From Sphaerochaeta halotolerans (GTDB taxonomy: Bacteria > Spirochaetota > Spirochaetia > Sphaerochaetales > Sphaerochaetaceae): a stretch of 51,311 nucleotides of DNA. The position numbers and the translations under genes were made by a program. Under the pieces are notes generated by a model. It searched no databases. It was not told the DNA's origin and worked only from the letters and a program-made list of their open reading frames with translations. Positions 1 through 51,311 of the stretch are shown here, piece after piece. The stretch spans positions 1 through 51,311 of the forward strand of contig NZ_QUWK01000015.1 in the NCBI RefSeq assembly GCF_003429665.1, given 5' to 3'. Within the stretch, counting starts at the first letter, position 1; each line of letters opens with the position of its first letter.

Positions 1-1
1 T

Positions 2-76
2 GAGCCTAAGAAGCCCGACATCGTAGAAGCAGAAATAGTTCTTGGGAATGCTTTCCAAGAAGCTCCCTGCCTGTAG
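2..76 (+). CDS. C-terminal end of an upstream gene (partial)
   Basis: An open frame enters from the left edge and ends at a TAG at 74-76, giving the last 24 residues of a protein (begins EPKKPDIVEAEIV, ends APCL). The acidic, ordinary-looking composition and the position just before the ribosome-binding site of the next gene suggest a real C-terminus, but it is too short to assign to a family. Confidence 0.35.
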   Translation, partial: EPKKPDIVEAEIVLGNAFQEAPCL

Positions 77-109
77 GCGGGGGAGAGTTGTCACAATAAA
101 GGAAGTATT

Positions 110-2632
110 TTGAAAGACATGAAACATTTGCCGGTCTATATGCACCGGCAGGAAATTCTTGATGGCCTTGAAAAGAACCAGGTCATCATCGTTGAAAGCC
201 CAACGGGAAGTGGTAAAACCACACAGATCCCCCTCATCCTGCACGAAGCTGGCTATGCAGATGCCCTGCAAGTCGGCATTACCCAACCAAGAAGAATCGC
301 CACCCTCAGCGTCAGTGAGTTTATAAAGAAACAGATAGGACGTGATGATGAATTCGTAGGGTATAAGATGCGTTTCGAGGACACTACCAGCCCAGGAACC
401 CGTATCAAGGTTATGACCGACGGCATACTCCTGATGGAGCTTAAAGCCGATCCACTGCTTCGTTCCTATTCAGTCATACTGGTCGATGAAGCACACGAAC
501 GATCCCTCAATATCGATTTTATCCTGGGTCTACTGCGTCATGTCATGAAAGAACGGCCAGAATTCAAGGTGATCATTTCCAGTGCAACTATCAACACCAA
601 GGTGTTCAGTGATTTCTTTGACAAGGCTCCAATCATAAGCATTGATGCACGAGTCTATCCTGTGCAGGTTGTCTACAAGCCGTTGCAACGTGAATCGCTC
701 GAATACCAGATCGAGGCCATTACCCAGATTGTTACCGGAGAGGCCAAGAAGAAGAGCGGGGATATCCTGGTTTTCATGAGCGGTGAATTCGACATTACCA
801 ACTGTGTGAATGCACTGTATATGGCCGATACCGAGAAACGCTTGGAAATCTATCCGCTGTACGGAAGACTCAGCAAAGAGGAACAGGAATCGGTTTTCAA
901 CGATACTTCCCCTGGCAAAACAAAGGTGGTTGTTGCCACCAACATTGCAGAGACTTCAGTCACCATTGATGGCATTACCACTGTTATTGACTGCGGTATC
1001 GCAAAAATAAACTTCTACAACCAGAAGGATTTCACCTCCTCCCTGGTTCCTCTCCCCACCAGCCGTTCAAGCTGTGAACAGAGAAAAGGGCGTGCAGGTC
1101 GAACCAGTCCTGGAGTGTGTTATCGCCTCTACAGTGAAGATGATTACAAGAGCAGGCTCACGTATGGGACAGAAGAGATCCTCAGGACCGATTTGAGTGA
1201 GGTAGTGCTTCGTATGAGTGACTTGGGGATTACCGACTATGAGCATTTTCCATTCATCACAAGACCAAAACACAGTGCTATCACCAGTGCTGAGGAGACA
1301 CTCAGGTTCATTGGGGCGATTGATGGAAAGCGTCAGCTGACCACAATCGGCAACCTGATGTGCCGTTTCCCCCTGCTACCCCGTCACTCAAGGGTAATCG
1401 TTGAAGCAATGATGAACCACCCTACTGTCTTGGAAGAAGTCCTGATTGCCGTCAGCTTCCTCTCCACCAAGACGCCATTTCTCTTCCCCCAGGGTGAAGA
1501 AGATCTGAGCCGTGCCGCACATCGAAGGTTCAATAACACCGAGTATGGGGATTTTGCTTCTTACCTGAACATCTACTACCAGTATACGAAAAATACCAGC
1601 AAAGATGCTAAACAGCGGTTCTGCAAGATGAACTATCTCGATTTCCAAGGAATGCAGGAAATTGTCCATGTCAATGAACAACTTGGTGAGATTTGCGGAG
1701 ACGTGGGATTCCCCCTTGCAAGTGGAGGAAGTGTCAGGGAGTATCTATGCTGCATTGCCAGTGGCTTGATGCAGTATGTGTGCATCAAGGCTCGGGGCAA
1801 CATGTACAAGAGTCTTACTGCAGACCAGGTGTTCCTCCACCCGGGAAGCGCATACTTCAAGAGCCTTCCCCAGTTCATCATAGCCGGGGAAATTGTACAG
1901 ACCAGCAGGCTTTATGCCCGTAGTGTCAGTCCTCTGGACAAGGCATGGCTGGATGATATTTCCCCCGAGCTCTATCCAAAGCTCACTGCATTGGTGCAGA
2001 AGGAACGCCCATCAGGCAAACTGCAGAAGCAGGAGGAGATACGGCAGAAAGCTATCAAGGAACGCGAGGAGAAGGGAAAAGCCACCATCACGGTGTACAA
2101 GCGAACCTATCCTACCTTGGTTCTCGGTGGAAAGAAAAAGAAGGAGAGGCTTGTTGCACTCATACCGCTTGAGGATTTGAATTATCTCAATCAGATGAAT
2201 GAGAAAGCCCCCAAACGGCCGAAGAACTTCCTGGTGGCCATTCTCTATAGAGGATTCTACATCCATTACGGCGATATGTTTTTCTCAGCACTTGAGTTGC
2301 AAGGCAAGGTCAATCCAGGAAAGGGCATCCTGGACAATCCCCCATCGGGAATATATACCATTGAGGATGCAGATACCCTGATCGACAACCTGCACTGGCT
2401 GCTGGCTTTCACCAAGAACAAGAAACAGCGTAAACACCTGTACTTTGTGGCATTGGAAGAGAGTGGCAATGGCAACTATCGTTTTACTGCCGATGATGAT
2501 TGTTTCGATGCCTTGGACACCTCGCTCTACACGCTCCTCACCCTCGCTGATTCCTTGGAGGCTGCACAGATGAAAAAGCAGGCAAAAGAGGTAACCAATA
2601 TCTATGGAAACCTATTGAAATTGGTGGAATAG
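110..2632 (+). CDS. hrpA: DEAH-box ATP-dependent RNA helicase, HrpA-like
   Basis: Superfamily 2 RNA helicase of 840 residues. The P-loop GSGKTT lies near residue 34, TQPRR near 59, the Walker B box DEAH near 126, the SAT motif near 157 and the motif VI region RKGRAGR near 325, followed by a helicase-associated (HA2) region and a lysine-rich C-terminal third without recognisable motifs. DEAH helicases of this group unwind or remodel RNA using ATP. The protein is much shorter than E. coli HrpA (about 1300 residues) and near HrpB in length, but the motifs and the Lys-rich tail look HrpA-like. The TTG at 110 is chosen because GGAAG at 101-105 sits 4 nt upstream; an ATG at 119 is the alternative. 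The converging aroB gene ends 4 bp after its stop. Confidence 0.85.
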   Translation: MKDMKHLPVYMHRQEILDGLEKNQVIIVESPTGSGKTTQIPLILHEAGYADALQVGITQPRRIATLSVSEFIKKQIGRDDEFVGYKMRFEDTTSPGTRIKVMTDGILLMELKADPLLRSYSVILVDEAHERSLNIDFILGLLRHVMKERPEFKVIISSATINTKVFSDFFDKAPIISIDARVYPVQVVYKPLQRESLEYQIEAITQIVTGEAKKKSGDILVFMSGEFDITNCVNALYMADTEKRLEIYPLYGRLSKEEQESVFNDTSPGKTKVVVATNIAETSVTIDGITTVIDCGIAKINFYNQKDFTSSLVPLPTSRSSCEQRKGRAGRTSPGVCYRLYSEDDYKSRLTYGTEEILRTDLSEVVLRMSDLGITDYEHFPFITRPKHSAITSAEETLRFIGAIDGKRQLTTIGNLMCRFPLLPRHSRVIVEAMMNHPTVLEEVLIAVSFLSTKTPFLFPQGEEDLSRAAHRRFNNTEYGDFASYLNIYYQYTKNTSKDAKQRFCKMNYLDFQGMQEIVHVNEQLGEICGDVGFPLASGGSVREYLCCIASGLMQYVCIKARGNMYKSLTADQVFLHPGSAYFKSLPQFIIAGEIVQTSRLYARSVSPLDKAWLDDISPELYPKLTALVQKERPSGKLQKQEEIRQKAIKEREEKGKATITVYKRTYPTLVLGGKKKKERLVALIPLEDLNYLNQMNEKAPKRPKNFLVAILYRGFYIHYGDMFFSALELQGKVNPGKGILDNPPSGIYTIEDADTLIDNLHWLLAFTKNKKQRKHLYFVALEESGNGNYRFTADDDCFDALDTSLYTLLTLADSLEAAQMKKQAKEVTNIYGNLLKLVE

Positions 2633-2636
2633 TTCC

Positions 2637-3701
2637 CTAGAAGATCGGCTTGGCAATGACCAGGTGCTGGATGAGCTGCAGATCAAGTGGCATGAGGATG
2701 GTCGAGCCCTGTTTCTCCAACAGGACAAACCGTACGTTCCCATCCACTTTCTTCTTGTCCTTGAGCAAGTGGTCACGGTATTCAATCCAGTCACCACGGC
2801 CGATTCGGTACTCAATGTCATACCCAAAACTCTTGAAAAGTTTGGTTGCCCCACTTGCATAGGCCTTGTCTGTAACCCCCAGTACAACACCAGCTTCCAA
2901 TGCTCGGCATGTTCCCCATGCAACACAGGCACCATGCCCCCACATCAGGTAGTGGGAAGAGGACTCCAGGGCATGACCGAAGGTATGCCCCAGATTCAGG
3001 CTTTGCCTGATACCCAAGGTCTCCAATGGGTCCTGTTCAATGTACCACTGTTTTACCTTGAGCGAAAGCTCCACCAAGGCAGCCAGTGTCTTTGGATCCC
3101 TGCTGAGGATTTCATTCTTGCGCATCAGGAGAAATTTATAGAGCTCCTCATCCTGGCTGAGCAATGCATGTTTGATAACCTCTGCCAGCCCATTGAGAAA
3201 CTCCTTTTCATTGAGTGTTCTCAGCGTATCGATGGAGATCAGCACTTCACTGGCTGGGTAGAATGAACCCACCATGTTCTTCATCCCTTGGAAGTCGATG
3301 GCTGCCTTGCCTCCCAACGAAGCATCAACCATGGCAAGCAAGGTGGTCGGCACCAGGGTGAGGCGGCATCCACGCATGTACACCGAGGCAGCGAAGGCGG
3401 ACATGTCACAGACCACTCCACCACCGAACCCGATGATCCTGCCATCACGCGCAAGCCCCTCATCCAGTGCTGAGCTGAGAATGCGCTCCAAGGATGAGAA
3501 ATTCTTTGCACTCTCTCCACTTTCCAGTACAACATGGCTGGGTGGAAGCTGTTTGAACAATTTTACCGTATTCGTGTCGAACACCCATAATACCAAGCGT
3601 CCATACTCACCAAGATGAGCCGAAAGGTCCTTCAGGTCGTCAGCAAGCAAAACTTCTGTCTGCCTACCATTCTCGAGCTGCGTCGTCACCATGCTTTTCA
3701 T
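2637..3701 (-). CDS. aroB: 3-dehydroquinate synthase (AroB family)
   Basis: Predicted to convert DAHP to 3-dehydroquinate, the second step of the shikimate pathway, using NAD and a divalent metal. The NAD-binding stretch IGFGGGVVCDMSAFAA, the LVPTTLLAMVDASLGGKAAID core and the metal-site segment LNLGHTFGHALE are all visible; length is 354 residues, normal for the family. The frame is open to 3773, but the ATG at 3701 (MKSMVTTQ) fits family starts and has GAGG about 12 nt upstream. No other shikimate gene is adjacent. The gene is divergent from the cysteine desulfurase, with about 90 bp between their starts; a candidate extended -10 for aroB (TGTGATAAT on the minus strand, near 3776-3784) overlaps the opposing promoter. 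Confidence 0.9.
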   Translation of the reverse strand: MKSMVTTQLENGRQTEVLLADDLKDLSAHLGEYGRLVLWVFDTNTVKLFKQLPPSHVVLESGESAKNFSSLERILSSALDEGLARDGRIIGFGGGVVCDMSAFAASVYMRGCRLTLVPTTLLAMVDASLGGKAAIDFQGMKNMVGSFYPASEVLISIDTLRTLNEKEFLNGLAEVIKHALLSQDEELYKFLLMRKNEILSRDPKTLAALVELSLKVKQWYIEQDPLETLGIRQSLNLGHTFGHALESSSHYLMWGHGACVAWGTCRALEAGVVLGVTDKAYASGATKLFKSFGYDIEYRIGRGDWIEYRDHLLKDKKKVDGNVRFVLLEKQGSTILMPLDLQLIQHLVIAKPIF

Positions 3702-3759
3702 AGTACTGTTATACCTCAGAGCAGGGGTCCAAGACAAGCGCTCCCTGCTCCCTGCATAC

Positions 3760-3788
3760 TTGCAAAAATCCACTCATTATCACACAAT
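3760..3788 (+). promoter_or_regulatory. Promoter of the cysteine desulfurase gene, predicted leaderless
   Basis: TTGCAA (3760-3765), a 17-bp spacer and CACAAT (3783-3788). Only six bases separate the -10 box from the ATG at 3795, so the usual start site coincides with the A of the ATG. No Shine-Dalgarno sequence is present upstream. Confidence 0.5.
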
Positions 3789-3794
3789 ACCGAT

Positions 3795-4934
3795 ATGCAA
3801 GAAATACGCTATTTTGACAACGCTGCCACCACCATCATGAGCAGAACCGCTCTTGATGTGTATCAACACGTAGCAAGTACATACATCGGCAACCCCAGCA
3901 GCCTTCATGCTGAGGGTATCAAGGCAAAGGAAAAGCTGGAACAATCCAGGGAGGACCTGGCTGGACTACTTTCTGTAGCAAAAGAGAATCTCACCTTCAC
4001 AGCTGGTGCAAGCGAGGCAAATGCCATCATCTTCAACAGCCTTATCTGGAAACTCCAGAAACCTCATGTAATCATCAGCAACATTGAACACTCCTCCACC
4101 AAGGAGTATGGCCGGTTGATGAAACAATTGGGCTGGAAAGTCACGACCCTTGATGCACCTGGGGGGTTCATCAAGGCAGAGGATCTCCGTAGAGCTCTGA
4201 CCAAACAGACAAGGTTGGTCTCACTGATGCTCGTGAACAATGTAGTGGGGACCATCCAGGACATCCAGGCTCTGGTCGCTGAAGTACGCGCCTACGAGCA
4301 GGAGCAGGGAGGAAGGAAAATCCACTTCCATACTGACGCAACCCAAGCCTTCGGCAAGATTCCCTTCTCACTCGAAACGCTCGGGGTGGATAGTGCGGCC
4401 TTCAGTGCACACAAATTCCATGGTCCCAAGGGTGTGGGATTTCTCTACAACCGAGACCCCGCCATTGAGAGCCTCTCGAGAGGTGGCGGACAGGAAGCTG
4501 GCCTGAGACCGGGCACAGAGAACCTACCTGGGATTGCAAGCATGGTGGAAGCGGCTAAGGAATCAATACAGAAGTTCTCGGAACATGAGAAACGGGTCAA
4601 GCAAATCAATACCCTGCTCCGCGACCGGCTCTCATTCTTGCCCACCATCAGCCCTGAGAAGGCTTGCTCTCCCTATATCCTGAATGTTGCTACCAATAAT
4701 TTGCCCAGCGAAGTGTTCACCCGGATGCTCTATGACAAGGGATTTTGCGTTTCCTCCGGTTCTGCCTGCAGCAACAATGCCAAGCAGAAGGGAGAGGGGG
4801 TACTTGAGTCCATGCAGATAGCCCCATCCCTGGCAAAGAGCAGCATTCGCATCTCATTCAGTGCTGATACCACTATAGAAGAAGCCGAGGCATTGGCCGA
4901 AGCATTCACCACACTCATCCAGGAGCATGCATGA
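3795..4934 (+). CDS. Cysteine desulfurase (NifS/IscS type)
   Basis: A PLP-dependent class V aminotransferase-fold enzyme that removes sulfur from cysteine and passes it on as a persulfide. It has 379 residues: the N-terminal YFDNAATT, HTDATQAFGKIPF, the PLP lysine in FSAHKFHGPKG and the catalytic cysteine loop SSGSACSNN. The open frame reaches back to 3615, but family alignment and the promoter geometry point to the ATG at 3795. The stop overlaps the start of thiI (ATGA, 4931-4934), an arrangement like the nifZ-thiI pair of Bacillus, so the sulfur is probably destined for tRNA 4-thiouridine and perhaps thiazole rather than general Fe-S assembly; no iscU or suf gene is adjacent. Confidence 0.9.
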   Translation: MQEIRYFDNAATTIMSRTALDVYQHVASTYIGNPSSLHAEGIKAKEKLEQSREDLAGLLSVAKENLTFTAGASEANAIIFNSLIWKLQKPHVIISNIEHSSTKEYGRLMKQLGWKVTTLDAPGGFIKAEDLRRALTKQTRLVSLMLVNNVVGTIQDIQALVAEVRAYEQEQGGRKIHFHTDATQAFGKIPFSLETLGVDSAAFSAHKFHGPKGVGFLYNRDPAIESLSRGGGQEAGLRPGTENLPGIASMVEAAKESIQKFSEHEKRVKQINTLLRDRLSFLPTISPEKACSPYILNVATNNLPSEVFTRMLYDKGFCVSSGSACSNNAKQKGEGVLESMQIAPSLAKSSIRISFSADTTIEEAEALAEAFTTLIQEHA

Positions 4935-6121
4935 AAGATTCCACTCTCTATTTGATACGGCTCGGGGAAATATCCCTGAAAGGTTTGAACCGCGATTCCT
5001 TTGAGAAGCGGCTGAAGCAGAATATCAAGCAAAAGTTGAAAGGATACAGGACACAGGTCAATCGGCAAAAAGGACGCATATTCTTTGAAATCAGCAACGA
5101 ATGTCCTAAAGAAACCATAGAATTGGCACTGGGGACCACTTTCGGGGTGGTAGGCTACTCCCGTTGCCTGCGCTGCGAGAAAGAGATTTCAGTCATTCGG
5201 GAAACAGCAAAAAGGCTTATCGCCGAGGAACCCTTCAACAAGGGAGTAGGTACCTTCAAGTCCATCGCCAAGCGCGCTGACAAGAGTTTTCCCATGACCA
5301 GCTATGAGATTGACTGTTCACTCGGGGAGGTGGTACATGAGATATATCCCGAGATGACTGTTGATGTGAAGCATCCTGACCTGACCATCCATTGTGAGAT
5401 CCGGGACCAAGCCTATCTCTACACCTCTCCCAAACCAGGACCTGGGGGGTTGCCCGTCTCTACTGCAGGAAAGGGAATGTTGCTTCTGAGTGGAGGAATC
5501 GATAGTCCGGTTGCTGGCTACCGGATGGCACAGCGGGGTTTGAAGATGGATTGCATCTACTTCCATGCATATCCCTACACCAGTGACCAAGCCTTGGAAA
5601 AAGTAAAGACACTTGCAAGCCTCATTGCCCCCTACTTGCAGGGAACCAGATTGCATGTCATTCCCTTCACGGAAGCACAGCTATGGATCAAGCAACACAG
5701 CAGGGAAGATGAAACCACCTTGATGTTCCGCGCTGCCATGATGTACGTGGCCAATGCCATCAGCAAGAGCCAGGAAGGAAGCTGCATCGTCACCGGAGAG
5801 GCACTCAGCCAGGTGGCAAGCCAGACACTGGAATCGATGGCATTTACTGATAGCATGAGTGAACAACTGGTCCTTCGCCCGCTTGTAGGCATGGATAAAC
5901 AGGAGATTATGAATCTTGCCATGAAAATCGGCACCTATGAGACTTCGATTCTTCCCTACGAGGATTGTTGTGTCATTTTTAGCCCGAAACACCCATTGGT
6001 ACATCCAGACAAGTCGGTGGAACAAGAGCATTATCGCGCTATGGCAATCGAACCACTCCTGGAAGAAGCTATCAAAAACACTGAAATTGTGGATTTTGGC
6101 GCAGATGGGCTTACAAGATAA
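4931..6121 (+). CDS. thiI: tRNA 4-thiouridine synthase ThiI
   Basis: ThiI adenylates U8 of tRNA and exchanges it for sulfur. The protein has 396 residues: an N-terminal ferredoxin-like/THUMP region (about 1-165) and a PP-loop ATP pyrophosphatase domain starting with LLLSGGIDSPVAGY near 190, then YEDCCVIFSPKHP near the C-terminus. It ends there and lacks the C-terminal rhodanese domain that carries the active persulfide cysteine in E. coli ThiI, as in Bacillus-type ThiI that works with a dedicated desulfurase. It overlaps the upstream desulfurase gene by 4 bp, which fits a donor-acceptor pair. Confidence 0.93.
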   Translation: MKDSTLYLIRLGEISLKGLNRDSFEKRLKQNIKQKLKGYRTQVNRQKGRIFFEISNECPKETIELALGTTFGVVGYSRCLRCEKEISVIRETAKRLIAEEPFNKGVGTFKSIAKRADKSFPMTSYEIDCSLGEVVHEIYPEMTVDVKHPDLTIHCEIRDQAYLYTSPKPGPGGLPVSTAGKGMLLLSGGIDSPVAGYRMAQRGLKMDCIYFHAYPYTSDQALEKVKTLASLIAPYLQGTRLHVIPFTEAQLWIKQHSREDETTLMFRAAMMYVANAISKSQEGSCIVTGEALSQVASQTLESMAFTDSMSEQLVLRPLVGMDKQEIMNLAMKIGTYETSILPYEDCCVIFSPKHPLVHPDKSVEQEHYRAMAIEPLLEEAIKNTEIVDFGADGLTR

Positions 6122-6216
6122 TAGACATTTCTTGCTATATTGTATAAATACTGATTATTCTCGCTGTACCACAAACCAAAAAATCGATATGGTTTGGATA
6201 TTCGGAGGCTTTCTTG

Positions 6217-9147
6217 ATGAAGATTGGCTTGGATATTGGTTCCACGACCATGAAATGTGTCGTGCTGGATGATACGTTGCAAGTACTGCACACAGATTAT
6301 AGACGTCACTACTCTCAGATTGCTGAGACAGCGTGTACCATGCTCGAGGATGTCAAGGAATTGTGTGCAGGACACCCCACCATGTTTGCACTCTCTGGTT
6401 CGGCTGGTATGGGGCTTGCCCAGAACCTGCGTCTCCCCTTTGTCCAGGAAGTATATGCAACAAGGATTGCTATAACGAAATTTCTTCCCCATACCGATGT
6501 TGTCATCGAACTTGGAGGAGAAGATGCAAAAATCCTGTTTTTATCCCAGAACATGGAAGTAAGGATGAATGGGACTTGTGCTGGTGGTACTGGTTCATTC
6601 ATCGACCAGATGGCAAGCTTGCTGCACATCGACCAACAAGAACTGAATGAGCTTGCAAAACAAGCAAAGCAGAGCTATTCCATTGCTTCCAGATGCGGAG
6701 TCTTTGCAAAAAGTGACATACAGCCATTGGTAAACCAAGGAGCTGAGAAGAGTGATATCTCACTCTCTGTACTTCAATCTGTAGTGAACCAGAGTATCGG
6801 GGGACTGGCCCAAGGACGACCGATAAAGGGGCAGGTGGTCTATCTCGGTGGACCACTGACGTTCCTCAGTGAGCTGAGAAAGGCATTCGACAAGACGCTT
6901 GGATTGGAGGGTATTTGCCCTGAAAACTCCCTCTTCTATGTTGCGCTGGGAACAGCCCTCAGTGCAGAAGAACAGGCTATTGAGCTAGAGCAATTGATCT
7001 ATAACCTGGAACACTATGATATGGGAAAGGCCTTCACCTCCATTCCTCCCCTCTTCCAAGATCATGAGGCCTATGAAACATTCAAGAACCGTCATGCAAA
7101 TGCCTCCTTGACAAAGGTGGATCCTGAACACTATGCAGGACCAGCATTCTTGGGAGTGGATGCAGGTTCCACTACCATAAAGGCGTGCATCATCGATCCG
7201 GAGGGAAGACTGCTTTTCAGCCGCTATGAGGAGAACAACGGTAATCCTGTGCAGGCAATCAAGGAGTTTTTAGGGAACTTCTACATAACATATCCCAATA
7301 TTACCATCGAAAAAGCATGCTCCACGGGATATGGGGAACAGCTTCTCCAGAATGCATTTGCTTTTGAGTACTCCCTTGTGGAAACCATGGCCCACTACAA
7401 GAGTGCGAAGGCCTTCCAGGAGCATGTTGATTTCATCATCGACATCGGGGGTCAGGACATCAAGTGCTTCAAGATCAAGGATGGCACCATTGATGATATA
7501 TTCCTCAATGAAGCTTGCTCGTCAGGTTGCGGTTCCTTTCTCCAGACATTTTCCAATGCACTTGGCTACACTCCACAGGAAGCAGCAGAATTCGCAATCA
7601 AGGCAAAGAATCCTGTCGATCTGGGATCCCGTTGCACGGTATTCATGAACAGTTCAGTCAAACAGGCCCAGAAGGATGGGGCAAGTGTCTCTGATATCTT
7701 TGCAGGATTGGCTATCAGCGTTGTGAAGAATGCACTCTATAAAGTGATACGTTCCACCGACCCGGCGATGCTGGGAAACCATATAGTCGTACAGGGAGGG
7801 ACATTCCTCAACGATGCAGTGCTTCGTTCGTTTGAGTTGGAACTGGGAAGTGAAGTAATCCGAATCAATGAAGCAGGACTTATGGGAGCATATGGTTGCG
7901 CTTTGCATGCCCGTGACCAGCACCTGGCGGTTCCACAACAACGTACTACCCTCTCCCTCACCCAGCTGGACCATTTCACCCATCGAACGAAGACCACCTA
8001 TTGCAAAGGGTGTACCAACAACTGCCTCCTGACGATCAACATCTTCGATGAAGGGCGCAAACTGGTAAGCGGAAATAAATGTGACCGTATTGTCAGCCCT
8101 GAGACCTTCATCAGCAACCCAGAACAGTTGAACATCTATGCCTTCAAACAACAATATCTCTCACGTTTGAAAGAGAAGAAGGGGGAGCGTGGAAAAATTG
8201 GATTGCCGTTGCAACTCAATTTCTATGAACAGTTGCCCTTCTGGCACACGTTCTTCACCCACTTGGGCTTTGAAGTCGTTGTCTCTTCACCTTCCACCAG
8301 GGAAACCTATCTTAAGGGACAGTCCACTATCCCGAGCGATACAATCTGCTACCCTGCAAAGCTGATGCATGGGCACATCAAGGAATTGCTTGAGAAGCAG
8401 GTACCATCCATCTTCTATCCGTGTTCGAGCTACAACATCGATGAAGAGAAAGGAGACAACCATTTCAATTGCCCGGTTGTTGCCTACTATCCTGAAGTGC
8501 TCAAGCATAACATCAGTGAGTTGCAGGATGGATCTGTTACGTTCATAAGTGATTATCTCTCCCTTGCCGACCGCTCATTCCTCCCAAAGCGGATGCATCA
8601 GATTCTCAGTCAGTACTTTCCTGTCAAGAAACAGGAGATTAAGCGTGCGGTAAAGGCAGGCTATGCGAGCTTGGAAGCGTACCAGAAAGCCATCAGGGAA
8701 CAGGGGAACATCATCATTGAGCAGGCACGCAAGAGAAATTGGCCGATCGTGGTCCTCACCGGCCGGCCGTATCATGCCGATGCAGAGGTCAACCATGGGA
8801 TCGATGGTCTTCTGCTGCAGTGCGGTTGTGCTGTCATCAGCGAGGATGCTATTTCGCATTTGGTGGAGAAACAACAGCGCAATGTACTCAATCAATGGAC
8901 ATACCATGCTCGGATGTATGATGCAGCTCGGTATGTTACACACCAGGAGGACATGCAGCTGATTCAGCTTGTTTCCTTTGGTTGTGGGCTGGATGCCGTT
9001 ACCACTGATGAGATCAGGGATATCCTTCACCAAACCGATAAGATCTATACCCAGATCAAGATTGATGAAATTGCAAACCTTGGGGCAGTAAAAATTCGCA
9101 TCCGCAGTCTGCTTGCAGCACTACAGGAGGCCAAGGAACCGCAATGA
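6217..9147 (+). CDS. Double-domain 2-hydroxyacyl-CoA dehydratase activase-like protein (BcrAD/HgdC plus DUF2229 region)
   Basis: A 976-residue fusion. Two tandem acetate/sugar-kinase-like ATPase domains start with GLDIGSTTMK (near 4) and GVDAGSTTIK (near 314). Each has the two cysteines that in the HgdC family bind a [4Fe-4S] cluster between subunits: GTCAGGTGSF and SRCGVFAKSD in the first, ACSSGCGSF and SRCTVFMNS in the second. A Cys motif YCKGCTNNC (near 596) and a DUF2229/COG3580-like region with further cysteines (TICYPAKL, PCSSYN, FNCPVV, FGCGLD) follow. Family knowledge: such activases use ATP to push low-potential electrons into a partner metalloprotein. The ATG at 6217 has GGAGG 9 nt upstream; a TTG lies one codon earlier. 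The stop overlaps the next gene by 4 bp. The substrate is unknown. Confidence 0.85.
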   Translation: MKIGLDIGSTTMKCVVLDDTLQVLHTDYRRHYSQIAETACTMLEDVKELCAGHPTMFALSGSAGMGLAQNLRLPFVQEVYATRIAITKFLPHTDVVIELGGEDAKILFLSQNMEVRMNGTCAGGTGSFIDQMASLLHIDQQELNELAKQAKQSYSIASRCGVFAKSDIQPLVNQGAEKSDISLSVLQSVVNQSIGGLAQGRPIKGQVVYLGGPLTFLSELRKAFDKTLGLEGICPENSLFYVALGTALSAEEQAIELEQLIYNLEHYDMGKAFTSIPPLFQDHEAYETFKNRHANASLTKVDPEHYAGPAFLGVDAGSTTIKACIIDPEGRLLFSRYEENNGNPVQAIKEFLGNFYITYPNITIEKACSTGYGEQLLQNAFAFEYSLVETMAHYKSAKAFQEHVDFIIDIGGQDIKCFKIKDGTIDDIFLNEACSSGCGSFLQTFSNALGYTPQEAAEFAIKAKNPVDLGSRCTVFMNSSVKQAQKDGASVSDIFAGLAISVVKNALYKVIRSTDPAMLGNHIVVQGGTFLNDAVLRSFELELGSEVIRINEAGLMGAYGCALHARDQHLAVPQQRTTLSLTQLDHFTHRTKTTYCKGCTNNCLLTINIFDEGRKLVSGNKCDRIVSPETFISNPEQLNIYAFKQQYLSRLKEKKGERGKIGLPLQLNFYEQLPFWHTFFTHLGFEVVVSSPSTRETYLKGQSTIPSDTICYPAKLMHGHIKELLEKQVPSIFYPCSSYNIDEEKGDNHFNCPVVAYYPEVLKHNISELQDGSVTFISDYLSLADRSFLPKRMHQILSQYFPVKKQEIKRAVKAGYASLEAYQKAIREQGNIIIEQARKRNWPIVVLTGRPYHADAEVNHGIDGLLLQCGCAVISEDAISHLVEKQQRNVLNQWTYHARMYDAARYVTHQEDMQLIQLVSFGCGLDAVTTDEIRDILHQTDKIYTQIKIDEIANLGAVKIRIRSLLAALQEAKEPQ

Positions 9148-10400
9148 GTACGCCGTTCACCAAGGAGATGAAGAAGGATTACACCATCCTGATCCCCAAT
9201 ATGAGCCCAATCCACTTCAATATAGCCAAGGAGGTGTTTTCAAACCATGGGTATAACGTGGTACTTCTTGACAACCAGGGTCCGAACGTAATCCGCGAAG
9301 GACTGCGCTATGTGCACAATGACATCTGCTATCCCGCTCAGCTCGTTATCGGGCAGTTTATCGACGCCATCAAGCATGGGGGGTATGACAGCGACAAGGT
9401 AGCCTTGGTAATCACCCAGACCGGTGGTGGTTGCAGGGCAAGTAATTATATTTTTCTCCTTAGGAAGGCACTTGAGAAGTGCAATCTTTCCCAAATTCCG
9501 GTAATCAGTCTTAATCTCAAGGGAATGGAGAAGAACCCAGGGTTCAAGATAACTCCATTTATGTTGCTGCAAACCTACAGTGCTTTCATATACGGCGATC
9601 TGCTGATGGCACTTAGCAATCAGATTCGCCCGTATGAAGTGCATAAGGGAGAAGCGGATGCTCTGGTGGCCAAGTGGACTGCCTATCTCTCTGACTGCTT
9701 CGCCCATAACCGTGGATACATTGGTTGGGCGATGAAGCGAAATCTTAATCGAATCTGTGCAGAGTTTGCTGAGATTGAGAGGCGGGAGGAAGTGCGTATC
9801 AAGGTAGGCATTGTGGGTGAAATCTACATGAAATACTCTCCCTTGGGGAACAACCACCTCCAGGAATATCTGGAGGAACAGGGATGTGAGGTCATGGTTC
9901 CCTCCATGATGGGATTCCTCTACTACGGTATAGACAATGCAATTACTGACCGAAAGTACTATGGGGGAAGGTTCATCAGTGCAAATGCCACCCAATATAT
10001 ACTCCGCTTAATGTACAAGGTTGAGAAGATGAGCAGGCAAGCGATGATGAAAAGCGGCAAGTTCACCGTCCCCATTCCCTACACTGAGATGAAGAAGCTT
10101 GATGAAGGATTGATCGACTATGGGGTAAAGATGGGAGAAGGCTGGCTGCTTACCGCAGAAATGCTCGATCTTGTACATAGTGGATATCACAACATCGTCT
10201 GTGCCCAACCCTTTGGATGTCTTCCCAACCATATCTGTGCCAAGGGAATGATCAGGGCTGTGACGGAACGAAGCAAGGATGCAAACATCGTCCCGATTGA
10301 TTATGATCCTTCCGCTACCGGGGTGAACCAGGAGAATAGAATCAAGCTCATGCTTGCAATTGCACGCGAGAAGTTGGAAAATCCAAAAGGAAATATTTGA
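9144..10400 (+). CDS. COG3581-type 2-hydroxyacyl-CoA dehydratase-like protein, partner of the activase
   Basis: 418 residues, translationally coupled (ATGA) to the double activase. Conserved cysteines lie in NDICYPAQL (near 57), TGGGCRASNY (near 97), and a cluster CAQPFGCLPNHICAKG (near 353-368), a pattern expected for an Fe-S cluster protein. It belongs to the uncharacterised group whose genes accompany COG1924/COG3580 activases. Relatives include 2-hydroxyacyl-CoA dehydratase subunits and double-cubane cluster proteins, in which ATP-driven electron transfer powers reduction of difficult substrates. No CoA-transferase or dehydratase pathway gene is nearby, so a specific reaction cannot be given. 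Confidence 0.75.
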   Translation: MSTPFTKEMKKDYTILIPNMSPIHFNIAKEVFSNHGYNVVLLDNQGPNVIREGLRYVHNDICYPAQLVIGQFIDAIKHGGYDSDKVALVITQTGGGCRASNYIFLLRKALEKCNLSQIPVISLNLKGMEKNPGFKITPFMLLQTYSAFIYGDLLMALSNQIRPYEVHKGEADALVAKWTAYLSDCFAHNRGYIGWAMKRNLNRICAEFAEIERREEVRIKVGIVGEIYMKYSPLGNNHLQEYLEEQGCEVMVPSMMGFLYYGIDNAITDRKYYGGRFISANATQYILRLMYKVEKMSRQAMMKSGKFTVPIPYTEMKKLDEGLIDYGVKMGEGWLLTAEMLDLVHSGYHNIVCAQPFGCLPNHICAKGMIRAVTERSKDANIVPIDYDPSATGVNQENRIKLMLAIAREKLENPKGNI

Positions 10401-10441
10401 GTCAACCCTATTCCCTACTATTCTACTTCTATTTTATTGAG

Positions 10442-10447
10442 TACAAT
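10442..10447 (+). promoter_or_regulatory. Candidate -10 box upstream of pgl
   Basis: TACAAT ends 7 nt before the ATG at 10455, and no Shine-Dalgarno sequence lies between the previous stop (10400) and this ATG. No good -35 box is seen at 16-18 bp, so this is weaker than the other leaderless candidates. Confidence 0.3.
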
Positions 10448-10454
10448 ATTGCGT

Positions 10455-11102
10455 ATGAATATTGAGAGAATAGACACAACCAGTGATTTTGAATATATAC
10501 TTAGGGATGACTTGCTCTCGCTTTCCCAGGAAAAACAGGGCCCGTTGCATATTGCCTTACCCGGTGGAAGAAGTGTTTCTCCTCTTATGAGAGCCCTGCT
10601 GAGTCTTCCGGAAGAAACTCTTGGGAGGACCCATCTGTACCTTGTCGATGAACGCCTTGAGGGCGAACGCAACGAGGATACGCTCAGGGAAGCTGGATTG
10701 CAGGCAGCCTTGGACCAAGGAACGACTCTATCCGTAGTCAGTGAGGGAAATATTCTTAGTGAAGACCCCTTTGACCGGCTTTATCTTGGTGTAGGAGAAG
10801 ATGGTCATATTGCAAGCCTGTTCCCTGGTTCCTGGCCCAGCGACACTGAGGCTCAAACCATGATTGTAAAAGATAGTCCAAAACCTCCCAAGAAGCGGGT
10901 AACGCTTTCCTGGCAGGGGTTTCTTACCCTTGCCAAAGAAGCTAAGATTTATCTCATCTTCCTAGGAGAGGGGAAACGGGAGGCACTCACTCGGTTGTTG
11001 TCCGGCAAGGAGGATGCACATACATTGCCATGCTCCTTCTTTGTTCACCACCCATTCCATGGTACGATAATAGTGACTGACTTGAGGGAGGACACACCAT
11101 GA
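10455..11102 (+). CDS. pgl: 6-phosphogluconolactonase
   Basis: Hydrolyses 6-phosphogluconolactone from the G6PDH reaction encoded by the next gene. It has 215 residues of the DevB/SOL type with the family signatures IALPGGRSVSPLM, LYLVDERLEG and the active-site stretch GVGEDGHIASLFPG. Start: the ATG at 10455 (MNIERIDTT) lacks a Shine-Dalgarno sequence but is preceded closely by TACAAT; a TTG at 10437 in the same frame also lacks one. The stop overlaps the zwf start (ATGA, 11099-11102), so the two consecutive pathway enzymes are coupled. Confidence 0.9.
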   Translation: MNIERIDTTSDFEYILRDDLLSLSQEKQGPLHIALPGGRSVSPLMRALLSLPEETLGRTHLYLVDERLEGERNEDTLREAGLQAALDQGTTLSVVSEGNILSEDPFDRLYLGVGEDGHIASLFPGSWPSDTEAQTMIVKDSPKPPKKRVTLSWQGFLTLAKEAKIYLIFLGEGKREALTRLLSGKEDAHTLPCSFFVHHPFHGTIIVTDLREDTP

Positions 11103-12451
11103 AGCGAATCATCATACAATACGGTGGCACAGGCGACCTTGCCCTGAAGAAACTCTATCCAGCCTATGAGCATCTCATGGAGAAAGGGGATGCTTTTGAG
11201 GTGATTGCACTAGGAAGGCGTTTCTCCACCAGGGACGAGTTCCTCTCTGAGATCATCAGGAAGGATGCTCCTTCCTCTTTCACAGACCACCTTGACTATC
11301 TCTATTACGACATGAGTGGCAACAATGCTGTTTCTATTCTCACTGATCGCTTGAAAGCCTTGTGTGGTGAAAGTGACGAAGTTGAGTTCATCTACTACCT
11401 TGCGTTGCAGCCTTCGCTCTATGAGATTGCCATTGCACAAATCCAACAGGTGGACAACCAGCTGGATTGCATCTGTTTCCTGACCAAGAAGATTGTCGTT
11501 GAGAAGCCTTTCGGGTTCGACCTTGAGAGTGCACGGCGATACAATGACATCTTGGAAAAAGCCTTCACAGATGAGGAGATTTTCCGTATTGACCACTATT
11601 TGGGCAAAGAGTTCATGCAGAACCTCCTCTTGATGCGTTTTCATAACGATATCATTAGGAGAATCTGGGACAACAGAACCATCGAGTCAATTGAGATTAT
11701 CTTCGACGAGACCCATGGAGTGGACCAACGTCTTGGATTCTATGAGAAGATTGGGGTAGTACGGGACACCATCCAGAACCACATCATGCAGATCATTACC
11801 TACCTGACCATGAGCGAGCCGGCAACGCTGACTCCGAAGGATATCGCAGTTGAGAAAGAGAAGGTACTGCGAGCGATATCCCCCATTGAAGAGTTTCATA
11901 TGGGGCGATATGAATCACTTGGAGCCAATAGCGGCCATATCGTACATACTCCCACGTATGCTGCATTCAAGTTATTTGTAAACACATACTACTTCACTGG
12001 TATTCCCATTTATGTACGCACTGGGAAAATGCAACAAGAGGCCAAGAGTTTGATTTACATCAAGTTCAAGAACGCTACCAAGCAGGTGATGCACGATGAT
12101 TCCATTGCGGAGAATGCTGTGATCATCACCATACACCCGGAGTTAACCATCGATATCAGCATGAATCTGAAGATGCCCAATACCAGTTGGAAGTCAAAAC
12201 CGGTCCGTTTCCGGTTCAATCAGAGTGAGACATTCGGTGCAAACACCCCAGAAGCATATGAGCAGATTGTGGAGAAGATTCTTCAGGGAGACAAAAGCCT
12301 TTTCCCCACCATGCAGGAAATTACCGAGTCTTGGCGTATCGTGGAACCGATGCTCAAGGATAACCTGCCTGTTGAGGTCTATCCGATCAGAACCCTGCCC
12401 CGCTTTGCCGAAAGCTTGGCAAAGGAGAACGGGTTTACCTGGTTTGATTGA
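11099..12451 (+). CDS. zwf: Glucose-6-phosphate 1-dehydrogenase
   Basis: Oxidises glucose 6-phosphate to 6-phosphogluconolactone with NADP, the entry to the oxidative pentose phosphate pathway. 450 residues. The nucleotide-binding start reads YGGTGDLALKKLYPA (GGTGDLA instead of the common GASGDLA/T), EKPFG lies near residue 137 and the catalytic motif RIDHYLGKE near 161, with the catalytic histidine in place. Slightly shorter than the usual 480-500 residues. It is the downstream member of a two-gene pgl-zwf operon; trpS converges from the other side with about 40 bp between stops and no clear terminator. Confidence 0.93.
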   Translation: MKRIIIQYGGTGDLALKKLYPAYEHLMEKGDAFEVIALGRRFSTRDEFLSEIIRKDAPSSFTDHLDYLYYDMSGNNAVSILTDRLKALCGESDEVEFIYYLALQPSLYEIAIAQIQQVDNQLDCICFLTKKIVVEKPFGFDLESARRYNDILEKAFTDEEIFRIDHYLGKEFMQNLLLMRFHNDIIRRIWDNRTIESIEIIFDETHGVDQRLGFYEKIGVVRDTIQNHIMQIITYLTMSEPATLTPKDIAVEKEKVLRAISPIEEFHMGRYESLGANSGHIVHTPTYAAFKLFVNTYYFTGIPIYVRTGKMQQEAKSLIYIKFKNATKQVMHDDSIAENAVIITIHPELTIDISMNLKMPNTSWKSKPVRFRFNQSETFGANTPEAYEQIVEKILQGDKSLFPTMQEITESWRIVEPMLKDNLPVEVYPIRTLPRFAESLAKENGFTWFD

Positions 12452-12492
12452 TTGTCATTCGGTGGCTTCCCCTTGCACTATTCTCACTGTTC

Positions 12493-13485
12493 TCAGATTA
12501 GAACATGCATCTTTTCCTTGATGGCATGGATGTTCTCATTTCCGATGACATTAGCCTTTCGAGTACCTTCGATGATGAGGTCTCTCACCTCTCCCCGATG
12601 GGCTTCATAGTAGGCACGCTTTTCACGGATGGGATCCAACATCGCATTGAGCGCTGCATTCAGACGTTTCTTACAGGCTACGCATCCAATCTGCGCGGTT
12701 CTACACAGCTCAGCAATGTTGTCCTTTTCTGCCTCATTGAACACGCAATGGTACTTGTACACATTGCAGATCTCGGGAGTACCGGGAATGTTAATCGTAA
12801 CACGTGCGGGATCGGTAACTGCATTACGTACCCGCTCCCATACTGCTTCTGGAGTATCAGAGAGATAGATAGCATTGCCCATGCTCTTGCCCATCTTGGC
12901 ATTCCCGTCCAGTCCTGCCAGTCGTCCTACCGTGCTGAGTTTCACCTGGGGTTCAACAATGCTGGTGCCATACATATCATTAAACTTTCTGACAATCTTT
13001 CGGGCAAGTTCAATATGCGGTACCTGGTCCTCACCTACCGGGACCAAATCTGCATTGCAGAAGGTAATGTCTGCTGTCTGGCTTACCGGGTACCCTAGAA
13101 AACCATAAGTAAGATCTGCATACCCATAGTTCTTTGCCTCTGTCTTGATCGTGGGATTATGGCGAAGTTGGTTCACCGTTACAAGCATGGAATAGAAGAC
13201 TGTCAGCTCAGCAATGGAAGTAATCTGAGACTGTTGCACCAGAGTCACTTTTTCAGGATCCAATCCCACAGAAAGGTTGTCGATTGCCACATCATAAATA
13301 CTGCTGTTGATCAACTCAGGATCTTCAAAATGAGTGGTAAGCGCCTGTACATCAGCAAGGAGAACGAATGTCTCATATGTATGCTGCAACTCAACTCTAC
13401 TCTTAAGGGAACCTACATAGTGGCCGAGGTGCAGTTTACCCGTTGTCCGGTCACCGGTAAGGATTCGTTTCTGTTTTGTTTCCAA
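12493..13485 (-). CDS. trpS: Tryptophanyl-tRNA synthetase
   Basis: Class Ic synthetase, 330 residues, charging tRNA-Trp. The HIGH-like box is KLHLGHYVGS near residue 16 and the KMSKS-like box is KMGKS in the middle of the protein. The frame is open upstream to 13545, but the start is most likely the TTG at 13485: AAGGAG lies 8-9 nt ahead, inside the end of the preceding gene, whose stop is 4 nt upstream. This makes trpS the last gene of the ileS - lipoprotein - fmdB-like - trpS series on the minus strand. Confidence 0.93.
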   Translation of the reverse strand: METKQKRILTGDRTTGKLHLGHYVGSLKSRVELQHTYETFVLLADVQALTTHFEDPELINSSIYDVAIDNLSVGLDPEKVTLVQQSQITSIAELTVFYSMLVTVNQLRHNPTIKTEAKNYGYADLTYGFLGYPVSQTADITFCNADLVPVGEDQVPHIELARKIVRKFNDMYGTSIVEPQVKLSTVGRLAGLDGNAKMGKSMGNAIYLSDTPEAVWERVRNAVTDPARVTINIPGTPEICNVYKYHCVFNEAEKDNIAELCRTAQIGCVACKKRLNAALNAMLDPIREKRAYYEAHRGEVRDLIIEGTRKANVIGNENIHAIKEKMHVLI

Positions 13486-13489
13486 GTGT

Positions 13490-13690
13490 CTACTCCTTCT
13501 CTTCTTCCTGCTTTGGTTCAACAGATTGCACATCTTGTTCGTCATGGAACGAAGCGGGTTTGTTCACCCTCCTCATTGTATGTTCCATATTACAGGAAGG
13601 ACAGATGGCAGGAGGCTCATGCTTGTCCAGGGATTGGACCAATTCAACCCGTGCTTTGCAAAGCTGGCACTCATATTCATATGAAGGCAT
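13490..13690 (-). CDS. FmdB-family zinc ribbon protein
   Basis: A 66-residue protein that starts MPSYEYECQLC and has two CxxC knuckles (CQLC and CPSC) about 20 residues apart, then an acidic tail (EPKQEEEKE). This is the FmdB regulatory-protein/zinc-ribbon family, common in bacteria and of unclear function, sometimes proposed as a regulator. A purine-rich GAGGAG precedes the ATG. It sits 27 nt after the lipoprotein gene and 4 nt before trpS. Confidence 0.8.
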   Translation of the reverse strand: MPSYEYECQLCKARVELVQSLDKHEPPAICPSCNMEHTMRRVNKPASFHDEQDVQSVEPKQEEEKE

Positions 13691-13717
13691 AATGCGATAT
13701 CTCCTCTTCTTGTTGGC

Positions 13718-14602
13718 TTACAGCAGGCCACTCAAGCTCTGCTTGAAATTGTTCATCTGCTCTTCACCCAAATCCATATGTTTGATCGTAACTAGATCAT
13801 CTTCAATCAGGAACATCTTCATCAGATCGGCAATCTTGAAGGGAGTCTTCTCCCTCTTCAGTCGGGCAAGGTACCCTGTTCTCACCATCTGGGACAACGT
13901 ATTTGCAAGCTTGGGTGTGTCCATCGTGATGTAAGCATCCAAGCTATACCCCCCATCTTCTTTTTGGTTAATCAGCAGAAGCATCACCTTGGCCTGCGTA
14001 ATCACCGTATCCGGCAATTCCAGACCCAAATCAAAAAACGTTTCCGGCTCCAGCGAATAGACTGCGATACTGGAGGAAAGCATGTCATTTGCTGTAGGCA
14101 AGTCTATCAGCCTCCTCTCAGCATTATAAATTTCATATACCTCAGGGTACCCCCTATTGGTAAATAAAATCTTATCGTTGTTGGGGGCATAGATGCTCAA
14201 CTCACCATTCTTTTGCTGGAAGTACGTCAAATCATCTTGAGCATACTGCCTCTTGAGTTCCCTAGAGTACATCATGGTAGTGTTAACCAACCATTTGGGA
14301 TAATCACCTTCGATTACCCCATATGCGTCCAGCTCATCCACTTCCAATGGATATGCATCCACTCTTGGAGAAAGCGAAAGAGAAATTCGTTCGGCTCTAT
14401 CAGCGAACTCTTGCATATCGGCAAAAACGCTCTTGATGAGTTCACTCTCCTTCTGCGCATCCACAGTCACGACAATGACACCACTGTCAGCCATTCCCTG
14501 AAAATCATAATAGGGAACCTCCTTCCTTGCCGTTGTAGCACAGGAAGAGAGGAGGAGAACCAAAAGAAACCCAATAGGAACCAGCCTGGTAAATGTATTC
14601 AT
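13718..14602 (-). CDS. Predicted lipoprotein of unknown function
   Basis: 294 residues starting with a signal peptide (MNTFTRLV, then a hydrophobic stretch) that ends in a lipobox LLSSC, so the mature protein should be lipid-anchored at Cys near residue 21. The rest is soluble, without membrane segments or a motif I recognise. The ATG at 14602 lies 5 nt after the ileS stop with AAGGA in the ileS tail as ribosome-binding site; a GTG at 14605 is possible. Co-transcription with two tRNA synthetase genes may be only positional. Confidence 0.75.
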   Translation of the reverse strand: MNTFTRLVPIGFLLVLLLSSCATTARKEVPYYDFQGMADSGVIVVTVDAQKESELIKSVFADMQEFADRAERISLSLSPRVDAYPLEVDELDAYGVIEGDYPKWLVNTTMMYSRELKRQYAQDDLTYFQQKNGELSIYAPNNDKILFTNRGYPEVYEIYNAERRLIDLPTANDMLSSSIAVYSLEPETFFDLGLELPDTVITQAKVMLLLINQKEDGGYSLDAYITMDTPKLANTLSQMVRTGYLARLKREKTPFKIADLMKMFLIEDDLVTIKHMDLGEEQMNNFKQSLSGLL

Positions 14603-14607
14603 CACGC

Positions 14608-17600
14608 TTAATCCTTCTCTACTTGCAACCTCACTATATGGTCATTGCAATCGATACCTTCCCCTGTAAGTCTACCAAAGCGCAGGGTATTGGACAACGT
14701 CTCCTTGGCAATGGTTTGTCCGTGCTGGTCAAAGACCCGCTGGATGACCTCATCACCATCGTACGTCAGAATAATCCGGTCAGATACAGCAAACCCACTC
14801 TCCTTTCTGAGGTTCTGTACCGAGCGAATGATATCGCGCGCGATTCCCTCATCAGCGAGTTCCTGGGTAATCTTGGTATCAAAGCCTACAGTAAGAGAAC
14901 CATCATTGATTACCTTCACCCCTTCCATCTCAGTCCTCTGGACAATGATTTCATCCTTGGAGATTGCAATCTCGCCATTGCTGTAGGAAAGCGTGAGTGG
15001 ACTGCCGTCAAGAATAGATGCAATCTGTGCTCCATCAAAACCAGCAATCATGGAGGCTACTTCCTTCATGTCCTTGCCCAAAGATTTACCCAAGACCTTG
15101 AAGTTAGCCTTCGCACTATATTCTACAAGGGATGACTCATCGGACTGCAGATGCACTTCCTTGACATTCAGTTCCTCTGCAATGATTGACTCCATACTCC
15201 CCAGAATCACCCGCTCTTCCTCCTCTCGATCCACAAGGAAAAGCTTCTGCAGTGGCTGACGGATTTTCAGGTTGTTGGAAGCTCTCAGTGAGCGCCCCAT
15301 GGCAATAGCCTTTTGGGTCAGGGACATCTGGTTCTCAAGCGTCCAATCCCTCTGGCTCTCATCATATTCCGGATACATGCAGAGATGTACACTCTGCTCC
15401 ATATCTCCACGTTTCAAGTTCTGGTAAATCTCCTCACTTGTGAAGGGGATGATCGGGGCAACAACCTTGACGAAGGTCATCAGGACACTATAAAGGGTAT
15501 CATACGCCTGCTTCTTGTCAGTATCGTTCTCACCTTTCCAGAACCTTCTTCTGCTGCGGCGGATGTACCAGTTGTTCAGCTCATCAATGAACGGAACGAA
15601 GGAGGCACAAGCCTTCTGGATGTCATAGGCATCAAATGAATCCGTTGCAGTCTGGACAAAACGTTGTGTTGCACTGACAATCCAACGATCCATCGGGTTC
15701 GTAAGGTCCTCGAAGGCTGTTGTAGAAGGTTCATACCCATCAATATTTGCATAGGTTACAAAGAATGAGTAGGCATTCCAGAGGGGTATGATCAAGGTCT
15801 TGAGTACTTCCTTGACTGATTCCTCACTGAATTTTAAATCTTCTCCACGAACTACAGCACTATTCATCAAGGCAAAACGCAAGCTGTCTGCCCCATACGT
15901 GTTTACAATCTCCATCGGGTCGGTATAGTTGCGTTCGCTCTTGCTCATCTTCTTCCCATCAGCAGTCAGTACGATGCCGTTGGTGATGCAGTGGGTAAAG
16001 GCTGGCTTCTCCCATAGTCCTGCTGCAATGACGGTCAGAGTGTAAAACCAACCACGTGTCTGGTCCAACCCTTCACAGATGAAGTCAGCTGGGAAGTTGT
16101 TTTCAAAGTACTCTTTGTTCTCGAACGGATAGTGCTGCTGGGCGTAAGGCATGGAACCAGACTCAAACCAACAGTCAAGGACATCGTCAATACGGCGCAT
16201 CGTTCCTTTGCCGTCAGGACTTGGCCAGGTAAGATCATCTACATAGTGTTTATGCAAATCCTCTACCTTCTGTCCACACTTGGCTTCAAGCTCCGCCCTA
16301 CTGCCGATAACCTCAAGATAGTCACTGCCATCACACTTCCAGATTGGAATCGGGTTTCCCCAGAACCGATTTCTGCTGATTGCCCAGTCACGGGCTCCTT
16401 CAAGCCACTTGCCAAAGCGACCGTACTTGAGATGTTCGGGCATCCAATAGATCTGTTCATTTGCATCAAGCATGTCTTTCTTGATCTTCTGGACGTCTAC
16501 ATACCAGCAACTCATAGCACGGTAAATCAATGGCTGTTTGGTGCGGTAGCAGAAAGGATAGGAGTGGAGGTAGTTTTCCCGTTTCACCAGATGTCCATGC
16601 TCTTTCAGATAGGAAATGATATCATTGTCCGTATCCTTGACGAAACGGCCGGCGAAATCTGGAACCTCGTCAGTAAAACGGCACTCCAAATCAATAGGAC
16701 AAACAACAGGGATGTTTGTTCCCTTGAGCACCTGATAGTCATCTTCACCAAAGCCAGGAGCTGTATGGACAATACCACAACCCTCTTCTGTGGTTACATA
16801 ATCTCCCAAAACACAGACAAAAGCACCCTGCTCCTTGAGATTTGCAAAATAGGGGAACAGCGGTTTATAACGCATGCCTTTATAGAAGGTACCCTTTTGT
16901 TCCTCAACAATCTCATAGGTACTCTCATCCTTGTAGTAGTGATCAAGGCGGGCTTTACCGAGGATGTAGTAATTCCCATCACTCTTGTCTTTTACCTTCA
17001 CATAGTCGATATCTGGGCCAAAGGCGAGAGCAAGGTTGCTGGGCAATGTCCATGGGGTTGTCGTCCAAGCAAGGAAGAACGTATTCTCTTGGCCATCGAC
17101 TGCAAATCGAACGGTTACAGCCTGGTCAACAACATCCTGATAGCCTCCAAGATTGACCTCAAAATTGGAGAGCGGGCTTGCCAAGGCAGGGCTGTACGGA
17201 AGGATATTGTATCCTTCATAAATATACCCCTTCTCGAAGAGGGTCTTGAATACCCACCAGATGGACTCCATATAGTTGGTATCCATAGTGCGATACCCAT
17301 GTTCCCAATCAACCCAACGTCCCATGCGATTAATTGTCTGCTTCCACTCTTCGGTGTAACGCAAAACGATTGAACGACACTGCTCGTTGAACTTAGCTAC
17401 ACCATATTCGATGATTGCAGAGTGTCCACTGATTCCCAGTGTCTTCTCCATCTCGTACTCAACAGGTAGTCCATGACAGTCCCAACCGAAACCACGCCTG
17501 ACCCGTTTTCCTTTCATGGTCTGATACCGGGGAATGGCATCTTTAATAGTTCCTGGAACCAGATGTCCAAAATGGGGAAGCCCGGTTGCAAACGGAGGTC

Positions 17601-17736
17601 CGTCATAGAAAACATATTCATTTTCTTCAGACCGCGTTTCAATCGATTTCTTGAAAATATCCTCTGTCTCCCAGAAAGAGAGAACGTTCTCTTCCATCGC
17701 AGGAAAATCCACTTTAGTGGTTACTGGACGAAACAT
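14608..17736 (-). CDS. ileS: Isoleucyl-tRNA synthetase, long eukaryote-like form
   Basis: Class Ia synthetase, 1042 residues, charging tRNA-Ile and editing mischarged valine. The HIGH-type box is HFGHLVPGTIKD near residue 57 and the KMSKS box is KKMSKSERNY in the second half. It is about 100 residues longer than the common bacterial form (about 930), and the spacing and wording of motifs (FYDGPPFATGLPHFGH) are those of the eukaryote-like class, which includes mupirocin-resistant bacterial enzymes. The ATG at 17736 has AAGGAG 6 nt upstream; a GTG two codons earlier lies on top of that site. A strong promoter is at 17782-17810. Confidence 0.95.
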   Translation of the reverse strand: MFRPVTTKVDFPAMEENVLSFWETEDIFKKSIETRSEENEYVFYDGPPFATGLPHFGHLVPGTIKDAIPRYQTMKGKRVRRGFGWDCHGLPVEYEMEKTLGISGHSAIIEYGVAKFNEQCRSIVLRYTEEWKQTINRMGRWVDWEHGYRTMDTNYMESIWWVFKTLFEKGYIYEGYNILPYSPALASPLSNFEVNLGGYQDVVDQAVTVRFAVDGQENTFFLAWTTTPWTLPSNLALAFGPDIDYVKVKDKSDGNYYILGKARLDHYYKDESTYEIVEEQKGTFYKGMRYKPLFPYFANLKEQGAFVCVLGDYVTTEEGCGIVHTAPGFGEDDYQVLKGTNIPVVCPIDLECRFTDEVPDFAGRFVKDTDNDIISYLKEHGHLVKRENYLHSYPFCYRTKQPLIYRAMSCWYVDVQKIKKDMLDANEQIYWMPEHLKYGRFGKWLEGARDWAISRNRFWGNPIPIWKCDGSDYLEVIGSRAELEAKCGQKVEDLHKHYVDDLTWPSPDGKGTMRRIDDVLDCWFESGSMPYAQQHYPFENKEYFENNFPADFICEGLDQTRGWFYTLTVIAAGLWEKPAFTHCITNGIVLTADGKKMSKSERNYTDPMEIVNTYGADSLRFALMNSAVVRGEDLKFSEESVKEVLKTLIIPLWNAYSFFVTYANIDGYEPSTTAFEDLTNPMDRWIVSATQRFVQTATDSFDAYDIQKACASFVPFIDELNNWYIRRSRRRFWKGENDTDKKQAYDTLYSVLMTFVKVVAPIIPFTSEEIYQNLKRGDMEQSVHLCMYPEYDESQRDWTLENQMSLTQKAIAMGRSLRASNNLKIRQPLQKLFLVDREEEERVILGSMESIIAEELNVKEVHLQSDESSLVEYSAKANFKVLGKSLGKDMKEVASMIAGFDGAQIASILDGSPLTLSYSNGEIAISKDEIIVQRTEMEGVKVINDGSLTVGFDTKITQELADEGIARDIIRSVQNLRKESGFAVSDRIILTYDGDEVIQRVFDQHGQTIAKETLSNTLRFGRLTGEGIDCNDHIVRLQVEKD

Positions 17737-17781
17737 ATACACTCCTTCAACTTGCCCGTAACGGGTTATCGCATAGATGCC

Positions 17782-17810
17782 ATTCTATTCAGAATACGTG
17801 TGCATGACAA
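17782..17810 (-). promoter_or_regulatory. Promoter of the ileS operon
   Basis: On the minus strand TTGTCA (17810-17805), a 17-bp spacer and TAGAAT (17787-17782). Transcription would start about 40 nt before the ileS ATG, leaving room for its AAGGAG site. Confidence 0.6.
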
Positions 17811-17831
17811 CCTTTGTGACCGGTTTTTCCG

Positions 17832-17860
17832 TTGACCTTCTTCAGTTGTCGCGATACTGT
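17832..17860 (+). promoter_or_regulatory. Promoter of cca, predicted leaderless
   Basis: TTGACC (17832-17837), a 17-bp spacer and TACTGT (17855-17860), then six bases and the ATG of cca at 17867. The predicted start site is the A of the start codon; no Shine-Dalgarno sequence exists. Confidence 0.5.
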
Positions 17861-17866
17861 CTTGTT

Positions 17867-19225
17867 ATGCAGCAATTCCCGATACCATCTGTAATCCGCA
17901 GATTCTCAAAACAGTTCATTGAAGCAGGTTTCAGCCTCTATATCGTTGGGGGTGCAGTTCGTGATTATCTCTTGGGTATACAAAACGAAGACTACGATTT
18001 CACAACCGATGCAAAACCGGAAGAAGTCATGCATCTATTCAAGGCTGTAATTCCTACAGGTATCGACCATGGAACTGTTACCGTACGCTTTGAGAAGCAC
18101 AGTTTTGAAGTAACCACTTTCCGGAGCGAAGGTTCTTACCAAGACGGAAGGCATCCCAGCAGTGTGACATTCATCTCCAATCTTGCAGAGGATCTGAAAC
18201 GGCGTGACTTCACCATCAATGCATTCGCGGTTGACTTGCATGACAGCAGAATCATCGACCTCAATGGTGGAAAAGAAGATTTGAAACACAGGACCATTAG
18301 GGCCATCGGAGACGCAAGAAAACGTTTTGAAGAAGATGGACTGAGAATCCTGAGAGCATGTCGCTTTGCTGGAAAACTGAACTTCAGGATTGATGAGGAT
18401 ACCCTGAAGGCAATGCACGATTGCAGAGCAAATCTAAGAAATGTAAGTAGTGAGCGCATTCGTGATGAACTCTTCACACTGGTGCTTTCAGATCATCCAA
18501 AGGTGGGGCTTACCTATATGCGTGAGTGTGGCATACTGGAGATTATCCTCCCCGAGCTTGCAGCAGGGGATCAGATTGACCAGAAGGGAATGCATCATGA
18601 AGATGTACTCTCTCACGCAATCAGCACCTGCCAAGCTTCTGTTGCACTCACAGATCGCCTGGAGGTCCGCCTAGCCGCACTCCTCCATGATATTGGCAAG
18701 AGTGAAGTAATGGAAGAAGGACCGGAACGCAATACCTTCTACAACCACGATCTGGTCGGAGAAAAACTCACAATCGAGCTCATGAAACGACTGAAGGCAA
18801 GCAATGAACAGATTCGTCTGGTCAGCCTACTGGTACGCCATCATATGTTCAGCTACCAGAGCAACTGGAGTGACAGTGCTGTAAGACGTTTTCTCACCCG
18901 CGTAGGCAAGGAACATGTCGGTATGCTCTTCAGCCTCAGAATAGCCGATCAGATTGCAATCCACGGCAAGGCAGATATCAGTCTGCTTGAAGAATTGGAA
19001 CAGAGAATCAAGTGTATCCTTGATGCTCAGGATGCCCTCTCCATCAAGGACTTGGCTGTGAATGGGAATGACTTGATGCAAGTGGGAATCCCCAAGGGAA
19101 GACAGCTTGGAAAAACTCTGGAATATTTATTGGATACCGTGCTTGATGATCCAAAACAGAATACGAAAGAACAACTCTTGAAGATTGCCAAGCACTATCA
19201 ATCCTTGTCCAATCTCACCAGCTGA
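17867..19225 (+). CDS. cca: tRNA nucleotidyltransferase (CCA-adding) with HD domain
   Basis: Class II nucleotidyltransferase of 452 residues. The N-terminal catalytic part has LYIVGGAVRDYLLG and the metal-binding DYDFTT; RRDFTINAFAVD and the head/neck motif EDGLRILRACRFAGKL follow; an HD phosphohydrolase-type segment (LAALLHDIGK) lies near residue 285. It builds or repairs the CCA end of tRNAs, and none of the tRNA genes in this window encodes CCA. A poly(A) polymerase role cannot be excluded from sequence. The ATG at 17867 is chosen by family alignment and the promoter position. Its last 28 bp overlap the end of rnc on the opposite strand. Confidence 0.9.
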   Translation: MQQFPIPSVIRRFSKQFIEAGFSLYIVGGAVRDYLLGIQNEDYDFTTDAKPEEVMHLFKAVIPTGIDHGTVTVRFEKHSFEVTTFRSEGSYQDGRHPSSVTFISNLAEDLKRRDFTINAFAVDLHDSRIIDLNGGKEDLKHRTIRAIGDARKRFEEDGLRILRACRFAGKLNFRIDEDTLKAMHDCRANLRNVSSERIRDELFTLVLSDHPKVGLTYMRECGILEIILPELAAGDQIDQKGMHHEDVLSHAISTCQASVALTDRLEVRLAALLHDIGKSEVMEEGPERNTFYNHDLVGEKLTIELMKRLKASNEQIRLVSLLVRHHMFSYQSNWSDSAVRRFLTRVGKEHVGMLFSLRIADQIAIHGKADISLLEELEQRIKCILDAQDALSIKDLAVNGNDLMQVGIPKGRQLGKTLEYLLDTVLDDPKQNTKEQLLKIAKHYQSLSNLTS

Positions 19226-19944
19226 TCATAAGCAAGCTTGGCAACAAGTTGTTCGGCCTGCTTTTTGTTCCGTCCCTGTGCGGGACCAAAAATCTGGCCA
19301 TTTACATCTACTTGCATGTAAAAGGTAAAATCGTGTTCTGGACCAGTTTTCTTCACGAGTGTATAGGTAGGGACCATGCGCCATCGCTTCTGCATGTATT
19401 CCTGTAGGGCTGTCTTATAGTCCCGATGGTAATCATCTTCCAGCACTGCTCTAATCTGGTTTTCTAGATACCGCATAATGAATTGTTTAGCCGCCTCGAA
19501 TCCGCTATCGAGATAACAGGCAGCAAAGATTGCTTCCATGCAGTCAGCAAGCAAGGCTTTCTTCTTCCTCCCTCCACTGTTTTCCTCCCCTTTTCCTATA
19601 AGCAGATATCTATCAACCTCAAGGGAGCGGGCAATCATGGCTAGGCTATCTTCACTGACTACAATACTCTTGATTTTTGAGAAATCTCCCTCCGCTTTTG
19701 CAGGAAGATTTCTGAAAAGCCAGTCTGCTACACACATGCCCAGTACACTGTCACCGAGGAACTCCAAACGTTCATTTGTGTCGACCAATTCGTTGGATTC
19801 GTTGGCAAAAGAACGATGTGTGAATGCAAGATTCAGCAAGGAGAGATCCTTGATCTCCATCTTGCTCTTTTCAATGAATAGAAGAAGCTCCCGCTCTCTT
19901 TCTGATGAGATTGCGGGAGCTCTCTTGAAGAGGCTACTCTCCAT
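19198..19944 (-). CDS. rnc: Ribonuclease III
   Basis: 248 residues. The RNase III signature NERLEFLGDSVLG is at residues 57-69, with the catalytic acidic residues in place, and a double-stranded RNA-binding domain occupies roughly the last 75 residues. It processes rRNA precursors and other structured RNAs. The ATG at 19944 is preceded by AAGGA. It follows acpP by 13 nt, in the common acpP-rnc order, and lies in the rpmF-acpP-rnc group. The 3' ends of rnc and cca overlap by 28 bp tail to tail, so their mRNAs can pair. Confidence 0.95.
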   Translation of the reverse strand: MESSLFKRAPAISSERERELLLFIEKSKMEIKDLSLLNLAFTHRSFANESNELVDTNERLEFLGDSVLGMCVADWLFRNLPAKAEGDFSKIKSIVVSEDSLAMIARSLEVDRYLLIGKGEENSGGRKKKALLADCMEAIFAACYLDSGFEAAKQFIMRYLENQIRAVLEDDYHRDYKTALQEYMQKRWRMVPTYTLVKKTGPEHDFTFYMQVDVNGQIFGPAQGRNKKQAEQLVAKLAYDQLVRLDKD

Positions 19945-19957
19945 AGACAGGAAATCC

Positions 19958-20197
19958 TTACAGTTGCGTCGAAAGGAAGTCTACTGCGTCCTTAACGGTT
20001 TCGAACTCATTGGCTTTCTCATCAGGGATGGAGATACCAAGTTCTTCCTCAATAGCGTATACAAGCTCATATGTATCCAAGCTGTCTGCACCAAGATCCT
20101 TTCTGAAGGATGCGTTCATGGTAATTTTGCTCTCATCAATTTCGAGCTTTTCTGCAATTAAAGATTTAACTTTTTCAAATACTTCTTTACTGTCCAT
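19958..20197 (-). CDS. acpP: Acyl carrier protein
   Basis: 79 residues, acidic. The phosphopantetheine attachment serine is in LGADSLDTYELV (Ser39). It carries growing acyl chains in fatty acid synthesis. AGAGGAG precedes the ATG. It lies between rpmF and rnc, a widespread grouping, although no fab genes are present here. Confidence 0.95.
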   Translation of the reverse strand: MDSKEVFEKVKSLIAEKLEIDESKITMNASFRKDLGADSLDTYELVYAIEEELGISIPDEKANEFETVKDAVDFLSTQL

Positions 20198-20222
20198 TAT
20201 CTAACTCCTCTAATCGTCGTAA

Positions 20223-20408
20223 TTATTTATCCTGTAACTCAATGACCTGCACGCCACGGTAAAAACCGCACTTCGGGCAGACACGGTGAGGAAGAACCAT
20301 ATTTCCACAGGTGCTACAACGAGAGAGTGTCGGGGTTGCAAGACGCATGTTAGCAGCCTTTCTTGATGCTGCGCTTGCTTTGGAAGTCTTATATTTCGGT
20401 GTTGCCAT
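20223..20408 (-). CDS. rpmF: 50S ribosomal protein L32
   Basis: 61 residues: a basic N-terminus (MATPKYKTSKASAASRKA) and a zinc-ribbon with CSTC and CPKC knuckles. All four cysteines are present, so this is the zinc-binding form. First gene of rpmF-acpP-rnc, with a good promoter overlapping the end of coaD. Confidence 0.93.
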   Translation of the reverse strand: MATPKYKTSKASAASRKAANMRLATPTLSRCSTCGNMVLPHRVCPKCGFYRGVQVIELQDK

Positions 20409-20451
20409 GTTGATAACCTCTTACACTATGCTAATTTTTGACACATAAGGT

Positions 20452-20480
20452 AGAATAACGAAAAAGCCCTAAAGCGTCAA
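20452..20480 (-). promoter_or_regulatory. Promoter of rpmF-acpP-rnc
   Basis: On the minus strand TTGACG (20480-20475), a 17-bp spacer and TATTCT (20457-20452). The -35 box lies within the last codons of coaD. Confidence 0.5.
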
Positions 20481-20969
20481 CAACTTGATTCGATTTCTCA
20501 TCATTTGTACGACAAGAGGAGGAACCATTGGGGAAATATCAGCCCCATAAGCCGCCATTTCCTTGATGGCACTGCTTCTCAGCTGGAAATATTTTGGACT
20601 GGTCGGCATAAAGAGCACCTCCAAGTCGGGATTCAATTGCTTGTTGGTCATGGCCAATTCAAATTCATACCCAAAATCCACCAGAGCTCTTACTCCACGG
20701 ACCATGACCCCTACCCCATGCTCACGGGCAAAATCAACTACCAAACCACGATAACTCACAACCTCGATGTTTTCATGGTCCTTGAGGATTTCCTTGAGCA
20801 TGTCCATGCGCTCGTCTGCAGTAAACAAGCATTGTTTTTGCACATTGTCTGCAACAACCACAAAGAGTTTTTCGAAAAGATGGGAAGACCGCTCGATGAT
20901 ATCAATATGTCCGTTGGTCGGAGGGTCGAAAGAGCCTGGAAGCATGGCGATACGCTCTTTTCTGTTCAT
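20469..20969 (-). CDS. coaD: Phosphopantetheine adenylyltransferase
   Basis: 166 residues. The nucleotidyltransferase motif GSFDPPTNGHIDII is at the N-terminus and MVRGVRALVDFGYE in the middle; this is the fourth step of coenzyme A synthesis (4'-phosphopantetheine plus ATP to dephospho-CoA). Its start overlaps the stop of the upstream zinc-motif gene by 4 bp (20966-20969). The type III pantothenate kinase of the same pathway is about 19 kb away at 39127-39888. Confidence 0.95.
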   Translation of the reverse strand: MNRKERIAMLPGSFDPPTNGHIDIIERSSHLFEKLFVVVADNVQKQCLFTADERMDMLKEILKDHENIEVVSYRGLVVDFAREHGVGVMVRGVRALVDFGYEFELAMTNKQLNPDLEVLFMPTSPKYFQLRSSAIKEMAAYGADISPMVPPLVVQMMRNRIKLLTL

Positions 20970-21445
20970 TTCTTGATCTCCTCAACGTATTGCTTCATCT
21001 TGGCGAAAGCTTCTGAACTCTCCCAAGCTATTCGCTTGGCAAAACTGAAAGATCCATCCTCTTCCTGGTTCACAACTGCAAAGGCACCCTTGCCGATATA
21101 GCTGACCTTCTGCGAGGGAGAGAGTTTCTCTTGTTCCTTGATCTTGTTGAGTACACAATCAAAATGACAGAAGCCCCCATCGGGATGGGTAAGAGCACTG
21201 GCAATGCCATCGATCACCTCACCGCAGAGCACACAGGTCTCTTTTGGCTCTAGCACCTTCTTCACGGGAAGTTGTGGAAGATTGCTATGATAGGGTTTTC
21301 GATTTTGTTCAGGGAGCAGGCTGTTCTTGCTTCCACCCTTTTTTGCCTTTTCTTTGGCAGAGCCATTGGCCTTGGACTGCTTCTTGGAACGGGTTCGTCG
21401 TTTTTGCCGTCCCTGGCTGTTTGTTTGTTTCTTTTCCGTTTCCAT
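20966..21445 (-). CDS. Conserved-looking protein of unknown function with a CxxC/HxxC motif
   Basis: 159 residues. The first 60 are very basic and rich in Lys, Arg, Gln and Ser (likely disordered and nucleic-acid-binding). The second half holds CVLCGEVIDG followed by GGFCHFDCVLNKI, that is CxxC and CHFDC, a probable zinc site, then a short folded tail. I do not recognise the family. The composition would suit a ribosome- or RNA-associated factor, but that is inference. It is coupled to coaD by a 4-bp overlap and follows the terminator of the ffh-rplS operon. Confidence 0.7.
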   Translation of the reverse strand: METEKKQTNSQGRQKRRTRSKKQSKANGSAKEKAKKGGSKNSLLPEQNRKPYHSNLPQLPVKKVLEPKETCVLCGEVIDGIASALTHPDGGFCHFDCVLNKIKEQEKLSPSQKVSYIGKGAFAVVNQEEDGSFSFAKRIAWESSEAFAKMKQYVEEIKK

Positions 21446-21510
21446 TGCCTACCTCGTGTCTGCAAGACTATCCTGTTTTTTCCTCAACGACAAGCACTCA
21501 AGGAAATACG

Positions 21511-21534
21511 AAAAAGGACGACTGCACGTCGTCC
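21511..21534 (-). terminator. Intrinsic terminator after the ffh-rplS operon
   Basis: Stem GGACGAC/GTCGTCC (21516-21522 with 21528-21534) with a 5-nt loop, followed on the minus strand by five T (21515-21511). It lies 28 nt after the rplS stop. Confidence 0.8.
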
Positions 21535-21561
21535 CTTCTCGATATTCGCTTGGTAAACGCT

Positions 21562-21918
21562 CTAGGCGTTCTTTCTGTGGATGAGCTCTTTGACTTTTGC
21601 CTTCTTGCCCACCTTCTTGCGAATGTAATAGAGCTTTGCCCTTCTGACACGACCTCTGCGAACAACCTCGATTCTCTCAATACGAGGTGAGTGTAAGGGG
21701 AAAATTCTTTCCACACCTACACCATAGGAAATCTTTCGGACCACAAATGTCCTGCGAATTCCACCATTATTCTTTGCAATAACCAGGCCTTCAAATACCT
21801 GGACACGTTCGTTGGTGCCTTCAATAATCTTGAAAAACACCTTTACGGTATCACCAACGCAGAAGTTCTCTGCATTTTCCTTCATCTGTTCCGACTCAAT
21901 AGCCTTCATTACATCCAT
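21562..21918 (-). CDS. rplS: 50S ribosomal protein L19
   Basis: 118 residues with the L19 features [38 protein letters not shown] and the C-terminal [10 protein letters not shown]. The frame is open to 21939, but aligning the start with known L19 favours the ATG at 21918 ([11 protein letters not shown]), which overlaps the end of trmD by about 23 bp. Last gene of the ffh-rpsP-khpA-rimM-trmD-rplS operon; a clear terminator follows. Confidence 0.95.
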
Positions 21919-22657
21919 CGTCTCCGGTCCCCTTCGCACTATGTTCTTTCAATGCATTTAAAATCTTTCTGGAGTTCACATCAAGCGATGCCGTCTCCAA
22001 CAAATCCGGTCGGTTCAACAAGGTTTTTTCCAACCGTTTCTGTAGCCGCCACTGGCCAATTTTGGCGTGATGCCCGCTCAATAATACATCAGGGACATCT
22101 TTTGAGCAATAGGTCTCAGGCCTTGTATACTGGGGATATTCAAGCAAACCACCGTGAAAACTCTCTTCACTGAGTGACTCACTACTGATCACACCGTCAA
22201 TCAAACGATATACCGCGTCAATGATTACCAACGTGGAAACCTCTCCGCTGCTGATCACATAATCCCCAATACTAATCTCGTCATCAACATATAGGTCAAT
22301 CACCCGTTGGTCAATACCTTCATAATGACCACAGATGAAGACCAGTTCATCTTCTTTGCTCAGGTCTTCGGCATACGCTTGGCTCAGACGCTTTCCCGAG
22401 GGAGAGGCATAAACCACCCGCTTCTCCTTGGCATGGATGGAATCAAGAGCGTTACAGAGGGGATCACATTTGATCACCATTCCAGCTCCACCACCATACG
22501 GCACGTCATCACAACTCTGGTGCTTATCTGTTGCAAAGCTTCTGAAGTCAATAATCTCATACTCCACAGAACCGCTTTGTACAGCTCTTTTCATGATTGA
22601 ATTTTCGAAAAACCCTTCCAGCATTGCAGGAAACAGGGTGACTATCTGAATCTTCAC
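21896..22657 (-). CDS. trmD: tRNA (guanine-37-N1)-methyltransferase
   Basis: Methylates G37 of tRNAs to prevent frameshifting. SPOUT-fold protein of 253 residues with [13 protein letters not shown] at the start, the substrate segment [12 protein letters not shown], the SAM knot region [13 protein letters not shown] and [12 protein letters not shown]. The best start is the GTG at 22657, whose GTGA overlaps the rimM stop; a TTG at 22669 in the same frame would give an unusual N-terminal extension. Confidence 0.95.
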
Positions 22658-23160
22658 GCGAGAATCCAAGGAGTCTTTAACTCAATCGTCCGTTCCTCCA
22701 GGCTTACATCACCAATAAATTCCTTGAGATACGGAACCATATAAAGAGATCCATCAGGGCTACGGACTTCAAGCATCACAGCCTGCGCACCATCGATGCT
22801 ACTGACTACTTCAGCCAGATGATCACCATCATGAACCAAGGCACAACCAATGAGATCAGCAACGTAGTATTGTCCCTTTTTCAAGGGGGCTGCCCATTTT
22901 CTCTGTACCATCAGATGACGGCCACCAAGCGCCCTTGCATCCTCAGGATTGTCAAAACCCGCAAATTTCATCAAGGGTTGTGAGCCCATCATCCGAAAAC
23001 TCTCTATAGTGAATGTTTGCTCTGACCCATCCTTCGCACGCAACACAACTTCCTTGATCTTTGCAAGGTAGGCGCAGTCATCATTATGAGGATGGATTTT
23101 CACCTCACCATTCACTCCAAAAGGAGCTTTTACAGTAGCAGTCCAGAGCAACGCTTCCAT
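22654..23160 (-). CDS. rimM: 16S rRNA processing/ribosome maturation factor RimM
   Basis: 168 residues with the two-domain RimM layout: an N-terminal barrel (VKAPFGVNGEVKIHP) and a C-terminal PRC-barrel (YYVADLIGCALV to LYMVPYLKEFIGDV). It helps 30S head assembly. It starts 3 nt after the khpA stop and overlaps trmD, the classic order rpsP-(khpA)-rimM-trmD-rplS. Confidence 0.93.
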   Translation of the reverse strand: MEALLWTATVKAPFGVNGEVKIHPHNDDCAYLAKIKEVVLRAKDGSEQTFTIESFRMMGSQPLMKFAGFDNPEDARALGGRHLMVQRKWAAPLKKGQYYVADLIGCALVHDGDHLAEVVSSIDGAQAVMLEVRSPDGSLYMVPYLKEFIGDVSLEERTIELKTPWILA

Positions 23161-23163
23161 AGT

Positions 23164-23397
23164 TCAGTCCAGTATTTCCAGCACGGCACGCTTGCCATCC
23201 TTGGTGGCTGAGGCACTCAGGATGGTCCTAATTGCCTTTGCAATACGGCCTTGCTTACCGATCACCTTGCCAACATCCTCACTGGCTACCTTCAGTTCAA
23301 GAATCGTAGATTTCTCACCTTCGATCACATTGATACTGACCTCATCAGGGGCATCAACAAGAGATTTTACAATGTATTCAACAAGATCTTTTTCCAC
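23164..23397 (-). CDS. khpA: KH-domain RNA-binding protein KhpA (YlqC family)
   Basis: 77 residues forming a single KH domain with the [12 protein letters not shown] loop. KhpA proteins bind RNA, in some bacteria as a partner of KhpB. An ATG at 23403 abuts its own AGGAG, so the GTG at 23397, with that AGGAG six nt upstream, is the more likely start. Located between rpsP and rimM as in Firmicutes and other phyla. Confidence 0.9.
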
Positions 23398-23413
23398 AAC
23401 CATCTCCTGGAAG

Positions 23414-23680
23414 TTATTCCTGGACAGTTCTGGTCACCGTCACGCCATTCTTATTGAGCAGGGCTCTTACGGTGTCGCTGGGTTGTGCACCCTTGGCGAG
23501 CCAGTCCTGAATTTTCTCAACTTTCAAGATAACCTGCTGATCTTTCTCAGCCAGAGGATGGTACTGACCAACCTCATCGAGGGTCCTACCCTGGGCCTTT
23601 GCCCTGGAGTCCATCACCACGATACGGTAATCAGGTCTCTTCTTGGTACCAAATCTCTTCAGTCTCATGCTTGTGCTCAC
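23414..23680 (-). CDS. rpsP: 30S ribosomal protein S16
   Basis: 88 residues with [18 protein letters not shown], the S16 signature. The GTG at 23680 (MSTSMRLK) has AGGAGG 7 nt upstream; the internal ATG at 23668 matches most S16 starts but is farther from that site. Second gene of the ffh operon, 25 nt after ffh. Confidence 0.95.
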
Positions 23681-23705
23681 GTCAATTCCTCCTACGAATT
23701 CAACT

Positions 23706-25040
23706 CTACATACCCATCTGTTTAAGCATTTCAGCCTGGTATTTTTTATTTTTTGCTAACTTCTTCATCGTAAGTCGCATTTTCTCAAACTTTTTCAACA
23801 AGCGATTTACATCGGAAACAGTAGTCCCACTTCCTTTGGCAACGCGCTTGCGTCTCGTCGGTCCCATTATATGGTAATTCGATCGTTCCGCATAGGTCAT
23901 TGAGAGGATAATTGCTTTCTCTCGCCTAATTTCCTCTGTATTCACATCATCTTCGCTTACCTGGCCCTTTGCCCCGGGAATCATTTCCAGGAGTTGGTCA
24001 ATCGAACCCATCTTATCCATGGAGTTCAACTGGTCAAGGTAGTCCTGCAGATCGAAGGTGTTCTTTGCCATCTTCTCCTGCATACGAATTGCCGCATTCT
24101 CATCAACGACACTCTGGGCTTTCTCAACCAGAGAGACAATATCGCCCATCCCGAGTATTCTACTTGCAATACGGTATGGATAGAACGGATCGAGATCCTC
24201 AACCTTCTCACCAACACCGATGAACTTGATTGGCTTGCCGACCACTGAACGCAGGGAAAGCGCAGCGCCACCACGTGTATCACTATCAAACTTGCTGAGA
24301 ACAACACCGCTGATCCCAACCTTCTGTTCGAACTCCTTGGCAATGGTGACAGCATTCTGGCCTGTCATCGCATCCGCAACGAACAGTGTTTCATCAGGGG
24401 AAATTGCATCTCGGACCTTTTGAATCTCATCCATAAGGGTCTCATCAAGGTGCATACGTCCACTGGTGTCGACAATTAGTACATCCCTCTGGTCTTTCTT
24501 TGCCTGGGCAAGAGCGGCCTTGGCAACCTTTGCAGGGTTCTTCTCCCCTTCAAGGCTGAATACGGGTACCCCTACTGCCTCACCAAGCACCTGAAGCTGC
24601 AGGATAGCAGCTGGTCGGACCAAGTCGGCAGCAACAAGCATAACGCGACGGCCTTCTTTTTTCAGACGTAAAGCCAGCTTAGCGGCAGTTGTGGTCTTAC
24701 CAGAACCCTGGAGACCCATCATCAAAATGACACTGGTTGTATCAGGACCCTTGAGCAGAAGCTTCTGGTTCTCCTCGTCCCCAAGCAGAGCGACCATCCG
24801 ATCATAGACAATCTTCACGAACTGTTGACCAGGGTCGACGGCCTTGAGGACTTTCTCCCCTGTGGCTTCTTCCATGGTCCCATTGATGAAGCGTCTGACA
24901 ACCCGGAGGTTCACGTCAGCGTCCAGCAAGGCCATCTTGATTTCTTCGACGGCTTCCTGGACGTTCTTCTCTGTTATCTTGGACTTTCCGGCAAGACTGC
25001 GCATGATGCCGGAGAACTTATCACTTATTGAATCAAACAT
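23706..25040 (-). CDS. ffh: Signal recognition particle protein Ffh (SRP54)
   Basis: SRP GTPase of 444 residues with N, G and M domains. G1 is GLQGSGKTT near residue 109, G3 is DTSGRMHLDE near 192, and SKFDSDTRGG is near 250; the methionine-rich M domain starts near 305. It targets nascent membrane proteins together with 4.5S RNA, which is not seen in this window. First gene of a six-gene operon with rpsP, khpA, rimM, trmD and rplS, behind a strong promoter in the gap from smc. Confidence 0.95.
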   Translation of the reverse strand: MFDSISDKFSGIMRSLAGKSKITEKNVQEAVEEIKMALLDADVNLRVVRRFINGTMEEATGEKVLKAVDPGQQFVKIVYDRMVALLGDEENQKLLLKGPDTTSVILMMGLQGSGKTTTAAKLALRLKKEGRRVMLVAADLVRPAAILQLQVLGEAVGVPVFSLEGEKNPAKVAKAALAQAKKDQRDVLIVDTSGRMHLDETLMDEIQKVRDAISPDETLFVADAMTGQNAVTIAKEFEQKVGISGVVLSKFDSDTRGGAALSLRSVVGKPIKFIGVGEKVEDLDPFYPYRIASRILGMGDIVSLVEKAQSVVDENAAIRMQEKMAKNTFDLQDYLDQLNSMDKMGSIDQLLEMIPGAKGQVSEDDVNTEEIRREKAIILSMTYAERSNYHIMGPTRRKRVAKGSGTTVSDVNRLLKKFEKMRLTMKKLAKNKKYQAEMLKQMGM

Positions 25041-25076
25041 TACCTTACTCTATTGTCGTTTTCGTTCAAGTTACAT

Positions 25077-25106
25077 CTTATACCGTACACCCGACTTTCC
25101 TGTCAA
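25077..25106 (-). promoter_or_regulatory. Promoter of the ffh-rplS operon
   Basis: On the minus strand a consensus TTGACA (25106-25101), an 18-bp spacer and TATAAG (25082-25077), 37 nt before the ffh ATG. Confidence 0.7.
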
Positions 25107-25126
25107 GGAGTGGTGTAAAATGCAAC

Positions 25127-27952
25127 TTATTCTTCTATGGTAACCAGCTCCTGGTCGTCATTGAGGATTACATCCTCGCCGGCTACATTGCCGATCTTGT
25201 AACTGACCATGCTGGAAACCCCTGGTTCCATCTGAGTAACCCCCAAAAGGGTCTGACTTCCCATGACGGTGTGCTTATTATGGGTGATGATGATGAATTG
25301 GCTCTTCATGGCGAATTCATCCAACACAGAGAGAAAATACCCGATATTCCGGTCGTCGAGAGCTGCATCAATCTCATCAAGGACACAGAAAGGAGACGGC
25401 TTTACCTGATACGTCGCAAACAACAGTGCTACAGCTGTCATCGACCGCTCCCCACCACTCAAGAGCGAGAGATGGGTTAGTTTTTTTCCTGGAGGCTGAG
25501 CCAGGATGTCAATGCCACTCTCCAAGACATTGTCAGGATCTACCAGGGTGAGTTCGGCTTTACCGCCCCCGAACAGACGACGGAACATCTCCTGGAAGTT
25601 ATGTGCAATCTGTTTGTAGGAGGCAATGAAGAGCTCTTCACTACGGGTCTTGATCTGTGTGATGACAGTATCCAAATCATTCTTGGCCCTGTATAGGTCA
25701 TCCAATTGCTTGCTCAGGAAATCGTATTGTTCCTTTACCTCAGCATACTCTTCTTCAGCCATCTGGTTGATGTATCCCATTCCATCAATCTTCCGCCTGA
25801 CTTCCTCCAGGCGGCTCTTCAAAACAGGGATATCGGGAACTTCATCCTCCATGCGATTCTCGAACTCTTTCAAACTTTTGCCATAGTTCTCAAAGAATGT
25901 GGTGTATACACCGGTGATATTGGTGGCAAGTTGGTCAATCTGCAGTTCCAGCTTTTCCTTCTCTGTCCTGAGAGTCTGCAGTTGTTCATAAGAGGTATTT
26001 TTCTGTTCTTGCTTTTCCCGGATGATTCTGCTTTGTTCCTCAATGACTACCACCAGATCCTTGAGTTCTGCATTCAGAACAGCAATCCGTTCTTTTATCT
26101 GTCCTAGTTCAGCCTCAACACTTCGAATATCTTCCTGTGTTTCATAGATTCTCTCTTGGGCGGTTTCACTGAGTTTCAGTGCATCCTTATATTGATACTC
26201 CTGCTCAGTAAGGGAACGTTGGAGTTTCGAGACCCACTCCTTGGCTCCCTGCTTCTGGGTCAGAAGTTGGTTCATTGCAACCTTCTGGTCACTGATGGCT
26301 TCCTGGTACCGCTCCATTGCCATTGTGAGGTTTTGGTTCTCCTCCCTGAGATATGCAATCCTCTCACGATTAATTTGCATCTGTTTTCTCAGGTTGCCCA
26401 TTTCCTGGTCAAGTCTGCGTTTCTCGCTTATGGTCCCCTCATCTGAGATGAGTTCATCAAGAAAGGTCGGCTGCATTGCCTCGTATGAGTCAAAGAGAGA
26501 CTGAACCTGAGTAAGGTCCTTCAGTAGTGCTCCCTGGAACTGTGCCTGTCTATTCAGGAGGTCCTCTGATGATATTCCAGTCTGCTTCAGTGTAGCAAGA
26601 AAGGTTTGTTCCTCAGCAATACGGCCTTTGAGATGCTCGATACTTTTGAGCAAGGCAGTTCTTGCCTTTTCCTTGTTTTCAAGGGTGTATCCACTTTGTT
26701 TCAGTTTTTCTTCAAGTTGTACGACGATGACATCACCCAACTCCTTGATTCTCTGGGAGAGCGAGTCGCTATCGGCATTAAAGCGGTTGTTTGCATCCTC
26801 AAGATCGAGAATTTCGGTATTCTGGTTACTGATCAAGGTTCTCGTTTGTTCCAAGGATTTCTGGTTCTGTTCAGTCTCTGCCTGCAGTTGTTCGATTGAC
26901 TCCTCAAGGATGGCAATATCGGTAAGTTTCTGGTCAATCTCGTCGGTATCACGCTCGATATGTTCCTGAATCAATTCGGCGCGTGCTCCAGCCTGATCTT
27001 TCTGTTGCAGAAAATCACGGAAGCGTTGGGTCAGCAGGTCAAGCTTATCCGATCTGCCTTTGGTCGCTTCATCCAGTCTTTGCAGTTCGGTCTGCTTGCT
27101 GATTCGCTGTGTCCCAAGGGAGCGGAGTTGTTCCTGCAGTTGCTCAATCTCTTGGTCAAATTCTGTAAGAGAGCCTCTTTGCGATGCATAGGCTTCTTCT
27201 GAGCGCTGTTTCTGCTCAATTTTGTTCTCTCGCAATAGGAGGAAGGATTTGAGCGTTGACAACTGTACATCAACTTCCAGGGAAAACTGTTCTGCTTTAA
27301 GCTCTCGATAGCTGATTGCTTTTGCTGCCTGGTTTTTCTTGGTTTCGTAGGTTCTCTTTACTTCCTTGAGAATGGTTTCCACCTGGAGAATATTCTCATC
27401 AGTCCGTACAAGTTTCCGCTCTGCTTCCTGACTCTGGACTTTGAAACGAGAAATACCAGCAGCCTCTTCAAAGATAAATCGTCGGTCCTCAGGTTTCGAT
27501 GAGAGAATCTGGTCGATTTTGCCCTGCTCCAGAATGGAATATGCGCTCTTGCCGACTCCTGTATCGAAGAAAAGTTCCCTGATATTCTTGAGCAAGACAC
27601 GGTTCTTGTTAAGGTAATACTCGCTCTCTCCAGTACGAAATATTCTTCGTTTGATTTCAACTTCAGGGTCATCAAGCGGAAGATGGTGTTCTTCGTTTGA
27701 GATTACCAAAGAGACTTCTGCAACCTGGAGGGGTTTACGATTGTCTGTTCCATTGAATATTACATCTTCCATCTTTCCTGCACGCAGGGTCTTGGTAGAC
27801 TGTTCACCCAAAACCCATTTGATGGCATCTACAATATTGCTCTTGCCACACCCATTGGGACCCAGCAAGCTGGTGATTCCATCGGCAAATTCCAAACTAA
27901 CCTTATCGGGAAAAGATTTGAAGCCATATAGTTCCAAGCTTTTTAGAAACAA
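25127..27952 (-). CDS. smc: Chromosome segregation ATPase SMC, hinge-reduced
   Basis: 941 residues. The N-terminal head has Walker A GPNGCGKSN (near 31) and the C-terminal head the signature LSLLSGGERS and Walker B FCVLDEIDAALDD; between them lie long Gln/Glu/Leu-rich coiled coils. Typical bacterial SMC is about 1170-1190 residues with a globular hinge of about 150 residues in the middle. Here the coils are separated only by a short segment at about 455-510, with no hinge glycine motifs. SMC organises and segregates the chromosome with ScpA/ScpB, which are not here. Start TTG at 27952 with GAGGG 6 nt upstream; divergent from rnhB. Confidence 0.92.
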   Translation of the reverse strand: MFLKSLELYGFKSFPDKVSLEFADGITSLLGPNGCGKSNIVDAIKWVLGEQSTKTLRAGKMEDVIFNGTDNRKPLQVAEVSLVISNEEHHLPLDDPEVEIKRRIFRTGESEYYLNKNRVLLKNIRELFFDTGVGKSAYSILEQGKIDQILSSKPEDRRFIFEEAAGISRFKVQSQEAERKLVRTDENILQVETILKEVKRTYETKKNQAAKAISYRELKAEQFSLEVDVQLSTLKSFLLLRENKIEQKQRSEEAYASQRGSLTEFDQEIEQLQEQLRSLGTQRISKQTELQRLDEATKGRSDKLDLLTQRFRDFLQQKDQAGARAELIQEHIERDTDEIDQKLTDIAILEESIEQLQAETEQNQKSLEQTRTLISNQNTEILDLEDANNRFNADSDSLSQRIKELGDVIVVQLEEKLKQSGYTLENKEKARTALLKSIEHLKGRIAEEQTFLATLKQTGISSEDLLNRQAQFQGALLKDLTQVQSLFDSYEAMQPTFLDELISDEGTISEKRRLDQEMGNLRKQMQINRERIAYLREENQNLTMAMERYQEAISDQKVAMNQLLTQKQGAKEWVSKLQRSLTEQEYQYKDALKLSETAQERIYETQEDIRSVEAELGQIKERIAVLNAELKDLVVVIEEQSRIIREKQEQKNTSYEQLQTLRTEKEKLELQIDQLATNITGVYTTFFENYGKSLKEFENRMEDEVPDIPVLKSRLEEVRRKIDGMGYINQMAEEEYAEVKEQYDFLSKQLDDLYRAKNDLDTVITQIKTRSEELFIASYKQIAHNFQEMFRRLFGGGKAELTLVDPDNVLESGIDILAQPPGKKLTHLSLLSGGERSMTAVALLFATYQVKPSPFCVLDEIDAALDDRNIGYFLSVLDEFAMKSQFIIITHNKHTVMGSQTLLGVTQMEPGVSSMVSYKIGNVAGEDVILNDDQELVTIEE

Positions 27953-27970
27953 ATTACACCCTCTTTTTGC

Positions 27971-27998
27971 TTGACGTAGTATTCCGTGCGATTATAGC
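27971..27998 (+). promoter_or_regulatory. Promoter of rnhB
   Basis: TTGACG (27971-27976), a 16-bp spacer and TATAGC (27993-27998). The -10 region overlaps the -10 box of the opposing smc promoter. Confidence 0.5.
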
Positions 27999-28018
27999 AT
28001 AAGTTGGCTTTGGGAAAA
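27991..28018 (-). promoter_or_regulatory. Promoter of smc
   Basis: On the minus strand a perfect TATAAT (27996-27991) with a weak TTTTCC (28018-28013) 16 bp upstream. It faces the rnhB promoter and shares its -10 bases. Confidence 0.5.
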
Positions 28019-28033
28019 AGTAGGAGGTGCTGT

Positions 28034-28663
28034 ATGGAATCAATGCTGTTCGACCTGAACGATGAAAAGGGAGTTGTCTGTGGCTTGGATGAAGCTGGAC
28101 GAGGTCCGCTAGCCGGTCCTGTTGTGGCAGCTGCGGTAGTACTCCCTGCAGGTTTTCCCATTGAAATCCTTGGCGATTCAAAGCAACTCTCTGAAAAACA
28201 ACGCTTAGAAGCTGAAATCATTATCAAGGAGCAGGCTCTTGCCTGGGCTGTTGCCTGTGCAACTGCACAGGAGATTGACAAGATCAACATCCTTCAGGCT
28301 TCCTTACTTGCCATGAAACGGGCCTATGAGAAAGTAAAAACACACATTTCAATCGATACTGCACTTGTTGATGGTAACCAAAAGCCCACTCTGGACTGTA
28401 CTGTACAGGCAATCGTTAGGGGGGATGCTACAATTCCTGAAATCATGGCAGCCTCCATTCTGGCAAAGAACCAACGAGACCGTTATATGGTGCTCTGCGA
28501 TGCAAAGTGGCCACTCTACCATTTTGCTAAGCACAAGGGGTATCCTACCAAGGAACATAGGGAAGCCTGTCTGCTCTACGGGCTCTCTCCTATTCATAGG
28601 AAAACATTTTCCATCAAGCAAGAAAACTCAAGAAAGCGCGATGAACAGCAGACGCTCTTCTAG
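28034..28663 (+). CDS. rnhB: Ribonuclease HII
   Basis: 209 residues. GLDEAGRGPLAGPVVAAAVVLP near residue 17 contains the first catalytic Asp-Glu, and the later acidic residues (ALVDGN) are present. It cuts the RNA strand of RNA-DNA hybrids and removes ribonucleotides from DNA. The ATG at 28034 follows AGGAGG by 7 nt; an in-frame upstream extension to 28004 would include the ribosome-binding site and is rejected. Divergent from smc and convergent with the PUR-domain gene. Confidence 0.95.
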   Translation: MESMLFDLNDEKGVVCGLDEAGRGPLAGPVVAAAVVLPAGFPIEILGDSKQLSEKQRLEAEIIIKEQALAWAVACATAQEIDKINILQASLLAMKRAYEKVKTHISIDTALVDGNQKPTLDCTVQAIVRGDATIPEIMAASILAKNQRDRYMVLCDAKWPLYHFAKHKGYPTKEHREACLLYGLSPIHRKTFSIKQENSRKRDEQQTLF

Positions 28664-28675
28664 GAAGACGAAAAA

Positions 28676-28693
28676 GGCAGCCAATCGGCTGCC
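28676..28693. terminator. Bidirectional terminator between rnhB and the PUR-domain gene
   Basis: Perfect 7-bp stem GGCAGCC/GGCTGCC with an AATC loop. Five A lie upstream on the plus strand, giving T5 for minus-strand transcripts, and T7 lies about 10 nt downstream on the plus strand. It can end both convergent genes. Confidence 0.8.
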
Positions 28694-28698
28694 CTCTA

Positions 28699-28941
28699 TT
28701 AGTCTTTTTTTGCGTTCTGCTTGAGGAAATCCAAGGATTTCTGCAGTTCTTTCAAAAATTCTCCCAAATCTTCTTGGTAGACGATAATCGATTGTCTAAT
28801 GTATCGATCGTTGTCGGGAGTACCTTTGCTTTCCACCAGATTGAGGAACATGTCCCCATAGATGTTCTCTTTTACATTAAAGAAATAAGTCCTGTCATTT
28901 TTTACAAGTCTTGTTGAATACACTTCTCCACGTTGTCCCAC
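28699..28941 (-). CDS. PUR-domain nucleic-acid-binding protein (DUF3276, BpuR-like)
   Basis: 80 residues: GEVYSTRLVKNDRTYFFNVKEN, a short acidic segment and a C-terminal helix EDLGEFLKELQKSLDFL, matching the bacterial PUR-alpha-like domain. The Borrelia homologue BpuR binds DNA and RNA and modulates gene expression. The GTG at 28941 has GAGGA about 9 nt upstream. The order smc - rnhB - pur fits what I recall of Borrelia (BB0045-BB0047), which supports the assignment. Confidence 0.85.
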   Translation of the reverse strand: MGQRGEVYSTRLVKNDRTYFFNVKENIYGDMFLNLVESKGTPDNDRYIRQSIIVYQEDLGEFLKELQKSLDFLKQNAKKD

Positions 28942-29014
28942 GCTTTTAATCCTCGCTTAACTGTTTCTATGATACTTGTACCAGTGTTGTGCTCCCTCTG
29001 TCAACTGGAGGTAC

Positions 29015-29043
29015 TTGACGCAAATTCCAGAATGTTTTATATA
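29015..29043 (+). promoter_or_regulatory. Promoter of tRNA-Gly
   Basis: TTGACG (29015-29020), a 17-bp spacer and TATATA (29038-29043), about 17 nt before the first tRNA base. Confidence 0.65.
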
Positions 29044-29059
29044 CATGAATACAGAGTAA

Positions 29060-29130
29060 GCGCCTTTCGTATAATGGTATTACCTCAGCCTTCCAAGCTG
29101 AAGAAGCGGGTTCGACTCCCGTAGGGCGCT
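29060..29130 (+). tRNA. tRNA-Gly (anticodon TCC)
   Basis: Cloverleaf folds by eye: acceptor GCGCCTT/AGGGCGC (one G-T pair), anticodon stem CAGC/GCTG with loop CTTCCAA, and T arm CGGG-TTCGACT-CCCG. CCA is not encoded. It is flanked by its own promoter and terminator and marks the left border of an AT-rich accessory stretch. Confidence 0.95.
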
Positions 29131-29168
29131 CTAGATAAGAACCACTTACACTATAAAGAATTGAATAG

Positions 29169-29194
29169 CCCACACTACACTGTGTGGGTTTTTT
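29169..29194 (+). terminator. Terminator after tRNA-Gly
   Basis: Stem CCCACAC/GTGTGGG (29169-29175 with 29182-29188), loop TACACT, then six T. Confidence 0.85.
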
Positions 29195-29508
29195 CTTGTC
29201 CTGTGGTTTGCTTGACTTACATCAGATTCTACATCAGTTGTATTCGTGGCGCTCTTGCTTTATCAACAGCCAGTAATTTACTCACTTGTGAGAGTTTTCA
29301 GAAGAAGCAAAATAAAGGCTACTATTCTACAAAGTGTACATCAATAAGGGAAGTGTTCTCAAGGCTTTAACTGCAGGTCACTCGTGCATATCCAGATGTA
29401 GGTTGCACTGGAATTTGTACAACTTGTGCAGGATTCGATGCTCAACTTCTTTCCGGTAATAACCTAGCCCCTTCTATTTCTTAATATTATGGTTCTTGGT
29501 AAATGCAA
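29195..29508. other. Gene-free stretch downstream of tRNA-Gly
   Basis: About 310 bp with no convincing gene, promoter or repeat. I looked for a copy of the tRNA-Gly 3' end that would mark an integrated element and found none in the window. Confidence 0.5.
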
Positions 29509-29745
29509 TCAATACATCATTGCACCTATAACAATTAAAAGAATAAAAATCATAATAATTATGCCAATGATCCATAGAACTCCTCTTGCAGCTGTCTGGC
29601 CAGCACTCGGAGTATTAATAGTTCTCTTTTCTACTATCGTTTTACCTGTTTCTTGATCCGTCCTGGTTATAGTTTCTTCTTTCTTATTTGATTTAAAAGC
29701 TAATACTAAAACAAACACGATTGCGAATAGAATTAAAAACCACAT
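29509..29745 (-). CDS. Small membrane protein of unknown function
   Basis: 78 residues with two predicted membrane helices: residues about 2-17 (FLILFAIVFVLVLAF) and about 56-77 (WIIGIIIMIFILLIVIGAMM), joined by a charged, Thr-rich loop (ETITRTDQETGKTIVEKRT). AGGAGG lies about 9 nt before the ATG, which argues that it is expressed. Very AT-rich compared with the core genes, so probably acquired. No family recognised. Confidence 0.6.
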   Translation of the reverse strand: MWFLILFAIVFVLVLAFKSNKKEETITRTDQETGKTIVEKRTINTPSAGQTAARGVLWIIGIIIMIFILLIVIGAMMY

Positions 29746-29903
29746 TAATATTCTCCTCCTCTTATGTTTGTCGCCAATAGCATATATTTATTCTATATCC
29801 GTATACATATTTTCTCAATATAAATATTTATATATGTGATAAATATGCCAAAAACACTGCTCTGAAAGTTGTTAATATTTTCTGATCCACACTCAATATA
29901 TTT

Positions 29904-30227
29904 CAAACTGGGTATCTACTTGACTCATGTACACGCTACAGCCAGTGTATTTCCATGAGGTCATCAAATCAAATATCAGAGAATAGATATTGGGGAAACA
30001 TCAGGGTGCGGTGAGTAGAAAGCATAAGGGGTACTATTTAGATAAGTTTATATTTAGGTTTAAGGTCAATAGAAAGGATCTCAACCTCACATGAGAAACT
30101 GTTCTACCGGTTGTTGGAGAATGCGATATGCATCAAATCGACTTCCTATGGCAACTGATTGAAAAAAGCGGAAACTGATAGACCTCTATATATAGTTGCA
30201 ACCTAAGTCAAGTGGATACCCAGTTTC
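29904..30227. mobile_element. Internally deleted IS21-like element (remnant)
   Basis: A 21-bp inverted repeat with one mismatch bounds about 320 bp: 29905-29925 (AAACTGGGTATCTACTTGAC plus T) and its complement at 30206-30226. Inside, near the right end, is a short frame like the C-terminus of the IstB helper ATPase. Full IS21 elements are about 2-2.5 kb, so most of istA and istB would be missing. The family call rests on the IstB-like tail and is tentative. Confidence 0.45.
30081..30158 (+). pseudogene. Fragment resembling the C-terminus of IstB
   Basis: The frame reads EKLFYRLLENAICIKSTSYG then Asn and stop. This resembles the IstB C-terminal pattern LLDRLLxxAxxIxIxGxSYR, with the final residues altered. 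No start and no upstream ATPase motifs remain. Confidence 0.4.
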
Positions 30228-30379
30228 ACGAATTTGAATAACTTGTAAGAGTTTTACCTCCTAATACATAGTGGTGCCTAAATTTGAGTGAATTGAGTGG
30301 ATCAGTTAGGCCGAAACCTCCAGTCCATCTACCCTAAAATATTGTGATTTCTGCCAAGAGCGTGTACGTTAGATAGAGA

Positions 30380-31330
30380 ATGATACTCAGTGCAAGCAGA
30401 AGAACCGATATTCCTGCATTCTATACGGATTGGTTCCTGAACAGAATCAAGGAACGGTATGTCCTTTCCAGAAATCCCATCAATCCAAGGCAGGTCAGTA
30501 AGATAGATTTGTCTCCTGAACTCATTGATTGTATTGTCTTCTGGACAAAGAACCCTGCCCCACTCATTGTAAGACTGAAAGAACTGGAAGCATATCATTA
30601 CTATTTCCAGTTTACGCTCAATGCATATGAGGCAGATGTAGAACCTGGACTGGCAAGCAAACACGTATCGTTGGTCAATACATTCATGCACCTTTCTGAG
30701 AGAATTGGAAAGGAACGTGTGATCTGGAGATACGATCCAATGCTTCTTACTGACAGATATACGGTGTCATATCATATCCAACATTTTATCGCCCTCGCAG
30801 AAAAGCTGAAGGATGCAACTCAGCGTTGCGTTATTAGTTTTATCGATTTCCCCAAAAGAATTTCCAGGGCAATGAGTGCCTTGGGGTATCGAGCACCAGA
30901 TTTCAATGAAATGCATACAATTGCAAGAGCGTTTTCGGGCATTGCTAGTGAGAATGGCATTACCCTCGAAACCTGTGCTGAAGCCATAGATCTATCGACC
31001 TATGGCATCAGTCATGGGAAATGCATTGATGATGCCCTGATTTCTCGAATCTCTGGAAAACCTCTTCACCTTAAGAAAGATGCTAACCAAAGAGCAGCAT
31101 GCTCTTGTGTGCCAAGTGTGGATATAGGCCTGAACAACACCTGTATGCATGGATGCAAATACTGTTATGCCTCTTTCAACAACGAAGCACTTCTACAAAA
31201 CCGAGAGCATTATGATGCATTCTCTCCAATCCTCTGTAGCAAGATCACCGAGGATGACGTTATTCGTGAAAGAAAGGATACACAATCCAGAAACGCTCTG
31301 CAGTTGAATTTACCATTCGTATCGTCATAG
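30380..31330 (+). CDS. DUF1848 family protein with a C-terminal CX3CX2C motif
   Basis: 316 residues, the DUF1848 family: ILSASRRTDIPAFY at the start, VFWTKNPAPL near 53, RYDPMLLTD near 117. The C-terminal part has CSC (241, 243) and CMHGCKYC (255, 259, 262), a CX3CX2C spacing as in radical SAM enzymes followed by an aromatic residue, preceded by VDIGLNNT. An Fe-S cluster is likely; the function is unknown. The ATG at 30380 has no good Shine-Dalgarno sequence; a weak promoter (TTGTGA, 17 bp, TACGTT) ends 9 nt upstream. It lies in the accessory patch after the IS remnant. Confidence 0.8.
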   Translation: MILSASRRTDIPAFYTDWFLNRIKERYVLSRNPINPRQVSKIDLSPELIDCIVFWTKNPAPLIVRLKELEAYHYYFQFTLNAYEADVEPGLASKHVSLVNTFMHLSERIGKERVIWRYDPMLLTDRYTVSYHIQHFIALAEKLKDATQRCVISFIDFPKRISRAMSALGYRAPDFNEMHTIARAFSGIASENGITLETCAEAIDLSTYGISHGKCIDDALISRISGKPLHLKKDANQRAACSCVPSVDIGLNNTCMHGCKYCYASFNNEALLQNREHYDAFSPILCSKITEDDVIRERKDTQSRNALQLNLPFVSS

Positions 31331-31570
31331 CTAATTCAAGTTTTTATTGAAATACACAGGTAGTGTTACCTTATCGCTGGTTGCCTTCTGCTTTTCTTGG
31401 GGATATTCTCCCACGGATACAGCTATTCCCCCATAGAAGGTATTCATATGGGAGATTAATATTGCTATGCCCTTTTTCCTAGCGTTTCTTGAAAGTAATC
31501 TCGATACATAACCTAAACATAAGACTCTCAAATTACCAGGAAACAACCCTTCAGAGTCTCGTCTTTGCAC
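31331..31570 (-). CDS. Doubtful small open frame
   Basis: 79 codons from a GTG at 31570, with no ribosome-binding site and no recognised motif, 27 nt downstream of the phosphofructokinase stop on the same strand. It could be a decayed gene end or chance; listed because nothing else occupies 31331-31597. Confidence 0.2.
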   Translation of the reverse strand: MQRRDSEGLFPGNLRVLCLGYVSRLLSRNARKKGIAILISHMNTFYGGIAVSVGEYPQEKQKATSDKVTLPVYFNKNLN

Positions 31571-31597
31571 ATGGGCCTGTGTAGTCTCTTTTGGTAC

Positions 31598-32668
31598 TCA
31601 GGAGCCCAGACATACCCCGATATCCTTGACACAGGTAAGTAGGTAGTGGTCCTTGGGAATATATTTGACCGGACCAGCGACTTTCTCCAAAGGAACTGTC
31701 ACAAGCCTGTTGTTTTGGACTGCCATCATGTTACCCCACTTGTCCTTCATAATCTCCTGGGCACAACGACTTCCCAGTGAGGTGGAAAGCAATCGATCGT
31801 AGGGAGTTGGAGTGCCACCACGCTGGACATAGCCAAGAATGGTTACCCGAGCTTCCCTTCCCGTGAGTCGCTCCAAGTGGGCAGCCAGCTGTGGGGTACG
31901 GGTCTTGAGCATCTCCTCAACCTTATCCTTGCCACCTTCCTCTTCTAGAACCTTTGCCATACTCTTGGACATAGCTCCCTCAGCAACCACTACAATACTG
32001 AACTTCTTCCCTTCTCGGGTTCGTCTGAGAATTGCATCAGCAACCACCTGTTCATCATAGGGAATCTCAGGGAGCAGAATGACATCTGCACCACCGGCAA
32101 TACCAGCACCCAGGGCAAGCCATCCCACTTTGTGTCCCATTGTCTCCAGGATGATGATACGATGATGACTGCTGGCGGTACTATGCAACCGGTCGACTGC
32201 CTCGGTGGCAATCATCATAGCAGTATCATAGCCAAAGGAAACATCCGTATGCATTATATCATTGTCGATGGTCTTGGGAAGCGTCAGGATATTCAATCCA
32301 GCATTTGCCAGACGGTAGGAGTTCTTCTGGGTTCCCCCTCCACCAAGGCAGACAAGCCCGCTGAGATGATTCGAATGATAGTTTTCCACTATGACATCGG
32401 TCATGTCCATGATTTTTCCGCCTACCGGCATTTTATGGGGCTTGTCTCGGCTGGAACCCAGAATGGTACCACCCCGTGTGATTATACCGGAGAGGTATGC
32501 ATCATTGAGTTCAACAAACCGATTCTCCATCAATCCACGGTACCCATCAAGGTAACCGATCAAGGTGTATCCACCCTCATGTAGCAACGTCTTTCCTACC
32601 GCTCGTATGGCTGAATTCAACCCAGGGGTATCTCCACCAGAGGTCAGGATCCCAATCAACTTGCTCAT
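31598..32668 (-). CDS. pfkA: Phosphofructokinase, phosphoryl donor uncertain
   Basis: 356 residues of the PfkA superfamily, phosphorylating fructose 6-phosphate. Visible are [12 protein letters not shown] (9-18), [10 protein letters not shown] (109-118), PKTIDND (131-137) with the catalytic Asp, and ETMGHKVGW (175-183). At the position that separates donors it has Gly (as in ATP enzymes), but the TIDND motif is preceded by Lys, which is typical of PPi-dependent and group III enzymes, and the usual Mg-binding Asp of GGDG is Gly. ATP, PPi or even polyphosphate are therefore open. The ATG is 5 nt after the ParA stop with AAGGAG in the ParA tail, so it is the last gene of the ppk operon. Confidence 0.85.
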
Positions 32669-32673
32669 CGATA

Positions 32674-33450
32674 TTACTCCTTCTTATCAGTATGCTCACT
32701 CGGTGAACGTTCACGCAAAAATGGTACCAATTCCTCATACAAACCACGGAAGGCTAGTGCGCCTTTCCCCTTGGGTTTGCTTGTTACCACTGGTTTCTGT
32801 ATCTCACCCATTTTCTCTATCTCACTCGCGAAAGGAATCACACTTTGCAACGCCTCACTTCTATCTAACAACTCAGCTGCTATCTTCACCTGCAGTTTTT
32901 TCCTTCTATCGAGCATGGAAACTACCAGATGTACCTGAGTATCCTTCTGCTGTAAACGCTCCAACTCACCCAACAATTGTTCATATGCAAGTACCGCAAA
33001 AGGGGTAGGGACCACTGGAACCAACACTATATCTGAGGCATACAAGACATTCTCACTGACCAAGCTCATGGTTGGTGATGCATCGATAATGACCAAGTCA
33101 TAGGTAGGGATCAACTCTTCCAGTCGTTTTTCCAACCGATGATGAGAGTGCTTCTTCGCATCAAAAAGAATGGAAAGATAGCGATATGCTGTTGAGGAAG
33201 GAAGTATATCCAGAGAAGAGAAATTGGTAGCCTGAATCTGCTTTGTCAGTTGCTTCCCCCCCTTTACCAACGCAGAGGCATCATGGCTCTTCTTTGGCTT
33301 TACATCCAGCAAATAGCTGCTTGAACCGAGCGGGTCAAGGTCGAGCAACAAGGTCCGCTGCCCGGCCATTGCAGAGAGCACTGCCAGATTCACACTGAGG
33401 GTGCTCTTGCCAACTCCACCCTTGATGCTGTATACGGCCAGTGTTCTCAT
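32674..33450 (-). CDS. ParA/MinD-type ATPase in the polyphosphate operon
   Basis: 258 residues. It has the deviant Walker A with signature lysine, [10 protein letters not shown] (8-17), Walker A' [12 protein letters not shown] near 36 and Walker [11 protein letters not shown] near 116, as in Soj/ParA proteins that form ATP-dependent dimers on DNA and position cargo. No ParB gene and no parS-like repeat are nearby. It overlaps the CHAD gene by 4 bp and nearly abuts pfkA. Family knowledge says orphan ParA proteins position plasmids, carboxysomes, chemoreceptors or storage granules; here a polyphosphate body is the obvious candidate cargo (inference). A charged C-terminal tail ([13 protein letters not shown]) follows the ATPase fold. 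Confidence 0.85.
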
Positions 33451-34433
33451 GCCATCTCCTCCCAGTACTCACTACTCAAATGACGATACTCCTCCACAAG
33501 ATGTTGTATTTCCTTTTCCAGATCAGCTAACACTCTCAAGGACTCTATGGGTGGCTTTTTCTGTTTCAGGAGTAGATCTTGCAGCAGAATAAGATCATGC
33601 CACTTGCCCAAGATCTTCTCGAGGTCGTAGAGCTTCTCATCCCGTTTCACTGAGGCCATCTCGCTTACAGCAAGCAAGGACCGTACCCGTCGTCGTACCT
33701 TGTGCATGGCTTGTACATCCCTTGCAGAGTGTACAGTGTGCACAGCCTTGACCAACCGCCTGTGGGCTTTGGCTACCAAGACCTTTGGATGATACCCAGA
33801 AAAGGCAAATCTGTTCTCCTCCAAGAGTTCCTGGATATCTGAAGCAAAGGAGGAGGGATATGCTTTCTTCAGTGCTTTCAGGTGTTTTTTCACCTTCAGT
33901 TGTTTCTGTTCCTGTGTAAGACCTTTCTTTTCCAACAACTGGAGAAGCACTTGGTCATCGCGAACTTTCCCTGCAAGTTTCACCAGTTTCTTGAGCAACC
34001 GTTTCATATCGTTTCGCCTCTCCTTGGAAAGTGTTTTTCCGATAAGAGGAAGCATGAGACGGAGATTGCACAATGCTGTCCTGAATGCATGCAAGGATTC
34101 CCTGTCTCCCAAGGTTGAAGCATTCTCAGAAAGGATTGCAACCTGCCTCTCGCACCATCCAATGATGGGGCTGTTGCACATCTCCCTGAAAGCAGGTACT
34201 GCTAGCAGTCCTTCAAGCTGATCTTGGGTGTCGGAGAGTGGAAACAGTTCCAGACGCAACTCCTCGGGGAAGTATCGCACCTCCCCCACAGCCTGTTCGT
34301 CCAGAAACAGGGTACCCTCAAGCGGGCTCGATCCTTCCTTCCAGGCTATCCGGTAGGGGGAGAATGCCTGCTCCCAGCTTGCAGGAGTAGATTGGGTTTC
34401 AAGTAGCAGATAGTAGGGAGCGTTGTTATTCAT
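33447..34433 (-). CDS. CHAD-domain protein, predicted polyphosphate binder
   Basis: 328 residues. The first 110 or so have no clear motif; the rest is an all-helical CHAD domain rich in Lys, Arg and His, with its two half-repeats marked by LHAFRTALCNLRLM (near 124) and MHKVRRRVRSLL (near 243). CHAD domains bind polyphosphate through these basic and histidine residues and can localise to polyphosphate granules. It overlaps ppk upstream and parA downstream by 4 bp each (ATGA), so the three proteins should be made in step. No CYTH/triphosphate tunnel domain is fused, although many CHAD proteins have one. Confidence 0.88.
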   Translation of the reverse strand: MNNNAPYYLLLETQSTPASWEQAFSPYRIAWKEGSSPLEGTLFLDEQAVGEVRYFPEELRLELFPLSDTQDQLEGLLAVPAFREMCNSPIIGWCERQVAILSENASTLGDRESLHAFRTALCNLRLMLPLIGKTLSKERRNDMKRLLKKLVKLAGKVRDDQVLLQLLEKKGLTQEQKQLKVKKHLKALKKAYPSSFASDIQELLEENRFAFSGYHPKVLVAKAHRRLVKAVHTVHSARDVQAMHKVRRRVRSLLAVSEMASVKRDEKLYDLEKILGKWHDLILLQDLLLKQKKPPIESLRVLADLEKEIQHLVEEYRHLSSEYWEEMA

Positions 34434-36493
34434 AGATTTTCCTCCAACTGACTCTGATACCAGAGATATAGATCCCGTTGTGCGCGTTTCTCATTGGGTT
34501 CACCTAACTGTAAACGCTGATTGAAATTTTCTTCATGCAGGCTGAAGGAAGAAGCTGTATCATTCCAATGTGCCTGCAGGAACAATTCCAACTCTTCCTT
34601 GATCCTGTCATCAAAGATAGGGACCATGACCTCGATACGGGTATCAAGATTACGTTCCATCCAATCCGCAGACCCAATGAAATATAGTGGATTTCCCTTG
34701 TTGTGGAACTTGACCACCCGGGTATGCTCAAGATACCGGTCAATCAATGCCTTTCCCCTAACATTCTTCTGCTCTGGGTAGAGTGCCATGGAACAGATTC
34801 CCCTGATCATCAAGGTAATGGATACCCCACTATGTTCCGCCTTGCTCAGATGCTTGATCATTCCCTCATCAACAAGGTTGTTCAACTTGAGCGTTATTGC
34901 TGCAGGCCTGCCCTCCCTCGCTTCCTCCATCTCCTTCTTGATCAATGAGATGAAACGCTTTCGCGTATGGAATGGGGAGACAATAAGATGCTTGAACTTG
35001 ATATCTGCAAAACCACGGTCCAAAAGAGTGAACAGCAAGTCTATCTCTTGTGTAAGCTTAGTATTGGAAGTGAGCAGAAGATGGTCACTGTACTGACTTG
35101 CCGTCACCTCGTTGAAATTCCCTGTCCCAATGATTGCTATCTTCTTCTGCTTCTTTCCACTGTACCGGGTGATGAGACCAAGCTTGCTGTGCACCTTCAT
35201 CCCCTCAACGCCACTGATCAGCGTGATGTGGGGTTCACGGGTGAGAATCTCGGTCCAGTGCATGTTGATTTCCTCGTCAAACCGTGCTTGGAGTTCCAGG
35301 TACAGTACAATTTCCTTCCCATTTCTTGCCGCATTTCTCAGTGCGTTGATCACACTGGAGTTCTCTGGAACGCGGTAGAGCGTCATCTTGATCCCCTGGA
35401 CCGTCCTATCCAGAGCTGCTTCCCGCAACAGGTCTATGATGCAATCATAGCTTTGGTAGGGCAACGTCACCAAGTGATCCCTTTCATCTATCTGGTCAAG
35501 CAGACTTCGATTCTCCTTCAAAGTATGGTGGGGCAAGGGAGGTTGTTCCTCAAAATACAACTGGTCATTGCCTACCTTGGGGAAATGAAGCAAATCCCTT
35601 GCATTGTGGTACCTACCTCCTGGGATAATAATCCTACACTGTTTCAGCTGTGCATGTTCCATGATGTATTCAAGCATTGGCTTTGGCAACTCACGGTCAT
35701 AGACAAACCTAACCGGGTCCCCTTGACTGCGTTGCTTGATGGACGTGGAGAGTTTCTCATAAAGGCTCCTGGTGATCTCATCAGTCAGATCATATTCACC
35801 ATCACGGGTGATCTTTATGGTATAGGCATCATAACAGTCATAACTGAATGCCTTGAATATGTCCGCCAACTTGAATCGGATAATGTCCTCTAGAGCAATG
35901 AAGTGATGCCAGCCGCCTCTCGACGGCAGTTCCACATACCGCTGGATCAGATCACTGGGAACCTCGATCAAGGCATACCGGAAATCCTTCGGATCATGGC
36001 TGTGGTACATATGCACGGCAAGATAGAGCGTTACATGCTTGAGATAAGGAAATGGCAGCTTCGGATCGAGGAGAATGGGAAACAGCCGGTTTCTGAGTAT
36101 ATGACGAAAAAACCCCTCCAAAAATTGTTTCTGCTCATCGGAAAGTGTTGCTTCATCCACTATGGCTATATGATGTGTCCTGAGGGTTCTGAAGAGTTGC
36201 TCAACCACCCGATCCATTCGATCATTGAGTCGTTTCACTTCCTTGAGAATCTGTCTGATCAAGGTCTTGGGATTACCGCTCTCCTTGAGTTTGTAATGCT
36301 CGGGATCAAGAAGGGCACGATGAATCGATCCTACCCGTACCGCATAGAATTCATCCAGGTTGGAAGAGAATATCCCGATGAACTTCAATCGCTCCATCAG
36401 GGGAATATTCGGGTTTTCAGCACTCATCAAGACCCGTTCATTGAAACTCAGCCATCTCAGTTCGCGATTCACATAGACTTTTTTTGAACCCAT
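34430..36493 (-). CDS. ppk: Polyphosphate kinase 1
   Basis: 687 residues with the four-domain PPK1 layout. The N-terminal REL.WLSFNERVL and FSSNLDEFYAVRVGS are diagnostic; the first phospholipase-D-like domain carries the phosphorylated His in GMKVHSKLGLI and the second has KFHNKGNPLYFIGSADWM. It makes long-chain polyphosphate from ATP reversibly, at the inner membrane or on granules. GGAG lies 8 nt before the ATG. First gene of the ppk - CHAD - parA - pfkA operon, divergent from the M29 peptidases. No exopolyphosphatase (ppx) gene is adjacent, unlike in many ppk loci. Confidence 0.96.
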   Translation of the reverse strand: MGSKKVYVNRELRWLSFNERVLMSAENPNIPLMERLKFIGIFSSNLDEFYAVRVGSIHRALLDPEHYKLKESGNPKTLIRQILKEVKRLNDRMDRVVEQLFRTLRTHHIAIVDEATLSDEQKQFLEGFFRHILRNRLFPILLDPKLPFPYLKHVTLYLAVHMYHSHDPKDFRYALIEVPSDLIQRYVELPSRGGWHHFIALEDIIRFKLADIFKAFSYDCYDAYTIKITRDGEYDLTDEITRSLYEKLSTSIKQRSQGDPVRFVYDRELPKPMLEYIMEHAQLKQCRIIIPGGRYHNARDLLHFPKVGNDQLYFEEQPPLPHHTLKENRSLLDQIDERDHLVTLPYQSYDCIIDLLREAALDRTVQGIKMTLYRVPENSSVINALRNAARNGKEIVLYLELQARFDEEINMHWTEILTREPHITLISGVEGMKVHSKLGLITRYSGKKQKKIAIIGTGNFNEVTASQYSDHLLLTSNTKLTQEIDLLFTLLDRGFADIKFKHLIVSPFHTRKRFISLIKKEMEEAREGRPAAITLKLNNLVDEGMIKHLSKAEHSGVSITLMIRGICSMALYPEQKNVRGKALIDRYLEHTRVVKFHNKGNPLYFIGSADWMERNLDTRIEVMVPIFDDRIKEELELFLQAHWNDTASSFSLHEENFNQRLQLGEPNEKRAQRDLYLWYQSQLEENL

Positions 36494-36710
36494 CGATTTG
36501 CTCCACGCAGTTTCAGTTCTCTACAAAACCAGTATACGGGTCCCCTAGAAGGTCTGTCCACGAGGAATCATGAAAAAAGTGCTAAATATCTCTAATAATA
36601 TCAATTTTGTTCATCTTTGTTCTGTATAGGCTCTTTGCAAACCTTCTTCTCCCTAAGGGTATGTTCCTCTGGTATTTTTTGGTATATTGGAGGGCGTGAA
36701 CGGAGGATTC

Positions 36711-37910
36711 ATGGAAACATTGCTTACACGCTATGCACGACTTGTCATTGAAGTGCAACTAAAATTACAAGAAGGAGACAGCCTCTCCATAAACAGTGAG
36801 GCAAGCACCCTTGCCTTTGCCAGGCTCCTTGCACAAAAGGCTGTTATGGCCACCAGGCAGACGGCCACTATCGTACATACCAATCATGGGAAGGTGGTTG
36901 ACGTCATTCCCATTGAACCAGTTGAGAAGGAAATATTCCGCCCCCCTGTACAAGGAGCGGTGATGTGCCATATTGTAGACCTTGACGAGCACCCCTACCT
37001 AACCCCAACCAATCTCAGCACAGTAGCAAATGAGGTGTCTATCCTGGGGAAATATGGATTGCTTGCTGATCCCGTTTTCCTTGACCGGAGAATTGCTGTC
37101 CCTTGGGCGAATATTCCCTACCCAGGTCCACGTTGGGCCTTGCAATTGCTTGGTGCCCAGGCTAGCGAAGAGGATATGTGGAAACTTTTTACTGCTATCT
37201 ATCGCATCGAAGATGAGCATGCCTTCCGTTTCTGGGAAGAGCAAGGGAACCTTTTAGCATACAGAAAGCAGAAATTGAATAAACAAGGACGTTGCATGCT
37301 CCATATGGTCGGTGATGGTTGGCAACTGGAAGCTACCATGGCCAAGGATACCATCTGGGCTGGTGGCAGGCAAACCCTGGCAAATCAGCGTTCGTTTTTC
37401 TCTTCCTTGCCGGTTCAAGCACTCCATGCCGCTCTTGACGGGAAGAGTGCCAAAGGGACATTTACTTCTTCCAGACCCTTCTACGTACTTGGGCAGGAAG
37501 TAAAGGGAGCACAGTTCACCGTGGAAGAGGGATTGGTGACTGACTATACAGCCGAGACAGGAGGGGATGCACTGGATGCACTCTTTTCAGTGGATGACGA
37601 TGCAAAAAGGGTCAGTGAAATTGCACTGGCGGACCATGACACGGTTGAGAGCCACTCCCTGGGAAAATCGATTCATCCACACTTCGCCCGTGAAATGGCA
37701 AGTGTGATTATACTCGGAGGATTTTCCCTCGATAATCTTACCACACAACAGAATGAAGAGGATCTTGAGGAAAGTGCGCTCTGCACCTCTTTGGTAAGAG
37801 TGGCGATCCCAATCGGGGACAGCCACCTTTCGGTGACGATCCACAGTGAAGATGGGAAAGAAGTATCTGTAATGGAAGAAGGAATATTCACGGAGGAAGA
37901 ACTGGTATGA
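36711..37910 (+). CDS. M29-family aminopeptidase-like protein lacking most metal ligands
   Basis: 399 residues, a paralogue of the next gene with the same overall M29 (AmpS/PepS) layout. Compared with the next protein, the metal-binding glutamate motif NLPTEEIFT is SLPVQALHA (232-240), the His-Tyr motif HLALGEGY is SVIILGGF (331-338), and HVDFMVG is RVAIPIG (363-369); only the glutamate of VSEIAL (303) is kept. It is therefore probably not a peptidase but a regulatory or structural partner. CGGAGG lies 4 nt before the ATG at 36711; the frame is open to 36687. The stop overlaps the next start by 4 bp (ATGA). Confidence 0.85.
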   Translation: METLLTRYARLVIEVQLKLQEGDSLSINSEASTLAFARLLAQKAVMATRQTATIVHTNHGKVVDVIPIEPVEKEIFRPPVQGAVMCHIVDLDEHPYLTPTNLSTVANEVSILGKYGLLADPVFLDRRIAVPWANIPYPGPRWALQLLGAQASEEDMWKLFTAIYRIEDEHAFRFWEEQGNLLAYRKQKLNKQGRCMLHMVGDGWQLEATMAKDTIWAGGRQTLANQRSFFSSLPVQALHAALDGKSAKGTFTSSRPFYVLGQEVKGAQFTVEEGLVTDYTAETGGDALDALFSVDDDAKRVSEIALADHDTVESHSLGKSIHPHFAREMASVIILGGFSLDNLTTQQNEEDLEESALCTSLVRVAIPIGDSHLSVTIHSEDGKEVSVMEEGIFTEEELV

Positions 37911-39130
37911 ACCAACAAGAAATTGAACGATATGCTGACTTGATCATCCGTGGGGGAATCAACTTGCAAAGCGGAAAAGGGGTTGTCATCACCACAGGTC
38001 CGGGTACCTATTACTTTGCCAGGGAGCTGAGCAAGTCAGCCTACCGCCATGGCGCCAGCTATGTCCAGGTGATGCTTGATGACCTTGATGTCCTCGCATC
38101 ACGCTTGGAACATCAGGATGAAGACGCTTTGAAATTCAACCCCCATTTCCTCAAGGCATTCGACTACGAATTTGTCAGTGAAGGATGGTCCAATATCAGG
38201 ATCGACAGCACGGAAGAGCGGCTTGACCATGCTCCGCTCGATGGAAGGAAAAACCAGATCCTAGGAAAGGCCAAACGGCAGTTCAGTGAAGCAAAAACCA
38301 AGAAATTGATGCGTCACCAACTCCCCTGGTGTGTATGTGTTGCCCCCGGTCCGCTCTGGGCAAAACAAGTACTGGGAGATGGAGCGACCACCGATGACTT
38401 AATGAAGGTGCTGAAACCTATCTTGCTCCTCGATGCTGATGATCCGCTGCAGGCTTGGAAGGAAAAGGCATCGCTCTTGCAGAAACGCCAGGACTATCTC
38501 AATGAACTTGGGATCGACACCCTTCACTACCAGAGCAGCAAGAGTGATTTGACAATCGGCTTTACCGAGAGAGCCCGTTTTACTGGAGGCAGTGAGACGC
38601 TCCCCGATGGCAGGGCGTTTTTTGCCAATCTTCCTACTGAGGAGATTTTCACCACTCCTGACAATCTCCGCGCAGAGGGGTACATAACTACAACCAAACC
38701 AGTGGAGGTACTGAATACCACCACCGAGGAGGTCCGCTTTGTTTTCAAGGATGGAAAAGTGGTTGACTATCAGGCTAAGAAAGGACAGGATGCACTGGAC
38801 AAGTTCTTTGCCATCGATAAAGGTACCCGAAGACTTGGAGAAGTCGCCTTGGTTGATGAGACCAGCCCCATTGCGAAGAGCAATCTTATTTTCAACTCAA
38901 TCCTGCTTGACGAAAATGCCTCTTGCCACCTTGCCCTTGGAGAGGGGTACCCCACGGCACTGAAAGATGGTGCATCCTTGGATACCAAGGAACAACTGCA
39001 AGAAGCACACTGCAATACCAGCTTGATGCATGTTGACTTCATGGTGGGCTCCCAGGACATGAAAATAACCGCCCATACTCGTGATGGGCGACAGATAGTA
39101 ATCATGGAAGATGGGGTGTTTACCTTCTAG
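37907..39130 (+). CDS. M29-family metallo-aminopeptidase
   Basis: 407 residues, thermophilic-aminopeptidase (M29, AmpS/PepS) family, which removes N-terminal residues using two metal ions. All expected ligands are visible: Glu in NLPTEEIFTTP (245-246), Glu312 in RLGEVALV, His341 and Tyr348 in HLALGEGY, His375 and Asp377 in HVDFMVG. The enzymes are homodimers in known cases. It is coupled to the degenerate upstream paralogue. Its last 4 bp overlap the end of coaX on the other strand. Confidence 0.92.
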   Translation: MNQQEIERYADLIIRGGINLQSGKGVVITTGPGTYYFARELSKSAYRHGASYVQVMLDDLDVLASRLEHQDEDALKFNPHFLKAFDYEFVSEGWSNIRIDSTEERLDHAPLDGRKNQILGKAKRQFSEAKTKKLMRHQLPWCVCVAPGPLWAKQVLGDGATTDDLMKVLKPILLLDADDPLQAWKEKASLLQKRQDYLNELGIDTLHYQSSKSDLTIGFTERARFTGGSETLPDGRAFFANLPTEEIFTTPDNLRAEGYITTTKPVEVLNTTTEEVRFVFKDGKVVDYQAKKGQDALDKFFAIDKGTRRLGEVALVDETSPIAKSNLIFNSILLDENASCHLALGEGYPTALKDGASLDTKEQLQEAHCNTSLMHVDFMVGSQDMKITAHTRDGRQIVIMEDGVFTF

Positions 39131-39888
39131 TTGAGCTCCTGGATGAGCTTGAGTCCATCCATGGTATGCATGGAGGAAATCTGATTGATCCGCTCGATGA
39201 GCGGGGCAATGGTCCTGCTCAGGCCACCGGTTGCAATGACGTAGACCTCTTTGCCAATTTCCTGCTCCACGCGTTCAACCATGGTCTTAACCATGCCAGC
39301 GTAACCAAACATGATTCCGCTCCTGATTGAGTCCTGGCTGTTCCTGCCAAGGACGGAGGGAGGAATTTTCAATTCTACCTGGGGAAGCTGGGCGGTATTC
39401 CCAAAGAGGGCGTTCACCGCAGTAACCAGACCGGGGGCTATGGAAACTCCCAGCACAGAACCATCGCTGTCCACCGTCGCCAGGGTGAGTGCAGTTCCAA
39501 AGTCAACAACCACCACCGCATGCCCTGGACATGAGAAGTGTGCTTGGGCAAGGTTTGCCAACAAGTCAGTTCCCAGTTCGGCAGGTATGGTCTCCTTCTT
39601 CAGCCCGCTGTTCACCGTATGGTCGACCATCAAGGGTTGAACATCAAACAACCTAATGATATTTTTCTGCATTGACCTGGTCAGGTTGGGTACAACCGAG
39701 CTGATTACAGCACGGTTGATATCATGCTTATAGACCTGGGAATGACTCAACAGGCTCTCCAGAACTACAAAATACTCATCACTGGTCTTTCCTTGGTCGC
39801 TGTAAATCCTGTATGAGTGTATCCAGTTCTGCCCATCATGGACAGCAATCACGATATTCGTATTCCCAACATCTACAGCAAGCAGCAT
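39127..39888 (-). CDS. coaX: Type III pantothenate kinase
   Basis: 253 residues of the acetate/sugar-kinase-like fold: MLLAVDVGNTNIVIAVHDG (phosphate-binding start), GTDLLANLAQA, VVVDFGTALTLATV with the catalytic Asp, and VYVIATGGLS. It starts coenzyme A synthesis; type III enzymes do not respond to CoA feedback and need a monovalent cation. It follows the ABC-F gene by 9 nt. Confidence 0.95.
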   Translation of the reverse strand: MLLAVDVGNTNIVIAVHDGQNWIHSYRIYSDQGKTSDEYFVVLESLLSHSQVYKHDINRAVISSVVPNLTRSMQKNIIRLFDVQPLMVDHTVNSGLKKETIPAELGTDLLANLAQAHFSCPGHAVVVVDFGTALTLATVDSDGSVLGVSIAPGLVTAVNALFGNTAQLPQVELKIPPSVLGRNSQDSIRSGIMFGYAGMVKTMVERVEQEIGKEVYVIATGGLSRTIAPLIERINQISSMHTMDGLKLIQELN

Positions 39889-39897
39889 AAGACCTCC

Positions 39898-41535
39898 TTA
39901 TAAAGCCATGGCGTGATGGGAACCACTATACATCTCATCACGCAACACCTTGATGGATTCGTCATTGAAATAATCCTCGAATCCGATCAACCTGTCAATG
40001 ACACCTGACGGAGTGAACTCGATGATACGGTTTGCAATCGATTCAACAAACTGATGGTCATGGCTGTTGAAGAGCAGGACGCCACTGAATTCAATCAAAC
40101 CATCATTGAGGGCTGTGATAGCCTCCAAGTCGAGATGGCTTGTCGGTTCATCCAGAATTATGCAATTTGCCTGCTCCAGCATTATACGGGCAAGTACAAC
40201 GCGGACCTTCTCCCCTCCACTGAGGACTGTACAATCCTTCAGTGCTTCATCACCACTGAAAAGCATTCTACCGAGGAAGGAGCGGATGTAGGTGTCGTCC
40301 TTGTCACTGCTGTACGTTCTGAGCCAATCGGTTATGGATATATGCTCATTAAAAAGGTGGGCGTTGTTTTTGGGGAAGTAAGAGAGACTCGTGGTGACTC
40401 CCCACTCATACGTACCTTCATCAGGTTCCATGTTTCCACTGAGAATCTCAAACAGAATGGTTTTAGCATAGTGGTTAGGACCGACAAAAGCTACTTTGTC
40501 ATTTTTATTGAGTACCATGCTGAAGTTGTCCAATACCTTCTCTCCCTCAATGGTCTTGGTCAGTCCTTTGACCTCAAGTATCTTCTTGCCTACCTCCCTC
40601 TCCGGTTTGAATGCCACATAGGGGAATCGTCTGCTGGACGGCTTGATATCGTCAATGGTAAGTTTATCGATCAACTTCTTGCGGCTAGTAGCCTGTTTTG
40701 CCTTTGCCACGTTGCTGCTGAATCGTTGGATGAACTCTTTCAACTCAGAAATCTTTTCTTCCCTGCGTTTCTTCTGATCCTTCATCTGCTTTGCAGCGAG
40801 CTGGCTTGAGAGGTACCAGAAATCATAGTTGCCGACATAGAGCTGAATCTTTCCAAAGTCAATGTCTGCTATATGGGTACACACTGTATTCAAGAAGTGC
40901 CGGTCATGGCTTACGACGATGACGGTATTGTCAAAATTGGAGAGGAAATCTTCTAGCCAATGGATGGATTCTAGGTCAAGGTGGTTGGTGGGCTCATCAA
41001 GCAACAGGATGTCCGGATTACCGAAAAGAGCCTGAGCAAGGAGAACACGGACCTTGATGTTGTCTTCCACGTCCGCCATCATCTTCTGCTGCATCTCAGT
41101 GTTGATGCCGAGCCCGTCAAGCATCTGTGCTGCCTGGGCTTCAGCTTCCCATCCACCAAGATCGGCGAATTCCCCTTCGAGCTCTGCAGCCCTGAGACCA
41201 TCTTCCTCGGTGAAATCTTCCTTCGCATAGAGGGTATCACGCTCCTTCATGATTGAGTAAAGCTGTTCGTACCCCATGATGACGGTTTCAAGCACGGAAT
41301 AGTCATTGAAGGCAAAGTGATCCTGCCTGAGGACGGCCATTCGCTGGCCGGGGGAGATGATGACTTCACCACTATCGGCTTCAATCTCACCACTGAGAAT
41401 TTTCAGGAAGGTGGATTTCCCTGCCCCGTTTGCTCCAATCACCCCATAACAGTTTCCTGGGGTGAATTTTATGTTGACTTCCTTGAAGAGTACTTGTGTA
41501 CCGTAGGATAGACCGATGTTTGCAACTGTAATCAT
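39898..41535 (-). CDS. ABC-F family ATPase (YbiT-like)
   Basis: 545 residues with two ABC domains and no membrane segment, so an ABC-F translation factor or antibiotic-resistance-type protein acting on the ribosome. Domain 1 has a canonical Walker A GANGAGKST (near 34) but no LSGG signature (VEDNIKVRVLLAQAL), as in YbiT. Domain 2 has LSGGEKVRVVLARIM and LDEPTSHLDLEA, but its Walker A is GPNHYAKT, missing the glycines. Both departures look like subfamily traits rather than decay. The ATG at 41535 is chosen over an open frame to 41580 that runs into a terminator; AGGAACC precedes it. Confidence 0.9.
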   Translation of the reverse strand: MITVANIGLSYGTQVLFKEVNIKFTPGNCYGVIGANGAGKSTFLKILSGEIEADSGEVIISPGQRMAVLRQDHFAFNDYSVLETVIMGYEQLYSIMKERDTLYAKEDFTEEDGLRAAELEGEFADLGGWEAEAQAAQMLDGLGINTEMQQKMMADVEDNIKVRVLLAQALFGNPDILLLDEPTNHLDLESIHWLEDFLSNFDNTVIVVSHDRHFLNTVCTHIADIDFGKIQLYVGNYDFWYLSSQLAAKQMKDQKKRREEKISELKEFIQRFSSNVAKAKQATSRKKLIDKLTIDDIKPSSRRFPYVAFKPEREVGKKILEVKGLTKTIEGEKVLDNFSMVLNKNDKVAFVGPNHYAKTILFEILSGNMEPDEGTYEWGVTTSLSYFPKNNAHLFNEHISITDWLRTYSSDKDDTYIRSFLGRMLFSGDEALKDCTVLSGGEKVRVVLARIMLEQANCIILDEPTSHLDLEAITALNDGLIEFSGVLLFNSHDHQFVESIANRIIEFTPSGVIDRLIGFEDYFNDESIKVLRDEMYSGSHHAMAL

Positions 41536-41558
41536 ATAATTTGTGGTTCCTCTTACAT

Positions 41559-41587
41559 AGTATCCGAAAAAAAAGAGCAACCTGCAA
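41559..41587 (-). promoter_or_regulatory. Candidate promoter of the ABC-F gene inside the tRNA terminator
   Basis: On the minus strand TTGCAG (41587-41582), a 17-bp spacer that contains the terminator T tract, and GATACT (41564-41559), 23 nt before the ATG. The -35 box is formed by the loop and stem of the terminator hairpin. Confidence 0.35.
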
Positions 41588-41594
41588 GGCTGCC
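41567..41594 (-). terminator. Terminator after tRNA-Gln/tRNA-Glu
   Basis: On the minus strand an 8-bp stem GGCAGCCT/AGGTTGCT (with two G-T pairs) and a TGC loop, followed by C and eight T (41574-41567). Confidence 0.7.
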
Positions 41595-41610
41595 CCTTCC
41601 ATATAAACTA

Positions 41611-41682
41611 TAGTTCCTAGGGGAATCGAACCCCTATTTAGAGACTGAGAATCTCCTGTCCTAACCATTAGACGAAGGAACC
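41611..41682 (-). tRNA. tRNA-Glu (anticodon CTC)
   Basis: Folds as a cloverleaf: acceptor GGTTCCT/AGGAACT with a G-T first pair, D arm GTCT..GGAC, anticodon stem GGAGA/TCTCT with loop TTCTCAG, and T arm GGGG-TTCGATT-CCCC. CCA is not encoded. It lies 5 nt downstream of tRNA-Gln in one transcript. Confidence 0.93.
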
Positions 41683-41687
41683 GGTAC

Positions 41688-41758
41688 CTGGGATGGAGGG
41701 ATTCGAACCCCCAAAGGCAGAACCAGAATCTGCAGTGTTACCATTACACTACATCCCA
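41688..41758 (-). tRNA. tRNA-Gln (anticodon CTG)
   Basis: Acceptor TGGGATG/CATCCCA is perfect; anticodon stem GCAGA/TCTGC with loop TTCTGGT; T arm GGGGG-TTCGAAT-CCCTC. CCA is not encoded. First gene of the tRNA-Gln/tRNA-Glu pair. Confidence 0.94.
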
Positions 41759-41776
41759 ATGTCAAAATCCTGTGGT

Positions 41777-41805
41777 AGAATACGGAAATGCGTATACTTT
41801 GTCAA
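41777..41805 (-). promoter_or_regulatory. Promoter of the tRNA-Gln/tRNA-Glu pair
   Basis: On the minus strand TTGACA (41805-41800), a 17-bp spacer and TATTCT (41782-41777), about 18 nt before tRNA-Gln. Confidence 0.7.
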
Positions 41806-41825
41806 GTACATGCAGGAATTTATCC

Positions 41826-42359
41826 CTACTCCCCATGATAGACCTGCAAGACGTCCACAGGATGTCCTTCCAAGTTTTTTTCATAGTCAAGGAACGGTAA
41901 ACCAATGACCCCCAGGAACCCTTCAACATGGGCTCCATGCTCCTTGAACATGGCAGCCGCCGCCTGCAGAGTACCCCCGGTTGCAATCAAATCATCAACA
42001 AGCAGCACATTGGTTCCCGGTACAATATCAACTTCCTGGACACATACCATATCTGAGCCATACTCAAGATCAAAGCGCTTCTTATACGTCTTGTTAGGCA
42101 ATTTCCCTGGTTTCCTGACAAGAATCAGAGGAAGAGAAAGCCGTTCGGCCAAGGGAGCCGCAAACACAAATCCACGTGCTTCAATCGCAGCTATAGCATC
42201 AATATTTCTTCCTCTACTGAGTGCTTCAAGGCGATCGATACAGTAGCGAAACGCCTCCGGTACTGCTAGAATACCGGTAATGTCATAGTACAAGACTCCC
42301 TGTTTCGGAAAATCGGGAACCTTTCTGATTACACTGTCCAGATCATAGTTAGTGTCCAT
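41826..42359 (-). CDS. apt: Adenine phosphoribosyltransferase
   Basis: 177 residues. The PRPP-binding motif VLLVDDLIATGGTLQAA is in the second half and AIEARGFVFAAPLA near residue 60; the N-terminal VPDFPKQGVLYYDIT is typical. It salvages adenine to AMP. GAGGG lies 6 nt before the ATG. It follows tsaD by 9 nt. Confidence 0.95.
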   Translation of the reverse strand: MDTNYDLDSVIRKVPDFPKQGVLYYDITGILAVPEAFRYCIDRLEALSRGRNIDAIAAIEARGFVFAAPLAERLSLPLILVRKPGKLPNKTYKKRFDLEYGSDMVCVQEVDIVPGTNVLLVDDLIATGGTLQAAAAMFKEHGAHVEGFLGVIGLPFLDYEKNLEGHPVDVLQVYHGE

Positions 42360-42368
42360 AGAACCCTC

Positions 42369-43391
42369 TCACTTGGCGTATTGTTTCTTAAATGCTGTAA
42401 CCCGGGCATGTGGGGCCTCGGAAAAATCACTCAGTATTCCGTCCTGGAGATATCGATAGGCAAGGGCTGCTATCATGGCACCATTGTCGGTACAGAGTTT
42501 CAATGAGGGGAAGGAAACTCCATAACCACCCTCTTGTAGAGAGAGCAACTCACTTCGCAAGTAGCTGTTTGCTGCAACCCCACCACCAGCGCTCAATCGC
42601 TTGAGCCCTGTTTCCTTGAGGGCCTGCCGTACCCGCTTCATCAGCATGTTCACTGCAGCGCGTTGGAATGATGCTGCAATATTCTCGGGACTTTTCTCGC
42701 TTTCCCCGTCCCAGAAGCTGTCCAATTGGTTGATGACCGCAGTCTTCAGGCCACTGTAGGAAATATCGTACGGGTGGTCCATGACATTGAGTTTCGGCCC
42801 AGGGAACAGGAAGGCAACAGGGTTGCCAGTTCTGGCAAGCCTGTCAATGGCGACCCCTCCTGGGTATCCAAACCCATAATGCTTGGCAACTTTATCAAAA
42901 GCCTCCCCTATTGCATCGTCAATCGTTGTGCCAAGGACCTCGATGGTGTCATAGTCATCCACACGACAAATCACCGTATGTCCTCCAGAGACAAGAACCC
43001 CGAGATAGGGATACTCCAGAGGATGTTCAATCTGTGAGGCATACAGATGTGCCCTGATATGATCAATGGTAATGAAGGGAAGGTTGAGGGAAGCAGCAAA
43101 TCCCTTGGCGAAGCTTACCCCAACGAGCAGGGAACCCAAGAGTCCCGGTCGGCTGGTAACAGCTACTGCATCAATGTCATTGACGGTAAGATTTGCCTTA
43201 TCTAAGGCCGATTGTACAACCTGGCTTATCCATTCGGTATGGAGACGGCTGGCTAATTCAGGGACAACTCCCTCATAGGGTTTGTGTAGTTCTATTTGGG
43301 TTGCAATAATATTGCTAAGAATGGTATGACCATCCTCAACCAGGGAAGCACTGCATTCATCACACGATGTTTCAATGCCAAGGACGATCAT
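42369..43391 (-). CDS. tsaD: tRNA N6-threonylcarbamoyladenosine transferase TsaD
   Basis: 340 residues, Kae1/Qri7 family. IETSCDECSASLV at the start, the metal-binding HIRAH motif near residue 110, and LVSGGHTVICRV near 135. It transfers the threonylcarbamoyl group to A37 of ANN-decoding tRNAs with TsaB and TsaE, neither of which is in the window. It overlaps the upstream small gene by 4 bp and is followed by apt. Confidence 0.95.
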   Translation of the reverse strand: MIVLGIETSCDECSASLVEDGHTILSNIIATQIELHKPYEGVVPELASRLHTEWISQVVQSALDKANLTVNDIDAVAVTSRPGLLGSLLVGVSFAKGFAASLNLPFITIDHIRAHLYASQIEHPLEYPYLGVLVSGGHTVICRVDDYDTIEVLGTTIDDAIGEAFDKVAKHYGFGYPGGVAIDRLARTGNPVAFLFPGPKLNVMDHPYDISYSGLKTAVINQLDSFWDGESEKSPENIAASFQRAAVNMLMKRVRQALKETGLKRLSAGGGVAANSYLRSELLSLQEGGYGVSFPSLKLCTDNGAMIAALAYRYLQDGILSDFSEAPHARVTAFKKQYAK

Positions 43392-43720
43392 AGATCCTCC
43401 AAGTCATAATCATCATCAAGCAATGCATAGCCCTCCGCACTGAAGTTGATAACTTTCTCACTCACCAATGGCGCAATATCCTTGAGCTCAAAACCATACT
43501 CCAAGGCACCAGGAAACATATCCAACAAAAATTGGGCAACATCTGGTTGCCATCCTAACCCAACTTTGGTGCGTACTGCTTGTTTCTCTCTATTCAGCAA
43601 GACAACCACCTCCTGGGCGACAGTATTTCTGAACCGTCTCTCTCTGTTCACGATATTCCTCTTCACCCGCAAGCCTACTCGACATTCGAGGAGAAGGTCA
43701 AGGTAAAGGTGAACAGGCAT
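43388..43720 (-). CDS. Unknown 110-residue protein coupled to tsaD
   Basis: No family recognised. The N-terminal half is basic with alternating hydrophobic residues (VHLYLDLLLECRVGLRVKR), the C-terminus strongly acidic (LLDDDYDLEDL); no membrane helix or signal peptide. The 4-bp overlap with tsaD supports its being a real gene. No Shine-Dalgarno sequence is visible before the ATG at 43720, so the start could lie further in. Confidence 0.6.
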   Translation of the reverse strand: MPVHLYLDLLLECRVGLRVKRNIVNRERRFRNTVAQEVVVLLNREKQAVRTKVGLGWQPDVAQFLLDMFPGALEYGFELKDIAPLVSEKVINFSAEGYALLDDDYDLEDL

Positions 43721-43737
43721 TTTAAACGCAATCCGTC

Positions 43738-43766
43738 TTTACCTTCTTCCCTGTTTCGGGTAGAAT
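43738..43766 (+). promoter_or_regulatory. Promoter of tRNA-Thr
   Basis: TTTACC (43738-43743), a 17-bp spacer and TAGAAT (43761-43766), about 23 nt before the tRNA. Confidence 0.6.
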
Positions 43767-43789
43767 GCATCTGTTTTCAGTAGATTGTT

Positions 43790-43861
43790 GCCAAAATAGC
43801 TCAGCGGTAGAGCAGCTCACTCGTAATGAGCAGGTCAAGGGTTCAATTCCCTTTTTTGGCT
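43790..43861 (+). tRNA. tRNA-Thr (anticodon CGT)
   Basis: Acceptor GCCAAAA/TTTTGGC, D arm GCTC..GAGC, anticodon stem GCTCA/TGAGC with loop CTCGTAA, T arm AAGGG-TTCAATT-CCCTT. CCA is not encoded. It has its own promoter and terminator. Confidence 0.95.
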
Positions 43862-43866
43862 CAAGA

Positions 43867-43895
43867 AGCGGTTCCTTAGGGAACCGCTCTTTCTT
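43867..43895 (+). terminator. Terminator after tRNA-Thr
   Basis: Perfect 9-bp stem AGCGGTTCC/GGAACCGCT with a TTAG loop (43867-43888), then CTTTCTT. Confidence 0.75.
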
Positions 43896-43912
43896 GTTAC
43901 AAGTCTTGACTA

Positions 43913-43944
43913 AGAATATCCCGGGCTGAAGCCCGGGATATTCT
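43913..43944. terminator. Long perfect hairpin between tRNA-Thr and ppdK
   Basis: A 15-bp perfect inverted repeat (43913-43927 with 43930-43944, core ATATCCCGGGCT) with a GA turn. It lies 16 bp past the ppdK stop, but no T tract follows on either strand, so it may act as an mRNA 3'-end stabiliser rather than a classic terminator. Confidence 0.5.
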
Positions 43945-43960
43945 AATGCTAACTAGAGAG

Positions 43961-46672
<2,712 letters not shown>

Positions 46673-46710
46673 ACAAGACTCCTTAATTTTCATGAATACT
46701 AGACTTGCAA

Positions 46711-46739
46711 ATCCTACCTGCTTCGCTCCATACTGTCAA
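46711..46739 (-). promoter_or_regulatory. Promoter of ppdK
   Basis: On the minus strand TTGACA (46739-46734), a 17-bp spacer and TAGGAT (46716-46711), about 40 nt before the ppdK start. Confidence 0.65.
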
Positions 46740-47003
46740 TGAACCCAGCGTAAAAAAAGACAGTTCGAACACTTTCAACTTCTTATTAGATAAATAGTTG
46801 TTACTATACTTTTTGGAACATTATTCCAATTTAGCCTTTGCGTTAGGTACCGAGTAAATTCTGATACAAATCATTTTTTACTACTTTCTAAGAGCTTTCA
46901 TTCCGATATTACGTGTTCACGCAATTTATAATTAGTATTTGATTGAAATCCTCATATTTGCAACAAACAGCAACAATTAGGAAATACAATCTCAGCCTTG
47001 TGC
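46740..47003. other. Gene-free AT-rich gap between ppdK and the kdu module
   Basis: Together with the ppdK leader, the gap between genes is about 390 bp. Apart from the ppdK promoter and the kduD terminator I see no gene, repeat or fold. Confidence 0.5.
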
Positions 47004-47041
47004 AAAAAAAATCACCCACATTCCTGCAACGGAACATGGGT
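47004..47041 (-). terminator. Terminator after kduD
   Basis: Minus-strand hairpin ACCCA..TTCC / GGAA..TGGGT with a 2x2 internal mismatch (47014-47041), followed by GA and eight T (47011-47004). Confidence 0.7.
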
Positions 47042-47060
47042 GTAGTTGATACTGTATTGC

Positions 47061-47864
47061 TTAGGGCTGTTTCCCGATGTAGGCAAGGATGCCACCATCG
47101 ACATACAGCACATGGCCGTTCACGAAGTCACTCGCCCCTGATGCAAGGAACAGGGCCGGGCCGGTCAGGTCCTCGGTTGTACCCCATCGCTCCGCCGGTG
47201 TTTTGGCTACGATGAACGAGTCGAACGGATGCCGGCTCCCGTCGGCCTGACGCTCTCTCAGCGGTGCTGTCTGCGGCGTGGCTATGTAGCCAGGCCCGAT
47301 TCCGTTGCATTGGATGTTGTACTTGCCGTACTCACTGCAGATGTTCCTTGTCAGCATCTTTAGGCCACCCTTTGCAGCTGCATACGCGGCCACCGTCTCT
47401 CTCCCCAGCTCGCTCATCATTGAGCAGATGTTGATGATCTTCCCGCTTTTTCTCTCCATCATCCCAGGCAGGACCGCCTTGCTGACGATGAACGGTGCAT
47501 TCAGGTCGATGTCGATTACCTTGCGCCACTGTTCTGCGCTCATCTCGTGCATTGGAACACGTCGAATGATTCCCGCGTTGTTCACTAGGATGTCGATTGG
47601 CCCCAGGTCCTTGGTTATTGTTTTCGTGGTCTGGGAGACCGCCTGCTCGTCGGTTACGTCGCACACATATCCCTTTGCCTCGATGCCCGCCTCCTTATAG
47701 GATGCAAGACCCTTGTCCACCAACTCCTGGTTGATATCGTTGAACGCTATCTTCGCACCTGCAGATGCATACGCACTTGCAATCGCGAACCCAATTCCAT
47801 AGCTTGCCCCGGTCACCCAGGCCACCTTCCCCTCGAGAGAGAACTTTTTGTCTATATATCCCAT
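47061..47864 (-). CDS. kduD: Short-chain dehydrogenase, KduD/gluconate 5-dehydrogenase type
   Basis: 267 residues, classical SDR: the NAD(P) motif TGASYGIG (near 19), NNAG (near 95), a catalytic serine in ICSMMS and YAAAKG near 162. The best fit from context is 2-dehydro-3-deoxy-D-gluconate 5-dehydrogenase, acting after KduI in the breakdown of unsaturated uronates from pectin-like polymers; gluconate 5-dehydrogenase is the alternative. It follows kduI by 8 nt. The GC content is strikingly high (60-70% in several 60-nt stretches) compared with the regulator gene. Confidence 0.75.
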   Translation of the reverse strand: MGYIDKKFSLEGKVAWVTGASYGIGFAIASAYASAGAKIAFNDINQELVDKGLASYKEAGIEAKGYVCDVTDEQAVSQTTKTITKDLGPIDILVNNAGIIRRVPMHEMSAEQWRKVIDIDLNAPFIVSKAVLPGMMERKSGKIINICSMMSELGRETVAAYAAAKGGLKMLTRNICSEYGKYNIQCNGIGPGYIATPQTAPLRERQADGSRHPFDSFIVAKTPAERWGTTEDLTGPALFLASGASDFVNGHVLYVDGGILAYIGKQP

Positions 47865-47872
47865 ATCTTTCT

Positions 47873-48715
47873 TTACCTCAAATCCTTCGTTGCCACATGG
47901 TCCATGTCCGTGTAGGTTCTATTCTCACCACACATCGACCAGATGAACGTATAATTACTTGTGCCAACCCCGCTGTGGATTGACCACGACGGGTTGATCA
48001 CCGCCTGTTCATTATGCACCACGATGTGCCTCGTCTCATTCGGCTCACCAAAGAAGTGGAACAGTGTCTGCTCCGCATCGATATCGAAATAGAAGTACAC
48101 CTCCATCCTTCGCTCATGCGTGTGAACCGGCATCGTATTCCACACGTTGCCCTCTTTCAACTGTGTCAGCCCCATGGAAAGTTGGCAGGTATCCAATACA
48201 TCGGGGTGGATGTACTGGTTGATCACCCGTTCATTGCTCTCGGCCTTGTTGCCTGCTGGTACATGCTTTGCATCGGCGAACACGATGTGCTTTGCCTCGA
48301 AGGCGTGGTGTGCAGGGGTGCTGCTCATGTAGAACTTTGCAGGTTTCTTGGCGTCATTGCTCCCAAGGCTCACATTTTTTGTCCCCATCGGCAGGTACAG
48401 CCCATCGAGGCTCACCAGCTCATAGCGCTTGCCGTCGGCAATTACATACCCGTCCCCACCGATGTTGATCATCCCGATCTCCCGGCGCTGTAGGAAGTAC
48501 TCGACCCCGAAGTCCTTCATCGCATCGATGTTCTTCTCAAGGTCAACCTCTCCGGCCACCGGCATCGCGCCCATCGTGACAATTCTGTCGATGTGCGAGT
48601 AGACACCGCTTACCTCATCAGGACGGAAAATTCTGTCAACCAGGAACTCATCCCTGAGCTCCTGTGTCGTCATATGCTTGAATGCATCTTTTCCTGTCGA
48701 ATACCGTGTATCCAT
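47873..48715 (-). CDS. kduI: 5-dehydro-4-deoxy-D-glucuronate isomerase
   Basis: 280 residues. The cupin zinc site is seen in MPVHTHERRMEVYFYF (two His and a Glu), with another His in the IHSGVGTSNY segment; the N-terminal HMTTQELRDEFLVDRIF and MPVAGEVDLE are typical of KduI. It converts 5-keto-4-deoxyuronate to 3-deoxy-D-glycero-2,5-hexodiulosonate, the substrate of KduD. AGGAGG lies 8 nt before the ATG. Middle gene of GntR-kduI-kduD; no polysaccharide lyase or transporter is in the window. Confidence 0.93.
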   Translation of the reverse strand: MDTRYSTGKDAFKHMTTQELRDEFLVDRIFRPDEVSGVYSHIDRIVTMGAMPVAGEVDLEKNIDAMKDFGVEYFLQRREIGMINIGGDGYVIADGKRYELVSLDGLYLPMGTKNVSLGSNDAKKPAKFYMSSTPAHHAFEAKHIVFADAKHVPAGNKAESNERVINQYIHPDVLDTCQLSMGLTQLKEGNVWNTMPVHTHERRMEVYFYFDIDAEQTLFHFFGEPNETRHIVVHNEQAVINPSWSIHSGVGTSNYTFIWSMCGENRTYTDMDHVATKDLR

Positions 48716-48742
48716 AGTGTTGCTCCTCCTTACCCAAATGAA

Positions 48743-49477
48743 TCATGCAAGGCTTTGTGGCTTTTTGATAGCCCGAACCTTATCCAAATATTTTTCAATA
48801 TCATTGCAATCGCTAAAATACATGCGAAGATCTGTCTGCAATACTGCATCCATACGCCTAATTCCCCCAAAAAGATGATAGGTTATAACCTGCTCAATTT
48901 CTTCAAATTTCTGTTGCTCAATCAGCAGAAGCAATACCCTATGTTCCTGCACCAAGTCCCTAAAAGCATGCATCTCCACGATGTCAAGCATTCTGAAACG
49001 GGTATAGGAAATCTCTGCCTCTTGGATTATCTGCCAAAAAAGGGGGAACCCTGTCTCTTCGAACCAGTGCTGATGCAACTCTACATCCAATGCATAGAAT
49101 GCAGTTTCAACAAATGGCCCGTTTTCAAGCAGTATTTCCTGCTTTCGAAGCACATGCATACACCGCTCGATTGCAAAAGGATTTGCAGTACGGGAAAAGT
49201 CCTGCACTGCCTTGGTCTCTAAAAGAATACGCATCATAATATTCTGATAGATATCGGAAAAATTGAGCAAGGTTGCCCTCACCCCCTTGTAGGGAATGAA
49301 CTCAATCAAGCCTGCTTCGCTCAATCGCTCCAATGCAGCATGCACTGGTGTCCGACTTGCTTTGAATCGGTCACAAAGATCTCCTTCCTTCTTCAACTCC
49401 CCTGGTCTGATGGCAAGAGAGAGAATCTCCTGTTTCAGGGTGGTATAGATCATATTGGTAGTCTCTTTTGACCGCAC
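48743..49477 (-). CDS. GntR-family transcriptional regulator (FCD subfamily)
   Basis: 244 residues: an N-terminal winged helix (KQEILSLAIRPGELKKEGDLCDRF and SRTPVHAALERLSEAGLIE) and an all-helical FCD ligand domain with metal-ligand-type His residues (near VELHQHW and MHAFRDLVQEH). Adjacent kduI and kduD suggest a hexuronate-derived inducer, as for UxuR/ExuR-type members. The GTG at 49477 has GGGGG about 7 nt upstream. AT-rich relative to the kdu genes. A pair of GTATAC palindromes just upstream may be the operator. Confidence 0.88.
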   Translation of the reverse strand: MRSKETTNMIYTTLKQEILSLAIRPGELKKEGDLCDRFKASRTPVHAALERLSEAGLIEFIPYKGVRATLLNFSDIYQNIMMRILLETKAVQDFSRTANPFAIERCMHVLRKQEILLENGPFVETAFYALDVELHQHWFEETGFPLFWQIIQEAEISYTRFRMLDIVEMHAFRDLVQEHRVLLLLIEQQKFEEIEQVITYHLFGGIRRMDAVLQTDLRMYFSDCNDIEKYLDKVRAIKKPQSLA

Positions 49478-49491
49478 TGCAACCCCCTATA

Positions 49492-49517
49492 TGTATACAA
49501 ATATCTAATTCGTATAC
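49492..49517. promoter_or_regulatory. Candidate operator of the GntR-kdu module
   Basis: Two GTATAC palindromes, in TGTATACA (49492-49499) and at 49512-49517, centred 19 bp apart (about two helical turns) and 15-40 bp upstream of the regulator's start. GntR/FCD proteins bind such short palindromes, so autoregulation is plausible. Confidence 0.4.
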
Positions 49518-49613
49518 TAATTTAATGCACTGTACCATGCAGAGGGGGTGAAGTCAATTACCTAACCCACAGTGGACTTTCACCATCTAGTTATTGCCCA
49601 TGCTGGGCAAACG

Positions 49614-49639
49614 AAAACCGGACAACTTGTGCCCGGTTT
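49614..49639 (-). terminator. Terminator after the sigma factor gene
   Basis: Minus-strand stem AAACCGG/CCGGTTT (49639-49633 with 49621-49615) followed by a T-rich TCGTTT; a second perfect hairpin TTGCCCA/TGGGCAA follows at 49594-49610. Confidence 0.55.
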
Positions 49640-49674
49640 CTTCCTATCTATATGTAAACACCTTTCTGGTGCTG

Positions 49675-50559
49675 TTATGCGATGTAGCTCTCAACCAGCT
49701 TTGAACGGGAGGGGTTACGCAACCTTTCGATTGCTTTCTTCTCGATCTGACGAATGCGCTCCTTGGTCAAGTTGTACAATTCACCAATCTCTTTGAGAGA
49801 CATGGGATTCTTTCCTTCAAGACCGAAGCGCAACTCAATGATTTCCCGTTCCTTATCACTCAAAGTGGAGAGCAATGAACGAACATCTGCTTCCAAAGCG
49901 TGTTCAAGAAGACTATCTTCAGGACTCAACTGGGAGGTATCCTCAATGAAATCACCGATATTGCTTGCACTTCCATCATTGAAAATAGGAGCATCGAGGC
50001 TAATCATATCCCTGCTGATAGCGAGCAAGTTGCCTACATGCTCAGAATCAAAACCAGTAAGGGTACCAATCTCTTCTGTACTCACGTCCTCTGAGTTCAT
50101 ATCTTTCATCAGCGCTTTCTGTGCCTTTTGGATCTGCAGAAGCTCATTGGTCCTGTTTAGAGGAAGGCGTACTGCCCGACTCTTCTCGTTGATTGCTTTC
50201 ATGATTGCCTGGCGGATCCACCATACAGCATAACTGATGAAGTGGTATCCCCTATCTATTTCAAACTTATCAAGTGCGGTCATCAAACCAATGTTTCCCT
50301 CATTAATAAGGTCAATCAAAGGCAAGCCCTGGTTCTGGTATTTCTTGGCAACATTGACAACGAAGCGAAGATTCGATTCAATCATCTTCTTTCGTGCAAG
50401 CTCGTCTCCTTCCTGTGCACGTTTTGCAAGTGCTACTTCCTCTTCAGGAGTAAGCAAGGGAATCCTGTTGATCTCCTTGAGGTACATGCTCAAAATATTT
50501 GCGTCATCATAAGCATAAGATTTTTCAATTACATTCAACATCGTTGGTTTCTTTTTCAT
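49675..50559 (-). CDS. Sigma-70 family RNA polymerase sigma factor, short group-2 form
   Basis: 294 residues. Region 1.2 is YLKEINRIPLLTPEEE; region 2 carries NLRFVVNVAKKYQNQGLP, DLINEGNIGLMTALDKFE and YHFISYAVWWIRQAI; region 3 follows; region 4 has the helix-turn-helix SLKEIGELYNLTKERIRQIE. Region 1.1 and the large non-conserved insert of primary RpoD are missing. A normal -10-recognising sigma, either the main one in a reduced form or an alternative RpoS/group-2 type. The ATG at 50559 (MKKKPTML) has GGAAGG 6 nt upstream; the frame is open to 50622. Confidence 0.9.
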   Translation of the reverse strand: MKKKPTMLNVIEKSYAYDDANILSMYLKEINRIPLLTPEEEVALAKRAQEGDELARKKMIESNLRFVVNVAKKYQNQGLPLIDLINEGNIGLMTALDKFEIDRGYHFISYAVWWIRQAIMKAINEKSRAVRLPLNRTNELLQIQKAQKALMKDMNSEDVSTEEIGTLTGFDSEHVGNLLAISRDMISLDAPIFNDGSASNIGDFIEDTSQLSPEDSLLEHALEADVRSLLSTLSDKEREIIELRFGLEGKNPMSLKEIGELYNLTKERIRQIEKKAIERLRNPSRSKLVESYIA

Positions 50560-50735
50560 TATGTACCTTCCTGTTTGGTCGTTGAAAAGGTAGCTGCAAC
50601 TAGCGTGCCAACTTACAATCATATTCTTTTATTTGCTTATAATATAGTTAGTTAATATTTTTCATTGCCAAATATCTGAGAAAATAATTGCACATCGTGT
50701 AGGTTTTTCCACAAAAAAGTGTCATTTTGACTCAC

Positions 50736-50762
50736 AAAAAAAATATCCCGTGGTTTTCGGGA
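50736..50762 (-). terminator. Terminator of the right-edge gene
   Basis: Minus-strand stem TCCCG/CGGGA with a 7-nt loop (50762-50746), followed by TA and eight T (50743-50736). Confidence 0.7.
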
Positions 50763-50801
50763 CATTCTGACTCGAACGGAAGATACGCTGGCAGTGCATC
50801 G

Positions 50802-51215
50802 TTACCCAACTGACCAATGTGGCTCACTTTCAGCAGCCAACCAAGGAAAATCAAGCTCGAGAGAAGCAAACCACTGGGCCAGACATTCTCCATTGAAAGG
50901 AATCTCACTTTCGCTGATATCCTTCTTGATCTGTTCATATTCCATCTTCAGGAAATCATGGATCATGTCGCCCTCACTGAGAGAGCAGGATATCCGCTTT
51001 TTCCCAATAAGATAGATGGTAAACTGACGCCTGAAGAAATCAAGCCAGTCCTTGTCAGGATTGTGTATTTCATTTCCTCGAATCAGGAAGACATCGACGA
51101 AACAATTAAGACTCCTCTCCAAATCCTGGGAACGGGCAAACAAACACGCCAGGCGGTAAAAATGCCTCCAAACCTGGTTGGTTTCCCAATCTTCAGGATT
51201 GCCTTTGAGGACCAA
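50802..51215 (-). CDS. Unidentified protein, possibly the 3' part of an interrupted gene
   Basis: 137 codons from a TTG at 51215, ending in LAAESEPHWSVG. The composition looks coding (aromatic-rich: RRQFTIYLIGKKR, LAQWFASLELDFPWL) and a terminator follows 40 bp later. There is no ribosome-binding site and no ATG near the start. The frame continues upstream without shift, through PNNNNYP, to a TAA at 51237-51239, and beyond it to the window edge. Family not recognised. Confidence 0.45.
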   Translation of the reverse strand: MVLKGNPEDWETNQVWRHFYRLACLFARSQDLERSLNCFVDVFLIRGNEIHNPDKDWLDFFRRQFTIYLIGKKRISCSLSEGDMIHDFLKMEYEQIKKDISESEIPFNGECLAQWFASLELDFPWLAAESEPHWSVG

Positions 51216-51236
51216 AGGATAGTTGTTGTTGTTTGG

Positions 51237-51311
51237 TTATTCGCTGTTTGTAGTGGGTAGAGCTACATGATTGGCTGTAGTGGAAGAGACAATTCTCCAC
51301 AGACGAAGTAG
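51237..51311 (-). other. Open frame from the right edge ending at an in-frame TAA
   Basis: Reads LLRLWRIVSSTTANHVALP then TTNSE and a TAA. It is in the same frame as the 50802-51215 segment, so this is either the end of a separate gene or the upstream part of one gene broken by a nonsense codon in a linker rich in Asn and Thr. Confidence 0.4.

Follow-up and report, generated by a model that had tools for sequence, protein, structure and literature searches.

The usual explanation of an inactive peptidase copy is that it regulates its active sister. In MPP alpha/beta and the bacterial M16B pairs, two genes encode an active metallopeptidase homologue and an inactive one (PMC11266112), and for C. 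elegans PID-5, an inactive aminopeptidase homologue, a heterodimer with the active, dimeric APP-1 has been proposed (PMC10377022). In the M29 family, the six residues EEHYHD bind the metals in S. aureus AmpS and were reported as essential for the activity of Listeria AmpII (PMC7023490), and the N-terminal portions build the dimer interface (PMC10070186). The inactive M29 members that we found in the literature are the crocagin proteins only: CgnB and CgnE are M29-derived peptide binders, one with and one without metal (PMC10070186). M29 goes unmentioned in a review of pseudo-metallopeptidases, and our search returned no literature on the metal-less M29 proteins of Sphaerochaeta described here. 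What is new is a widely conserved, partner-independent M29 pseudopeptidase, a result that strengthens the pseudo-peptidase reading of this locus and weakens the heterodimer reading.

The gene pair and its closest relatives

The window, the whole 51,311-nucleotide stretch of Sphaerochaeta halotolerans DNA that was analysed, carries two M29 genes on the forward strand. P0001 (36711..37910, +, 399 aa, ATG start) and P0002 (37907..39130, +, 407 aa) share a 4-bp stop/start overlap (ATGA, 37907..37910, +) and are paralogues with 28% identity (BLASTP 4e-46). PF02073 matches P0002 over its whole length (6.9e-129, 430 bits) and likewise P0001 (1.4e-62, 212 bits, residues 3-393, cut-off 27 bits), along with all 46 aligned members of the clade to which P0001 belongs (hereafter, pseudo copies). 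The PDB homologues of P0002 are AmpS, PepS and AmpT (2e-69 to 3e-57). All six catalytic/metal residues of P0002 are in place within 38642..39037 (+): E246 (38642-38644), E312 (38840-38842), H341 (38927-38929), Y348 (38948-38950), H375 (39029-39031) and D377 (39035-39037). Their counterparts in P0001 are A237, E303, V332, S339, R363 and A365, which makes P0001 a member of M29 by homology that has kept one of six active-enzyme residues. In place of NLPTEEIFT it reads SLPVQALHA (37404..37430, +; Glu246 to Ala237), the HLALGEGY region has become SVIILGGF (37701..37724, +; His341 and Tyr348 gone) and HVDFMVG has become RVAIPIG (37797..37817, +; His375 to Arg363, Asp377 to Ala365), Glu303 (37617..37619, +), the counterpart of the bridging ligand Glu312, being the sole one kept. 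The initial annotation had described just such an overlapping pair, a second copy with every metal ligand and a first copy that lost all but one through these three motif changes while keeping an intact frame of normal length, and each of these points is borne out by the coordinates, the alignment and the full-length Pfam match.

P0001 shares with AmpS (1zjc), PepS (4icq/4icr/4ics) and AmpT (2ayi) homology over the full length, in both domains, and the same predicted fold; unlike them, it has lost five of the six metal/catalytic residues, and its catalytic surroundings are no longer specially conserved. The nearest precedent is CgnB/CgnE (6zsv/6zsu), also an M29-derived pair encoded close together with one metal-less partner, whose function is peptide binding rather than peptidase activity. 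That pair differs in being part of a biosynthetic cluster and in lacking most of the N-terminal dimer interface: the Cgn proteins have short N-termini and about 305 residues, whereas P0001 has 399 aa and matches PF02073 from profile position 3. Lone Cgn copies, moreover, always keep the metal site, whereas the lone copies of Sphaerochaetaceae are the metal-less ones. As in MPP and the M16B pairs, an active and an inactive metallopeptidase homologue are encoded by two genes here, but MPP alpha is essential to its active subunit and the M29 pseudo copy instead persists without one. PID-5/APP-1 offers the same combination of an inactive aminopeptidase homologue and an active dimeric one, in this case from the aminopeptidase P family, with an eTudor fusion and in a eukaryote. 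Finally, 2,5-dihydroxypyridine dioxygenase (7cn3, 7cup) is comparable as an M29-related fold put to a different function; it is an active metal enzyme that retains the His-x-Asp metal ligand pair, whereas in P0001 nothing corresponds to this M29 pair (H375/D377 are R363/A365).

An AlphaFold2 model of P0001 built from 12 sequences (mean pLDDT 66, pTM 0.69) is confident in the catalytic domain and poor in the N-terminal domain, where residues 72-146 fall below pLDDT 50. Its fold matches (VIA) are AmpT (Z 28.5), AmpS and PepS (Z 27) and, next, the dioxygenase 7cn3 (Z 14.8), while CgnE (Z 9.7) and CgnB (Z 9.4) score not much above the range of common chance matches. As modelled, the fold of P0001 is still that of M29.

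Metal-site loss, age and chromosomal position

Among 62 core pseudo copies, seven keep none of the six ligands, 43 keep one, eight keep two and four keep three, which is the maximum; a complete metal-1 or metal-2 site is found in 0/62. E312 is the usual survivor, and it is the only ligand left in copies from the genus of the window; some have lost even this residue. Basic residues have taken their place: 60 of the 62 carry Arg or Lys at one or more of the six ligand positions, as compared with none of 49 active enzymes, and Arg occupies the His375 column in 35/62. With random six-column sets conserved in active enzymes, the mean share of copies with Arg/Lys was 26%, or 48% if the columns were polar, against the observed 97%, a value reached by 0/5000 sets; as the sequences are related, this fraction is not a probability. 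The basic residue sits at position 375 in most clades, at 348 in genus g11 and at 246 and 377 in g5, g6, g9 and g20, and such differences between clades argue for repeated solutions. From these substitutions we infer that the basic side chains probably hold the fold together through salt bridges with the carboxylates that remain. A relocation of the P0001 ligands was also considered and rejected: the alternative that they lie elsewhere, against which the initial annotation was to be judged, is contradicted by the 62 relatives, in which no conserved His/Cys/Asp/Glu constellation appears as a replacement.

When 393 phylum genomes and 139 family genomes were searched with a profile built from 46 pseudo copies, strong matches (at least 300 bits) came from Sphaerochaetaceae only. 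Candidate pseudo copies outside the family were rejected, the top phylum matches being ordinary intact M29s: the best-scoring sampled M29 proteins from outside have EEHYHD intact, apart from one with F in place of Y, and their scores are those of usual active enzymes. A tree was built from 124 M29 proteins, and a single branch (SH-aLRT 100) sets its 71 pseudo copies apart from the rest, although this was a quick search under LG+G4 with long branches, and the exact root of the duplication is not fixed by it. Pseudo copies and active copies each group largely by genus within the family, a pattern that suggests a single ancient duplication and not a series of recent events. The loss of the two-metal centre, evident throughout the clade, would have preceded the diversification of Sphaerochaetaceae.

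Chromosomal position is conserved as well. In every genus examined, the pseudo copy occupies a slot between tsaD-abcF-coaX and DUF3276-rnhB-smc (identities by Pfam), and the most diverged forms (g7, g18 and g21; 347-360 aa) are found in the same slot. In the window, the ancestral locus is marked, as in all genera examined, by coaX, encoding type III pantothenate kinase (39127..39888, −), which is convergent with P0002 and overlaps it by 4 bp at the stop codons (39127-39130). In this genome, the pseudo copy is separated from rnhB, elsewhere a conserved neighbour, by a block (window 30380-36493) that holds a polyphosphate kinase gene (Pfam) and, judged by eye, CHAD-, ParA-like ATPase- and phosphofructokinase-like genes. 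As a clue to function, the operon context yielded nothing useful, since all neighbours except the active gene have housekeeping roles, and most of them lie on the opposite strand. In the small-genome genera g18 and g21 (L176, L177, L179, L180), the diverged pseudo copy of 347-348 aa directly adjoins coaX on the same strand instead of being convergent with it and may be co-transcribed with the pantothenate kinase there.

Occurrence without the active partner and selection

Counted at a threshold of at least 300 bits, pseudo copies are present in 94 genomes, of which 49 have an intact canonical active partner and 45 have none. At 95% completeness or above, 23 of 48 genomes with a pseudo copy are without such a partner. 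Of these 23, G039 and G041 have another M29 of a third type, and G107 has a third-type copy along with an interrupted active one; in the other 20 the pseudo copy is the only M29 found at these thresholds. In lone genomes, the pseudo copy adjoins coaX (abcF in G029) with mostly little or no room for a lost gene. Both genes are present but unlinked in g13 and part of g11, and partner presence or absence changes state at least 10 times on the gene tree. The converse case, an active copy without a detected pseudo copy, was met in 22 genomes when 300 bits was the threshold, and some of these have the pseudo copy in its strongly diverged form. Given that each gene occurs without the other, the two are separable, and the general role cannot be that of an obligate heterodimer with the neighbour: in an obligate pair of the MPP type, the inactive subunit would always be accompanied by its active partner. 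Conservation of the pair in relatives, which had been suggested as a check on the heterodimer proposal, holds for the arrangement, as the genes are usually adjacent, co-oriented and tight where both occur, and fails for the partner itself, which is so often missing.

Selection on the pseudo copies does not depend on company. Omega (Nei-Gojobori, close pairs) is 0.05-0.15 for pseudo copies of paired genomes, as against 0.04-0.13 for their active neighbours or counterparts there; pseudo copies without partner, at 0.06-0.14, are not relaxed. These ranges omit pairs with very few changes (e.g., G019/G020 and G009/G010), and values at saturated dS are rough. No internal stops were found in the genes tested, and the sampled orthologues are of normal length. 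Purifying selection on the degenerate copy, the other check that had been suggested, is accordingly present across relatives, and decay by frameshifts, which would have spoken against a maintained pseudo-peptidase, was looked for in the sampled orthologues, whose frames are intact. With catalytic residues lost, the frame intact and purifying selection acting on it, P0001 qualifies as a pseudoenzyme, and the pseudo-peptidase claim of the initial annotation gains clade-wide support.

The distribution of constraint has changed within the protein. Across 26 genomes with both genes, the ratio of C-terminal to N-terminal domain divergence is 1.04 in pseudo copies versus 0.71 in active ones; pseudo copies are equally diverged in both domains, whereas in active enzymes the catalytic domain has changed less than the N-terminal one. 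The surroundings of the ligands are identical at 34% of positions in pseudo copies versus 77% in active copies of the 26 matched genomes. N28, T48, G60, P121 and P367 hardly vary within the pseudo clade, while active enzymes have other or variable residues at these positions. N28, T48 and G60-K61 belong to an N-terminal-domain stretch at 36792..36893 (+), and P121 is encoded at 37071-37073 (+). Constraint has shifted, with less on the catalytic pocket and more on the N-terminal domain, which now carries as much of it as the old catalytic domain. Given the weak N-terminal domain of the P0001 model, these new motifs cannot be placed in space.

Possible roles of the pseudo copy

Because the pseudo copy is preserved even where the working copy has been lost, it most likely serves an independent, non-enzymatic function and does more than regulate its neighbour. 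The explanation that we favour, and hold to be reasonably probable, is that P0001 is an ancient metal-free M29 pseudo-aminopeptidase, a duplicate kept as a core gene for its own role, most likely as a non-catalytic, homodimeric binder or scaffold. An M29 aminopeptidase gene would have been duplicated and one duplicate would have lost its two-metal centre before the family diversified, with Arg, mostly at the His375 position, and Arg or Lys at the Tyr348 position in one genus, filling the former metal site. The protein would keep the M29 dimer and clamshell fold, the basic residues stabilising the emptied site, and would work without catalysis as a homodimer, if the dimerisation of the family extends to it. 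It may bind a peptide, a protein N-terminus or another ligand, or may scaffold a complex. Where the active gene is adjacent, both proteins are probably co-expressed and might mix as heterodimers, a step that the favoured explanation does not require. A narrower version, in which this core Sphaerochaetaceae protein is a metal-free M29-fold binder with basic residues standing in for the metals and the N-terminal domain as its new functional surface, is more tentative, and we put it forward as a possibility somewhat short of even; by analogy with inactive eukaryotic aminopeptidase homologues, such a binder might, for example, capture peptides or nascent N-termini.

The usual adjacent, co-oriented and tight pairing would suit a joint complex, too, and counts in favour of the original proposal, that the pseudo copy is a regulatory subunit in a heterodimer with the adjacent live aminopeptidase. 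M29 enzymes are homodimers (PMC7023490, PMC10070186), active/inactive peptidase partnerships have precedents in MPP alpha/beta (PMC11266112) and, as proposed, in PID-5 with APP-1 (PMC10377022), and the active gene, if at the locus, lies downstream of the pseudo copy in the same orientation, the two overlapping slightly or standing a short distance apart in most relatives that have both. With an intact canonical partner absent from 45 of the 94 genomes, linkage missing in g13 and in part of g11 and omega not relaxed in lone copies, the heterodimer does not stand as the general role, and we consider regulation unlikely; it may be an additional, optional role in tightly paired species such as this one. 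Rather unlikely, too, is a different enzyme with new catalytic residues. The dioxygenase, as the next fold match of P0001 (7cn3, Z 14.8), indicates that this fold has been re-used for other chemistry, and a few polar residues (N28, T48, R227, D295 and S360) are nearly fixed in the clade, but the conservation of D295 and S360 is just as strong in active M29s, the old pocket has no conserved His/Cys/Asp/Glu set, and around the former ligands the sequence varies about as much as in the remaining protein.

Some residual chemistry might be sought in g2, whose copies are acidic at three of the six positions (D246/E312/E377), as if an altered metal site with weak peptidase activity survived in some lineages; an Arg at position 375 sits among these acidic residues, however, and the solitary E312 of the window genus, lost altogether in some copies, together with the lack of a complete metal-1 or metal-2 site in all 62, makes this very improbable. 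As for a neutral, decaying duplicate, the missing catalytic residues and the 28% identity to the live copy would fit, but intact reading frames in the orthologues tested, omega values of about 0.05-0.15 and the same place throughout the family already contradict it, and we give it practically no credence.

Returning to the favoured role as an independent, non-catalytic protein, the family has carried out a natural separating experiment several times over, the active gene being lost and the pseudo copy remaining under unchanged selection. Owing to this repeated loss, the clade offers a clean test of whether a bacterial pseudoenzyme can have a function of its own. It also carries a warning for annotation, as the Pfam model labels these copies thermophilic metalloprotease despite the absent metal site.

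Other M29 genes were met along the way. G000 has a third M29 (contig C46, 56845-57834, L003) of about 375 aa and a distinct, long-branched type; it was initially taken for another degenerate copy (EESYQQ), a reading rejected as an alignment artefact when a broader alignment gave an intact EEHYHD. This third type is the only M29 found in G004, G006 and G007 of the same genus, which have neither other copy. In G107 (L158:7510-8708), which has a third-type copy as well, the active copy is broken by two frame changes, by real decay or assembly error, and the adjoining pseudo copy is intact. Finally, an active M29 of a different type (EEHFHD, in most cases scoring above 500 bits against Pfam) sits at an unrelated locus in g15, g18, g21 and some of g11 (L182, L183, L184, L185, L186), possibly a separate acquisition.
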